Assembly: GCA_023476565.1 (NCBI GenBank)
Contig: JAMCVZ010000045.1
Location: forward strand, 1-47,307
Length of the DNA: 47,307 nt
Direction: 5' to 3'
Origin: Nitrospirota bacterium
GTDB lineage: Bacteria; Nitrospirota; Thermodesulfovibrionia; Thermodesulfovibrionales; Dissulfurispiraceae
Part shown: positions 1 to 47,307 of the stretch, piece by piece
How the letters are laid out: each line of letters begins with the position of its first letter
Position numbering within the stretch: position 1 is the first letter of the stretch
Notes under the pieces: model-generated
What the model saw: only the letters and a program-made list of their open reading frames with translations
The model's database searches: none
Told to the model about the DNA's origin: nothing
Made by a program: the position numbers and the translations under genes

Positions 1-121
1 GCTGCCAGCTCGTAAATGTCTTCACGTATCGGTCTCCATGGTACTGCTTCACTGCCTTGTCAAATTGATATCTCGGACAAAGCTTCAATATCTCCGAGAA
101 GATCGTGTATACTCTGTTCAT
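1..121 (-). CDS. IS4-type transposase, N-terminal fragment (DUF4372-like), runs off the left edge
   Basis: The reverse strand from the ATG at 121 reads MNRVYTIFSEILKLCPRYQF and continues through a FTSWQ motif to the window edge, giving 40 residues. This opening (a hydrophobic TIFSEILKL stretch, then PRYQFDK, then an aromatic TSW) matches the N-terminal DUF4372 segment of many IS4-group DDE transposases. An AGGAGG ribosome-binding site lies 7 bases before the ATG. The catalytic part is outside the window. The insertion sequence end must lie between about 122 and the next gene, but no terminal inverted repeat can be confirmed without the other end. The family call is from pattern recognition and is fairly secure; the exact IS subgroup is not. 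Confidence 0.75.
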   Translation of the reverse strand, partial: MNRVYTIFSEILKLCPRYQFDKAVKQYHGDRYVKTFTSWQ

Positions 122-150
122 GGTCTGGTCCTCCTTGCTGATATAGGGTT

Positions 151-567
151 TTGCGACTTCTATTACCAACAAGTATAAAGAGCAGACCTTCTTTTTATAA
201 ATATTTACCGGACACTACTGAGGAGGGCACATTAAAAAAGATCTATACAAAGGAGGAGGGGGGCAGTGCGGCAGTGTCCTGGTCCCTGGATGATACGTAT
301 ATCGGGCTGTGGTCTCCGCTGGACGCAGTGGTAATAGAGCTCCGGAATCCCAGGGATGTTTATAGGATGAAGGGAACAGACTTCCACTGGACAACAAATA
401 ACAATATTATTTTTGCTCTGGAGGGAAATATATACCTTCTCAGTCCGGATAAACGGGAAAAGGAATTATTCGTGAAAGATGCTTCAAAACCGGTATTCCT
501 GAAAAAGACCGGTCAGGAGAGGAAATTGAAGGCACAGCCGCCTGTGAGAGAGCCTGTCCCTGGTTGA
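151..567 (+). CDS. Hypothetical propeller-like protein, probably 5'-truncated next to an insertion sequence
   Basis: The frame is open from just after a TGA at 139 and its only early start is a TTG at 151 without a good ribosome-binding site. The protein has repeats that look like blades of a TolB/WD40-like propeller: a VSWSLDDTYIGLWSP segment, then FHWTTNNNIIFALEGNIYLL. The first residues do not look like a signal peptide or domain start, and the transposase start lies only 30 bases upstream on the other strand. I infer that this is the 3' part of a larger gene cut by the insertion, but a short free-standing gene cannot be excluded. No function is assigned. Confidence 0.4.
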   Translation: MRLLLPTSIKSRPSFYKYLPDTTEEGTLKKIYTKEEGGSAAVSWSLDDTYIGLWSPLDAVVIELRNPRDVYRMKGTDFHWTTNNNIIFALEGNIYLLSPDKREKELFVKDASKPVFLKKTGQERKLKAQPPVREPVPG

Positions 568-664
568 AGATACGGCAACAAACTGTTAGTATACACACAC
601 CGGCACAGCCGGATTAAGAGACCGGGAAACCCGTTCTCGTTTGAGATCATAGTAGACATAATGG

Positions 665-2107
665 ATGAGTCGAACTGTCATGGCACTCGATATGTATAGA
701 TGTTTTTGGGGGCTCCTGGGCGGGGTCCTCGGAGCCGTTCTGGCAAGCATCGTCATGAGTGTACTCTATTATTTCTCGGATTACAGAAAGCAAAAAATAT
801 ACAAGAGCAAGATCCTGAGCCGCATAGAAACCGCCGACATGCTGCTGCGTGAAAACATGACCATGGATGCGCTGGCGATATTCAACGATCTGCTGGCAAA
901 TGTGCCGAAAGGAAAAGATCCTGAAATTTACGCGCATATCAAAAGCAGCGAAGGGAGATGCTACTATAATCTTTCCTTATCGAGGGACAGGTCCGGTAAT
1001 CTTTCAAAGGCGATCCAGGCATACAGGGAGGCACTGCAGTTTGTCGATGCGGTGAGGTCTCCCGACAACTATGCGCTGACGCAGTACAATCTCGGCGATG
1101 CGTGTATGAAGCTCTCCGAATTGTATGAGAAGGAGGATTCCCTCGCCAGGGCAATAAATGCGTTCAACGAAGCGCTCAGAATATATACTTTTGAGAAGTA
1201 CCCCGCAAACTACGCGGTGACACAGAACAATCTCGGCCACGCGTACAAAGCCCTCTCCGAATTCCGCAGCCGTGAAGATAATCTTTTAAAGGCGCTGCAT
1301 GCATTTAATGATGCCCTCAGGATATATACCATCGACGCGTACCCTGCAAACTACGCGGCAGCGCAGGTGAACCTGGGGTTTCTCTACAAAGCCGCCACGG
1401 AATTCGGCAACCAGGAAGGCAACCTCTCAAAGGCGATCGAGGCCTTTCTTGAAGCGCTCAAAATATATCTTGCCGACAAATTTCCGGCTGAAGCGGCAAT
1501 GGCTCAGAAAGGCATCGGAGATTCCTATAAAGCTCTCGCAGAGGTCGACCCCGGGCCGGAGAGCCTGGTTAATGCCACCAGCGCATACAGCAAGGCGTTA
1601 AAATTATATACTATCGACAGATATCCTTTGGACTTCGCTGAAATACAGGGCAGGCTCGGAAGCGCCTACAGGTCCCTCGCACATATACGCGAAAGCAATG
1701 ATAATCTGCTCAAGGCGGTTCAATCGTATGGGGAAGCCCTGAGGGTTTATACGAATGAAGCCTGTCCGGCCGAGTACGCTTCAGTGCAGGAGAAGCTCGG
1801 GAGTATACACGCAGCGCTCTTCGAGGCCGATGCGGAACCCGAAACCCTGCACAAGGTGATACAGGCTTATTCGGAAGCGCTCACAATCAGGACGCTCCAG
1901 GAGCATCCAGCCGACTATGCCTCACTGCAATTCAACCTCGGGAATGCATACAGGAACCTTGCAAAATTCGGGAATAAAGAAGAATACCTGACAAAAGCGG
2001 AGCACGCGTATAACGAGGCACTGAAAGTATATGCCGCCGAAGACTTTCCCCTCGACCGCAGGGAGGTCATATCCGCTCTGGAAAAGATACGAAGACCACT
2101 GTCATGA
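665..2107 (+). CDS. Membrane-anchored tetratricopeptide-repeat protein
   Basis: The 480-residue protein has one transmembrane segment at about residues 13-38 (FWGLLGGVLGAVLASIV core) followed by a basic stretch, so most of it should be cytoplasmic and tethered to the inner membrane. From about residue 85 to the end there are eight repeats with a strict 47-residue period. Each contains NLGxAYxxLAE, then NLxKAIxAYxEALxIY, then a PxxYAxxQ link. This is the long TPR type found in scaffold and sensor proteins. The start at 665 is the first in-frame ATG, but an ATG at 680 is also possible; neither has a clear ribosome-binding site. It stands alone on the plus strand and converges with a secreted protein gene. 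Its binding partner is unknown. Confidence 0.85.
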   Translation: MSRTVMALDMYRCFWGLLGGVLGAVLASIVMSVLYYFSDYRKQKIYKSKILSRIETADMLLRENMTMDALAIFNDLLANVPKGKDPEIYAHIKSSEGRCYYNLSLSRDRSGNLSKAIQAYREALQFVDAVRSPDNYALTQYNLGDACMKLSELYEKEDSLARAINAFNEALRIYTFEKYPANYAVTQNNLGHAYKALSEFRSREDNLLKALHAFNDALRIYTIDAYPANYAAAQVNLGFLYKAATEFGNQEGNLSKAIEAFLEALKIYLADKFPAEAAMAQKGIGDSYKALAEVDPGPESLVNATSAYSKALKLYTIDRYPLDFAEIQGRLGSAYRSLAHIRESNDNLLKAVQSYGEALRVYTNEACPAEYASVQEKLGSIHAALFEADAEPETLHKVIQAYSEALTIRTLQEHPADYASLQFNLGNAYRNLAKFGNKEEYLTKAEHAYNEALKVYAAEDFPLDRREVISALEKIRRPLS

Positions 2108-2169
2108 ACGGAGAACCCCTGAAATGGGAAAAGTAAAGACAATGGCGGCACATGTAAACCCGAACATGA

Positions 2170-2204
2170 CGGAGAGGGATCGTGCTTACGCATATCCCTC
2201 TCCG
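2170..2204. terminator. Candidate bidirectional hairpin between convergent genes
   Basis: An 11-bp perfect inverted repeat, CGGAGAGGGAT at 2170-2180 and ATCCCTCTCCG at 2194-2204, with a 13-nt loop lies between the convergent TPR gene and the secreted-protein gene. There is no T-tract on either side, so intrinsic termination is only inferred from its position and stem strength. Confidence 0.45.
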
Positions 2205-2227
2205 CCTCACACTTGTTACTCTGCGCT

Positions 2228-2240
2228 GGGGACTGTCCCC
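2228..2240. repeat. GGGGACTGTCCCC element, single copy
   Basis: A palindromic word GGGGACTGTCCCC preceded by TGCGCT. The same word occurs in paired form near 27126-27174 and 31341-31420, and the preceding TGCGCT is shared with the 27126 copy. It is a REP-like dispersed element located in the gap between convergent genes. Confidence 0.6.
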
Positions 2241-2247
2241 TTTCGTG

Positions 2248-2769
2248 TTATTTACTGTTTCCTGAAGAGGAACTGTTCCCCATATCACTGCCCCGTGTAG
2301 AACTGCCGTTTGTCGTCCCGGAAGTCCCGCCGCCGGTTGTTCCACTCGTGCCGCCTCTCGTCGTACCACTTGTGGTTCCCGAGGTTCCACCCTCCTCAGC
2401 GGGTTTTCTCTTCTTATGTTTCTTTTTTTTCTTCTTCTTCTCTGTTTTGGTCGCTGTTGTCTTTTCCTCGGTCGCGCCTGTGGCGCCTCTCATGGATTTC
2501 TCTTCAGTGGATTCGCCGCGCGTGGTTTCGCCCGGTTCAACAGTTCCTTTTTCTTTACCCCCTTGGTGTATGTTGTCTCCACCCCTTGTAGTCCCGCTTT
2601 CAGGGGAGCCGGCTGCTCCGGAGGAATCGCCTTTCATATCCCCGCCTCTTGAGGAACTGTTTCCTGAAGACCCGTAATCAGCCGAATAAGCCATTTGTGA
2701 CAGTGCCGGCGCCAACGCTACAGCCAATGCGATCATCGCTACTGCAAAGAAAAGCCTGAACTCTCTCAT
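2248..2769 (-). CDS. Secreted low-complexity Gly/Ser/Thr-rich protein with TRG motifs and a lysine run
   Basis: I chose the ATG at 2769, giving 173 residues, because GGAGGG lies 7 bases upstream and the protein then opens with a clear signal peptide (MREFRLFFAVAMIALAVALA, cleavage near AYSA at about residue 30). The frame stays open for 51 more codons upstream, but that part is not protein-like and overlaps the neighbouring gene. The mature chain is nearly all G, S, T, E and K. It has the motif TRG (or SMRG) about five times and a basic run of seven lysines followed by HKKRK at residues 111-122. No known domain is recognised. It lies directly downstream of a shorter gene of the same type; both are probably paralogues. 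Confidence 0.7.
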   Translation of the reverse strand: MREFRLFFAVAMIALAVALAPALSQMAYSADYGSSGNSSSRGGDMKGDSSGAAGSPESGTTRGGDNIHQGGKEKGTVEPGETTRGESTEEKSMRGATGATEEKTTATKTEKKKKKKKHKKRKPAEEGGTSGTTSGTTRGGTSGTTGGGTSGTTNGSSTRGSDMGNSSSSGNSK

Positions 2770-2812
2770 TATATTCCCTCCTTGGTTTTTCGTTCTGGTG
2801 GGGATTCCGGTG

Positions 2813-3199
2813 CTAATAGTTTGAACTGCTCCCTGTGCTGCCGTCTCCTGAGGCGCCCATGTCGGTCGTTCCGCCTGTGGAGGAGCTGTCGCCCCCCCGT
2901 GCAGCTTCAGGCGTCGTTGCATTGCTCGGCTCCTTTTGCCACGGGGTGCTGTAAGTCGAACCGCTGCTTCCCGGGGACTCGCCGGTAAGATTATTGCCCC
3001 TGGTACTATCTACTGTTCCCGCAGCCCCGCTGTCTACACTACCTGATGCTTCGCCTCTTGTGGTACTGTTTTGCATATCGTTGCTGCCTGCAGACCCGTT
3101 ACTTGCATCAGCAGCGAATACCTTTTGCAATAACATTGGCGTTACGGCTATAACCAATGCGATCAACCATATTGCAAGTGAACGCGCTAATCTCCTCAT
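2813..3199 (-). CDS. Secreted low-complexity Gly/Ser/Thr-rich protein, paralogue of the downstream gene
   Basis: The 128-residue protein opens with a strong signal peptide (MRRLARSLAIWLIALVIAVT, cleavage near VFAADA at about residue 30) and has GGAGGAGG a few bases before the ATG. The mature part is rich in G, S, T, D and N with motifs STTRGE, DSTRGN and EAARGG, plus NDM and TDM triplets resembling GSDM in its neighbour. It lacks the lysine run and is rather acidic. The two genes are 43 bp apart and codirectional, so they are likely cotranscribed. Function unknown; an extracellular matrix or surface polymer role would be a guess. Confidence 0.7.
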   Translation of the reverse strand: MRRLARSLAIWLIALVIAVTPMLLQKVFAADASNGSAGSNDMQNSTTRGEASGSVDSGAAGTVDSTRGNNLTGESPGSSGSTYSTPWQKEPSNATTPEAARGGDSSSTGGTTDMGASGDGSTGSSSNY

Positions 3200-3601
3200 A
3201 AATACCTCCTCCCTTTTAAATTTTTTGTAGACTGTAGCAACTTGTATGCCAATCCCGGCGAACTGACGAAAAACGCATGAACAAAGGAATCCGTACTGTT
3301 TTGTAATTTATCCCTCTTTTCTAAAAACGCTCTCACCTGACGCTGAGGGGGCCTGGATAAGGCAAATATTGATATCCCGGGAATGTTGGATGTGACATGT
3401 CCCATACGTGTAGCGGCACAGCTCCGTGCCATGTAACGCTTTTATCTTTTATGTATAATGCACAGATGTAATACAGCACCTATGCTTATTAAGAGACTTG
3501 ATGTAAACGCAATTATTCAATGTGCTTCCCTCTCGCAGCACGGCGGGGTTGATTTAAAGTACGATCCACGGGCCTTCCAGAAAAGGAATCGCCGGTATAG
3601 G
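3200..3601. other. Gap of about 400 bp with no convincing gene
   Basis: Short open frames on both strands here have no ribosome-binding sites or recognisable domains. A TTATACAT sequence at about 3449-3456 on the reverse strand resembles a -10 box for the leftward secreted-protein genes, but no matching -35 is seen. Confidence 0.4.
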
Positions 3602-4015
3602 TTATCTGCGATAGGAGATACCCCTCGTTTTCCTCATAAGCGAATGGACGATATTCCTGAGCTCATGTTTTTTTTCAGGGGTCGGATCGATAAACTTGAC
3701 GGCAATCTCGATGTTCTCCTGACTGACGGCAATACTTGCCGGCTGCACCCTGATAACAGTTCCCTCTATCTCGAAGGTCTTGCCTTTGCCGTCTATCTCC
3801 AACCCGATCACAACATTCCGGGACATCTCAGGAAGGGGACCGCTGCTGTCGAATACGCCCAGAATTCCGCCCGTACTTATATTGATAAGCTTTCCGCCGA
3901 CAACATGGGTGTGGAATTTCAACACGATATCACCTTTTTCCGCGAATCTCTTGAAATTCCTCCCCTCGGATTTGATATCGACGGGGTCGGTCTTCTTGAT
4001 CATCTCTTCAGCCAT
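3602..4015 (-). CDS. PilZ domain protein (putative c-di-GMP receptor)
   Basis: The 137-residue protein shows both c-di-GMP-binding signatures of PilZ: RNFKR near residue 19 (the RxxxR motif) and NISTGG near residue 46 (the [D/N]xSxxG motif). Beta-strand-rich sequence follows, with GLEIDGKGKTF and GTVIRV, and ends in a helical tail. The domain fills nearly the whole protein, so it should work by protein-protein contact once c-di-GMP is bound. The ATG at 4015 has a GGAAG site upstream. It is a lone gene here; a link with type IV pili, whose operon is 11 kb away, is plausible but not shown by the sequence. Confidence 0.85.
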   Translation of the reverse strand: MAEEMIKKTDPVDIKSEGRNFKRFAEKGDIVLKFHTHVVGGKLINISTGGILGVFDSSGPLPEMSRNVVIGLEIDGKGKTFEIEGTVIRVQPASIAVSQENIEIAVKFIDPTPEKKHELRNIVHSLMRKTRGISYRR

Positions 4016-4168
4016 TGTGCTTCCACTCCGCTTCAGCGCCTTGTTTTAGTTATTTTCTCGGCTGTTTTCCTGTAATCTTTAATAATCGTTTGCCCGGTGT
4101 AAAAATACGGCCGGAGTAAATTTTCCGGCAAACAAATATACTTCCATGCCGGGCAGTTATATCATTCC

Positions 4169-5197
4169 TTATTCCGGCTGCATAAGGTACGCCGATCTCT
4201 CATAGACCCTTTCCACGGAAATATCCGGGAGGCATCTCCGCCCGCACGCCGGAAAGCTTCCTGAAAAACTTCCCGTGATTCCCGATTCACAGGGCGCGCA
4301 CCCGGTATCGGGGGAAACGACGCTTACTCTTCGGCCTGAGGGTTTCCAGAGGAGCGGATCAGTCGGGCCGAAAATAGCTGCAACCTTTTCATTCACCGCT
4401 GATGCCAGATGTGTAATGCCCGAATCATTTCCTATGTAAAGACTGCCTATGCTTAAAAACGCGGCAACCGCTATCAGTTCCTCATTATGGATATGTACGA
4501 TTCCTTTACGCCTGTTCACGAATTCATCTATTTTCCCTCTCATCGCGCGCTCCTCAGCAGGTCCTGAAATGATGATAAAGAACGGATTGAATTTCTGCGC
4601 GAACCTCTCCGTAAGCTCAAAGAAGTTTTCGAGGGGCCAGCACTTCCTTTTCCCGCCGCTGCCCGTATGGAGAGCAACGAGAGGCATTCCGGCGCTACGG
4701 TACCCCCTCTCGGAGAGAAGCTGTTTTGCCTTTTCTTTGTAGAGGCTCGGAATTTCCAGGAGCGGCCCGGCCTGGCGATCAACCGGCTGAGCATCGCCCC
4801 GGCCATCCGCCAATTGCCTCAGACGGAATTCAGAGACATGCATTCTGACCCCTTCGGGGGGGATGGTAAGGACAATCTGTGTATCAGGTATTATCTTCCC
4901 TATATTTCCGGCAAGCACCGAATCGCTTTTGCCGGTAAAGATAAATGCCCTGTCGAATCCGGCAAGGAATTTCGTGATCCTCTCATCAGGAGCCAGGGTA
5001 TAAAGGGACAGGAACAGAGAGCTGTCGGCAGGTGACGCACCATGAATATATCCGGCCTTCCCGAGCAGGCCTGCGACATCGGCCCTCCCCGCCATATGAA
5101 TATGACCGGAACTGCTTCTTATCAACTCAACGGCCGGAAGGGAAAGGAGCAGATCCCCGAGCGCTCCGTCATGATGTATGAACGTCTTTCCGCACAT
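4169..5197 (-). CDS. Glycosyltransferase family 9 protein (ADP-heptose:LPS heptosyltransferase-like)
   Basis: The start is placed at the ATG at 5197 (342 residues) because the protein then begins with the GT9 opening KTFIHHDGALGDLLLSLPAV, in which GALGD forms the acceptor-side loop. Other GT9 marks are LHTGSGGKRKCWPLENF at about residue 170 and GNDSGITHLASAV at about 255, the nucleotide-sugar binding region. A cysteine-rich GCAPCESG and a CGRRC follow near the C-terminus. Such enzymes add heptose or related sugars to the LPS core at the inner face of the inner membrane. Donor and acceptor cannot be told from sequence. It has no sugar-synthesis neighbours. The gap upstream to 5410 holds no gene. 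Confidence 0.85.
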   Translation of the reverse strand: MCGKTFIHHDGALGDLLLSLPAVELIRSSSGHIHMAGRADVAGLLGKAGYIHGASPADSSLFLSLYTLAPDERITKFLAGFDRAFIFTGKSDSVLAGNIGKIIPDTQIVLTIPPEGVRMHVSEFRLRQLADGRGDAQPVDRQAGPLLEIPSLYKEKAKQLLSERGYRSAGMPLVALHTGSGGKRKCWPLENFFELTERFAQKFNPFFIIISGPAEERAMRGKIDEFVNRRKGIVHIHNEELIAVAAFLSIGSLYIGNDSGITHLASAVNEKVAAIFGPTDPLLWKPSGRRVSVVSPDTGCAPCESGITGSFSGSFPACGRRCLPDISVERVYERSAYLMQPE

Positions 5198-5410
5198 AGA
5201 ATATCCGGTAAGTTTGAGGTTGCATATTGCCCTGTCGGGCAATACGGGAAAGCACACCGCACACTAATTTTAACCTAAAGTACCGGCAATAATCCCGGCC
5301 CCGAGGGCGCATTATATTTTTTTACAAACACCAGGGACGGCAGGGGAATTCCAAAACCGGGCTCTGACAGGATATACCGTATTACGCCGAAACAATAACT
5401 GTTTTGTCTC

Positions 5411-5656
5411 CTAATTTTGCGGGCCGGTATCCTGCTCCGCATTGCCCTCCCCCTTGATAACCTTTTCCGCTGTCGCTTTATCGGATTCCCTTACCAGTAT
5501 TTTGATTTCGCCCATTTTACCGATATTGACAGGATAAGGGCTGACCTTTGACGACCTCAGGACCACAGGGATATCGCCGCTTTCGAGGAGGTCCTTTATC
5601 ATCTCCGCCTCAAGGGGGTCAAAAGTAAGGAACACCTCGACCCACTCTTCACTCAT
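5411..5656 (-). CDS. DUF2007 family small protein (GlnB-like fold signal protein)
   Basis: The 81-residue protein starts at the ATG at 5656, which overlaps the stop of the upstream aldolase as ATGA, so translation is coupled. It has the DUF2007 pattern: [20 protein letters not shown] at the N-terminus, an IPVVLRSS strand, then [18 protein letters not shown]. Members are small cytoplasmic proteins of unproven role, annotated as putative signal transducers. It ends the codirectional run that begins at larE. Confidence 0.8.
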
Positions 5657-6300
5657 TTGCCTTTTACCTTCTCCCAATCTTTCAAGAACTTTTCTATCCC
5701 TATATCCGTCAGGGGATGTTTGATGAGCTGCGCGATCACGCTGTAGGGTATTGTGGCGATATCGGCACCGATCTTTGCGGCATCGACAACATGGAGGGGG
5801 TTCCTTATGCTCGCAACGATAACCCCGGTGTCGAACATGTAGTTCTCATAAACGTTCTGAATATCCCTGACGATATCCATTCCAACGTGGCCGATGTCAT
5901 CGAGCCTCCCGACAAACGGGCTGACATAGGTGGCGCCCGCCTTTGCGGCAAGCAGCGCCTGACTCGTTGAAAAAATAAGGGTGACATTCGTTTTGATGCC
6001 CGCCGTTGAAAGCCTTTTGACGGCTCTCAGGCCGTCCTCTGTCATGGGTATTTTAATGACGATATTCTCATGGATCTTTGCAAGCTCCTCTGCCTCCTTC
6101 ACCATTTCATCCGCTTTTAACCCTATCACCTCCGCGCTGATCGGGCCGTCAACTATGCTGCAGATCTCCTTGAGAAGGGCCACTGGCTCCTTCTTTTCCT
6201 TTGAGATTAACGTCGGGTTCGTGGTCACGCCGTCTATAACGCCGAGCTCCCAGGCCTTCCTGATTTCATCAACATTTGCCGTGTCAATAAAGAACTTCAT
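5653..6300 (-). CDS. fsa: Fructose-6-phosphate aldolase / transaldolase-like (FSA/TalC family)
   Basis: At 215 residues it is of the short FSA/TalC type. It opens [20 protein letters not shown] with [11 protein letters not shown] at residues 25-35. The Schiff-base lysine is in [13 protein letters not shown] at about residue 83, and [20 protein letters not shown] and [11 protein letters not shown] follow. The family catalyses either cleavage of fructose 6-phosphate to dihydroxyacetone and glyceraldehyde 3-phosphate, or transaldolase exchange. In bacteria that lack a large transaldolase, TalC-type members usually act as transaldolase in the pentose phosphate pathway. Sequence alone does not separate the two. 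The start overlaps the upstream gene stop by 4 bp. Confidence 0.93.
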
Positions 6301-7088
6301 GCTTCCTCCTTTTCCTTTATCGGTAACAGAATGTATTCATCGCCCCGTCGTGCAACTTTAAACCCGAATTCGTTTACGGTGCTTGTAAGGGGCCTGCCCA
6401 GTATAAGGTCCATGGCGCCGCCGGGTATCTTAAATCTCTCTTCAAGGAACGGGCGGGCATAGGTATCATACTGAAGCATGTCCATTATCTCTTCGACGGC
6501 GCTCTCATTGCCCCCTGCGAGCTTTTCGAAAGCATCGGAAAGCCCCCTGTAGGAACATTTCTCCTCGTGTTTTTTTATTATCTCCAGGAGCACGTCAACG
6601 GAATGAAAGATATCGCTTCTGGTCAGGCCCTCTTTCTCCAGTCCCTCGAAGACATCGTACGGAGCGCCTTCCGCCGCATGCCCGGAGGTCTCCCGGGAAG
6701 ACGATGGCCAGCATTCGTATTCCCTGCATTGGGCCGGCCTGCTTTCGTACAGGGCGCACCCCTCTTCTCCGCGGTAAAAGATGCATTCGGATGTCCCCTC
6801 TCCGGTCCTGATCTTTATAAGCTCAATGAATGATTCGTATATCTCGTCATCTGCGCCGGACCTTATCCGCTCCCCTTCCCTGATGGTATAGGCATCGCCA
6901 TAAGATAGAGCCCCCGACGTGAAAAGCGGCAGGTCCCCTTTGAGCAGCGAAGGGGTGCCTTTGGTGCAGCAGGCGCCGCACCTGACGCACTCGGTTCTCT
7001 TGATAAGCTTCATCTTTTTGGGCTTGTCGTCCTCATGGGCGCCCTGCGGGATGACAATCTCAAACTTTTCGTCATATTTCTTTTTCAT
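6297..7088 (-). CDS. YkgJ-type cysteine-cluster protein
   Basis: The 263-residue protein carries the metal-binding cysteine set of the YkgJ family: CVRCGACC at about residues 35-42, then [19 protein letters not shown] and [12 protein letters not shown] at about residues 95-125. These cysteines probably hold zinc or an Fe-S cluster. The rest is helical, with no second known domain. Its start lies inside the end of the upstream Fe-S oxidoreductase gene (17-bp overlap) and its end overlaps the aldolase start by 4 bp, so it is inside a tight operon. Function in the family is unclear; roles in metal handling or protein maturation are only proposals. Confidence 0.8.
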
Positions 7089-8355
7089 CTCTGTCTCCTT
7101 GCACCGCTTCCTCGATCAGCTCGACGATATGCTTTACCTGCCTGTCTTTTACTCTGCTCCTCAACTGGACCATGCAGTTCGGGCAGGAGGTAACTATCAT
7201 ATCCGCTTTCCTGTATCCTTCGACCCTTTTTTTGAGAATGCTCTCCGAGAGGTCCTGATATAATAACCTAAAAGTGCCTCCAAATCCACAGCAGCCCCTT
7301 TCGGCTTCCACCAGGTCCAGCCCCATGGATCTCAGTATCTGTCGTGGCTCGGCGCTCACATTCAGACTGTAGAGAGAGTGGCACGGGTCGTGATAAACAA
7401 CCTTGAGTGATGAGCCTGAAAGCGGTAACGAGTGACTGTCCTTAAGGTTACCTATTGCCGACAACTTGTCACTAAAAAATTGCGATACTTCCATTGCATT
7501 CTCTATGCTGTCTCCTACAAGCCCTTTATATTCATTCCTGATGAAGTGCACGCAGGTAGGGCAAAGACTTATTACCGCCTCTACTTTCATCTTCTTGAAG
7601 GTTTTCATATTCTTCTCCGCCAACCGGACCGCGGCATCTTCGAGCCCCAATCCCATAAGCGGGGCCCCGCAGCATGCCTCTCCTTTAGGGAGGATGACTT
7701 CATAGCTCATGGCATTCAGGCTGCGTATCAATGACCTCCCGATACCGGGGTAAAGAAAATTGGCCGTGCATCCCGCGAATACCGCAATCCTTCCTTTTGG
7801 TCTGGACACCTTGAAAATAGATGCGCTGTCCCTCAGGGGCGCATCGAGGGAGCCGATGCCTATCTCCCTTAATATTTTGAAGGGCTTGAGCCTGTAAACC
7901 GGGAATACTTCTCCTACACCTTCGATAAATTTCAGGATCCTGAAACCCGTAGTGGCCCTTTTGAGGGCAAATTTCACCCAAAGGCTGATAAATGTCCTTT
8001 TATTGTTGGGTGCCCTGAGATCCCTCCTGTATTTGTAAATCGCACCGGTTATGTTTATTCCCAGGGGACAGATACTGTTGCATGCTCCGCAGAGCATACA
8101 ACTGAATATCCTTTCATCCAGGGCCTTTGACGGCTCGATATCACCTCCGGCAAGCCCTCTCAAGAGCATAAGCCTGCCCCGGGCGCCCATCCCCTCGGTT
8201 GAATCCTCAATATACGTAGGGCAAAGCTCTTTGCAGGCGCCGCACCGGACGCAATAGGAAAGTGACGAGTAACGAGTGACAAGTGAAGAGTCCCCTTTAT
8301 CTCGTGACTCGTGATGCGTAACGCGTAACGCGTCTTCGGTCTTTCCGTCGTTCAA
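7072..8355 (-). CDS. GlcF/LutA-like (Fe-S)-binding oxidoreductase subunit
   Basis: The protein has two ferredoxin-type clusters, CVRCGACKELCP at residues 35-46 and CMLCGACNSICP at about 87-98, and two CCG domains seen as CCGAPLMGLG near 230 and CCGFGGTF near 355. This is the architecture of the iron-sulfur subunit of glycolate and lactate dehydrogenases and related heterodisulfide-reductase-like proteins. No flavin subunit (GlcD-like) is present beside it. The only usable start is a TTG at 8355, and the first 32 residues are encoded by a repeat element built of GTAACGAGT words. A short insert near residues 298-316 (GNLKDSHSLPLSG) has the same origin. LarE is the next gene upstream, which hints at lactate metabolism. 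Confidence 0.85.
   Translation of the reverse strand: MNDGKTEDALRVTHHESRDKGDSSLVTRYSSLSYCVRCGACKELCPTYIEDSTEGMGARGRLMLLRGLAGGDIEPSKALDERIFSCMLCGACNSICPLGINITGAIYKYRRDLRAPNNKRTFISLWVKFALKRATTGFRILKFIEGVGEVFPVYRLKPFKILREIGIGSLDAPLRDSASIFKVSRPKGRIAVFAGCTANFLYPGIGRSLIRSLNAMSYEVILPKGEACCGAPLMGLGLEDAAVRLAEKNMKTFKKMKVEAVISLCPTCVHFIRNEYKGLVGDSIENAMEVSQFFSDKLSAIGNLKDSHSLPLSGSSLKVVYHDPCHSLYSLNVSAEPRQILRSMGLDLVEAERGCCGFGGTFRLLYQDLSESILKKRVEGYRKADMIVTSCPNCMVQLRSRVKDRQVKHIVELIEEAVQGDRDEKEI
7417..7445. repeat. Short GTAACGAGTGAC repeat copy inside the GlcF-like gene
   Basis: The segment GAAAGCGGTAACGAGTGACT matches the left part of the element at 11567 (GAAGGCGGTAACGAGTGACG) with one change. It lies in frame within the Fe-S protein gene and encodes part of a Ser/Leu-rich insert between domains. 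Confidence 0.6.
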
Positions 8356-8410
8356 CTCGTTACTGATAACTCGTTACTGTCTTTAGAGTTACTTGTGACT
8401 TGTTACCGTC
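8261..8410. repeat. GTAACGAGT-word palindromic element at the 5' end of the GlcF-like gene
   Basis: About 150 bp are made of near-repeats of AGTGACGAGTAACGAGTGAC on one side and AACTCGTTACTGATAACTCG and ACTTGTGACTTGTTACCG on the other, so the element is an imperfect inverted repeat of a short word. It occupies the whole gap to larE and the first 30 codons of the Fe-S protein gene. Related copies are at 7417-7445 and 11567-11685. Confidence 0.7.
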
Positions 8411-8411
8411 T

Positions 8412-9203
8412 TTATTCATTAAGCCTTCCACTTCTGAATCCTTCGAGATCGACAACAATGTATTTAAAGCCGAACTCTCTGAGCCGCGTTACCACAGATT
8501 CCCTGATGCCTTTATCAAAAAACCTGGAGAGCTCTTTATCCGTTACTTCTATTCTTGCCATATCATCGTGACTTCTGACCCTCAGGTTTCCGAAACCGAG
8601 GCTCTTCAAAAACTCCTCCGACAGCTCTATCCTTTTCAGGGCATCCCGTGTAATCTCGGTTCCATAGGGCAGCCTTGAAGACAGGCACGGCGATGCCGGC
8701 TTGGACCACGTAGGCAAGCCCATAGCCTTCGATATTTCCCTGATCTCATCCTTCGATAACGCCGCTTCCATAAGGGGGCTCCTTACCCCGTGCTTTACGG
8801 CTGCCTGCCGTCCGGGCCTCCAATCTGCAAGGTCATCATTATTGCTGCCGTCGATTACGCATTTATATCCCTCAGCGGCGGCTATATCGGAAAGTTTGGA
8901 GAAAAGCTCGTCTTTGCAGTAAAAGCACCTGTTCCTGGGATTTCTGGAGAACTCCGGATTGTCCAGTTCCCCGGTCCTGATTATCCTGTGGTGTACGCCC
9001 ATGAGCCGCGCCGTCTCCTCGGCACATTTCAACTCGCTCCCGGGCATGGTCTCTGAAAATGCGGTAACGGCAAGGTGGCGGATACCTGATTCCCTGACGG
9101 CCTTCAGGAGAAACGTGCTGTCGACACCGCCGGAAAAGGCAAGGACAACGGATTGCATTTCTTTCAGGATGGATAAAAGTTTTTCAAACTTTGCAGTCGT
9201 CAT
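8412..9203 (-). CDS. larE: LarE-type ATP-dependent sacrificial sulfur transferase
   Basis: The 263-residue protein shows the PP-loop SGGVDST at residues 24-30, CFYCK at about 97-101, and the LarE-specific PASPCLSSRLPYGTEIT near residue 174. In Lactiplantibacillus LarE a single cysteine in this last position gives up its sulfur to make the pincer nucleotide (nickel-pincer cofactor) from the LarB product. The cofactor serves lactate racemase LarA and relatives. Neither larA, larB nor larC is in this window, so the cofactor role rests on family membership alone. The gene is followed by the Fe-S oxidoreductase gene. LarE homologues in organisms without LarA exist and may serve other sulfur insertions. 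Confidence 0.9.
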   Translation of the reverse strand: MTTAKFEKLLSILKEMQSVVLAFSGGVDSTFLLKAVRESGIRHLAVTAFSETMPGSELKCAEETARLMGVHHRIIRTGELDNPEFSRNPRNRCFYCKDELFSKLSDIAAAEGYKCVIDGSNNDDLADWRPGRQAAVKHGVRSPLMEAALSKDEIREISKAMGLPTWSKPASPCLSSRLPYGTEITRDALKRIELSEEFLKSLGFGNLRVRSHDDMARIEVTDKELSRFFDKGIRESVVTRLREFGFKYIVVDLEGFRSGRLNE

Positions 9204-9284
9204 AACGGTAAGGTTGAAGGATGAATTATGAAGGATGAAGAGGGAGTAAATTCTTCATTCCTGGTTTCTCAACCTTCATCCTTT
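9204..9284. repeat. GAAGGATGAA-word palindromic element between rng and larE
   Basis: AAGGATGAAG at 9231-9240 is matched exactly by its complement CTTCATCCTT at 9274-9283. Further degenerate copies (GGTTGAAGGATGAATTATG at 9212-9230 and TTCTTCATTCCTGG at 9251-9264) fill the gap. It is one of several gap-filling elements of this design. Confidence 0.7.
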
Positions 9285-10793
9285 CTACAAGACGGTGATC
9301 TCATAGTTTTCCTGGTGGAGCTTTATATCCTCCTTGACTATAAGCTGGATACCATAGGCGCCCTCTATATCCTCAAGCCCCTGCCTTTCCTCTTCAGACA
9401 GGAGTTCGGCAACAGCGGAGTTCGCTTTTATCATGACCATGGACCCTCCGCCGAGATTCATCTTTTTCAGCTTCCTGAATATCTCGTATGCAACCGTCCT
9501 TGCCGATTTGATGAAGCCCCTGCCCTCGCAATAGGGGCACTGCTCGCATAATACACGCCCGAGGCTCTCCCTCACGCGCTTCCTCGTCATTTGTATGATA
9601 CCGAGCTCGGAGATATTGTAGATGGTGCTTTTCGCCCTGTCCCTTTTCATGGCCTCTACGAAGGCCTTGAAGACCTTCTCCCTGTTTTCGATCTTTTCCA
9701 TATCGATAAAATCCGTAATAATGATTCCGCCGAGGTTCCTGAGCCTTACCTGGTAAGCTATTTCCTTCACAGCCTCGAGGTTCGTCTTCAGGATTGTATC
9801 TTCGAGGTTCTCCTTGCCTACAAATTTTCCCGTGTTCACGTCGATAACGGTCATGGCTTCCGTCTGGTCGATGACTATATAGCCGCCGGATTTGAGCCAT
9901 ACGCGCCTCCCCAGCGCCCTCGATATGTCGAGCTCTATCCCGAAAGCATCGAACATCGGCTCCCGGCCTTCATACAGCTCGATCCTGTCTATAAGTCTCG
10001 GGAAATAGGTCCCGGCGAACTCCTTCAATCTTTCGTATTCTTCCGGCGAATCGATTACAAGCCTTTCCACATCATGGCTCATGAAGTCCCTCACGCTCCT
10101 GAACACCAGGTCGAGATCACTGTAGAGGAGCGATGGGGCCGATACCTTATCTTTCTTTCTTTGTATGTTATCCCAGAGCAGCAGCAGGAATTCGAGATCG
10201 CGTTTTATTTCCTCAGGCGTAGCGTCTTCACATGCCGTCCTCATTATCAAACCGAAACCTTTGGGGCGGATTTCAGCGGCAATGGCTTTCAGGTTCGCGC
10301 GTATTTCCTCATTCTCTATTCTGCGCGAGATTCCCACATGCTCTACATTGGGCATAAGCACCACATACCTGCCGGGAAGGGTGATATACGAGGTTACACG
10401 CGCTCCTTTCGTGCCGATCGGGTCTTTCGATACCTGTACGAGGAGTTCCTGGCCCTCCTGTATCAGCTCCTCTATCGAGAGCGCTTCCTCCACGTGCTCC
10501 GCTCTCGTATACAATTCGGGCTCTTCCATCCCGTTGTAGAGAAAGGCGGTGTAATAATCCTCCATGTCCGTCATTATGTCGGCCACATAAAGGAAGGCCG
10601 CCTTTTCAAGACCGATATCGATAAAGGACGACTGCATGCCGGGCAGTATCTTCAGTACCCGCCCCTTGTAAATATTGCCGACAAGGCTCGTGTCCCTCCT
10701 CCTCTCTATATACAGCTCGACTACCTGACCGCCTTCGAGGAGGGCAACCCTGCTTTCTTCCCTTGTTACATTGATTACCAGTTCACCTGTCAT
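9285..10793 (-). CDS. rng: Ribonuclease G/E family endoribonuclease
   Basis: I chose the ATG at 10793 (502 residues) because family members open with MTxELxxNVTxxExRVAL, seen here as MTGELVINVTREESRVALLE. An S1-type RNA-binding segment follows at about residues 35-110 (VGNIYKGRVLKILPGMQSSF). The metal-binding aspartates lie in AMTVIDVNTGKFVG and GGIIITDFIDME. The zinc-link CPYCEGRG is near residue 387. The length fits RNase G rather than full RNase E, as there is no degradosome scaffold tail. The protein cuts single-stranded AU-rich RNA and matures rRNA. The gene directly follows the radical SAM/DUF2344 gene, a pairing seen in many bacteria. Confidence 0.94.
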   Translation of the reverse strand: MTGELVINVTREESRVALLEGGQVVELYIERRRDTSLVGNIYKGRVLKILPGMQSSFIDIGLEKAAFLYVADIMTDMEDYYTAFLYNGMEEPELYTRAEHVEEALSIEELIQEGQELLVQVSKDPIGTKGARVTSYITLPGRYVVLMPNVEHVGISRRIENEEIRANLKAIAAEIRPKGFGLIMRTACEDATPEEIKRDLEFLLLLWDNIQRKKDKVSAPSLLYSDLDLVFRSVRDFMSHDVERLVIDSPEEYERLKEFAGTYFPRLIDRIELYEGREPMFDAFGIELDISRALGRRVWLKSGGYIVIDQTEAMTVIDVNTGKFVGKENLEDTILKTNLEAVKEIAYQVRLRNLGGIIITDFIDMEKIENREKVFKAFVEAMKRDRAKSTIYNISELGIIQMTRKRVRESLGRVLCEQCPYCEGRGFIKSARTVAYEIFRKLKKMNLGGGSMVMIKANSAVAELLSEEERQGLEDIEGAYGIQLIVKEDIKLHQENYEITVL

Positions 10794-10878
10794 ATCAATC
10801 GCGCTGTCCCACCGGAAAATAGAAATTGCCCGGTGCAATGCGCGGGATCAAGCAATCCCGCTTTTGCATTTCCCGCTC

Positions 10879-13464
10879 TCATAAAGGCTCTTTCCACCCG
10901 TCCTTCCAGCCATAGACGGCCGTCCTCGTGATATCCAGTTCCGCCATTTTTATTCCGCACAGCGCCTCGGCTATTTCGCCTATCCTTACCTTAATAGTAT
11001 CATGATCTTTAAGGGTCGCACCAAGAGCGAGGCTGTCGCCGCCGGCCTGTGTACTCTCAAGTATACCGAACTTTTCGATACACGGTGCGATATCCACATT
11101 TTTCTCTTCCCTCTGAACGATAATCCCGCCGCCGGACGACAGCGTCCTTCCCGCGGCCGCTATTTTTTCTGAAACCGCCGGCTGCGCATTGCCGATCAGG
11201 AGCCTGTATTCGTACCTCTTTATGAAACTGCTGAGGGCCGGCTCATTAACAGGTACGACAGCCATTGTATGTATCCTGATCCCCTCAGGCATAGTATTAT
11301 GCAATTCCTTGCCATAAGATTCTATATCAAAAGGGGTGAAAACCTCCATATCAAAATACTCTTTTTCACCGGCCACGCCGACACTGAGGGGGGGGCCGAA
11401 TGAAATCTTCGGCGCCGGGTGAAAACCTTTCGAATAATCGAAGGGCACCTCTGCCCGTCTCAACCCTTTAATAAGGGTTGCAACAAGCTCGAGATGGGAG
11501 AGATACTTTAACATACCTGTTTTCGAGAATTTAACCCTGACGCGTAGCTTGGCCAGTGACGGGCTTGAAGGCGGTAACGAGTGACGAGTAATTTTATTAA
11601 GCAACGAGTTTTCTGTATCTTTTTTATTCTTTAACTCGTTACTCGTTACTCGCAATTCGTCACTGCCGTTAATGTTACTGTCTTTATTGCAGTTCAAGCC
11701 GCAGGCCGTGCAGGACTTTCTGCATTCCGGTGTCCTGTTCTCTGAAGTTGCCCGCTCATACTCGCTGTAGAGGAACTCGTTCCTTACCCCGATGTTTATA
11801 TCTTCCCACGGCAATCTTTCATCCTTTTCAAAGCACCGCTGAGCATAAGAGGAGCCGTCCAGCCCGGTCTTATCCATCGCATGGACCCATTTCTTAAAAT
11901 CGAAGAATTCCGTCCAGCCGTCCAGCCGGCATCCCGATTCCCACGCCTTTTCGATAAGGTCTGCCAGGCTCCCGTCACCCCGGGCAAATACGGCCTCGAG
12001 CATGCTCATCTCTTCGTTATGTCCCTTGTACTTGATTTTTTTGCTGCCGAGGACCTCCCTCAGGAATCCCAGTTTTCTTCTTATCTCATCGAGCCCTATC
12101 TGCCCGTACCATTGAAAAGGGGTATGAGACTTTGGAACAAAAGGAGATATGGTAATCCCTATATTTACAAACCTGCCCGTATTTTTTTTAGCGATCCGCA
12201 ACGCCTTGAGGGCCATTTCTTTGATCGCCTCTATATCCTCGTCCCGTTCCGTAGGGAGTCCTATCATGAAGTAGAGTTTGAGATTGATCCAACCCTCCTC
12301 GAACAGCGCATGTAATGCCCTTTCATAATCTTCATCCCTGAAATCCTTGTTGATCACGCTCCTCAGCCTCTCCGTTGCGGCCTCGGGCGCCATGGTAAAC
12401 CCCGTTTTCCTGATGGTCCGGATCTCTTTCAAAACGTCCCGGTTAACGGCGCCGACCCTCAGGGAGGGCAGCGACAGGGCAATTTTAGAATCCCCGAATC
12501 TTTTGTTGAACTCCCTCACGGTGTGGAGAAGATGCGTATAGTCGCCTGCGCTCAAAGACGTAAAGGACACCTCATCATAGCCCGTGTTCTTCAGGGACTC
12601 TCCGGCGATCTCCAGAACTCTCCCGGGAGACCTCTCCCTCAGGGGCCTGTAAATCATGCCTGCCTGACAAAACCTGCACCCCATGGGGCAGCCCCTTGAG
12701 ACCTCAACATTCACCCTGTCATGCACAATCGATGTATAGGGGACAACAGGCATCAGGGGGTATGGGGCATGCTCAAGGTCGGCAATGAACCGCCTCTTTA
12801 CAGCAGATCCGGGTTGGTGAATGGAGGGAACGTAAAAGCCGTGCAACTTCGCTATTTCCCGAAGCACGGTCTCCCGTCCGCCGCCTCCGGACATCTTCCA
12901 TTGCCTCACCGTATCGGTAAGCTCAACGATTGCCTCCTCGCCATCGCCGACCAGGAAGGCATCGATAAAGGGGGACATCGGCGCAGGATTGACTGTGCAT
13001 GGGCCCCCTGCAATCACAAGGGGTAAACGCTCTTTTGACCCGAGTCTCTCTTCAGAGCGGAGGGGAATGCCGCCGAGGTGGAGCATGTTCAGCACCGTGG
13101 TATATGAGAGCTCATACTGCAAGCTGAAGCCCGCGATGTCGAATTCCTTGAGCGGGGTATGTGATTCCAGAGATGAAAGGAGGAGGCCGCTTCTCTTCAT
13201 ATACTCTTCGAGATCGACCCATGGTGAAAAAAAACGTTCGGCTGAAGCGTATGGAAGACTGTTGATTATGTCGTAGAGTATCCTGAGTCCCAGGTGGGAC
13301 ATTCCGACTTCGTATATGTCGGGGAAGGATAATGCAAACCTGACCGCCCCGCACTCCCAAAAATTTTTTCGCGGAAAATTTTTGGGAGTGCCTATTCTAT
13401 GACTGATCGAATTGTACTCACCATTGATATAACGGCTCGGTTTTTGAAAAAGAGAAAGCTTCAC
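10879..13464 (-). CDS. Radical SAM protein of the TIGR03960 type fused to a DUF2344 (TIGR03936) domain
   Basis: The 861-residue protein has the family opening FALSFPDIYEVGMSHLGLRIL near residue 47 (the region usually called B12-binding-like). The radical SAM triad CPMGCRFC is near residue 258. A C-terminal DUF2344 domain starts near residue 640 (VKFSKTGMLKYLSHLEL, then FHPAPKISFGPPLSVGV). Such fusions lie next to RNase G in many genomes, as here, and their substrate is unknown, though a role in RNA or ribosomal-protein modification is often guessed. The start is a GTG at 13464. Two things are odd: a 17-bp perfect palindrome within codons 25-38, and a Ser/Asn/Lys-rich linker near residues 593-632 that comes from a repeat element. 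Confidence 0.9.
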   Translation of the reverse strand: MKLSLFQKPSRYINGEYNSISHRIGTPKNFPRKNFWECGAVRFALSFPDIYEVGMSHLGLRILYDIINSLPYASAERFFSPWVDLEEYMKRSGLLLSSLESHTPLKEFDIAGFSLQYELSYTTVLNMLHLGGIPLRSEERLGSKERLPLVIAGGPCTVNPAPMSPFIDAFLVGDGEEAIVELTDTVRQWKMSGGGGRETVLREIAKLHGFYVPSIHQPGSAVKRRFIADLEHAPYPLMPVVPYTSIVHDRVNVEVSRGCPMGCRFCQAGMIYRPLRERSPGRVLEIAGESLKNTGYDEVSFTSLSAGDYTHLLHTVREFNKRFGDSKIALSLPSLRVGAVNRDVLKEIRTIRKTGFTMAPEAATERLRSVINKDFRDEDYERALHALFEEGWINLKLYFMIGLPTERDEDIEAIKEMALKALRIAKKNTGRFVNIGITISPFVPKSHTPFQWYGQIGLDEIRRKLGFLREVLGSKKIKYKGHNEEMSMLEAVFARGDGSLADLIEKAWESGCRLDGWTEFFDFKKWVHAMDKTGLDGSSYAQRCFEKDERLPWEDINIGVRNEFLYSEYERATSENRTPECRKSCTACGLNCNKDSNINGSDELRVTSNELKNKKDTENSLLNKITRHSLPPSSPSLAKLRVRVKFSKTGMLKYLSHLELVATLIKGLRRAEVPFDYSKGFHPAPKISFGPPLSVGVAGEKEYFDMEVFTPFDIESYGKELHNTMPEGIRIHTMAVVPVNEPALSSFIKRYEYRLLIGNAQPAVSEKIAAAGRTLSSGGGIIVQREEKNVDIAPCIEKFGILESTQAGGDSLALGATLKDHDTIKVRIGEIAEALCGIKMAELDITRTAVYGWKDGWKEPL
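11567..11685. repeat. GTAACGAGT-word palindromic element inside the radical SAM gene
   Basis: GGCGGTAACGAGTGACGAGT on the left is answered by TTAACTCGTTACTCGTTACT and CAATTCGTCACTGCCG on the right. The element is read through in frame and encodes the linker between the radical SAM part and DUF2344. It belongs to the same word family as 8261-8410. Confidence 0.7.
13351..13391. repeat. Perfect palindrome within a coding sequence
   Basis: GCACTCCCAAAAATTTT at 13351-13367 and AAAATTTTTGGGAGTGC at 13375-13391 are exact complements around TTCGCGG. In the protein it encodes GTPKNFPRKNFWECG, which sits between the EYNSI and VRFALSF motifs. I recall this part of the family as shorter, so it looks like an in-frame insertion comparable in style to Rickettsia palindromic elements. 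Confidence 0.8.
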
Positions 13465-13522
13465 CTTTTAAAATACCATCTGTAGAAGCCTTTAGGCAAG
13501 AAGTAAAACCTTCTGCTTTTTA

Positions 13523-13550
13523 GTTAATCTGCTTGAATGTTCAGATTAAC
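13523..13550. terminator. Weak hairpin downstream of the Lys/Ala-rich gene
   Basis: GTTAATCTG at 13523-13531 and CAGATTAAC at 13542-13550 form a 9-bp stem with a 10-nt loop after the stop of the leftward Lys/Ala-rich gene. No T-tract follows on that strand, so termination is uncertain. Confidence 0.3.
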
Positions 13551-13578
13551 GCCGTCAAAAAATTAAAACCGGTTCGTT

Positions 13579-13758
13579 TTATTTTTTGGCGGCGGTTTTC
13601 TTCGCGGGCTTCTTAGCCGCCGCTTTTTTTGCAGCAGGCTTTTTAGCCGCAGTCTTTTTTGCCGCCGGTTTCTTCGCTGCCGTCTCCTTTTTAGCCGCCG
13701 TCTTCTTAGCCGCCGTCTTTTTCTTTGCCGCCGGTTTCTTCGCTGCTGCCTTTGCCAT
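13579..13758 (-). CDS. Small Lys/Ala-rich histone H1-like protein
   Basis: Reading leftwards from the ATG at 13758 gives 59 residues, almost entirely of AAKK units: MAKAAAKKPAAKKKTAAKK and so on, with single P, T and E spacers, ending TAAKK. A strong AGGAGG site lies just before the ATG. The composition matches the basic tails of histone H1-like and AlgP-like bacterial proteins, which bind DNA without sequence preference. There is no globular domain. On the opposite strand the same DNA reads as an Ala/Phe-rich hydrophobic peptide, which I regard as an artefact. It is a stand-alone gene, divergent from the TonB-like gene. Confidence 0.8.
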   Translation of the reverse strand: MAKAAAKKPAAKKKTAAKKTAAKKETAAKKPAAKKTAAKKPAAKKAAAKKPAKKTAAKK

Positions 13759-13787
13759 CTTGTCCTCCTAGTTTTTTTTTGTTATAC

Positions 13788-13816
13788 ATATTACACCGAA
13801 AGCCCGGAAAGTTCAA
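13788..13816 (-). promoter_or_regulatory. Candidate promoter of the Lys/Ala-rich gene
   Basis: On the reverse strand TTGAAC (13811-13816) is followed after 17 bp by TAATAT (13788-13793), about 30 bp upstream of the ATG. Each box matches the consensus at four of six positions. Confidence 0.4.
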
Positions 13817-13996
13817 GAGAGAATTCGGCGCGATTATGCACACATATTAATTCTTTCGGTATTTTTGATTTTTTCTTTAATTTTTTTAACTCCCCGCATG
13901 TTCGCACATGAAAGAACATCCTTCACTTCGTCCTCGCGGCGCGCGCAATTCGTTCGTTACGCTCTCACCGGAATGAACGCTGTGGTAAAATAAATA

Positions 13997-14908
13997 ATGC
14001 GAAAGTACTTAATCTACTCCCTTGTCCTCCACATAATGCTGCTGGCACTTGCTCTTGTGGTCATTACCGAAAAGAAAATCAAAATACCGGAATCTTTTTC
14101 CGTTCGTATAATCTCGCCCGGGGAATCGAAAGAGCAGAGAAGACCCATGCCTCCCGCACCTCCAGCGCCGCGTCAGAGATATCAGGAACAGAAAGCATCG
14201 CGGATGCCCCGGCTACCCAGGGACCTGCCGCCTCCAAGAGATTTTTCAGCAGTTCCTGCCCCGCGCACGTCAGCTCCGGCACAAGGTAAAAACGCCGCCA
14301 GGCCGCGGGAAGAAATTTTAGCCGGCAAGCCTTCAGGGGCGCTCTCACAAAATCATCCGGGCTCACCTCAAAAAGAGGAAATGTCCTCCTCTGTGATCGG
14401 GCAACAGGGAATGCTTAAATACGGGAATGAAGGCGGGGACAATTTTAAGAAATCCCCGTCATCATCAACCGGGCCTAAAACCCAATCGCCGGGAACACTG
14501 AAAGAAAAACTCTTCGACAAAGACGTGATTGGACAGCTTGCCCGGAAAAGAGAGCGTGAGGAGACAAAGTCCAACAACACCCTTACGTTCGACACAAGTG
14601 ATTACAAATACTTCGGCTACATGCAGAGACTAAAAGAGAAAATAGAAGGTATATGGAAATATCCACCGGAAGCTTCCGGAAGGGGGCTATACGGAGACCT
14701 CTACATAAAGTTCACGATCAAGAAAGACGGAAAACTCGGAGCAGTCGAGCTGGTCCGCACATCGGGGCACAAAGGTCTTGATGATGCTGCGATAAGGGCC
14801 CTCAAGGATGCCAACCCCTTTTGGCCTCTTCCCACGAGTTGGGAAGACGATGGGCTGACGATAACCGGACATTTCGTATATTCCTTGTACGGGACTTATA
14901 TAAGGTAG
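13997..14908 (+). CDS. TonB-family energy transducer-like protein
   Basis: The 303-residue protein has a short cytoplasmic start, one transmembrane helix at residues 5-24 (LIYSLVLHIMLLALALVVIT), a long Pro/Arg/Ser-rich periplasmic linker to about residue 200, and a C-terminal TonB domain from about 213. The domain shows LKEKIEGIWKYPPEA, then DLYIKFTIKKDGKLGAVELVRTSG and LDDAAIRALKDANPFWPLP. That layout passes inner-membrane energy to outer-membrane receptors when ExbB/ExbD are present; neither is encoded nearby. It may instead be one of the many TonB-like proteins without a transport role. A short DUF3553-like gene follows on the same strand. Confidence 0.88.
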   Translation: MRKYLIYSLVLHIMLLALALVVITEKKIKIPESFSVRIISPGESKEQRRPMPPAPPAPRQRYQEQKASRMPRLPRDLPPPRDFSAVPAPRTSAPAQGKNAARPREEILAGKPSGALSQNHPGSPQKEEMSSSVIGQQGMLKYGNEGGDNFKKSPSSSTGPKTQSPGTLKEKLFDKDVIGQLARKREREETKSNNTLTFDTSDYKYFGYMQRLKEKIEGIWKYPPEASGRGLYGDLYIKFTIKKDGKLGAVELVRTSGHKGLDDAAIRALKDANPFWPLPTSWEDDGLTITGHFVYSLYGTYIR

Positions 14909-14977
14909 CATAATAGCCGGCCTCATGGCGCCCCACCCCTGTTTACAAAAGCTCCGCGGCGGTAGTTATAATATTGT

Positions 14978-15208
14978 ATGAGAAGATTGTATTTAAAGCC
15001 CGGAGACAAGGTCAAGCACATGAACTACTTTACATGGGGTGTTGGTGAGGTGGTAGAAGAAAAACACTCCGATCTGCCGGGGGGCTTTTGTTTCGTAAAA
15101 ATACTCTTCCAGGACGGCAACGAGCGTTCCTTTATAAACGATCTCGGCAACGAGCTCTGCTGCTATTATACCGGGATCAGATTAGTAAATGAATGCAGTA
15201 TCCGGTGA
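14978..15208 (+). CDS. DUF3553-like small protein
   Basis: The 76-residue protein contains LKPGDKVKHMNYFTWGVGEV, VEEKHSDLPGGFCFVKILFQ and ERSFINDLGNE, a small SH3-like beta-barrel pattern of the kind found in DUF3553 and in the CarD/Mfd RNA-polymerase-binding region. Two cysteines (CCYY) lie near the end. No ribosome-binding site of note is seen before the ATG at 14978. It stands 69 bp after the TonB-like gene and converges with pilQ. The domain assignment is from recall of the motif and is moderately sure; its role is unknown. Confidence 0.65.
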   Translation: MRRLYLKPGDKVKHMNYFTWGVGEVVEEKHSDLPGGFCFVKILFQDGNERSFINDLGNELCCYYTGIRLVNECSIR

Positions 15209-15271
15209 GCCCGCTCAGGCCTGACCTGACCTGCCGCGCATAAGCATTCTCAATCTCCGGCAGCCCTCCGG

Positions 15272-17365
15272 TTATTTTACAATCCTCGGAGTTATAAAAA
15301 TAAGCTGCTCCTCCGAGCTCGTGACCGCCGCCTTCCTCTTGAAGAGCCACCCAAGGACAGGTATCTTGGAAATACCGGGAACATTGTTCTCATTATCTGT
15401 TTCAGAGGTCTTCAGAATCCCGCCGATGACAACTGTCTCACCATCCCTGACAAGCACCTGGGTCGTTGCCTCACTTGTCCTTATTGAAGGCAGTCCCTGC
15501 GAGGTCTGGGAAAAGTCAGCTTCATTCTTGTTTGCCTGTATGATGAGGAGGATCGTCTTGTCGGGCCCCACCTGCGGAGTAACGATAAGGTCAAGACTTG
15601 CATCTACGAACTGGACCTGTGTCCCTGAATTCGATACTGTCGAATACGGAATCCTCCTGCCCTGCTTTATAACCGCTTTCTCATTATCGACGGTCATAAT
15701 CTTGGGGTTGGAAACCACCTTTCCTTTACCGTTGGCCTCAAGGGCGGAAATCCTCAGGTCCAGACCGAAGGTTTGCGCGGCGTTCAAATACCCGACCGTT
15801 ATAGCGCCTGTCGGAGTTCCGGTGGCGCCCAGGCTTACAAGAGAGGGATTCAGCGTATTGCCGCCCAATACCGGAGAGCTTGATACGGAGCCGGTTATGG
15901 GGGTCTTCATGCTGTCGAGGGGCCCATTCAGCCAGCGCCCACCCCACTCAACGCCGAGCTCTCTGGAGTAATTCGTGGAGACCTCGACTATCCTTGCCTC
16001 GATGAGGACCTGGGTGGTAGGTTTATCCAGGGTATCTATAAGCTTCTGGATTTCACCGAGGCTCGACGGCACATCCTTTACTATCATCGAGCGCGTCCTC
16101 GGGTCAGTGCTGATATTGCCACGGGGAGACAGGAGTTTCGCTTTATCAATGGAATCCTTTATCTTGTCGACATTGGCATAATTCACTACAAAAACTTTTG
16201 TAACAATGTCCTCCGCCTTGCCGAAGACCTCCTTTGTCTCCGCAACGGCCTTTCTCTCATCCTGAAATACCTTGAGCGTTGCAACCCTGATAACATTCCC
16301 GTCTATAACCTTTTCGAGATTAAAGGTCTTCAGTATGATATCAAGCGCCTGTTCCCAGGGCACGTTGATCAGTTTCATGGTGATCTTCCCCTTTACGTCG
16401 GGGTGAATAACTATGTTATAGCCGCTCACATCGCTGAGGAGTCTCAGAATCGGGATAATATCCGCATCCTGGAAGTCCAGGGATATCAGTTTGGAGCCGC
16501 CCTTCGGCTCATCTTCCTTTTTTGCCGGCACAGGCTGGGACACGCTGCCTGCGGGCCTTTCTTTTCCTTTCGAGAGCACCTTGCCGGACATGTCGACAAA
16601 CAACTCATCATCCAGGGCAAAGACCTCGGTGTCAAAGCCGCCGTCCAGATCAAGTATGAGCCTTACCCTCCCCTCTTCAACCCTGTATTTTATATCTTTA
16701 AGAGGCGATGAAAAACCTGACGCCGGGGACGCCTTCATTACAACGCCCGGGATATCTATGACGACCTTATTATCAAGCTCGAATACGGCCGGGCTCGGGA
16801 TAGTTCCATCGCCCTTGATAATAAGCTCTCCCCCGTCATCGGTTTTATTGAAGGTTATCTTTGTGATCTCCTCTGCAGCGCCGTCTCCGGCTTCCGCGGC
16901 CTGCGCATCACTTGAAGCGGGCACCTGTTCATCTTTCGCCTTTGCGGCCTCTTTTATGTTCAGGACGAGAGTATCGCCATTGATTTCGGGAATTACCGTC
17001 GAAGGCGCCTGCAGAAGGATGTTGAGGCGTGCTGCCGGCGCGGGTGTCTGCACCTGTACCGGTGATATATCGGTGATGCCTGCTTTATCCGAGAAAATCT
17101 TATCCTTGAATTTTCCAATGCTTACCCCCTCCAGATCCACTATAAGCCTGAAGGGGTCTTCGGGCTTGTATATCTTGTACTTTATCGGTCCGGCAACTTT
17201 TATCCTCACGGCGAAATCGGCGATCTCAAGGCCCGTGATTTCCGCTTTCGCTGCGCCGCCGGCGTCTTCAGCATATACCGGCATGCAGGATATGAATAAT
17301 ATTAAAAAAGATAAAATAATGCTGGATTTTGATTTTAAACAGGTGACGCCTGATTCCTTTTTCAT
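15272..17365 (-). CDS. pilQ: Type IV pilus secretin PilQ
   Basis: The 697-residue protein has a signal peptide at residues 10-32 and two AMIN-type beta domains (ITGLEIADFAVRIKVAG near 43, and ELIIKGDGTIPSP near 180). A secretin/TonB short N-terminal domain follows near 290 (ISLDFQDADIIPILRLLSDV). An N1 region (VFVVNYANVDKIKDSI) leads to the secretin barrel, which ends with VPGISKIPVLGWLFK and EEQLIFITPRIV. AMIN domains bind peptidoglycan and the multimer makes the outer-membrane gate for the pilus. The start overlaps the pilP stop by 4 bp; it is the last gene of pilMNOPQ. Confidence 0.96.
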   Translation of the reverse strand: MKKESGVTCLKSKSSIILSFLILFISCMPVYAEDAGGAAKAEITGLEIADFAVRIKVAGPIKYKIYKPEDPFRLIVDLEGVSIGKFKDKIFSDKAGITDISPVQVQTPAPAARLNILLQAPSTVIPEINGDTLVLNIKEAAKAKDEQVPASSDAQAAEAGDGAAEEITKITFNKTDDGGELIIKGDGTIPSPAVFELDNKVVIDIPGVVMKASPASGFSSPLKDIKYRVEEGRVRLILDLDGGFDTEVFALDDELFVDMSGKVLSKGKERPAGSVSQPVPAKKEDEPKGGSKLISLDFQDADIIPILRLLSDVSGYNIVIHPDVKGKITMKLINVPWEQALDIILKTFNLEKVIDGNVIRVATLKVFQDERKAVAETKEVFGKAEDIVTKVFVVNYANVDKIKDSIDKAKLLSPRGNISTDPRTRSMIVKDVPSSLGEIQKLIDTLDKPTTQVLIEARIVEVSTNYSRELGVEWGGRWLNGPLDSMKTPITGSVSSSPVLGGNTLNPSLVSLGATGTPTGAITVGYLNAAQTFGLDLRISALEANGKGKVVSNPKIMTVDNEKAVIKQGRRIPYSTVSNSGTQVQFVDASLDLIVTPQVGPDKTILLIIQANKNEADFSQTSQGLPSIRTSEATTQVLVRDGETVVIGGILKTSETDNENNVPGISKIPVLGWLFKRKAAVTSSEEQLIFITPRIVK

Positions 17366-17967
17366 CCCTCTTCCTCCCGGCGGAGCTTTAAAATGGTATC
17401 CTTCGGTTTGAGAGCACCTCTTTGATCCCTGAGCTGCTCTCTGATAACAACAGAATTTTTTGTGATCTTATATACCTTGCCTCCGTGCAAACCCATCTTT
17501 GTCCCTTCTTTGATAGTATATGATTTGCCGTCAGGCAGCGTAATGACAGCATAATACCCCGTATTGTTCCATAAAACGGCTATAAGCTTGAATTCCGCTA
17601 TTTCATAATTTTCAATAGGGGTGAAGCCCTTTTTCTTATCAGTCTCAGGTTTTACAATGAGTGTTATAAACGGATCCCGCTTCCCTTTGGCATTGTATTC
17701 ATAAACACCTGCAGCCCGTGCCTTATCAGGTGAGCTCTGCGGCTTGGTGTCCGGCATGACAATATCCGGCTTTTTATTTTCCGGTGCCTTATTAGGCTGG
17801 TCAGCCTTTGCAGGTTGCGGGGCCGCCTTTGCCGGTGCAGGCTGTGCGGGTCCGGTATTTGAGATTGTACTTTTATCGGCCTTGCCGCTGAAAAAGAACA
17901 GAGAGGCAGCCGCACCGATTATAAAGATGCCGAGCATGGAAAGCATAAGAGGAAGTCTCTTTTTCAT
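17362..17967 (-). CDS. pilP: Type IV pilus assembly protein PilP
   Basis: The 201-residue protein has a transmembrane segment at residues 7-26, a Pro/Ala/Lys-rich linker to about residue 90, and the conserved PilP core GKRDPFITLIVKP, YEIAEFKLIAVLWN, and a C-terminal KVYKITKNSVVIRE beta domain. PilP links the PilNO complex to the PilQ secretin. Classical PilP is a lipoprotein; here no lipobox cysteine is present, so it is likely anchored by its N-terminal helix. Its start overlaps the pilO stop by 4 bp. Confidence 0.92.
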   Translation of the reverse strand: MKKRLPLMLSMLGIFIIGAAASLFFFSGKADKSTISNTGPAQPAPAKAAPQPAKADQPNKAPENKKPDIVMPDTKPQSSPDKARAAGVYEYNAKGKRDPFITLIVKPETDKKKGFTPIENYEIAEFKLIAVLWNNTGYYAVITLPDGKSYTIKEGTKMGLHGGKVYKITKNSVVIREQLRDQRGALKPKDTILKLRREEEG

Positions 17968-18575
17968 TTCTTAACTTCCTTTTTCTGGAGTTCCTTCTTT
18001 TCTTTCTCAGGTATCTGGGAATATGTCGTGGAGGTAAAACTGACATCAAGCCCAAAGCTCCCCGGCCTCATACTGATATTGAAGATATTGACGATCCTGT
18101 TTAGTGTCGTTATGTTGCTGAAGAACTGGCCGAACTTGTGGTACGTACCGCGCATGACGACCTCAACGGGAATTTCATAGACTTCCTTGCTCGGATGCAC
18201 GCCCCTGGTCCCCGGCCTCCATGAAACGACTTGCAGGCCCGACTTTATCCCGAGCTCCGATACCTGCTTGAGAAGGCCGGATACTTCCTTTTCCTCCGGC
18301 AGTTGCAACTGCAGCTCGGAAAGCCTGTCTTCCAGCCGCTTGTTCTCGGCTTTTAACGCCGGAAGCCGTGAGGAGTTTCTCTCGAGCGATGCAATTTCAG
18401 TCTTCTGTTTGCCTATTTCCTCATTGAGCGCCTTTCTCTCCTCGAGCGCAGGCATTATGAACAGAAAGGTGAAGAGAGCAATTATGATCACCGGGGGCAG
18501 CGCAAGCAATAGATTCTTCTTGAGCGGTGAGAGGTTTGCCGTATCTATTCCGAGCTTCAATTCCATTCCAATCAC
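17964..18575 (-). CDS. pilO: Type IV pilus inner-membrane protein PilO
   Basis: The 203-residue protein has a transmembrane helix at about residues 23-42 (LLLALPPVIIIALFTFLFIM), a coiled coil at about 48-95 (LNEEIGKQKTEIASLERNSS onward), and a ferredoxin-like C-terminal half with VEVVMRGTYHKFGQFFSNIT. It pairs with PilN to form the inner-membrane alignment complex. The start is a GTG at 18575 overlapping the pilN stop by 4 bp; an ATG three codons later (18566) is the alternative. Confidence 0.93.
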   Translation of the reverse strand: MIGMELKLGIDTANLSPLKKNLLLALPPVIIIALFTFLFIMPALEERKALNEEIGKQKTEIASLERNSSRLPALKAENKRLEDRLSELQLQLPEEKEVSGLLKQVSELGIKSGLQVVSWRPGTRGVHPSKEVYEIPVEVVMRGTYHKFGQFFSNITTLNRIVNIFNISMRPGSFGLDVSFTSTTYSQIPEKEKKELQKKEVKK

Positions 18576-19114
18576 ACCCTTACCTTAAAGCTCAGTTTAA
18601 ACTTGTAGACCTTGACTTTCTCCACCTCTGATTCCCTTGATTCCTCCAGGTAGACGTCGGAAACGCTTCCCAATCTCTTCAGGTTATCAATGTAAGAGAC
18701 GATATCAATGTTCGTAAAAGCAAAACCTTCCATGCTCACGCCATTCTCTTTATAAGCAAGGGAATTAAGCCAGACCCCTTCCGGAATTACGCTGCTGACT
18801 TCATCAAGGATCCTCACCGGTATCGCCTGGTTCTTTCTGAGGGTTTCGATAAGAGCGCTCCTCTGTTTAAGCTCTTTATTGAGTTTCTCGAATTTCTTTA
18901 TCTCGGTAATCTTTTTTGAAAGGCTTGCCATCGTCGTCTTGTTTGATTCACTCCGGGACCGCAGTTGCGAAACATTGGCTTTGAAGAGGAAGGTAACAAA
19001 GCCCATGAGCAAGAGCGCCGAGGCGGCGGCAGCGGCGACGGCAATAAAAAAGCCCGTCGGGCCTTTTACCCTTCTCTTTCCTTTCTTTTCCGCCAGGAGA
19101 TTTATTCTTATCAT
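18572..19114 (-). CDS. pilN: Type IV pilus inner-membrane protein PilN
   Basis: The 180-residue protein begins MIRINLLAEKKGKR and so carries the INLL motif that docks onto PilM. A transmembrane helix lies at about residues 23-45, followed by a coiled coil (SRSESNKTTMASLSKKITEI) and a periplasmic domain with IPEGVWLNSLAYKENGVSMEG. The start overlaps the pilM stop by 4 bp, so translation through the operon is coupled. Confidence 0.94.
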   Translation of the reverse strand: MIRINLLAEKKGKRRVKGPTGFFIAVAAAAASALLLMGFVTFLFKANVSQLRSRSESNKTTMASLSKKITEIKKFEKLNKELKQRSALIETLRKNQAIPVRILDEVSSVIPEGVWLNSLAYKENGVSMEGFAFTNIDIVSYIDNLKRLGSVSDVYLEESRESEVEKVKVYKFKLSFKVRV

Positions 19115-20169
19115 TCCCGGTCACCAATACGCCTTAATGCAAGCCCTACGGAAATCGATAGGATCGGAGCTATTTCTTTTATATAAGCGACATCAAGCTT
19201 CTCCGGTATCCTTATATTTCTAAAAGGATCTGCGACTTCCACCTGCATACCGAGTCTTTCGGACATCGTGGCGGAAAACCCTTTTATGAGCGCGGTCCCC
19301 CCGCTCAGAACAATCTCGTGGATGTCTTCCTCGCCCACACTGCTTCTGAAGTATTCGAACGACCGGTATATTTCCGTGTATATTTCATCGGAAGCCGCAT
19401 TGATGGCGGCCTGCGCCCCTTCAGGGGAAACTCCATCGACGGACTGACCCTGTTTCAGCCGCTCCGCATCCTCCCTGGATATATCCAGTGCCCTTTCGAG
19501 TGATTCCGTATGGTGATTGCCGCCGATCGCGCTGTCCCGTGTAAAGATCGGCGCTCCATGCTGGAGGATGTTTATATTTGTCTTACTTGCGCCGATATTG
19601 ATAAGAGCAACGATCCTGTCTTCCGCACCGCTGTAATTAGTTTCGTACATGTTGCTGAGGGCAAAGGGATCGACATCTATAATGGCGGGCGCAAGGCCTG
19701 ATTTTTCAATAACCTCGACATAATCATTCACTACGCTTTTTTTAACCGCAACGAGAACTACATCCATCTGCCCTTCTTCATCGGGTTTGGGGCCGAGTAT
19801 CTGAAAATCCAGGTTCACATCATTGATATCAAACGGTATGTACTGCTCGGCCTCGTATTTGATGGAGGTGCTGAGCTCCTCCTCCGTCATTACGGGAATT
19901 GTTATCTTTTTTATTATTACGGACGAGTGTCCTGATACTCCGACAACGGCATCGCCGGACTTTACACCGGCTTTCTTTAAAAGCTCCTTGATGGAGCTTA
20001 TGAGCTTGTCTTTATCGGCAATGGCCCCGTCGACTATGACTTCAGTCTGAAGCGGAACTACACCGGCAAAAGCGAGCTCGTAGCCTGTTTTCGTATCGTT
20101 GAGCTGAACCGCTTTAATATAACTCGACCCGATGTCAAGCCCTATCGGATTCCTCTTTTTAAAAAACAT
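19111..20169 (-). CDS. pilM: Type IV pilus cytoplasmic actin-like ATPase PilM
   Basis: The 352-residue protein shows the actin/FtsA-type nucleotide fold: GLDIGSSYIKAVQL at residues 9-22, the long helix EEELSTSIKYEAEQYIPFDI near 95, VALINIGASKTNINIL near 188, and EIVLSGGTALIKGF near 285. PilM sits under the inner membrane and binds the PilN tail. It is the first gene of pilMNOPQ and has a promoter-like region with a dyad some 165 bp upstream. Confidence 0.96.
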   Translation of the reverse strand: MFFKKRNPIGLDIGSSYIKAVQLNDTKTGYELAFAGVVPLQTEVIVDGAIADKDKLISSIKELLKKAGVKSGDAVVGVSGHSSVIIKKITIPVMTEEELSTSIKYEAEQYIPFDINDVNLDFQILGPKPDEEGQMDVVLVAVKKSVVNDYVEVIEKSGLAPAIIDVDPFALSNMYETNYSGAEDRIVALINIGASKTNINILQHGAPIFTRDSAIGGNHHTESLERALDISREDAERLKQGQSVDGVSPEGAQAAINAASDEIYTEIYRSFEYFRSSVGEEDIHEIVLSGGTALIKGFSATMSERLGMQVEVADPFRNIRIPEKLDVAYIKEIAPILSISVGLALRRIGDRE

Positions 20170-20321
20170 CGCACACCATATTTAACCGAGCTCTATTCCA
20201 CAGGACTTCCTGAATCCCGTATGATTGCTTCATCATTAAGAGCAAGTGCTGTGCCTGCAATAAACTTATGTTCGGATAGAGCAGGATCATTGCTATTCCC
20301 TCTGTTTATATTCTCCCTCGT

Positions 20322-20368
20322 CCGTCAACCTGACGGCTATTATAATAACTCCGTCATCAAATTGACAG
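20322..20368 (-). promoter_or_regulatory. Candidate pilM promoter with an adjacent TGACGG dyad
   Basis: On the reverse strand a perfect TATAAT (20339-20344) is preceded by CTGTCA (20363-20368) with an 18-bp spacer. Just past the -10 box lies CCGTCA-ACC-TGACGG (20322-20336), a 6-bp dyad over the likely start site, and a further TGACGG lies within the spacer. This looks like an operator; the regulator is unknown. Confidence 0.45.
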
Positions 20369-20430
20369 TTTTTTATCGGATTTTTGAGCAAAAACTTTAA
20401 AACTCACAAGTGCAGGATTTTAAAATAATC

Positions 20431-20478
20431 ACCGGCATAAATGCAATCGCGCTGAAGCCATATTGCAATCATGCCGGT
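20431..20478 (-). terminator. Long hairpin after aspS
   Basis: ACCGGCATAAATGCAAT (20431-20447) and ATTGCAATCATGCCGGT (20462-20478) pair over 17 positions with two mismatches. It begins about 13 bp past the aspS stop and is followed on that strand by GATTATTTTAAAAT, a weak U-rich tail. Confidence 0.5.
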
Positions 20479-20491
20479 ACTATTTTCACCC

Positions 20492-22291
20492 TTATAACGG
20501 CAGGTTCACTTTTATGTGTAATTCTCTGAGCTGTCTTGGATCAACCGTTGAAGGGGCGCCGCTCATAAGGCATACCGCCTTTTGCGTCTTAGGGAAAGCA
20601 ATGACATCCCTTATGGAGTGTGCGCCGACCAGCAGCATTACCAGCCTGTCAAGCCCGAGCGCAATACCCCCGTGCGGGGGAGCGCCGTATTCAAGCGCAT
20701 CCAGGAGGAAACCGAACTTTACTCTCGCGTCCTCTTCAGGAATGCCCAGGAGCCCGAACATTTTTTTCTGCAGATCCATCCTGTGGATACGGATACTGCC
20801 GCCGCCGATTTCATAGCCGTTAAGCACAATATCATATGCCTTCGCCCTGGCGGAACCGGGCAACTGCCGGTCAGCCGCGGACATCTCACCGCCGGTGACG
20901 TCAACTGAAAAAAGCTTGTCGATATCTTCGTCCATGGGAGAGGTAAACGGATGGTGCATGGCTGCAAACCTCTTTTCATCCTCATCCCATTCGAGCAGGG
21001 GGAAGTCGGTTATCCAGGCGAATTTAAATTCATCCTTGATGAGGTTCAACCTTCTCCCCAGTTCCAGCCTCATGCGGCTCAATACGTCGCTTACAACTTT
21101 TTCCTTGTCAGCGACAAACAGCATCAGGTCACCTTCCGAGGCCCCGAGTCTTTCAGCCATGCCCCGCAGGATTTCCCCGGGGAAGAACTTGGCAATCGGG
21201 GATTCGAAGCCGTCCCTGACCTTGATCCAGGCCAGCCCCCTGGCGCCGAAGGATTGCGCTTCCCCGGTAAGCATGTCGAGCTCTTTTCTTGATAGCCCTG
21301 CCATGCCTTTCGCGTTAAGGGCCTTCACTCTGCCGCCTGAGGATAAGGCGTCAAGAAACACCTTGAATGAGCCGACCTGCACGAGGTCCGCCATATCTTT
21401 AAGCTCCATATCGAATCTCAAGTCCGGCTTATCGTTCCCGAACCTCTCCATCGATTCTTTAAAGCTGAGCCTCTTGAACGGCGCCGCGATATCGATGTCC
21501 AGAACGGTTTTAAATATTCTCTTTAACATTCCTTCTACAAGGGCAATAACATCATCCCGCTCCACGAACGACATCTCCATATCAACCTGGGTGAATTCAG
21601 GCTGCCTGTCTGCCCTCAGGTCTTCATCCCTGAAACATTTCACTATCTGAAAATACCGGTCAAACCCGGCGATCATGAGTATCTGCTTGAAGAGTTGGGG
21701 CGACTGGGGCAGGGCATAAAAAAGGCCCGGATTGAGACGGCTCGGGACAAGGTAATCGCGCGCGCCTTCGGGAGTCGATTTGGTAAGCATCGGGGTCTCT
21801 ATCTCGAGAAACTTATGCTCATCAAGATAGTCCCTGGTGATTTTGGTCACCTGATGCCTGACGATCAGGTTATGCTGCAGTTCGGGTCTCCTCAGATCAA
21901 GATATCTGTATTTCAACCTCAGGGACTCCGAGGCCTCTGACGCCTCTTCCATGGGGAAAGGCAGCGGAGACGCCTCATTCAGCACCGTCAATTCATGCGC
22001 ATAGAGTTCGACCATGCCCGTGGGGAGAGCCGGATTTTCGGTCCCCGCGGGCCGCATCCTTACTTCGCCCTTTACGGCTATAACGAATTCTCCTCTCAGA
22101 TTATGGGCGCGCGCGTGCGCGCTCTCCGAGACGTCAGGACTGAAGACAACCTGGACAATGCCGCTCCTGTCCCTTAAATCAATAAATATCAATCCCCCGT
22201 GGTCCCTCCTTCTGAATACCCAGCCGGCAAGGCTGTTCGTGGAGCCTATATCCGACTCCCTGAGTTCACCACACCCTTTATCACGAATCAT
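20492..22291 (-). CDS. aspS: Aspartyl-tRNA synthetase
   Basis: At 599 residues it has the bacterial AspRS length and layout. An anticodon-binding OB-fold at about residues 10-110 ([20 protein letters not shown]) leads to class II motif 1 ([20 protein letters not shown] near 168), motif 2 ([20 protein letters not shown] near 221) and motif 3 ([13 protein letters not shown] near 543). A GAD insertion domain fills the middle. It charges tRNA-Asp; whether it also charges tRNA-Asn cannot be judged here because no gatCAB or asnS is visible. The upstream gap carries a repeat element. Confidence 0.97.
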
Positions 22292-22354
22292 AAAACCTCC
22301 GTTTTATAAAACAAGAAATGAGAGATAAGAAGTAAATGCCATATTTCCTATTTT
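22292..22354. repeat. GGAAATAGGAAATGA-word element between rluB-like gene and aspS
   Basis: The gap contains AAGAAATGAGAGATAAGAAG on one side and repeated TTTCCTATTT and TTTCATTTCCTATTTCC words on the other. The right part continues into the upstream gene and encodes its last residues EIGNRK. Confidence 0.6.
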
Positions 22355-23128
22355 TCATTTCCTATTTCCAATTTCCCGCTCGCCTTTATTACGGCCCGGG
22401 TTATCCGGCTCCGAACTTAATTCATTTCTCACGGCTTCCAGCTCATCCTGTGTAAGCGCCCTGAACTCCCCCGGCTTCAGGTCTCCGAGCTTCAGCCCGT
22501 TTATGCTTAGCCTCTTCAATTTGATCACATCGTGCCCGACCTTCTCGAGCATTCTCCTTATCTGCCGCTTTCTGCCTTCATATATGGTTATTTCAATCCA
22601 CGAATTATTTTCAGACTGTTTTATCTTTTTTACCCGAGCAGGCGCAGTCATGCCGTCTTCCAACTTTATACCGTGTCTTAATTTTTTTATTTCATCATCC
22701 TCTATACTGCCTTTGACTTTGACGAGATAGGTCTTAGGAATCTTCCCTGAGGGATGCAGCATCGCTTGCGCCAACGCACCGTCATTCGTCACGAGCAGCA
22801 GCCCCTCGGAATCATAATCAAGCCTGCCCACGGGGAATACCCTGTATTTGACCCCCTTGAGGAAATCCTTTACCGTGGCCCGCCCTTCCGGATCGGAGAG
22901 GGACGTAACAACGCGCTTCGGCTTATTGAATATGTAGTACACTTTGGGCTCAGGCCTTATCAGGAGCTTTCCGTTGACTTTAATATGGTCCCTATCAGGA
23001 TCCGCCTTCATCCCGAGGATTGCGGTTTCGCCGTTCACCGTAACCCTGCCCCCGCTAATAAGCTCCTCAGCCTTCCGCCTTGAGGCAACTCCCATTTGTG
23101 CAAGTATTTTCTGAACCCGTTGTTCCAT
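22355..23128 (-). CDS. Pseudouridine synthase of the RsuA/RluB type
   Basis: The start is set at the ATG at 23128 (257 residues), where the family opening MEQRVQKILAQMGVASRRKA begins; the six codons before it come from a repeat element. An S4 RNA-binding domain covers residues 1-60. The catalytic aspartate is in VFPVGRLDYDSEGLLLVTND near residue 100, and YEGRKRQIRRML near 183 completes the family pattern. Members convert a uridine in 23S (RluB) or 16S (RsuA) rRNA; the MEQRVQKIL opening and length favour RluB-like. The last residues (EIGNRK) are encoded by another repeat, so the C-terminal tail is probably not native to the family. Confidence 0.9.
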   Translation of the reverse strand: MEQRVQKILAQMGVASRRKAEELISGGRVTVNGETAILGMKADPDRDHIKVNGKLLIRPEPKVYYIFNKPKRVVTSLSDPEGRATVKDFLKGVKYRVFPVGRLDYDSEGLLLVTNDGALAQAMLHPSGKIPKTYLVKVKGSIEDDEIKKLRHGIKLEDGMTAPARVKKIKQSENNSWIEITIYEGRKRQIRRMLEKVGHDVIKLKRLSINGLKLGDLKPGEFRALTQDELEAVRNELSSEPDNPGRNKGEREIGNRK

Positions 23129-23218
23129 AAAACAGGCTATGGGCAATAGGCATGGGGCGATAGGTTATGGCTGCAACTTTCTTTTCTTTCCTCTTGCCTA
23201 CAGCCTCCTGCCGCTTGC
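23129..23218. repeat. GGCAATAGGC-word palindromic element between the PpiC gene and the rluB-like gene
   Basis: GGCTATGGGCAATAGGCATG and GATAGGTTATGGC on the left are balanced by TTGCCTACAGCC and CGCTTGCCTAGG on the right. A related copy is at 40892-40962. Confidence 0.6.
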
Positions 23219-24166
23219 CTAGGTTTTAATTTCAATATACGACCTCTCACGCAAGCCCTTTATCCAATTCCTGTACTCCATGGTGAATTTCTCATCCAGC
23301 AACTTCTGTCTTACAGTCTCTCTCAAGTCCCGGGGGTTTTTGAATACCCTGATTTCATTCACCTTGAGGATATGCATCCCGCTCCCGCTCCAGAAGGGCT
23401 CGCTCACATCGCCCGTCTTCAACGTTGAAAGCACCCTGAGAAAATCCTGTGACATATCGATTTTCCTTACAAAGCCCAGGTCTCCGCCGCCCTGTGCGCT
23501 TGCATCCTCGGAATACTGTTTCGCCAGTTCCGAAAAATCCTCGCCTGACTTGATCCTTCTGTAAATATCTTTTGCCTTCTCTTCCAGTTGCGTCTTGTCC
23601 CCCGGCTCCTTCAGAAAGATATGGCTTATGCCGAAACCCTCGCTTTCCTTTGCCAGTTCCTTATGCTCTGAAAGATATTTATCCACCTCGGCCTCTGTAA
23701 CAAGGATTTTGCTCCGCACCTCCTGATCAACCACACGGCTCATGGTGATCTGCTCGGAGAGTTTTTTCCTGTACTCGGAAAGGGAAGACTCTTCTTTCTT
23801 GATAGCCTCGTTAAACATCTCGTCGGTCATGGAATACTTGCTCTTAATGTTCTTGATGGCCTTGTCCACATCATCATCGCTTGCGGAAATCCCCGCCTTT
23901 GCCGCCTCCTGGAGCTGCAACCTCATGTCGATAAGGCGTTCAAGGAACATGTTCTCGTTCTCCTTGAAAAATTTTCGTTTGTCGCTGTCTTTCATGGCCT
24001 TGATTTCATCCGTCGCATCGAATTCCATCACCCTGTAGAGGTCACTCCATGTTACAACCTCTTTGTTCACTATCGCCACGATTTTGTCGAGCAATATGGC
24101 GCCTTGTGCAACAGCGGCAAAAGCACATACGAAGACGCAAACACCGACTGCTATCTTCCTCCCCAT
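23219..24166 (-). CDS. SurA/PpiC-type periplasmic peptidyl-prolyl isomerase
   Basis: The 315-residue protein has a signal peptide at residues 1-23, a SurA-type N-terminal domain (LLDKIVAIVNKEVVTWSDLY, FLERLIDMRLQLQEAAKAGI), and one parvulin rotamase domain at about residues 175-275 (ISHIFLKEPG, DFSELAKQYSEDASAQGGGD, GFVRKIDMSQ). SurA helps outer-membrane proteins fold in the periplasm; E. coli SurA has two parvulin domains, here there is one. It lies downstream of hypE, separated by a repeat element. Confidence 0.9.
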   Translation of the reverse strand: MGRKIAVGVCVFVCAFAAVAQGAILLDKIVAIVNKEVVTWSDLYRVMEFDATDEIKAMKDSDKRKFFKENENMFLERLIDMRLQLQEAAKAGISASDDDVDKAIKNIKSKYSMTDEMFNEAIKKEESSLSEYRKKLSEQITMSRVVDQEVRSKILVTEAEVDKYLSEHKELAKESEGFGISHIFLKEPGDKTQLEEKAKDIYRRIKSGEDFSELAKQYSEDASAQGGGDLGFVRKIDMSQDFLRVLSTLKTGDVSEPFWSGSGMHILKVNEIRVFKNPRDLRETVRQKLLDEKFTMEYRNWIKGLRERSYIEIKT

Positions 24167-24179
24167 AATGTAACCTCCC

Positions 24180-24241
24180 GATGAGCGTTATAGCGTTTAT
24201 AGCGTACAAACTAATTCCTTAACACTATAACGCTGCTTATT
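24180..24241. repeat. GCGTTATAGCG-word palindromic element between hypE and the PpiC gene
   Basis: AGCGTTATAG at 24184-24193 and CTATAACGCT at 24225-24234 are exact complements, with a second TTTATAGCGT next to the left arm. The same word family occurs at 38561-38640. Confidence 0.75.
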
Positions 24242-25252
24242 TTAGCATATTCTCGGCAGTTGTTCCCCGGCGAGCATATCAACAATCCGGGTTCCGCCTA
24301 TTAACGTCTTCAGCACGACCATCCCACCGGAGCGCTCTTCACAACCGGTCACCTCTCCGATAACGGCGGCATCCTTTCCGAGAGGATGGGCCCTCATCTC
24401 CCCGGCAAGGGAGTCAGCCGCATCAGGCGATACAACGGCGATGAGGATGCCCTCATTCGCTATGTAAAGAGGGTCCAGCCCCAGCAGATCACATGCCCCC
24501 TTCACCCCCCCCGATACGGGCAGCATATTTTCCATAATAGTAATGCAGCAGCCCGACTCCATCGCGATCTCCTTCAGTGTCGTGGCAACGCCCCCCCGTG
24601 TCGGGTCCCTCATCATTTTTATGCCGCCCGTAAAGCGGGTCATCAGTTTCACAAGCCCGTTCAGCGGTGCGGTATCGCTGAGGACAGGAGGGTTGAAGGC
24701 GAGCCCGTTCCTCTCTGAAAGGACGGCCACGCCGTGATTTCCCATAAGCCCGCTGATTATTATCCTGTCACCGGTCCTGATATTCCGCGGGCCGAAATAA
24801 ATATTATCCGGCACGGCGCCTATTCCGGAGGTATTGATGAACAATCCGTCACCTTTCCCCCTGTCCACGACTTTCGTATCACCCGCCACTATCCTGATAC
24901 CCGCAGTGTGCGCGGCTTGCGCCATGGATGAAAGGACCAGCTTCAGGTCCCCGAGGGGAAACCCCTCTTCAATAATAAAACCCGCAGTGAGATACAGGGG
25001 CCTTGCCCCTACCACCGAAAGGTCGTTTACCGTACCGTTCACCGCAAGATCTCCGATATTGCCCCCGGGGAAAAAGAGCGGGGAGACTACATAGGAATCC
25101 GTGGTAAATGCAAGTTTATGTATACCCTCTACAAAATCAATCACCGCTGAATCGTTAAGCTCTTTCATATCAAAGGCGGGGGAAAAATGCTCTCTTACCA
25201 GTTGATGCATCAATCTGCCGCCGCTCCCATGCCCGAGGAGTATTCTATCCAC
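24242..25252 (-). CDS. hypE: Hydrogenase maturation protein HypE
   Basis: The 336-residue protein has the AIR-synthase-like HypE layout: LLGHGSGGRLMHQLV at the start, FTTDSYVVSPLFFPGGNIGD near 48, MMRDPTRGGVATTLKEIA near 213, and the C-terminal PRIC whose final cysteine is the site of thiocarbamoylation and dehydration to thiocyanate. HypE with HypF makes the CN ligands of [NiFe]-hydrogenase. No other hyp gene is in the window, so it appears separated from its usual cluster or ends one that lies elsewhere. The start is a GTG at 25252. Confidence 0.95.
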   Translation of the reverse strand: MDRILLGHGSGGRLMHQLVREHFSPAFDMKELNDSAVIDFVEGIHKLAFTTDSYVVSPLFFPGGNIGDLAVNGTVNDLSVVGARPLYLTAGFIIEEGFPLGDLKLVLSSMAQAAHTAGIRIVAGDTKVVDRGKGDGLFINTSGIGAVPDNIYFGPRNIRTGDRIIISGLMGNHGVAVLSERNGLAFNPPVLSDTAPLNGLVKLMTRFTGGIKMMRDPTRGGVATTLKEIAMESGCCITIMENMLPVSGGVKGACDLLGLDPLYIANEGILIAVVSPDAADSLAGEMRAHPLGKDAAVIGEVTGCEERSGGMVVLKTLIGGTRIVDMLAGEQLPRIC

Positions 25253-25364
25253 GGCGGCTTTCAGTCCGCCCGGTACGAGCCGATTCCGACCCGGTGCGGA
25301 GATGACCTATGTTTTTCCTATGCGCCATTCGTGACTGTCCCTTAAAATCCGCTCGTGTCAACCC

Positions 25365-26312
25365 TCAATTCTTGAGGGGATAGACCTCCAGCGTTTCCGA
25401 CGGGGCGCTCTCCTTTTTCGGACCCACTGCGGTAATGCAGTACAGCGTTTTTGAAACAAGCGGCCCGCTATCTGTGAAGGCGGGGGTTGCCGCCTCACCT
25501 ATAAGCCTGAACCCGCTGTCGGACCCGCTTTTTTTGTATACCCTATATCCCTTGACCCAGGTTTCGGGGCTCTCATCCCACATCAGGTAGGTTTTCTTTT
25601 CCGAGGGGACATACTTTATATGCGAGGGCCTCGAGGGAACGAAAGTTTCCGGGTTGACCTCCAGCTCATCAGAAGGATATCCTTCATCTTCAAGTGTTGT
25701 ATCGAGAAGAGCTCTTGCCGTATAGTATGAGATTTTTTCCGTCTCCACCCTGTCCTTAAAGAGGGTCTCTTTGAGCGGAACTTTATTCAGGGGGGAAACG
25801 GGATATTTCCCTTTCACAGAGCTCCTGTAAATGTTGTATCGTGCTGCATCGGAAACCCTGTCCCATCTGATTTCCGTGGAATCTTCGGTTATTTTGTATG
25901 CCAACCCGGCAGGAGGGGACGGCAGCTCGGCCGGGTTCACCTGAATTACCATGGACTCGTCACTCAGGACATTTCTCAGGCTGTATACCCGCATCTTGTA
26001 AAGATATTTCCACCCTGTTTTAAAATCCCTGTCCACAAATTGAGAAACATCGTTTTTCAGGAATACGAGATTTTTAAACGGTTTATTTCCACCGGCCTCC
26101 GCCTTTTCAATATAAAACCCCTTGATCGCCTCTCTCTCCGGGGCAGGATATGACCATGAGATTATGAGTTGGTCCTCACGATGCACCGCCTTGATATCTC
26201 TGACCGCGGGCGGCTTCTCGAAGGTTCTGAGCGTAGGCTCCCCCTTTTTACCGCACGAGGCAACAAGCAGGGCAATTAAAAGCAGCAATAAATATAACAG
26301 CTTTTCACGCAA
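25365..26312 (-). CDS. Fibronectin type III-like lipoprotein
   Basis: The 315-residue protein starts at a TTG preceded by a GGAG site and has a lipoprotein signal with lipobox LVASCGKKGEP, cysteine at residue 20. The mature part has about three fibronectin type III-like modules: KAVHREDQLIISWSYP near 40, SPPAGLAYKITEDSTEIRWD near 130, and PSHIKYVPSEKKTYLMWDES near 230, each ending in a YNIYR or YRVYK type strand. It should be anchored to a membrane face in the periplasm or on the surface. Its start lies in the end of the nucleotidyltransferase-HEPN gene (8-bp overlap). No specific role is known. Confidence 0.82.
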   Translation of the reverse strand: MREKLLYLLLLLIALLVASCGKKGEPTLRTFEKPPAVRDIKAVHREDQLIISWSYPAPEREAIKGFYIEKAEAGGNKPFKNLVFLKNDVSQFVDRDFKTGWKYLYKMRVYSLRNVLSDESMVIQVNPAELPSPPAGLAYKITEDSTEIRWDRVSDAARYNIYRSSVKGKYPVSPLNKVPLKETLFKDRVETEKISYYTARALLDTTLEDEGYPSDELEVNPETFVPSRPSHIKYVPSEKKTYLMWDESPETWVKGYRVYKKSGSDSGFRLIGEAATPAFTDSGPLVSKTLYCITAVGPKKESAPSETLEVYPLKN

Positions 26313-27027
26313 TAGAGGTTTCTCCCTGCTTTTTATTCAATTTAGTTTTTACTTTTTTGGTCATCTGTTCAGCAATGTTGACCGCTTTCCGGGCATCTGC
26401 TTTTGCCGGCTCTCCGAACGGCAAAAGCCCTGCCTCGGCAGGATACCTCCCTCTATAAATGCTGTCCATAAAAACTATATCTTCGTCCGGAAAGTCTATT
26501 CTGACTCTATATTCTTCTGCCAACGAAACCAATCGCTCTAGGCTGTGTGTTTTTTCCAGTTCCCATCCTTTGCTTAGCAATATTGCTTTCAGGGCCTTCT
26601 CTATTGCCTGTTGCGAATGAAAACATGCGCCTTTGTAAAATTCTCCTTCAAGGAGATATCGAGCCATTTTAAATTCATCCTCTGACTGTCTCATCCACTC
26701 TTTTACTGCATCTTTCATGTATAACAGCCTCCCTTCTTTTAATATCAGCCTCAAAAACGGACTGCCTTTCAAATAATGTTCACGGAGGGTCGATAGGGAA
26801 ATCACGAACGGATCAATTGCAAATTTCTTGTAAAAGCTCTTTAAACACCTATGCATCAATAAATCGACATTATCAAGGGGCCTCTCTCTATCATCGAGGA
26901 CAACCAATAAATCCAAATCATTTCCTGCGCCTTCTTTTGCAGTAGAGCCGAAGATAGTGATCGAAAGAGGATTGAAGGTTTTATTTATTGCTTTCGATAT
27001 CTCTCTTGCTTCTTTTAATGTGACCAT
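26305..27027 (-). CDS. Nucleotidyltransferase-HEPN fusion protein
   Basis: The 240-residue protein joins a MNT-type nucleotidyltransferase domain (residues 5-105; the motif GSTAKEGAGNDLDLLVVLDD with the metal-binding DLD) to a HEPN domain (about 112-225; EWMRQSEDEFKMARYLLEGE, FHSQQAIEKALKAILLSKGW, and RGRYPAEAG). In toxin-antitoxin systems the two domains are usually separate, HEPN being an RNase toxin and MNT an AMPylating antitoxin. Here both are in one chain, as in stand-alone proteins of uncertain role, and the RYP variant after the helical part differs from the catalytic Rx4-6H motif. It overlaps the lipoprotein gene. Confidence 0.8.
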   Translation of the reverse strand: MVTLKEAREISKAINKTFNPLSITIFGSTAKEGAGNDLDLLVVLDDRERPLDNVDLLMHRCLKSFYKKFAIDPFVISLSTLREHYLKGSPFLRLILKEGRLLYMKDAVKEWMRQSEDEFKMARYLLEGEFYKGACFHSQQAIEKALKAILLSKGWELEKTHSLERLVSLAEEYRVRIDFPDEDIVFMDSIYRGRYPAEAGLLPFGEPAKADARKAVNIAEQMTKKVKTKLNKKQGETSIA

Positions 27028-27125
27028 CTATAAACTCACTATTAATCAAATATTATTTTCTGCTTCTCCAACTATGCATGTAGAAATAAGCCATTCCAAA
27101 TCGTGCGCTGGCGTCCGCGTGCGCT

Positions 27126-27174
27126 GGGGACAGTCCCTATTCTACGACTCCGTCCGTAAATAGGGACTGTCCCC
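27126..27174. repeat. Paired GGGGACAGTCCC element upstream of the nucleotidyltransferase gene
   Basis: GGGGACAGTCCCTATT (27126-27141) and AATAGGGACTGTCCCC (27159-27174) are exact complements flanking CTACGACTCCGTCCGT. The core matches both ends of the middle part of the element at 31341-31420, so this copy looks like a shortened version of it. Confidence 0.75.
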
Positions 27175-27204
27175 TTGCTCATAACTCGTGTTAATAATTA
27201 CATA

Positions 27205-28584
27205 TTATATCCCTTTCAGGTCGTTCCTGAATCTCCTGATCTGATCTCTGACTTTCTTCGGTGATGTGCCGCCGTATGATTCTTTTGCTTTTACGGATTC
27301 CGGTATGCCGATAAATCTGTAAATATCGTGCCCGATGGCGGCGGAGAAGGCCTGGTACTCCGTGATGGACAGGTCGGAAAGCCTTTTGCCGTTATCAACG
27401 CAATAACGGACTATCTTGCCTGTTATCTCATGGGCTGTTCTGAACGGTATCTTCTTCCGCACGAGATATTCTGCAATATCCGTTGCCGTGGAAAATGCGG
27501 CATCGCCTCCCGCTTCCATCTTCTTTCTTTTTAAGGTCATGTTCTGCAGCATACCGGTGAGAACTCCCAGTGTAGTTTTAACGGTATCGACCGTATCGAA
27601 AACAGACTCCTTGTCCTCCTGCATATCCCGGTTGTATGCAAGCGGGAGCCCTTTCATGACGGTAAGCAGGCTCATGAGATTGCCGTACACCCTGCCGGTC
27701 TTGCCGCGCATCAGTTCAGCGACATCCGGGTTCTTTTTCTGCGGCATTATGCTTGAGCCAGTTGTAAAGGCGTCGGAGAGCTCGATAAAAGAAAATTCCT
27801 CCGAAGACCAGAGAATGAGCTCTTCCGCCATTCTCGAAAAATGGACCATCAGCATGGCCGAGCACGAAAGGAACTCGACGGCAAAGTCCCTGTCCGAAAC
27901 GGAATCGATGCTGTTCTCGGAAACCGCATCAAATCCCAAAAGACCGGCAACGTAATGCCTGTCTATCGGGAGCGATGTCCCCGCGAGGGCGCACGACCCC
28001 AGGGGAAGGACATTGATACGCTTCAAGGCATCCTGAAACCTCGTCCTGTCCCTTTCAAACATATGAGCGTACGCCATCAAATGGTGGGACAGGAGCACGG
28101 GCTGGGCCCGCTGCATGTGTGTATATCCCGGCATTATGACATCGAGATTCTTTTCAGCCAGATCGACGAGCACCGCCTCAAGGTCTTTTAAAAGGGCCAG
28201 TATCTCCCTGACCTCTGCCCTGAGATAAAGCCTGAGATCCAGCGCAACCTGATCATTTCTCGACCGCGCGGTATGCAGCCTGCCGCCCGCCTCTCCGATC
28301 TTTGCGATGAGGGCCGATTCTATATTCATATGGATATCCTCAAGCTCTTCACTGAACGTGAACCTGCCCTCCTCTATCTCCTTATATATCTCTTTCAGAC
28401 CCTTGATGATCTTACCGGCATCTTTTTTGGGTATGATGCCCTGCTTCGAAAGCATCCCTGCATGCGCGATACTCCCTTCGATATCGTACTTCCAGAGCCT
28501 TTTGTCGAAAGATATGGATTCGGTATATTTCTCGACAAGCTTCGATGTCTTTTCAGTAAATCTTCCTGCCCAGGGTTTCTTCAT
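27205..28584 (-). CDS. argH: Argininosuccinate lyase
   Basis: At 459 residues it has the usual length. It opens [20 protein letters not shown], has the [20 protein letters not shown] substrate loop near residue 103, and the fumarase/aspartase signature [12 protein letters not shown] near residue 279, containing the mobile catalytic serine. It splits argininosuccinate into arginine and fumarate in the last step of arginine synthesis. argG is not adjacent. It follows the EF-G-like gene by only 3 bp, which suggests cotranscription. Confidence 0.97.
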
Positions 28585-28587
28585 TCG

Positions 28588-30681
28588 TTAATGGACTTCC
28601 TCTTTCTGCTTCGCCCTCTCGGCAATTATCTTCTGGGCGATGTGGCTCGGCACCTCTTCATAATGGGAGAATTCCATGGAGTAGAGCCCCCTGCCCGATG
28701 TCATGCCCTGGAGCTGGTTCGCATAAGTAAGCATCTCGGCCATGGGGGCGAGCGCATTTATCTTCTGGTTGCCGCCGGCCTGGGGCTCAACGCCCTGGAC
28801 CTTGCCGCGCCGGGAATTCAGATCGCCGATCACCGTGCCGAGCGTATCTTCAGGGGTAACCACTTCCACTCTCATTATAGGCTCAAGCAGCACAGGTTTC
28901 GCATCCTGGAAAGCCTTCTTCAATGCCATCGAACCCGCTATCTTGAACGCCATTTCAGATGAATCCACGGAATGGTAAGAGCCGTCAACCAGGGTGACCT
29001 TCATATCGACCACCTGATACCCCGCAATGACCCCCTCGCGCATTGTTTCCGCTATGCCCTTTTCAACCGCCGGCCTGTATTGCTGGGGGATGACTCCTCC
29101 CACAATCTTATCGAGGAATTGATACCCGCCGCCCCTCGGCAGCGGTTCTATCTCTATCCAGCAATCGCCGAATTGTCCGCGGCCTCCGGACTGTTTTTTA
29201 TATCTGCCCTGGGACTTGGCGGCTGCCCTGATGGTCTCCCTGTACGGTATCTTCGGCGTCTTCATCACTACCTCGACACCGAACTTCCGCTTGAGCTTCT
29301 CAAGGGCCACTTCAAGATGGACCTGCCCCATTCCCGACAGTATCATCTCTTTGGACTCCTCATCCCTTGTGAAATGCACGGTGGGGTCCTCCTCAAGGAT
29401 CCTGTGGAGGCCGCCGCTCACCTTTTCCTCATCGCCTTTTGTCTTAGGCGCAATGGCATAGGATATCACGGGGTCCGAGAATTTTACCTTTTCGAGCACA
29501 AGAGGATGGTGCTCCTCGCACAACGTATCTCCGACGTTGGTATCCTTGAGCTTTACGACAGCGGCAATATCTCCTGGACCGACTGCTTGCGTAGGGACCT
29601 GTTTTTTGCCGAGCAGACGGAAGACCTGCCCTATTCTCTCTTTTGTGCCTGTATTGGCATTCAGAACCGTGGAATCGGCCTTGAGCACCCCTGAATAGAC
29701 CCTGAACAGGGACAGTTTGCCGGCATACGGGTCAGCGACGGTCTTGAAAACATAAGCGGTAAGGGGGTCCGTCTCGACCGGCTTTCTCTCCAGTTCCTTG
29801 CCCTCTTTCGGGTTCCTGCCCCTGATAGGGGATATCCTGCTCATTTCCACCGGGGAAGGCAGACAGAGCAGAACAGCGTCGAGGAGCCGGCTTATTCCTA
29901 TATTCATGGTAGCGGAACCGCATACCACAGGGATAAACCTTCTCGTCAAAGAGCCCTCCTTTATGCCCTTCATGATTTCATCATTCGATATATCTCCCCC
30001 TTCGAGATATTTTTCGAGCAGGGAGTCATCGGATTCCGCAATCTTTTCCACGAGCTTCTTCCGGTATTCTTCGGCTGTGCCTTTTATATCTGAAGGGACG
30101 TCTGTTTCGGAGGTCTTTCCATTTTCATATATGGAGGCTTTCATGGTCAGGAGATCCACAATTCCTTTAAAGCCCTCACCTTCCCCGATGGGTATCTGAA
30201 GGGGTATGGCTTCCGATTCGAAGGATTTTTCGAGCTCTCCGACCGCCCTGTAAAAATTAGCCGTTTCCTTGTCCAGCTTGTTTATGAAAACAATCCTCGG
30301 TATCTCGAACTCGCAGGCGAATTTCCATATCTTCTCTGTCTCGGCCTTAACGCCTGAAAGGGCGCTGACGATAACCACAGCCCCGTCAGAGACCCTGAGG
30401 CTGCCCCTCGTATCCTCGATAAAATTGATAAATCCGGGCGTATCGAGCAGATTTACTCTCGTTCCCTTCCAGTCACAGAAGGCGACCGCTGAGGTGATGC
30501 TGATCTTTCTTGCAATCTCTTCAGGCTCATAGTCCATGGTGGTGTTTCCGGCCTCGATATTGCCCATTCTGTCGATCACGCCCGCATTAAACAGAACAGC
30601 CTCGGCTAACGATGTCTTGCCAGCACCGCTATGAGCTATTATCGCCACATTTTTGATATGCCCGGCATCCAACTTTGCCAT
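28588..30681 (-). CDS. Elongation factor G-like GTPase (EF-G paralogue)
   Basis: The 697-residue protein has EF-G length and all domains: G1 AHSGAGKTSL near residue 16, G3 DTPGFINF near 80, G4 NKLDKE near 135, domain IV with SGGRGQFGDCWIEIEPLPRG near 478, and domain V at the end. The P-loop reads HSGAGKT instead of the HIDAGKT of canonical EF-G, and the following region (GNTTMDYEPEEIARKISI) is of the EF-G-like (FusA2) type. Such paralogues are found together with a true EF-G in the same genome; their role, for instance on stalled ribosomes or under stress, is not settled. It precedes argH and follows rseC. Confidence 0.88.
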   Translation of the reverse strand: MAKLDAGHIKNVAIIAHSGAGKTSLAEAVLFNAGVIDRMGNIEAGNTTMDYEPEEIARKISITSAVAFCDWKGTRVNLLDTPGFINFIEDTRGSLRVSDGAVVIVSALSGVKAETEKIWKFACEFEIPRIVFINKLDKETANFYRAVGELEKSFESEAIPLQIPIGEGEGFKGIVDLLTMKASIYENGKTSETDVPSDIKGTAEEYRKKLVEKIAESDDSLLEKYLEGGDISNDEIMKGIKEGSLTRRFIPVVCGSATMNIGISRLLDAVLLCLPSPVEMSRISPIRGRNPKEGKELERKPVETDPLTAYVFKTVADPYAGKLSLFRVYSGVLKADSTVLNANTGTKERIGQVFRLLGKKQVPTQAVGPGDIAAVVKLKDTNVGDTLCEEHHPLVLEKVKFSDPVISYAIAPKTKGDEEKVSGGLHRILEEDPTVHFTRDEESKEMILSGMGQVHLEVALEKLKRKFGVEVVMKTPKIPYRETIRAAAKSQGRYKKQSGGRGQFGDCWIEIEPLPRGGGYQFLDKIVGGVIPQQYRPAVEKGIAETMREGVIAGYQVVDMKVTLVDGSYHSVDSSEMAFKIAGSMALKKAFQDAKPVLLEPIMRVEVVTPEDTLGTVIGDLNSRRGKVQGVEPQAGGNQKINALAPMAEMLTYANQLQGMTSGRGLYSMEFSHYEEVPSHIAQKIIAERAKQKEEVH

Positions 30682-30689
30682 AACTACCC

Positions 30690-30860
30690 CCTTTTATTTT
30701 AAATTCGAAATCCCAAATCACACATTACAAACTGCAGACCCTGAATTCGAATATCTAAATCCCAAACAAATTCAAAACTCAAATTCTCTAAGCAGGCTGC
30801 CTCGTCTCCTTTGTTCAGGATTTAGAGCTTAGAGTTTCGTGCTTGTCTCCTAATTTAGGA
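30690..30860. repeat. ATTTAGGATTT-word palindromic element between rseC and the EF-G-like gene
   Basis: The left side carries AAATTCGAAATCCCAAATC and TCTAAATCCCAAACAAATTC; the right side carries GTTCAGGATTTAGAGCTTAG and CCTAATTTAGGATTTAGTAT, their near-complements. The right end reads into rseC and encodes its last 17 or so residues. Copies of the same family are at 38184, 44700 and 45768. Confidence 0.75.
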
Positions 30861-31291
30861 TTTAGTATTTCCTCCACCACCGGCATGTATTCCTTCTTGC
30901 CCTCGAACCGGCCGGACCAGAGTTTCAGGATCAGGAAGGAAACCGCAAAAAGCCCGAACCCGCAGATAGCGGACATGATATCGGGATCCAGCCCTGCAAA
31001 AAACTTACTGATATATTCCTTACCTATGACGGCCCCGGCTATAAGCATGAGGGACGGGATACCATAAATCAGGGCTGTTCCTTTCAGGTACGTATAGGGC
31101 TTGAACGAGACCCTGACCGTGTCCCCGATGCGCGCATTGGCCTGGTTTACCGCTTCCACCACCGCCTCGTCCCCGCCCATGGTTTTGCAGAGAGAACTCC
31201 CCGGGCACGCTTCACATCCGCCGCCCTGCTTGTGCACCGCCACGACAGCCTTTGGGCCTTTAATATCTTTTATAACGCCGATTTCTTCCAT
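30815..31291 (-). CDS. rseC: SoxR-reducing system protein RseC/MucC family
   Basis: The 158-residue protein starts MEEIGVIKDIKGPKAVVAV, has the RseC cysteine motif CEACPGSSLCK near residue 26, a beta region IGDTVRVSFK, and two transmembrane helices at about 67-87 and 100-122. Members are linked to Rnf/SoxR-reducing electron transport at the membrane and may bind a metal through the cysteines. No rnf gene is present here. The C-terminal tail (NPKLGDKHETLSSKS) is encoded by the adjacent repeat and probably adds nothing to function. Confidence 0.85.
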   Translation of the reverse strand: MEEIGVIKDIKGPKAVVAVHKQGGGCEACPGSSLCKTMGGDEAVVEAVNQANARIGDTVRVSFKPYTYLKGTALIYGIPSLMLIAGAVIGKEYISKFFAGLDPDIMSAICGFGLFAVSFLILKLWSGRFEGKKEYMPVVEEILNPKLGDKHETLSSKS

Positions 31292-31340
31292 GCCTCTTTT
31301 ATACTACTACAACTCGTGGCAAGCAGTAAATGCTCGCGCC

Positions 31341-31420
31341 GGGGACTGTCCCTATTTACCAACAGTAGGTGGTTTACCACGGACGAAGCGAAGCGGAGTC
31401 GTAGAATAGGGACTGTCCCC
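31341..31420. repeat. Long paired GGGGACTGTCCC element between the aldehyde dehydrogenase gene and rseC
   Basis: GGGGACTGTCCCTATT (31341-31356) and AATAGGGACTGTCCCC (31405-31420) bound an inner part with its own palindrome GTGGTTTACCAC and the sequence ACGGACGAAGCGAAGCGGAG. It is the full-length relative of 27126-27174. Confidence 0.75.
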
Positions 31421-31450
31421 TGAGGTTACTGCAATAAATATGAGGGGATA

Positions 31451-32881
31451 TTATGTATGCGGCAGGTTCAGCACCATCAGCCTTAATTCCGTCATCTCCT
31501 CAATGGCGTATTTGATGCCCTCCCTGCCGAAGCCGGACTGCTTGACCCCTCCGTACGGCATATGGTCAACGCGATAAGTGGGGATATCGTTGATTATCAC
31601 GCCGCCGACCTCGAGCCGCCCGAAGGCCTTAAACGCATTTCCGATATCCCGGGTAAATACCCCGGCCTGGAGCCCGTATACCGTATCGTTGACAGCATGC
31701 AACCCCTCCGCAAAGTCCCTGACCTTGACAACAGTGACAACAGGCGCAAATACCTCCATGCAGCTCACCTTCATTTCAGGCGTTGTATCGGCGAGAACGG
31801 CAGGAGAATAAAAATTGCCCTCTCTCTTTCCACCGGTCAGGACGCTTGCGCCCTTATCCTTTGCTTCCCGTATCCAGGTATCGGCCCTTTCGATATTGCT
31901 TTCATCTATCATGGGTCCGACATCAGTATCCTCCGACAGCGGATCACCCGTTTTCAGTTGCTTCACAAGGTGAATGAATTTATTCAGAAATGCGTCATAT
32001 ACCTTTTCATGAATATATATCCTCTGGACCGATATGCAGACCTGTCCCGCATAGGAAAATGCGCCGGTAACGCACCTCCCGGCCGCATAATCGATATCGG
32101 CGCTCTCATCGATGATCACCCCGGCATTGCCCCCCAGTTCAAGCAAGACCTTTTTCCGCGGGACCTTTGCCTTCAGCGCCCATCCCACGGAAGCGCTCCC
32201 GGTGAAACTTAAAACCTTTATTCTCTCATCAGTGATAATACTTTCAGCGATCTTTGAATCGCAGGGGATGACACTTATGCCGCCTTCGGGCAATCCTGCA
32301 CCGGCAACGATCTCTCCGAGGAGAAGGGCTGTAAGGGGAGTCCTGGAGGCCGGCTTTATTATCACCGGATTCCCTGATGCGATCGCAGGGGCTACTTTAT
32401 GCGCTACGAGATTGAGCGGGAAGTTGAACGGTGTTATACCGAAGACAGGCCCGGCAGGGAAGCGCCTTGTGATACCCCATCTGCCTTCGGACAGCGGATT
32501 CCTGTCAAGCGGCAGGAACTCCCCGCCGATCCTGCCCGCCTCTTCAGACGCTATCTTGAAGGTAAGGACAGACCTGTCGACTTCTGCACAGGCATCTTTG
32601 ATCGGCTTGCCGCACTCGAGGGCTATGGTCCTTGCGAGCTCTTCCTTTCTTTTTAATAAAGCGTCTGAAATTCTCCGGAGCATCTCTGATTTTTTATAAG
32701 ACGGCAGGCTGGCAATCGTGTTTCTTGACTTATGGGCAATCTCTACGGCCTTCTCTGCTTCTTCAATCCCGGCGCGGCATACCTCTGCAACAGCTTCACC
32801 GTTAAAAGGATTTATTATTTTTATAAAATCGTCGGTTTTAATCCATTGCCCGCCAAGAAGAATTTCGCATTGTTTTTTCAT
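31451..32881 (-). CDS. NAD(P)-dependent aldehyde dehydrogenase family protein
   Basis: The 476-residue protein has the ALDH marks: GPVFGITPFNFPLNLVAHKV near residue 145, FTGSASVGW near 227, the general-base glutamate in LLELGGNAGV near 249, and the nucleophile cysteine in YAGQVCISVQR near 281. It ends with PYGGVKQSGFGREG. Length and sequence place it with broad-specificity NAD(P)-linked members such as lactaldehyde or non-phosphorylating glyceraldehyde-3-phosphate dehydrogenases. The true substrate cannot be read from the sequence. It is a single gene with repeat elements downstream and a toxin-antitoxin island upstream. Confidence 0.92.
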   Translation of the reverse strand: MKKQCEILLGGQWIKTDDFIKIINPFNGEAVAEVCRAGIEEAEKAVEIAHKSRNTIASLPSYKKSEMLRRISDALLKRKEELARTIALECGKPIKDACAEVDRSVLTFKIASEEAGRIGGEFLPLDRNPLSEGRWGITRRFPAGPVFGITPFNFPLNLVAHKVAPAIASGNPVIIKPASRTPLTALLLGEIVAGAGLPEGGISVIPCDSKIAESIITDERIKVLSFTGSASVGWALKAKVPRKKVLLELGGNAGVIIDESADIDYAAGRCVTGAFSYAGQVCISVQRIYIHEKVYDAFLNKFIHLVKQLKTGDPLSEDTDVGPMIDESNIERADTWIREAKDKGASVLTGGKREGNFYSPAVLADTTPEMKVSCMEVFAPVVTVVKVRDFAEGLHAVNDTVYGLQAGVFTRDIGNAFKAFGRLEVGGVIINDIPTYRVDHMPYGGVKQSGFGREGIKYAIEEMTELRLMVLNLPHT

Positions 32882-33159
32882 GATGAGACGTTAACCCCCA
32901 AACTTGAAAATTTGCTATATTTATCATGCTATTATATTCTAAGATTTATTGCAAGTAGGGGAATCAAAGGGCGACTGGCAGGATACAGTTATATTTGCAC
33001 TTGTTCTTATTTTTCCAATTGATGCGTTCACACCATTTCCCTTGACCCTGAGTGGAAAAAGGTAATCGAGGAGTTCCCTGAGATGTTGCTGAAAAAATAG
33101 CATTTAAAAATGCATGGAAGTTAATGACGGGAAAGGATTGGGAAGATTAGTAATATTTT

Positions 33160-33221
33160 GCCCGCAACGGACAGATAACAGAGTGCTTGAGATTAACACC
33201 CAAAGGCTTCGCCCTTATCAA
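33160..33221. repeat. Direct repeat, copy A, left flank of the HigBA-like pair
   Basis: It begins GCCCGCAACGGACAGATAAC and ends CTTCGCCCTTATCAA. It matches copy B at 33901-33961 over about 62 bp with five substitutions and one single-base gap. The two copies flank the toxin-antitoxin genes almost exactly. Confidence 0.85.
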
Positions 33222-33228
33222 AAATCAC

Positions 33229-33257
33229 TTGACAAAGGTTAACATGCAGGTTAACAT
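33229..33257 (+). promoter_or_regulatory. Promoter and candidate autoregulatory operator of the HigBA-like pair
   Basis: TTGACA at 33229-33234 is followed after 17 bp by TAACAT at 33252-33257. GGTTAACAT occurs twice in direct order, at 33237-33245 and 33249-33257, 12 bp apart, the second covering the -10 box. Each copy holds the GTTAAC palindrome. This fits binding by the HTH antitoxin. Transcripts would start close to the GTG at 33264. Confidence 0.65.
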
Positions 33258-33263
33258 AATATT

Positions 33264-33623
33264 GTGAGTAGAATCGTTACCTTTTATAAAACTATTGATG
33301 GGAGATGCCCGATACAAAATTTTCTTGATTCTTTGCCGTCAAAGGTTACACAAAAAGTAACATGGGTTCTTAGTTTACTGGAAGATTTGGATGTTGTACC
33401 GTCTTCGTATTTTAAAAAGCTTGTTGGCACAGAAGAAATTTGGGAATGCAGAATTCAGTTTGGTTCGAATGCATACCGTATATTTTGTTTCTTTGTGGAT
33501 AATTCTGTTATTGTGCTGACACACGGGTTTATAAAAAAGAGCCAAAAACCACCTAAACATGAAATAGAAAAGGCAGAGGCATATAGAAGAGACTTTTTAG
33601 AAAGGAGGAAAAGACATGAGTGA
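33264..33623 (+). CDS. HigB/RelE-superfamily toxin (phage Gp49-like)
   Basis: The 119-residue protein has the Gp49-like pattern: [20 protein letters not shown] at the start, then [12 protein letters not shown], then [20 protein letters not shown] and [20 protein letters not shown], ending with the [20 protein letters not shown] helix. Such toxins are ribosome-associated mRNA endonucleases. The start is a GTG directly behind the promoter, so the message may have almost no leader. The toxin comes first and the HTH antitoxin second with an 8-bp overlap, the order typical of higBA. Confidence 0.9.
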
Positions 33624-33891
33624 TCTAAAAAAATATATCAGTGGAAGAAAAAAAAGAGACAAGAAATTTGCTGAAGGATTCGACGACGGGTATGAACAAT
33701 TTAAAGTCGGAGTGATGCTTCGTCAGGCGCGCGAATCAGCAGGGTTAACCCAAGAAGAGCTTGCACATAGACTTAAAACTAAGAAGACAGCGATCTCAAG
33801 AATTGAGAATCACGCAGAAGATATCAAACTGTCAACTTTAGAGCGTGTCGCTTCAGCACTTGGAAAGAGACTGCAGGTTAGTATCGCATAA
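33616..33891 (+). CDS. XRE/HTH antitoxin (HigA-like)
   Basis: The 91-residue protein has a helix-turn-helix domain at about residues 33-88: [36 protein letters not shown] and [17 protein letters not shown] charged N-terminal arm (residues 1-30) probably wraps the toxin. An AGGAGG site precedes the ATG inside the toxin gene end. It should neutralise the upstream toxin and repress the shared promoter through the GGTTAACAT repeats. Base composition of the pair is AT-rich compared with the flanking operons, which fits acquisition. Confidence 0.9.
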
Positions 33892-33900
33892 ATTTTGTAT

Positions 33901-33961
33901 GCCCGCAACGGCAGATAACAGAGTGCTTGAGGCTAACACCCAAAGACTTCGTCCTTCTCAA
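33901..33961. repeat. Direct repeat, copy B, right flank of the HigBA-like pair
   Basis: It begins GCCCGCAACGGCAGATAACA and ends TTCGTCCTTCTCAA, about 90 percent identical with copy A. It starts 10 bp after the antitoxin stop and leads into a decayed MazF-like gene. Confidence 0.85.
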
Positions 33962-33983
33962 GCACTCGAACCGTTAAGCGGCA

Positions 33984-34129
33984 ATGGCAAGACGCCCTGC
34001 ATTAGTTATCTCAGCATTAGACGGTGATGATCTCATTCTTTGCCCATTATTCTTTATCGTGCCGGCAATCTCAAACCAGAAAAACTGAGTGAAGTTCTTG
34101 AAAGAGCAGTTAAGATTATTCGCGAGTAA
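33984..34129 (+). pseudogene. MazF/PemK-like toxin remnant
   Basis: From 33984 the frame reads MARRPALVISALDGDDLILC, matching the RPALVIS and DGDDxILCQ strand pair of PemK/MazF-type endoribonucleases. The frame then changes and from 34046 reads IILYRAGNLKPEKLSEVLER and KIIRE before a stop at 34127, which matches the family C-terminus. About 60 middle residues are missing, with loss of frame, so the gene is dead. The N-terminal start is also short. It ends 25 bp from the convergent cimA stop. Confidence 0.65.
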
Positions 34130-34153
34130 ACAACCTTAAAAAACTCTATCCTA

Positions 34154-35722
34154 TCAGCCCTGCTCTTTCAGGAGCTTGTAATCGATGCTGTCCACAAGGG
34201 CCTGCCATGATGCCTCGATGATGTTTTCCGACACGCCGACAGTTCCCCACTTGCTTTCGTCGTCTCCCGACTCCACCAGAACACGCACCCGTGCGGACGT
34301 ACCCTTGCCTGCGGTGAGGACTCGCACTTTATAGTCATGGAGCTTGACTTTCCTCAACTCGGGATAGAATTTCTCAAGGGCCTTTCTCAACGCGTTGTCA
34401 AGGGCATTCACAGGACCGTTGCCCGTGGCGGCGGTATGCTCTATATTCTTCTCCACCTTGACCATGATGGTCGCTTCGCTGATCGGCACTTCCTTCTCTT
34501 TCCTCTTCTCGTCAATAACCCTGAAACCGATAAGGTCGAAAAACCGCCTGTGCAGTCCCAGTACCTTTTTCAGCAGAAGCTCAAAGGACGCCTCGGCGCC
34601 TTCAAATTGGAATCCCTGGTGCTCGAGTTCTTTCAGAGTATTGAGGATTTTCTCCACTTTCGGAGAATCGGGCTCCAGGCGTATGCCGAATTCCTCCGCT
34701 TTTCTGAGGATATTGCTTTTCCCGGCAAGGTCCGATATCAATACCCTCTGTGAATTGCCGACAAGCTCGGGTTTGATATGCTCATACGTCTCCGGCCTCT
34801 TCCTGATCGCGCTGACATGGATGCCGCCTTTGTGGGCAAAGGCGCTGTCTCCGACGAACGGCTGCCTTTTGAAGTGCCGCATATTGGCTATTTCGTTCAC
34901 GAATCTCGAAACATCCCTCAATCTTTTGAGCTTATCATCCGGCAGACATTTAAACCCCGATTTTACCTGGAGGTTGGGAATGACAGAGCAGAGATTGGCG
35001 TTGCCGCAGCGCTCGCCAAGGCCGTTGATCGTCCCCTGCACCTGGATCGCGCCTGCTTCGACTGCGGCAAGGGAACTTGCCACCGCACAGTCGGAATCGT
35101 TATGCATGTGGATCCCGAGAGGGGTTTTGACTTTCCTGACCACATCCTGGACGATTTTCTTTATCTCCTTCGGGAGATTGCCGCCGTTGGTATCGCATAA
35201 AACAAGGCAGTCGGCCCCTGCAGCTTCGGCGGCCTGCAGGCACTTAACCGTAAATTCAGGATTAGCCTTGTACCCGTCAAAGAAGTGCTCCGCGTCGAGG
35301 AACACCCTCTCAACGCGTTTCTTCAGGTAGGCAACGGAGTTGTGGATAATATCAAAGTTCTCTTCAATGGGGATCTTGAACAACTCCTTTACATGGAAGT
35401 CCCAGGTCTTGCCGACGATGGTGACGACCCGGGCGCCTGAATCAACGAGCGTCTTTATATTGTTATCATCCTGCACCTTGTGCCTCGGCCTGTGCGTGCT
35501 GCCGAAGGCCGCAATGACCGAACTTGAGAGCTTGAGTTTTTTGACCTTCTTGAAATACTCCGCGTCCTTCGGATTGGAGCCCGGCCATCCCCCTTCGATA
35601 TAGTGAATGCCGAGCTCGTCAAGCTTTTCGGTAATGCGCAGTTTATCTTCCACCGAAAAAGAGACGTCTTCCGCCTGGGAACCGTCCCTGAGTGTCGTAT
35701 CGTAAATCTCTATTTTTGGCAT
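34154..35722 (-). CDS. cimA: Citramalate synthase
   Basis: At 522 residues it has the length of TIGR00977 citramalate synthases. It opens MPKIEIYDTTLRDGSQAEDV with the metal- and substrate-binding DTTLRDG. HMHNDSDCAVA near residue 205 gives the second metal site, and QVQGTINGLGERCGNANL follows. A C-terminal LeuA-type allosteric domain with HTAATGNGPVNALDNALRKA starts near 395. It condenses pyruvate with acetyl-CoA to start isoleucine synthesis without threonine deaminase. It is last in the long leftward amino-acid run, 8 bp after lysC, and is likely feedback-controlled by isoleucine through the C-terminal domain. Confidence 0.95.
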   Translation of the reverse strand: MPKIEIYDTTLRDGSQAEDVSFSVEDKLRITEKLDELGIHYIEGGWPGSNPKDAEYFKKVKKLKLSSSVIAAFGSTHRPRHKVQDDNNIKTLVDSGARVVTIVGKTWDFHVKELFKIPIEENFDIIHNSVAYLKKRVERVFLDAEHFFDGYKANPEFTVKCLQAAEAAGADCLVLCDTNGGNLPKEIKKIVQDVVRKVKTPLGIHMHNDSDCAVASSLAAVEAGAIQVQGTINGLGERCGNANLCSVIPNLQVKSGFKCLPDDKLKRLRDVSRFVNEIANMRHFKRQPFVGDSAFAHKGGIHVSAIRKRPETYEHIKPELVGNSQRVLISDLAGKSNILRKAEEFGIRLEPDSPKVEKILNTLKELEHQGFQFEGAEASFELLLKKVLGLHRRFFDLIGFRVIDEKRKEKEVPISEATIMVKVEKNIEHTAATGNGPVNALDNALRKALEKFYPELRKVKLHDYKVRVLTAGKGTSARVRVLVESGDDESKWGTVGVSENIIEASWQALVDSIDYKLLKEQG

Positions 35723-35730
35723 AATAAAAT

Positions 35731-36954
35731 TTATTTCACCTCTGCCAGGTTGAATACATCATGCAGCACCCTCACTGCAAGCTCAGTATATTTCAAATCA
35801 ATAATGCAGGATACCTTTATCTCGGACGTGCTGATCATCATGATATTGATGCCGTGTCGTGCAAGCACCTCGAACATCTGTGCGGCAACGCCCGAATGGG
35901 TCCTCATGCCGACGCCTACGATGGAGATCTTCGCTATCCCTTCGCCGAGGTTCACACCGCCGGCGCCCAGTTCCTTTGCAATCCCTTCGGTCAGTTTCAA
36001 AGCCTTGCCGCTGTCTGTCTTCGGCACCGTAAAGGATATATCCGTGGCCTTTCCGCCGCTGCTCACATTCTGAACGATCATATCGACAACTATATTCGCT
36101 TCGGCTATTCCTTTGAACAGTTTGGCGGCAATGCCGGGTTTATCAGGAACTCCCATCACGGTCAGTTTGACCTGGTTTTTGTCGTACGCAACTCCTGATA
36201 CAACAACCTTTTCCATATCCTTATCCTCCCTGGTGACAAGCGTGCCGGGATTGTCGTTGAAACTCGACCTGACGACCACCGGTGTCCCGTATTTCATGGC
36301 GAATTCCACGGACCTTGTCTGGAGCACCTTTGCTCCCAGGCTTGCCAGTTCAAGCATTTCCTCATACGAAATCTTCTCGAGCTTTCGCGCTTCAGGTACG
36401 ATGTTCGGGTCGGTGGTATAGACGCCGTCGACATCAGTATAAATCTCGCACCTATCGGCATCCAGCGCCGAGGCTATTGCGACTGCCGAAAGGTCGGAGC
36501 CCCCCCTGCCGAGTGTCGTAACATCGGAACCGCCCTCGGTTATTCCCTGGAACCCGGCAACGACGATTATATACCCGTCATCGAGGGCCTTCCGCGCCCT
36601 TTCGCCGGTTATTCTTTCTATCTTTGCCTTTGTATGGAACGTGTCCGTTATTATCCCCATCTGCCGGCCGGTAAGCGCCATTGCCTTATGCCCCAACTCC
36701 CCGATCGCCATGGCCGTAAGTGCGCTGGTTATGCGCTCGCCCGACGAAAGGAGCAGGTCCATTTCCCTTTCGTTGGGATTGGATGACAGGTGGTGGGCGA
36801 GATTTATCAATTTGTCCGTCTCTCCCGACATGGCGGAGACGACGACAACGACTTTATTCCCTTCTCTGGCAGACCTGACGACACGCTCTGCAACCGCTTT
36901 TATTCTTTCCACGTTTGCAACGGACGTGCCGCCGTACTTCTGAACAATAAGCAT
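35731..36954 (-). CDS. lysC: Aspartate kinase
   Basis: The 407-residue protein starts [20 protein letters not shown], with the KYGGTS nucleotide motif, and has [20 protein letters not shown] near residue 147. Two ACT domains follow at about 265-400 ([20 protein letters not shown]-type, here starting [11 protein letters not shown], and [20 protein letters not shown]). It phosphorylates aspartate, the entry to lysine, threonine and methionine, and the ACT pair gives feedback control. Its ATG shares one base with the stop of the upstream gene (TAATG), showing tight coupling with the putative homoserine kinase. Confidence 0.97.
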
Positions 36955-38174
36955 TAACCTGAAACCCCCTTGATAAAATAATCCATCAGCTTATGCCCCT
37001 GTTCAACTACCATGATATCCCCTCTCTCCACAATGGACTCGTCGTAAGCGACACCGTCATTGTTTCTCCTGTCGCGGCTGTCGTATACGACAAACGGCAC
37101 GGGCTCATCGGTATGGGTCCTGAGCTTTACCGGCGTGGCATGGTCGGGCATAAGCAGCACGCGGTAATCCTTGAATCTCTCCTCCAGCCCCTTCATCACA
37201 GGGCCTACCACGAGCGCATCGAAATCCTCTATAGCCTTTATTTTATCTTTGCAATTCCCTGAATGGCCCGCCTCATCGGGGGCCTCGACATGGATGTAGA
37301 CAAAATCCACGTCTTTAAGGGCATCCAGCGCATATGCGGTTTTTCCCGCGTAGTTCGTATCGAGCCAGCCGGTTGCGCCGGGCACCTTGAGTATTTTGAA
37401 GCCCGCATATATGCCGAGCCCCCTGGTAAGATCGACCGCTGAAATAAGCGCGCCGCTCACGCCGTACTTTTCCCTGTATGCAGGCACCCGCGGCCTCTTC
37501 CCCTGGCCCCACAGCCATATGCTGTTCGCGGGCTTTTTACCGCTCTTTATTCTCTTTTTATTAACCGGGTGTCCTTCGAGTACACCTACAGACCATCTCA
37601 TGAGCTCCCTGAGCACCTCATCCCCCTCCCCCACGGGCAGATAATCAGTGATCTCTTTTTCGAGAATATCGTGGGGAGGAACGCACTCGACCTTATAACT
37701 GCCGTTCTTCCATACCATGAGATGCCTGTAGCTGACACCTTTATAAAGGGCCAGGTCTTTATCTTTCAGTCCGCTTTTAAGCGCATTGATAAGCTCTCCG
37801 GCCTCTTCCGTCGTTATATGCCCGCTGCTGTAGTCGTCCATCACGGCGCGGGTGCCGCCCTTGTTGAACCTGAGGGTTACAAGATTGCACCTGTAGGCGA
37901 TGTCGCTGTCATCCAGCTTTACGCCGATGCTTGCCGCCTCAAGCGGGGCCCTGCCCGTATAATAACGTGCGGGATCGTATCCGAGTATGCTGAGATTGGC
38001 AACATCCGAGCCGGGGTGGAACCCGGCCGGGATCGTGCGCACCTTGCCTGTGATACCCGAGCAGGCAAGTTTATCCATGTTCGGAGTTGCCGCCTTTTTA
38101 AGGGGGGTTGATCCGCCTAACTCATCAACAGGCCTGTCAGCCATTCCGTCCCCGATCATAACCACATATTTCAT
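36954..38174 (-). CDS. ApgM-type alkaline-phosphatase-superfamily protein, putative homoserine kinase
   Basis: The 406-residue protein belongs to the archaeal-type cofactor-independent phosphoglycerate mutase family: [20 protein letters not shown] with the metal-binding aspartate, [31 protein letters not shown], and a second metal site [20 protein letters not shown] near residue 357. From memory, the bacterial subfamily (TIGR02535) was named proposed homoserine kinase because it sits with threonine genes in genomes lacking ThrB. The same holds here: thrC, hom and lysC are in the same cluster and no GHMP-type thrB is in the window. Phosphoglycerate mutase activity remains the alternative. Confidence 0.85.
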
Positions 38175-38183
38175 AAAAGCTCC

Positions 38184-38310
38184 TTCAAATCCGAAATCCT
38201 AAGCGCGAAATCCTAAATAAATCCAAATATTCAAAACTCGAAATTTATTCAGACTTTTGGGAATTGGAATTTTGGATTTGTTTAGGATTTCGAGTTTCGG
38301 ATTTAGAATT
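38184..38310. repeat. ATTTAGGATTT-word palindromic element between the NIL gene and the putative homoserine kinase gene
   Basis: TCCGAAATCCTAAGCGCGAA and AAATCCAAATATTCAAAACT on the left are matched by TTGGATTTGTTTAGGATTTC and GAGTTTCGGATTTAGAATTT on the right. It fills the gap from gene start to upstream gene stop. Confidence 0.8.
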
Positions 38311-38547
38311 TTACTCGATGACATCTCCTTCTATAAGCTCCACTTCGATTCCCTGGTCTCTGAGGGCTTGTATTCCCTTTTCGAGGTTGACTTCCTCTCC
38401 CTCGAGCTCCAGGATCATTTCTCCTACGGTATCGGTTACTCTTGCCCGTCTGATATTGGGAAGCACATCGTATTTTTTCGCCATGGTGAAAATGACCGGC
38501 TCTTTGATAAGCTGCTGAGGAAAAGTTAATTTCACACGCCTTTTCAT
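38311..38547 (-). CDS. NIL domain protein
   Basis: The 78-residue protein reads MKRRVKLTFPQQLIKEPVIF, then ANVRRARV-like NIRRARVTDTVGEMILELEG and a tail ALRDQGIEVELIEGDVIE, the small ACT-like NIL domain. NIL domains are found at the end of MetN transporters and, fused with ferredoxins, in the homocysteine-forming machinery of methanogens that uses aspartate semialdehyde and sulfide. Here it is free-standing, without ferredoxin cysteines. It lies between the carrier protein gene and the putative homoserine kinase gene. A methionine or homocysteine sensing role, or a place in sulfur transfer, is inferred from context. Confidence 0.88.
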   Translation of the reverse strand: MKRRVKLTFPQQLIKEPVIFTMAKKYDVLPNIRRARVTDTVGEMILELEGEEVNLEKGIQALRDQGIEVELIEGDVIE

Positions 38548-38560
38548 AGTATCTCCTTTT

Positions 38561-38640
38561 TTGCGTTATAGCATTGCGCGTTGTTGCGTTTATCGCGACA
38601 ACAAATTCTACTCTATAACGCAATAACGCTCAACGCTCTA
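38561..38640. repeat. GCGTTATAG-word palindromic element between the carrier gene and the NIL gene
   Basis: TGCGTTATAG at 38562-38571 and CTATAACGCA at 38613-38622 are exact complements, with extra TTGTTGCGTTTATCGCGACA and CAATAACGCTCAACGCT words. It abuts the carrier gene and supplies its stop codon region. Confidence 0.75.
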
Positions 38641-38920
38641 CGGTTATGCCGCCCCCCGCGATTGCCGGGACAATTGAAACCTCATCGCCGTCCTTTACCT
38701 GCGTCTGCTCTGCCTGCAAAAACCTTATGTCCTCTTCATTGACATAGATATTCACAAACCTTCTGACCTTGCCGCCCTCGGATATCCTTTCGGCGATCCC
38801 GGGATACCGTGTCTCGAGATCATTAATAAGATTTATTACCGTGCCGCTCTTGCCCTCAACCTCTTCTTTCCCCTGGGTCAACCTCTGGAGGGGTGTCGGA
38901 ATCCTGACCTTTACCGCCAT
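38630..38920 (-). CDS. ThiS/MoaD-like sulfur carrier protein with a C-terminal extension
   Basis: The 96-residue beta-grasp protein reads MAVKVRIPTPLQRLTQGKEE at the start, VRRFVNIYVNEEDIRFL in the middle, and VKDGDEVSIVPAIAGG at residues 75-90, the ubiquitin-like fold with terminal Gly-Gly. Unlike mature ThiS or MoaD it continues for six residues (GITVER). Adenylation by an E1 requires a free terminal Gly-Gly, so a peptidase should trim it; a JAMM peptidase and a MoeB-like E1 lie two and three genes upstream. This matches CysO/Mec and HcyS/HcyD logic. It directly follows thrC (58-bp gap). Confidence 0.92.
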   Translation of the reverse strand: MAVKVRIPTPLQRLTQGKEEVEGKSGTVINLINDLETRYPGIAERISEGGKVRRFVNIYVNEEDIRFLQAEQTQVKDGDEVSIVPAIAGGGITVER

Positions 38921-38978
38921 TTATTACCTCCTGTTTATTAAAATGAAAAAATTATGGAATTCCTTAATTTTAAACTTT

Positions 38979-40220
38979 TCATCTTGCACTTTGAATTTTG
39001 TTCAGCGTCTCTTCAAACGCGCCGAGATTCGGCTTTATATAATGGACTTCCGCCGTATGGCCCGTAAGGGCTTCCTGGGTCTTGAGCCCGTTGCCGGTAA
39101 TGCATACTACGGTGGTCTCGTTCCTGCCGATCCTGCCCTGCTCAATCAGTTTTTTCGTAGTCGCGATGGTAACGCCCCCGGCGGTCTCCGAGAAGATGCC
39201 TTCGGTTCTCGCAAGCAGTTTTATGCCGTCGATAATCTCCTCATCCGAAACATCTTCACCGTATCCGTTCGTTGCCTTTACGACCTGGCTCGCGTAAAAT
39301 CCATCCGCCGGGTTCCCGATTGCAAGCGACTTTGCAACGGTATTCGGTTTTACAGGCCTGATGACATCCGTGCCCTGTTTTATAGCGGCGGCAATGGGTG
39401 AGCACCCGGTAGCCTGCGCGGCAAAGACCTTTGTCCCAAGCTCTTTCAGGATGCCTATTTCCTTGAACTCCTTGAACGCCTTCCATACCTTGGTGAGCAG
39501 TGAGCCGCTGGCGCACGGCACAACAACATTATCGGGGGCCTCCCACCCCAGTTGTTCGATGATCTCAAACCCCTGGGTCTTAGATCCCTCGGCATAAAAA
39601 GGCCTGATATTTATATTTACAAAAGCCCATTTGTATTTATTGGCTATCTCGCTGCAGAGCCTGTTGACCTCGTCATAATTTCCGTCGACAGCCACAAGAT
39701 TGGGCTCATATACAAGCGAAGCGACTATTTTGCTCTGCTCCAGGGTGGCCGGGATGAAAACAAACCTTTTGAAACCGGCTTTCGCGCCGTGGGCGGAAAC
39801 GGAATGCGCGAGATTGCCCGTGGATGCGCAGGCCACGGTATCGAAGCCGAACTCCTTTGCCTTCGTGAGGGCAACCGCCACAACCCTGTCTTTGAATGAA
39901 AGCGTCGGATGCACCACCGTATCATCTTTTATATATAATTCCCTGACCCCGAGCTCCCGGGCAAGATTATCGGCCTTTACCAGGGGTGTAAACCCCGATT
40001 GCAGGCCAACCTGGGGTTCGCCGTTTATCGGGAGGAGTTCCTTATAGCGCCAGAGGTTCTTCTCCCTCTTTTCTATATTTTTCCTCGTCAATACACGCTT
40101 TATTCTCTTGTAATCATAAACGACCTCCAACGGACCGAAACAAAACTCGCAGACATATATAGGGTCAACAGGATACTCCCTGCCGCACTCTCTGCATTTA
40201 AGACCGCTCACATACCCCAT
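38979..40220 (-). CDS. thrC: Threonine synthase-like PLP enzyme with N-terminal zinc ribbon
   Basis: The 413-residue protein has an N-terminal zinc ribbon (CRECGREY and VCEFCFG, residues 9-33). The PLP-binding lysine is in HPTLSFKDRVVAVAL near residue 109, then ACASTGNLAHSVSAHGAKAG near 131 and CASGSLLTKVWKAF near 235. That is a fold-type II threonine synthase, converting O-phosphohomoserine to threonine. Being cotranscribed with a sulfur carrier and a NIL protein, it might instead, or also, replace the phosphate by sulfur to give homocysteine; this is inference only. A promoter, a leader hairpin and a good AGGAGG site precede the ATG. Confidence 0.92.
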   Translation of the reverse strand: MGYVSGLKCRECGREYPVDPIYVCEFCFGPLEVVYDYKRIKRVLTRKNIEKREKNLWRYKELLPINGEPQVGLQSGFTPLVKADNLARELGVRELYIKDDTVVHPTLSFKDRVVAVALTKAKEFGFDTVACASTGNLAHSVSAHGAKAGFKRFVFIPATLEQSKIVASLVYEPNLVAVDGNYDEVNRLCSEIANKYKWAFVNINIRPFYAEGSKTQGFEIIEQLGWEAPDNVVVPCASGSLLTKVWKAFKEFKEIGILKELGTKVFAAQATGCSPIAAAIKQGTDVIRPVKPNTVAKSLAIGNPADGFYASQVVKATNGYGEDVSDEEIIDGIKLLARTEGIFSETAGGVTIATTKKLIEQGRIGRNETTVVCITGNGLKTQEALTGHTAEVHYIKPNLGAFEETLNKIQSAR

Positions 40221-40251
40221 AAGAACCTCCTTAGCCTGTTCCTGAGAAATT

Positions 40252-40277
40252 TTTCTGAAAGAAGATTTCTTCAGAAA
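40252..40277 (-). promoter_or_regulatory. Hairpin in the thrC leader
   Basis: TTTCTGAAAGAA (40252-40263) and TTCTTCAGAAA (40267-40277) pair with one bulged base around GAT. It is in the untranslated leader between the candidate promoter and the ribosome-binding site. No peptide-coding attenuator or known riboswitch is recognised. Confidence 0.4.
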
Positions 40278-40294
40278 CTCGGAATGAAAGATAT

Positions 40295-40323
40295 ATTTTA
40301 CTTAAAAACAGTCAGAAAATCAA
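40295..40323 (-). promoter_or_regulatory. Candidate promoter of the thrC-led transcript
   Basis: On the reverse strand TTGATT (40318-40323) is followed after exactly 17 bp by TAAAAT (40295-40300), 75 bp upstream of the thrC ATG. The 223-bp gap before thrC is the largest in this cluster, so thrC to cimA may form their own transcript. Confidence 0.6.
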
Positions 40324-40443
40324 AGAAGTTTCGGATAAATTCCCGGGCCTCCGATCGCTTGCCGGCGCCCTCGGGCCTATTGCGGCACGAAAAAAATTAT
40401 CGGCCTTCCGGCAGCAAGCCAATCCGGACAGCCCCGCCCGGGC

Positions 40444-40878
40444 TCAGTCCGCCGGGGTTTGTTTTACGGCAATCTCGATTGCCCTGATCTCTTCGCTTTT
40501 TATTGAGAAGGCCTTCGCAACCGGTTGCTCCTCACACAAACTTACGATAACGTAAACGGCATCACCATGAGCCGGCTCCCCGTCCCATAAGGCAAGCTCT
40601 CGATCTTTTTGTGACGGATAAGCCGCCGAGGAGGGATGAGAATGAAAAATTGAAATCATAGCAAGGCTGTTCGCCCGCAGGTCTCTATTGACGGCAGCTT
40701 GTTCGCTCGGATCCATCATGTAGCTCACGGGAGAGCTCTCGCTGTTGGCCATCCTGTAAATCTTCGTTATCTCATTCCCGCTGCCTGCAAGAATCCCGCA
40801 GGCTTCGTCCGGATAGCCCGCCCTGCAATGGGCGATCATCTCATCATAAATGTGTTTGGGGATTATCAATTGGTTCAT
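40444..40878 (-). CDS. JAMM/Mov34-type metallopeptidase (CysO-cleaving Mec/HcyD-like)
   Basis: I place the start at the ATG at 40878 (144 residues, MNQLIIPKHIYDEMIAHC); sequence before it comes from a repeat. The JAMM motif is complete: the glutamate in PDEACGILAG near residue 27 and HSHPSSAAYPSQKD near residue 78 (HxHP, six residues, then SxxD). Such zinc peptidases cut after Gly-Gly of ubiquitin-like carriers. In mycobacteria Mec releases cysteine from CysO; in Wolinella HcyD removes the extra C-terminal residue of HcyS before activation. The neighbouring carrier ends in Gly-Gly plus six residues, a fitting substrate. Confidence 0.92.
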   Translation of the reverse strand: MNQLIIPKHIYDEMIAHCRAGYPDEACGILAGSGNEITKIYRMANSESSPVSYMMDPSEQAAVNRDLRANSLAMISIFHSHPSSAAYPSQKDRELALWDGEPAHGDAVYVIVSLCEEQPVAKAFSIKSEEIRAIEIAVKQTPAD

Positions 40879-40891
40879 CTTTATGAGCCGG

Positions 40892-40962
40892 CGAGGGGCA
40901 AGGGGGAGGCAGGAAGATATCACGTGGAATTAGAAAGCCCCAGTGCCTATTGCCTCTATCCC
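40892..40962. repeat. GGCAATAGGC-word palindromic element between the E1 gene and the JAMM gene
   Basis: GAGGGGCAAGGGGGAGGCAG on one side is answered by CCCCAGTGCCTATTGCCTCT on the other. It shares the words with 23129-23218 and, as there, fills the gap between codirectional genes. Confidence 0.55.
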
Positions 40963-40968
40963 AAAGTT

Positions 40969-41769
40969 TTATAGTCTGCAATACCCTGCATCGTAATCCT
41001 GCAGCTCGGTTATGGTAGGCTTGCTCCCGCATACAGGGCAATCGGGGTTCTTGGGAATTTTGACGCGCCTGAAGGTTGTCCTCAGGGCATCATAAATCAA
41101 GAGCGTATTTTTTAGAACCTCTCCCTTTCCGAGGATCAGCTTCACGACTTCGAGCGCCTGGAGCGAGCCGACAACCCCCGTAATGGCCCCTATCACACCA
41201 GCCTCCTGGCATGAGGGCACAAGCCCCGCGGGCGGCATCTCTTCAAAAAGGCACCTGTAGCAATGCCCGTCGCCCGGAAGAATTGTCGTAACCTGTCCCT
41301 CGAACCTGAGAATCGCCCCGCTTACGAGCGGCTTTTTGAGCATGACGCATGCATCATTGACAAGATACCGTGTAGGAAAATTATCGCTTCCATCCACAAC
41401 GACATCGTAGCATTTTATCAAATCCTTTATATTATCCTTCGATATTCTCTCCTTTATGCCCACCACCTTCACATCGGGATTCAGCGCCTCAAAAGTATTC
41501 TTCGCGGAATCTATTTTCGGCATGCCGAGTGTTCTGGTGCTGTGCGCTATCTGCCTCTGAAGATTGCTCAACTCGACGGTATCATTATCTATCATGCCGA
41601 TAGTGCCGACACCGGCAGCGGCAAGATAATACCCGACAGGACATCCGAGGCCGCCGGCGCCTATAATGAAGACTTTGGCGTTCAGCAGTTTTTTCTGGCC
41701 TTTTCCGCCGACTTCGGGAAGTATTATGTGGCGGCTGTATCTCTGCAACTGATCTTCTGTAAATTCCAT
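40969..41769 (-). CDS. MoeB/ThiF-family E1-like adenylyltransferase
   Basis: The 266-residue protein opens MEFTEDQLQRYSRHIILPEV, typical for MoeB/ThiF, and has the ATP loop FIIGAGGLGCPVGYYLAAAG near residue 34. DNDTVELSNLQRQIAHST near 62, VVDGSDNFPTRYLVNDAC near 126 and a four-cysteine zinc site (CYRC near 171 and CPVC near 245) complete the pattern. It has no rhodanese domain. It should adenylate the terminal Gly-Gly of the nearby carrier protein so that sulfur can be loaded. A cysteine in VPSCQEAGVIG may take part in sulfur transfer. The tusA-like gene just upstream could supply the sulfur. Confidence 0.93.
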   Translation of the reverse strand: MEFTEDQLQRYSRHIILPEVGGKGQKKLLNAKVFIIGAGGLGCPVGYYLAAAGVGTIGMIDNDTVELSNLQRQIAHSTRTLGMPKIDSAKNTFEALNPDVKVVGIKERISKDNIKDLIKCYDVVVDGSDNFPTRYLVNDACVMLKKPLVSGAILRFEGQVTTILPGDGHCYRCLFEEMPPAGLVPSCQEAGVIGAITGVVGSLQALEVVKLILGKGEVLKNTLLIYDALRTTFRRVKIPKNPDCPVCGSKPTITELQDYDAGYCRL

Positions 41770-41779
41770 CCCGTTATCC

Positions 41780-42025
41780 TTATTCTTTTTCTTTCCTGAT
41801 AACCAACTGCCAATCCGTATCGTTTATCTTTTCCACCTTCAGCACTTTCTGACCGTGGTCTTCCATTGATTTCGGAATGCTCCTCGAGGCCTCCTCGTAG
41901 TCAAGAAGTATTTCAAGGACCTCACCCAATTCCATCTCCTCGATGGCGAGCTTCGCCTTCACAAAAGTATACGGGCATACAAGCCCCTTGATGTTGATGC
42001 TCTTGCTGACTTTTACCTCTTCCAT
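41780..42025 (-). CDS. TusA-like sulfurtransferase
   Basis: The 81-residue protein has the TusA fold pattern: INIKGLVCPYTFVKAKLAIE with the active cysteine at residue 17, LGEVLEILLDYEEASRSIPK, and a C-terminal WQLVIRKEKE strand. The usual CPxP motif is altered to CPYTF, a variant common in TusA paralogues outside tRNA thiolation. TusA-type proteins carry persulfide sulfur between proteins. Placed between hom and the E1 gene (10-bp gap to the latter), it likely provides sulfur for the carrier protein or for homocysteine formation. Confidence 0.9.
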   Translation of the reverse strand: MEEVKVSKSINIKGLVCPYTFVKAKLAIEEMELGEVLEILLDYEEASRSIPKSMEDHGQKVLKVEKINDTDWQLVIRKEKE

Positions 42026-42175
42026 ATGTTACCTTCCCCCCCAAGGTTTATTGAGCCGCATGAAAGCCCTGCAATATAAATTTGATTCATTAAGAAAAAA
42101 CTTAATTTATCATAAGGAAATTCGGGAAAGCAATGTTTTCCCCCGGTGAAAGACGGGCGATAAAGCCCCTGACTC

Positions 42176-43492
42176 TTAATCGCTGCCTTCCACCCTGATA
42201 AACATGGTACTGTCGGAAACAACGGGCAGGCCATCTATCTCCCTTATTGAGCTCAACACATCTTCCTCTTTTGCCCTGTGGGTAAGGACGACCAGGGGCA
42301 CCGAGCCGCCGATCCTCCTGCCTTTTTGAATCACCGATGCGATGCTTATATTGTATTTCCCGAGTATCCCCGATATCTTTGACAGCACTCCGGGCTCGTC
42401 CATGGCGGCAAACCTGAAATAGTACATGCTCTCGATATCCGCCATCCTCTTGATCCGCTTTTGCCCGGCGCCCGGCATCCCCTTTGAGGAAATGCCCGAC
42501 ACCCGCAGGACACCGCCGCTCATAACATTCCTCCCGATATCGATAACATCGGACACGACAGCGCTCCCGGTAGGCATGTCCCCGGCACCCCTGCCGTAGT
42601 ACAGGGTAGACCCCACGGCATCGCCTTCCACATATACGGCATTGAATACGCCGTCGATTTTGGAAATAAGATAATCGCCCGGCACCATAGTCGGATGCAC
42701 TCTCATTTCTATCTCGCCGTTCGATGCCTTGGTGATCGCCAGCAGTTTTATTTTATACCCGAGCTCGGATGCGAACCCGATATCCTGCGCCGTGATTTTC
42801 GTAATCCCTTCCTTGTAGACTTCGTTATACGACAGCGGAATCCCGTAAGCAAGGGATGAAAGGATCGTCAGCTTGTGGGCGGTATCTATCCCCTCGATGT
42901 CGAATGTCGGGTCGGCCTCTGCGTAGCCGAGCTCCTGGGCCTCTTTCAACGCTTCTGAAAAATCGACCTTTTCATCGGTCATCTTGGTGAGTATATAGTT
43001 GGATGTCCCGTTTATAATCCCGTATATAGCAACTATGTTGTTGGCGACAAGCCCCTCCCGCAATACCTTTATTATCGGTATGCCGCCGGCAACCGAGGCC
43101 TCGAACCCGATTTCGACATTATTCTTTTCCGCCTCGGCGAAGAGCTCGTTCCCTTCTGTTGCGAGCAGCGCCTTGTTTGCGGTAACAATATGCTTTTTAT
43201 TCCTGATGGCCTGAAGCATAAAGTCCTTTGCAGGGCGAATCCCCCCCATAAGCTCGATAATGATGTCTATATCCGGATCGTTTATAACGGCAGCGGCGTC
43301 AGTCGTGAGCACTCCGTCGGGGACCTTGATTCCACGGTCTCTCTTTATATCGAGATCCGCGATCCTCTTGAGGACAACCTCGAAGCCCGCCCTCTCTCTG
43401 ATAATGCCTGCGCTTTCGAGCAGGATCCGTGCCGTCCCGGAGCCCACGGTCCCGAAGCCGATTATGCCTACAGATATCTTATCCTTTTTCAT
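42176..43492 (-). CDS. hom: Homoserine dehydrogenase with ACT domain
   Basis: The 438-residue protein opens with the NAD(P) fold SVGIIGFGTVGSGTARILLE. It has IVTANKALLATEGNELF near residue 100, YGIINGTSNYILTKMTDEKV near 160, EAQELGYAEADPTFDIEGID near 191 with the catalytic region, GRGAGDMPTGSAVVSDVI near 300, and a C-terminal ACT domain from about 355 (YYFRFAAMDEPGVLSKISGI). It reduces aspartate semialdehyde to homoserine; the ACT domain allows threonine inhibition. It follows the aminotransferase gene by 8 bp and leads into the sulfur-transfer genes, so homoserine supply and sulfur transfer are genetically linked. Confidence 0.97.
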   Translation of the reverse strand: MKKDKISVGIIGFGTVGSGTARILLESAGIIRERAGFEVVLKRIADLDIKRDRGIKVPDGVLTTDAAAVINDPDIDIIIELMGGIRPAKDFMLQAIRNKKHIVTANKALLATEGNELFAEAEKNNVEIGFEASVAGGIPIIKVLREGLVANNIVAIYGIINGTSNYILTKMTDEKVDFSEALKEAQELGYAEADPTFDIEGIDTAHKLTILSSLAYGIPLSYNEVYKEGITKITAQDIGFASELGYKIKLLAITKASNGEIEMRVHPTMVPGDYLISKIDGVFNAVYVEGDAVGSTLYYGRGAGDMPTGSAVVSDVIDIGRNVMSGGVLRVSGISSKGMPGAGQKRIKRMADIESMYYFRFAAMDEPGVLSKISGILGKYNISIASVIQKGRRIGGSVPLVVLTHRAKEEDVLSSIREIDGLPVVSDSTMFIRVEGSD

Positions 43493-43500
43493 CCTCTCCC

Positions 43501-44679
43501 CTACCCCTTGTTAAGCACCTTTTTAATCCCTGCAACCGCCTGTTTTATCCTATGTTCGTTTTCCACAAGCGCAAACCTCACGTAATTGTCTCCTCCCTCG
43601 CCGAACCCTATTCCGGGCGATACGGCAACCTTCGCCTCTGTAATAAGAAATTTGCAGAACTCGAGGGAGCCCATTTTTCTGAACGGCTCGGGGATCCCGG
43701 CCCAGACGAACATCGTCGCCTTGGGAGATTCCATATGCCACCCGGCTTTATTGAGTCCTTTGATCAGGGCATTCCTGCGGGATTGATATACTTGCCTGAA
43801 CTCTTCCACACAGTCCTGGGGCCCGCGGAGGGCCACAATGCTCGCAATCTGAATGGGCTGGAACATGCCGTAGTCCAGGTAGCTCTTTATCTTGATGAGC
43901 GCGTTGATAACATCTTTGTTCCCTACACAAAAGCCGACCCTCCAGCCGGCCATTGAATAACTTTTCGTCAGAGAAAAGAACTCCACCCCGACATCCTTTG
44001 CGCCGGGGACCTGAAGAAAGCTGGGGGCCTTGTAATCATCGAAAGTCAGGTCTGCATAGGCAAAATCATGGATAACGATTATATTGTTCTCCTTCGCGAA
44101 GTCCACAATCCTTTTAAAGAGGTCAAGTCCCTCGACCACCGTGGTTGTAGGATTATGGGGGAAGTTTATGATGAGCATCTTCGGCCTCGGCCAGGTCTTT
44201 TTAAAGGCCTTTTCCATCTCGGCAAAAAAATCGATATCCGGCCCGATGGGAATGCTCGTGACTTCCCCCCCCGCAATTATCACGCTGTAAGGGTGTATGG
44301 GGTAAGCAGGAGCAGGCGTCATCACAACATCACCCGGCTGAATGGTTGCAAGGGCGAGATGCGAGAGTCCCTCCTTCGAGCCTATGGTAACCACTGCCTC
44401 AGATTCGGGATCCAGATCGACATCATAACGCCTTTTATACCATTCGGTGATAGCGACCCTGAGCTGGGTTATTCCCTTTGATGCGGAATAGCGGTGGTTC
44501 TTGGGATTTTTCGCGGCCTCGCACAGTTTATCGATAACGTGCTTCGGTGCGCACATATCGGGATTTCCCATGCCGAGGTCGATAATATCCTCACCCTTCC
44601 TCCGGTAATCCATCTTCAATGCATTGACAATAGCAAACACATAAGGCGGTAATCTCTTGATCCTGTTAAACTCGAACAC
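43501..44679 (-). CDS. alaC: AlaC-type aminotransferase (class I, alanine/methionine transaminase-like)
   Basis: I chose the GTG at 44679 (392 residues) because AGGAGG lies 9 bases upstream and the family opens [20 protein letters not shown]. It shows [45 protein letters not shown] near 180, and the PLP lysine in [20 protein letters not shown] near 240. AlaC makes alanine from pyruvate and glutamate; some homologues act on methionine or LL-diaminopimelate precursors. Its place directly ahead of hom hints at an aspartate-family role. Confidence 0.88.
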
Positions 44680-44699
44680 GATAAAAAACCTCCTCAACA

Positions 44700-44815
44700 G
44701 ATCGGAAATTCTAATCCCTAAACTCTAAACAAACGCAAATCACCAAAATTCAAATACTCAAAATAGTTTGTTGCTACCTTTGTTTAGGATTTAGCATTTC
44801 GGATTTGAAATTTCT
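44700..44815. repeat. ATTTAGGATTT-word palindromic element between lipA and the aminotransferase gene
   Basis: GGAAATTCTAATCCCTAAAC and ACCAAAATTCAAATACTCAA on the left face TTGTTTAGGATTTAGCATTT and CGGATTTGAAATTT on the right. It extends into the end of lipA, encoding the last residues ISNPKC. Confidence 0.75.
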
Positions 44816-45660
44816 CCTTTATTGTACATTTCCTCTGCATTCATTGAGCTCCTTACCAGCGGGCCGGAGGCAACGAATTCAAACCCCAACTCAAGAGCTG
44901 ACTTTTTCAGATCGTCGAAAACTTCAGGTCTTATATATTCTACAACAGGAAGATTCTTTTTTGAAGGTCTAAGATATTGTCCTGCGGTCAGAAGCTCGCA
45001 CCCGGCCGTCCTGAGGTCCCTAAACAGCCCGGTAACCTCATCCAGGGTTTCACCGAGTCCGAGCATCAATCCTGATTTCGTCTTGATATGAGGGGCCAGT
45101 GTTTTAGCACTTTTCAAAACGCCCAGGGACCGCTCATAATCGGCCTGAGGCCTTACTTTGTGGTAGAGCCTTTTTACCGTCTCGACATTGTGGTTGAAAA
45201 CATCGGGCCCCGCCTCCAGGACGATCCCCAGGGCATCGGCATCCCCCTTGAAATCAGGCGTGAGCACTTCCACTTTCGCATCAGGGAGCAGCCTCCTGAC
45301 TGCCTTTATCGTTGCGGCGAACTGGGATGCGCCGCCGTCAGGGAGGTCGTCTCTCGTTACCGACGTAATTACAATATACGTGAGGGCCATTTCCCGTGCG
45401 GCTTCAGCCACCCTCCCGGGCTCAGCCTTATCAACGTCAGCCATATCAGACGGGCCGCCGGATTTTACGGAGCAGAAAGCGCAGTCTCTCGTGCAGCAAT
45501 CCCCCAGGATCATGAAAGTCGCTGTGGGTTTTGAGAAGCAGAATCCCTTGTTGGGGCACCGCGCCTCCTCACAGACGGTAGTGAGGCCATGGCTCCTCAG
45601 GAGGTTCTTTGTTGAGTGAAGGCCCGATGCCTTTATCTTAATCCATTCAGGCAAACGCAT
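44791..45660 (-). CDS. lipA: Lipoyl synthase
   Basis: The start is set at the ATG at 45660 (289 residues), where the family opening MRLPEWIKIKA begins; an open frame of 21 more codons upstream looks unrelated. The auxiliary cluster motif CEEARCPNKGFC is at about residues 30-41 and the radical SAM triad CTRDCAFC at about 56-63. NHNVETVKRLYHKVRPQADY near 155 and SGLMLGLGETLDEV near 197 follow. LipA inserts two sulfurs into octanoyl groups of lipoate-dependent enzymes, sacrificing its auxiliary cluster. The end MYNKGEISNPKC is partly encoded by a repeat. Confidence 0.96.
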   Translation of the reverse strand: MRLPEWIKIKASGLHSTKNLLRSHGLTTVCEEARCPNKGFCFSKPTATFMILGDCCTRDCAFCSVKSGGPSDMADVDKAEPGRVAEAAREMALTYIVITSVTRDDLPDGGASQFAATIKAVRRLLPDAKVEVLTPDFKGDADALGIVLEAGPDVFNHNVETVKRLYHKVRPQADYERSLGVLKSAKTLAPHIKTKSGLMLGLGETLDEVTGLFRDLRTAGCELLTAGQYLRPSKKNLPVVEYIRPEVFDDLKKSALELGFEFVASGPLVRSSMNAEEMYNKGEISNPKC

Positions 45661-45767
45661 AGATAACAATAAGATACAGGAATTCAGAGGAATATACAAG
45701 AACGGCCGGGGCATCAGGCGCAAAATACTGGATCTCGATCAAGCGCACACAGGGGGAACCGCCGGAT

Positions 45768-45845
45768 CCAAATATTCAAAACTGTCCGGATCCCGGGCCT
45801 TTGAAGTCAGGATTTGTTTAGAATTTGGACATTGTGGCCTGGAAT
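45768..45845. repeat. Degenerate ATTTAGGATTT-word element upstream of lipA
   Basis: CCAAATATTCAAAACTGTCC on one side and GTCAGGATTTGTTTAGAATT on the other are related to the copies at 38184 and 44700, but the middle is replaced by a GC-rich stretch. Confidence 0.55.
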
Positions 45846-45850
45846 TTTCA

Positions 45851-45882
45851 GTCAAAAATTAAAAAGGGCCTTTACAGGCCCT
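45851..45882 (-). terminator. Intrinsic terminator of the cold-shock gene
   Basis: On the reverse strand AGGGCCT (from 45882), a GTAA loop and AGGCCCT (ending 45865) form a 7-bp stem followed by TTTTAATTTTT. It lies a few bases after the cold-shock gene stop and is a strong rho-independent signal. Confidence 0.9.
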
Positions 45883-45888
45883 ATCCGG

Positions 45889-46092
45889 TTAGATTTTTTC
45901 TACATTCACGGCCTTGGGTCCGCGGTCTCCCTCAACGATTTCAAACTGGACCCTCTGGCCCTCGGCCAATGTCTTAAATCCGTCAGCCTTAATGGAAGAA
46001 TAGTGGACAAAGACATCTGCTCCGTTATCCTGCTGGATAAAGCCATACCCCTTGGACTCGTTAAACCACTTCACCTTTCCTTCTAAAGCCAT
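45889..46092 (-). CDS. Cold-shock domain protein
   Basis: The ATG at 46092 (67 residues) follows an AAGGAGGGG site by about 10 bases. The protein reads [20 protein letters not shown] with RNP1 (KGYGFI), then [10 protein letters not shown] with RNP2 (VFVHY), and ends [19 protein letters not shown]. CspA-type proteins bind single-stranded RNA and DNA as chaperones. The gene is a single unit with its own promoter, a leader of roughly 60 bases and a terminator. The long leader is usual for cold-shock genes regulated through mRNA structure. Confidence 0.96.
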
Positions 46093-46158
46093 AACTGCCA
46101 ACCCCTCCTTTTTCCCTGAACCCAGGGTTAATAAGTCCTAATAAAATTACGTATAATC

Positions 46159-46188
46159 TTTATAGCATGTATTAAAATCAAATGTCAA
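46159..46188 (-). promoter_or_regulatory. Promoter of the cold-shock gene
   Basis: On the reverse strand a perfect TTGACA (46183-46188) is followed after 18 bp by TATAAA (46159-46164), placing the start about 60 bases before the ATG. Confidence 0.75.
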
Positions 46189-46194
46189 AAGAAA

Positions 46195-46974
46195 TTATTC
46201 TTTCTTTCCATGGTGTTTCGCTTCGTCCCACAACGCATCCATTTCTTCCAGGGTCATATCCGAAAGTCCCCTGCCCGCCTCTGCAGCCTTCATTTCGATA
46301 TAGCGGAACCGGGAGATGAATTTGCTGATTGTCTTCCTCAATGCATCCTCAGGATTCACACGCACAAAACGGGAGATATTAACGAGGACAAAGAAAATGT
46401 CACCGAGTTCTTCTTCGATCTCCGACTGCTCCCTGTTTTTCAGCGCAGTCCTGAATTCCTCTATTTCTTCATCCAGTTTTCCGAAAACATCTTCCACCCG
46501 CTTCCAGTCAAAGCCCACTTTTGCGGCCCTTGACTGGAGCCTGTGCGCCCTGAGCAGGGACGGGAGTTCCTTGGGCACGCCTTCGAGAAGAGATTCCCTG
46601 AGCTTCCCCTCCTCCTTCTTCCTCTCATCCCATTGTTTCAGCACCTCCTGGGAGGTCTCAAACCTCTCGCTGCCAAACACATGGGGGTGCCTTGATATCA
46701 TCTTCTCACTGATTTTTTTTATGACATCATCCATCGTGAACTCGCCGCGCTCTTTCGCAATCTGGCTGTGAAATATGATCTGGAAGAGCAGATCTCCCAG
46801 CTCTTCTTTCAGATTTTCAGGATTGTCCTCGTCAAGGGCCTCGAGCACCTCGTATGCCTCCTCAACGAGAAACGGTTTGAGGGAATCCCGCGTCTGCTCC
46901 TTATCCCACGGACATCCGTTCTCCGAGCGGAGCGCAGCCATTATGTCCAGCAGTTTTTGAAAGTTATTCATCAC
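46195..46974 (-). CDS. mazG: Nucleoside triphosphate pyrophosphohydrolase MazG
   Basis: The 259-residue protein has two MazG domains. The first shows NGCPWDKEQTRDSLKPFLVE and EEAYEVLEALDED with the downstream EELGDLL, giving the ExxE...ExxD metal site. The second shows LDEEIEEFRTALKN and IEEELGDIFFVLVNISR near 190. RHPHVFG near 94 is a family mark. It hydrolyses (d)NTPs to monophosphates, clearing damaged nucleotides or lowering ppGpp-related pools. The start may be the ATG at 46974 or 46971. It lies 16 bp after purC. Confidence 0.95.
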   Translation of the reverse strand: MMNNFQKLLDIMAALRSENGCPWDKEQTRDSLKPFLVEEAYEVLEALDEDNPENLKEELGDLLFQIIFHSQIAKERGEFTMDDVIKKISEKMISRHPHVFGSERFETSQEVLKQWDERKKEEGKLRESLLEGVPKELPSLLRAHRLQSRAAKVGFDWKRVEDVFGKLDEEIEEFRTALKNREQSEIEEELGDIFFVLVNISRFVRVNPEDALRKTISKFISRFRYIEMKAAEAGRGLSDMTLEEMDALWDEAKHHGKKE

Positions 46975-46990
46975 GGTTAGTGCGAAAGAA

Positions 46991-47307
46991 CTACTTCGTC
47001 AAAATTTCCAGTATCTCCCTGTAGCGTGCCGCCGTCTTCTGCACAATCTCGTCGGGAAGTACCGGCCCCGGGTATGTCTGGTTCCAGTCAAGGGTAAGCA
47101 GATAATCCCTTACGATCTGTTTATCGAAACTGTCCTGTCCCCTTCCGGGCTTGTAATCCCTTACTGACCAGAACCTCGATGAATCAGGGGTCAGCAGTTC
47201 ATCGATCAGGATCAGTTTATTTTCGTACAGGCCGAATTCCATCTTGGTATCGGCAATGATGATGCCCTTTTTTTCCGCCAACTCCCTCGCCCTTTTGTAA
47301 ATACTGA
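46991..47307 (-). CDS. purC: SAICAR synthetase PurC, C-terminal part, runs off the right edge
   Basis: The reverse strand from the window edge reads [20 protein letters not shown] and continues [40 protein letters not shown] and the C-terminal [15 protein letters not shown]. These are the conserved end of PurC, which joins CAIR and aspartate in purine synthesis. About 105 C-terminal residues are in the window; the ATP-binding N-terminal half lies outside. The gene is the first seen of the codirectional purC-mazG pair. Confidence 0.95.

Follow-up and report, generated by a model that had tools for sequence, protein, structure and literature searches.

A perfect 17-bp palindrome is found in frame within a radical SAM gene of a Nitrospirota bacterium, in a protein loop that is shorter in all orthologues outside the genus. 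On balance we favour the view that this segment belongs with the REP or RPE type of intragenic palindromic element; it would have entered the gene in frame before the genus arose, in a loop tolerant of extra residues, and would have stayed palindromic as its bases drifted. It would then be one case of a wider process, in which at least two families of element insert into protein-coding genes of this Nitrospirota family: R1, some 38 nt long, and R2, some 99 nt long and with arms made of heptads. Copies that land in frame in tolerant loops or linkers would persist as extra peptides, and the others would be purged by selection. We infer that the palindrome arrived by the same route as the other copies of R1 and R2.

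The palindrome and its host gene

The whole stretch of DNA analysed, referred to as the window, is 47,307 nt long. The features discussed here are as follows.

10879-13464, minus strand: fused B12-binding radical SAM protein (TIGR03960 + TIGR03936), GTG start, 861 aa
13351-13391, minus strand: perfect palindrome, arms 13351-13367 and 13375-13391 of 17 bp each, 7-nt loop
13345-13404, minus strand: length-variable protein loop containing the palindrome, 20 codons, SHRIGTPKNFPRKNFWECGA
11563-11667, minus strand: R2 heptad (ACGAGTR) inverted-repeat insert in the linker that joins the radical SAM domain to the TIGR03936 domain, encoding GSDELRVTSNELKNKKDTENSLLNKITRHSLPPS (E 2e-21)
8251-8381, minus strand: R2 heptad element at the 5' end of ORF 8355-7075 (E 3e-10)

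A first-pass annotation had placed a perfect 17-bp palindrome with a 7-nt loop at codons 25-38, in frame, and both the coordinates and the frame are correct. The arms are complementary at 17 of 17 nucleotides (100%). The coding strand reads GCACTCCCAAAAATTTT-CCGCGAA-AAAATTTTTGGGAGTGC and encodes the peptide GTPKNFPRKNFWEC. Among the short-loop perfect hairpins of the window this is the longest, and the suggestion that such exact pairing is improbable by chance was confirmed in two ways. Order-3 Markov copies of the window give an expected count of 0.1 at 12 bp and a drop of about 4-fold with each extra base pair, which extrapolates to approximately 1e-4 per window for 17 bp. When the peptide was recoded with the gene's own synonymous codons, an arm as long was obtained in 1 of 2000 recodings (0.05%). 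The hairpin has a predicted minimum free energy (MFE) of -24 kcal/mol (z -4.5), and its arms in this genome (G000, a draft of 2.67 Mb) contain Watson-Crick pairs only. It has no match in Rfam. An intrinsic terminator was considered and ruled out, because there is no U-tract 3' of the hairpin on either strand.

The host gene matches TIGR03960 with 651 bits and TIGR03936 with 163 bits. Fifty orthologue sequences from the family and the order, including its own, were aligned. The loop that contains the palindrome is flanked by PSRYIN.E.NSI and VRFALAFPD, and is 20 residues long in G000 and in the single congener compared (G001), against 5-15 residues in the other 48, in agreement with the earlier statement that this region is normally some ten residues shorter. 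Without 14 of its residues (42 nt) the loop would have 6, nearly as few as the shortest loops among the orthologues, and the R1 insert in pheT of G005, described below, likewise measures 42 nt. Just upstream of the gene (13586-13757, minus strand) is a short Lys/Ala-rich ORF with MAKAAAKKPAAKK... repeats, resembling histone H1.

The G001 orthologue has ACTCCCAAAAATATTCCTGATAAGGATTTTTGGGAGT at the palindrome site. This is a partly decayed palindrome, with a perfect core of 12 bp and Watson-Crick pairing at 14 of the 17 positions. Since the segment is present in both species, the insert is older than their split. The first-pass annotation would have taken a segment shared by orthologues as evidence against an insertion; the segment is indeed shared by the congener, and the loop is shorter in all orthologues outside the genus, several of which hold other palindromes there. 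Between G000 and G001 the loop is identical at 80% of bases yet at only 13 of 20 residues, while the next 200 codons are identical at 73% of bases and 161 of 200 residues. Of the synonymous codons, 9 of 12 in the loop are the same in both species, against 68 of 155 in the stretch that follows. The loop has thus kept its bases better than its residues, although the numbers are small.

The genome was also searched for the same palindrome, as had been proposed; the search yielded no second exact copy, but the palindrome is probably a divergent relative of a dispersed family (R1, below). No second exact copy of an arm exists in the 2.67 Mb of G000, and a search of that genome with up to 3 mismatches gave nothing above the reversed-pattern control. 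In 395 genomes of the phylum, the pattern ACTCCCNAAAN{6,36}TTTNGGGAGT matches this locus only, in the two congeners G000 and G001. A similar pattern matches at least 118 stretches in 84,980 genomes, nearly all of which are, by eye, unrelated hairpins; among the matches listed and read, only the G001 orthologue was recognised as a relative. Four hairpins in viral contigs match the pattern, and the plasmid search gave no matches. No target-site duplication is seen at the palindrome.

Palindromes in the same loop of related genera

The same loop is occupied by palindromes of different sequence in four further genera (g5, g7, g10 and g13; the genus of the palindrome itself is g1). In g7 these are GGTCTTCCGGA-GATG-TCCGGAAGACC and TCTTCCGGAAATTTCCGGAAGA. 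In g5 the palindrome is AAAATTTTC-YCAT-GAAAATTTT, with also a longer form CCGGGAA.AATTTTCT/AGAAAATT.TTCCCGG. The g13 loop has AGATTTT/AAAATCT nested in CCGG/CCGG, and the g10 loop has CCCGG.AGGCTT/AAGCC.CCGGG. Compared with synonymous recodings, the arm length is significant for g1 and g7 (p 0.0065 or less), and the folding energy is significant for g5 (G026, p 0.002) and g10 (0 of 500 recodings). The g13 palindrome is weaker (p 0.02-0.1). A palindrome is absent from the loop in g2, g3 and g4, and in genera whose loops do not exceed 9 residues.

A simple recent insertion within the genus was therefore dropped as an explanation: the congener shares the segment and four further genera have palindromes in the loop, so the palindrome is old. 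The core AAAATTTTC...GAAAATTTT is common to g1 and g5, which argues that the palindrome originated before the genus. In the family DNA examined, the only other conserved site with this core is a palindrome of 18 bp that lies within a gene of g5 and g13. The protein tree does not settle the branching order of these genera. The loop palindrome probably arose before the genus did, and its bases have probably changed without loss of the palindrome, through template switching, selection for a hairpin, or repeated insertion. A bolder reading, which we put forward only tentatively, is that, as five genera diverged, a single coding loop stayed palindromic although its sequence was almost wholly replaced, and that a process acting on the DNA (either template switching or insertion, time and again, at a hot spot) regenerates palindromes there and supplies new peptides. 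A loop with different palindromes in five genera provides a test case for the turnover of palindromes in coding DNA.

The R1 family

Palindromes with arms of at least 12 bp are more frequent in coding sequence than in synonymous shuffles in all five genomes sampled (2 vs 0.6, 6 vs 0.25, 6 vs 0.45, 5 vs 0.35 and 3 vs 0.2; these genome-wide statistics are taken from sampled stretches). Four of those in G005 are copies of one repeated element, R1. Its consensus is GGGGTCCCCAAAAAGTC-nnnn-GACTTTTTGGGG, with 96% of cells paired and a co-variation score higher than that of all shuffles. Of 31 genomes from the family, 14 contain the R1 pattern; the reversed control gives no match. Counting both strands, a covariance model (E 0.1) finds 104 matches in G005, 102 in G003, 87 in G004, 83 in G007 and 81 in G028, then 11 in G001, 3 in G000, and none in eleven genomes.

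Most of the R1 copies sampled in G005 lie within genes: of 14 sites drawn without bias, 10 are within ORFs of at least 150 aa, such ORFs making up 83% of the DNA. Comparison with relatives shows clean empty sites. In pheT of G005, R1 accounts for 14 extra residues (RTGVPKKSCDFLGY) that are absent from six relatives. In G026, a histidine kinase that we take to be of the HAMP type contains the R1 peptide GSPKNRKIFWG, 11 residues that three relatives lack, and R1 adds 14 residues to an ABC ATPase of G005, with an empty site in the comparison. One 20-kb stretch of G005 (L296, C1:2280001-2300000) contains seven R1 sites, several of them in cobalamin biosynthesis genes (cobC, cbiG/cbiH) and two in one ORF.

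Mobilisation of R1 by a RAYT was rejected as far as it could be tested. The Y1 transposase family PF01797 was not found in the R1 carriers G003, G016 and G008, which are draft genomes, so that the absence is not absolute, and no R1 palindrome is near any of the 30 Y1 genes examined. The sequence GTGGTAG follows most R1 copies of G028; it is mostly absent in other genomes, and absent at the palindrome.

The palindrome itself is probably a divergent relative of R1, its membership being probable rather than proven. An R1 model was built from 39 copies, with the palindrome locus excluded, and applied to 576 kb comprising G000, G001 and orthologue DNA. Its top match is the palindrome (24.0 bits, E 0.0015) and its second is the G001 orthologue. 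Another perfect hairpin, the A/T-rich one of 18 bp at L316, is unmatched at E 0.05, and therefore hairpin shape alone is not sufficient to explain the score. The palindrome arm is also closer to R1 than permuted arms are (p 0.003). The part in common is CCCAAAAA/TTTTTGGG, while the inner portion of the palindrome is that of the g5 palindrome. On the other side, the score is below that of typical R1 copies (24 vs 40-59 bits), and the loop palindromes of g5, g13, g7 and g10 have no match to the model.

The R2 family

The host gene contains a second insert, in the linker preceding the TIGR03936 domain, which belongs to the unrelated family R2. This element has arms of 7-bp units and encodes the peptide NELRVTSNELKDKKESENSSLVTRHSLL. 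In G000 the arm unit has 71 and 64 matches on the two strands, allowing up to 2 mismatches, and the reversed control has none. Model matches, with both strands counted, number 111 in G000, 129 in G001 and 82 in G003.

R2 lies within ORFs at 10 of 18 sites in G000 (an unbiased sample of 297 kb) and at 4 of 10 in G001. The in-gene copies (14 of 14) share one strand and one frame and read NELRVTSNELKDKKESENSSLVTRHSLL, which is what would be expected were no other frame open. An XerD-like gene is longer than E. coli XerD by about 26 residues because of R2. Relatives similarly lack R2 at clean sites in genes that, from a reading of their sequences, we take to be RecN-like (35 residues), CbiD-like (in G001) and GlnD-like.

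Alternatives to insertion

The main rival to insertion of an element is template switching during replication, which we consider unlikely. A short inverted repeat in the tolerant loop would be copied on the opposite strand to give perfect arms, and repeated correction would keep them complementary as they drift, with no need for a mobile element. This mutational route can both make and repair hairpins (PMC8794818), and a yeast study describes it acting on coding inverted repeats (PMC8604942). It would account for the turnover of palindromes at the loop across five genera, and it fits the perfect, exclusively Watson-Crick arms in G000 and the retention of bases over residues between G000 and G001. 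However, dispersed palindromic elements are active here, as is shown by the resemblance to R1 and by the R2 copy that the gene also carries, and the loop length varies greatly between genera.

A weaker rival, and an improbable one, is that an RNA (or DNA) hairpin near the 5' end of the message is selected because it tunes translation or mRNA decay, in which case pairing would be conserved and sequence would not. The persistence of a palindrome in five genera with changed sequence and the folding energy given above are consistent with this. So is the in-gene palindrome of L316, which is conserved nearly codon for codon in two genera (12 of 13 synonymous codons, against about half in the flanks). 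Against it, the hairpin has neither an Rfam match nor a U-tract on either strand, and there is no hairpin in the short-loop genera or in g2, g3 and g4, so it is not required.

The L316 palindrome, of 18 bp, lies close to the 3' end of its gene in G017 (6704-6742), and it is kept in the orthologues (L513-L516) of G030, G026, G005 and G013. No pair of these differs at more than one synonymous codon, compared with 12-55% in the flanks. This pattern of substitution suggests a constraint on the DNA or RNA, and some in-gene palindromes may thus be constrained.

Finally, a chance palindrome or an assembly artefact, to which the single copy and the draft genome might point, is refuted in practice by the presence of the same, largely paired segment in the separately assembled congener; the very low expected count also speaks against it.

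Comparison with known systems

Insertion of palindromes in frame is already known elsewhere. Rickettsia palindromic elements (RPE) are dispersed, about half of them lie in frame within protein genes, and they encode a fixed peptide (PMC2229807, PMC10969869). The first-pass annotation likened the present palindrome to these, and the likeness holds in part. The palindrome and copies of R1 and R2 are inverted repeats within ORFs that keep the frame; the segment is an extra one; and the genome contains other gene-invading elements, one of which (11563-11667) shares this gene while others are missing from the corresponding sites of relatives. On the other hand, the palindrome is old and its match to R1 is moderate; it is a single exact copy, R1-like by model only, while R2 has many copies. 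By description, R2 is the close match to RPE, in its length, its inverted arms and the single strand and frame of its in-gene copies. The differences are that Nitrospirota is another phylum, that the R2 arms consist of 7-bp units, and that the palindrome is only 41 bp with no exact second copy.

REPs (GTAG- or CGTC-tagged) offer a second comparison. R1 resembles them in being a palindrome of 20-40 bp with tens of copies, some of which are in frame in genes. Intragenic REPs have been described, with different REPs at about one recB site in two Xanthomonas species (PMC3733652). R1 differs in that its GTAG tail is consistent only in G028, that no Y1 transposase is near its copies and none is found in G003, and that most of the R1 copies sampled in G005 are inside genes. 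In the mitochondria of Nematomorpha, perfect inverted repeats are kept in coding sequence (PMC6649704), but there both arms encode conserved protein, whereas here the peptide is a length-variable loop. The template-switch hairpins cited above resemble the palindrome as a mutational route to a hairpin and to its repair. In Geobacter metallireducens, 49 elements of four tandem 7-bp repeats occur within and between genes (PMC2700814); their unit (GGGACCG) is not that of R2, and they are tandem and are not described as inverted or as in-frame inserts.

In the open-access literature, our search found no report of R1, R2 or such elements in Nitrospirota. A 2024 review considers the in-frame insertion of RPE to be unusually frequent, and such insertion to be merely conceivable for other prokaryotes (PMC10969869). 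Nitrospirota show it for two unrelated families, in tRNA synthetase, recN-like, tyrosine recombinase, kinase and cobalamin genes. They provide a second, independent system for testing how selfish palindromes turn into protein segments, how genes tolerate them, and what moves them with no evident transposase.

Other palindromic repeats

Several other repeats were observed. In G017, a 16-bp palindrome of unrelated sequence (L313, 3015-3051) lies in a PEP-synthase-like gene just before VRSSAVEED, where the G007 homologue is shorter by about 12 residues. Two perfect hairpins of other sequence, with arms of 18 and 15 bp, lie within predicted ORFs of G007 (L298, 5501-5543, and L304, 12080-12115). 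The window contains a further palindromic family, GGGGACWGTCCC, at 2228-2240, 27126-27174 and 31341-31420, with AATAGGGACTGTCCCC arms at two of the three sites and 6 matches against 0.01 expected. It also contains long imperfect inverted repeats at 38187-38311 and 44706-44806, built from the 7-bp units AAATCCG, AAATCCT and AAACTCG, which form a heptad type unlike R2.
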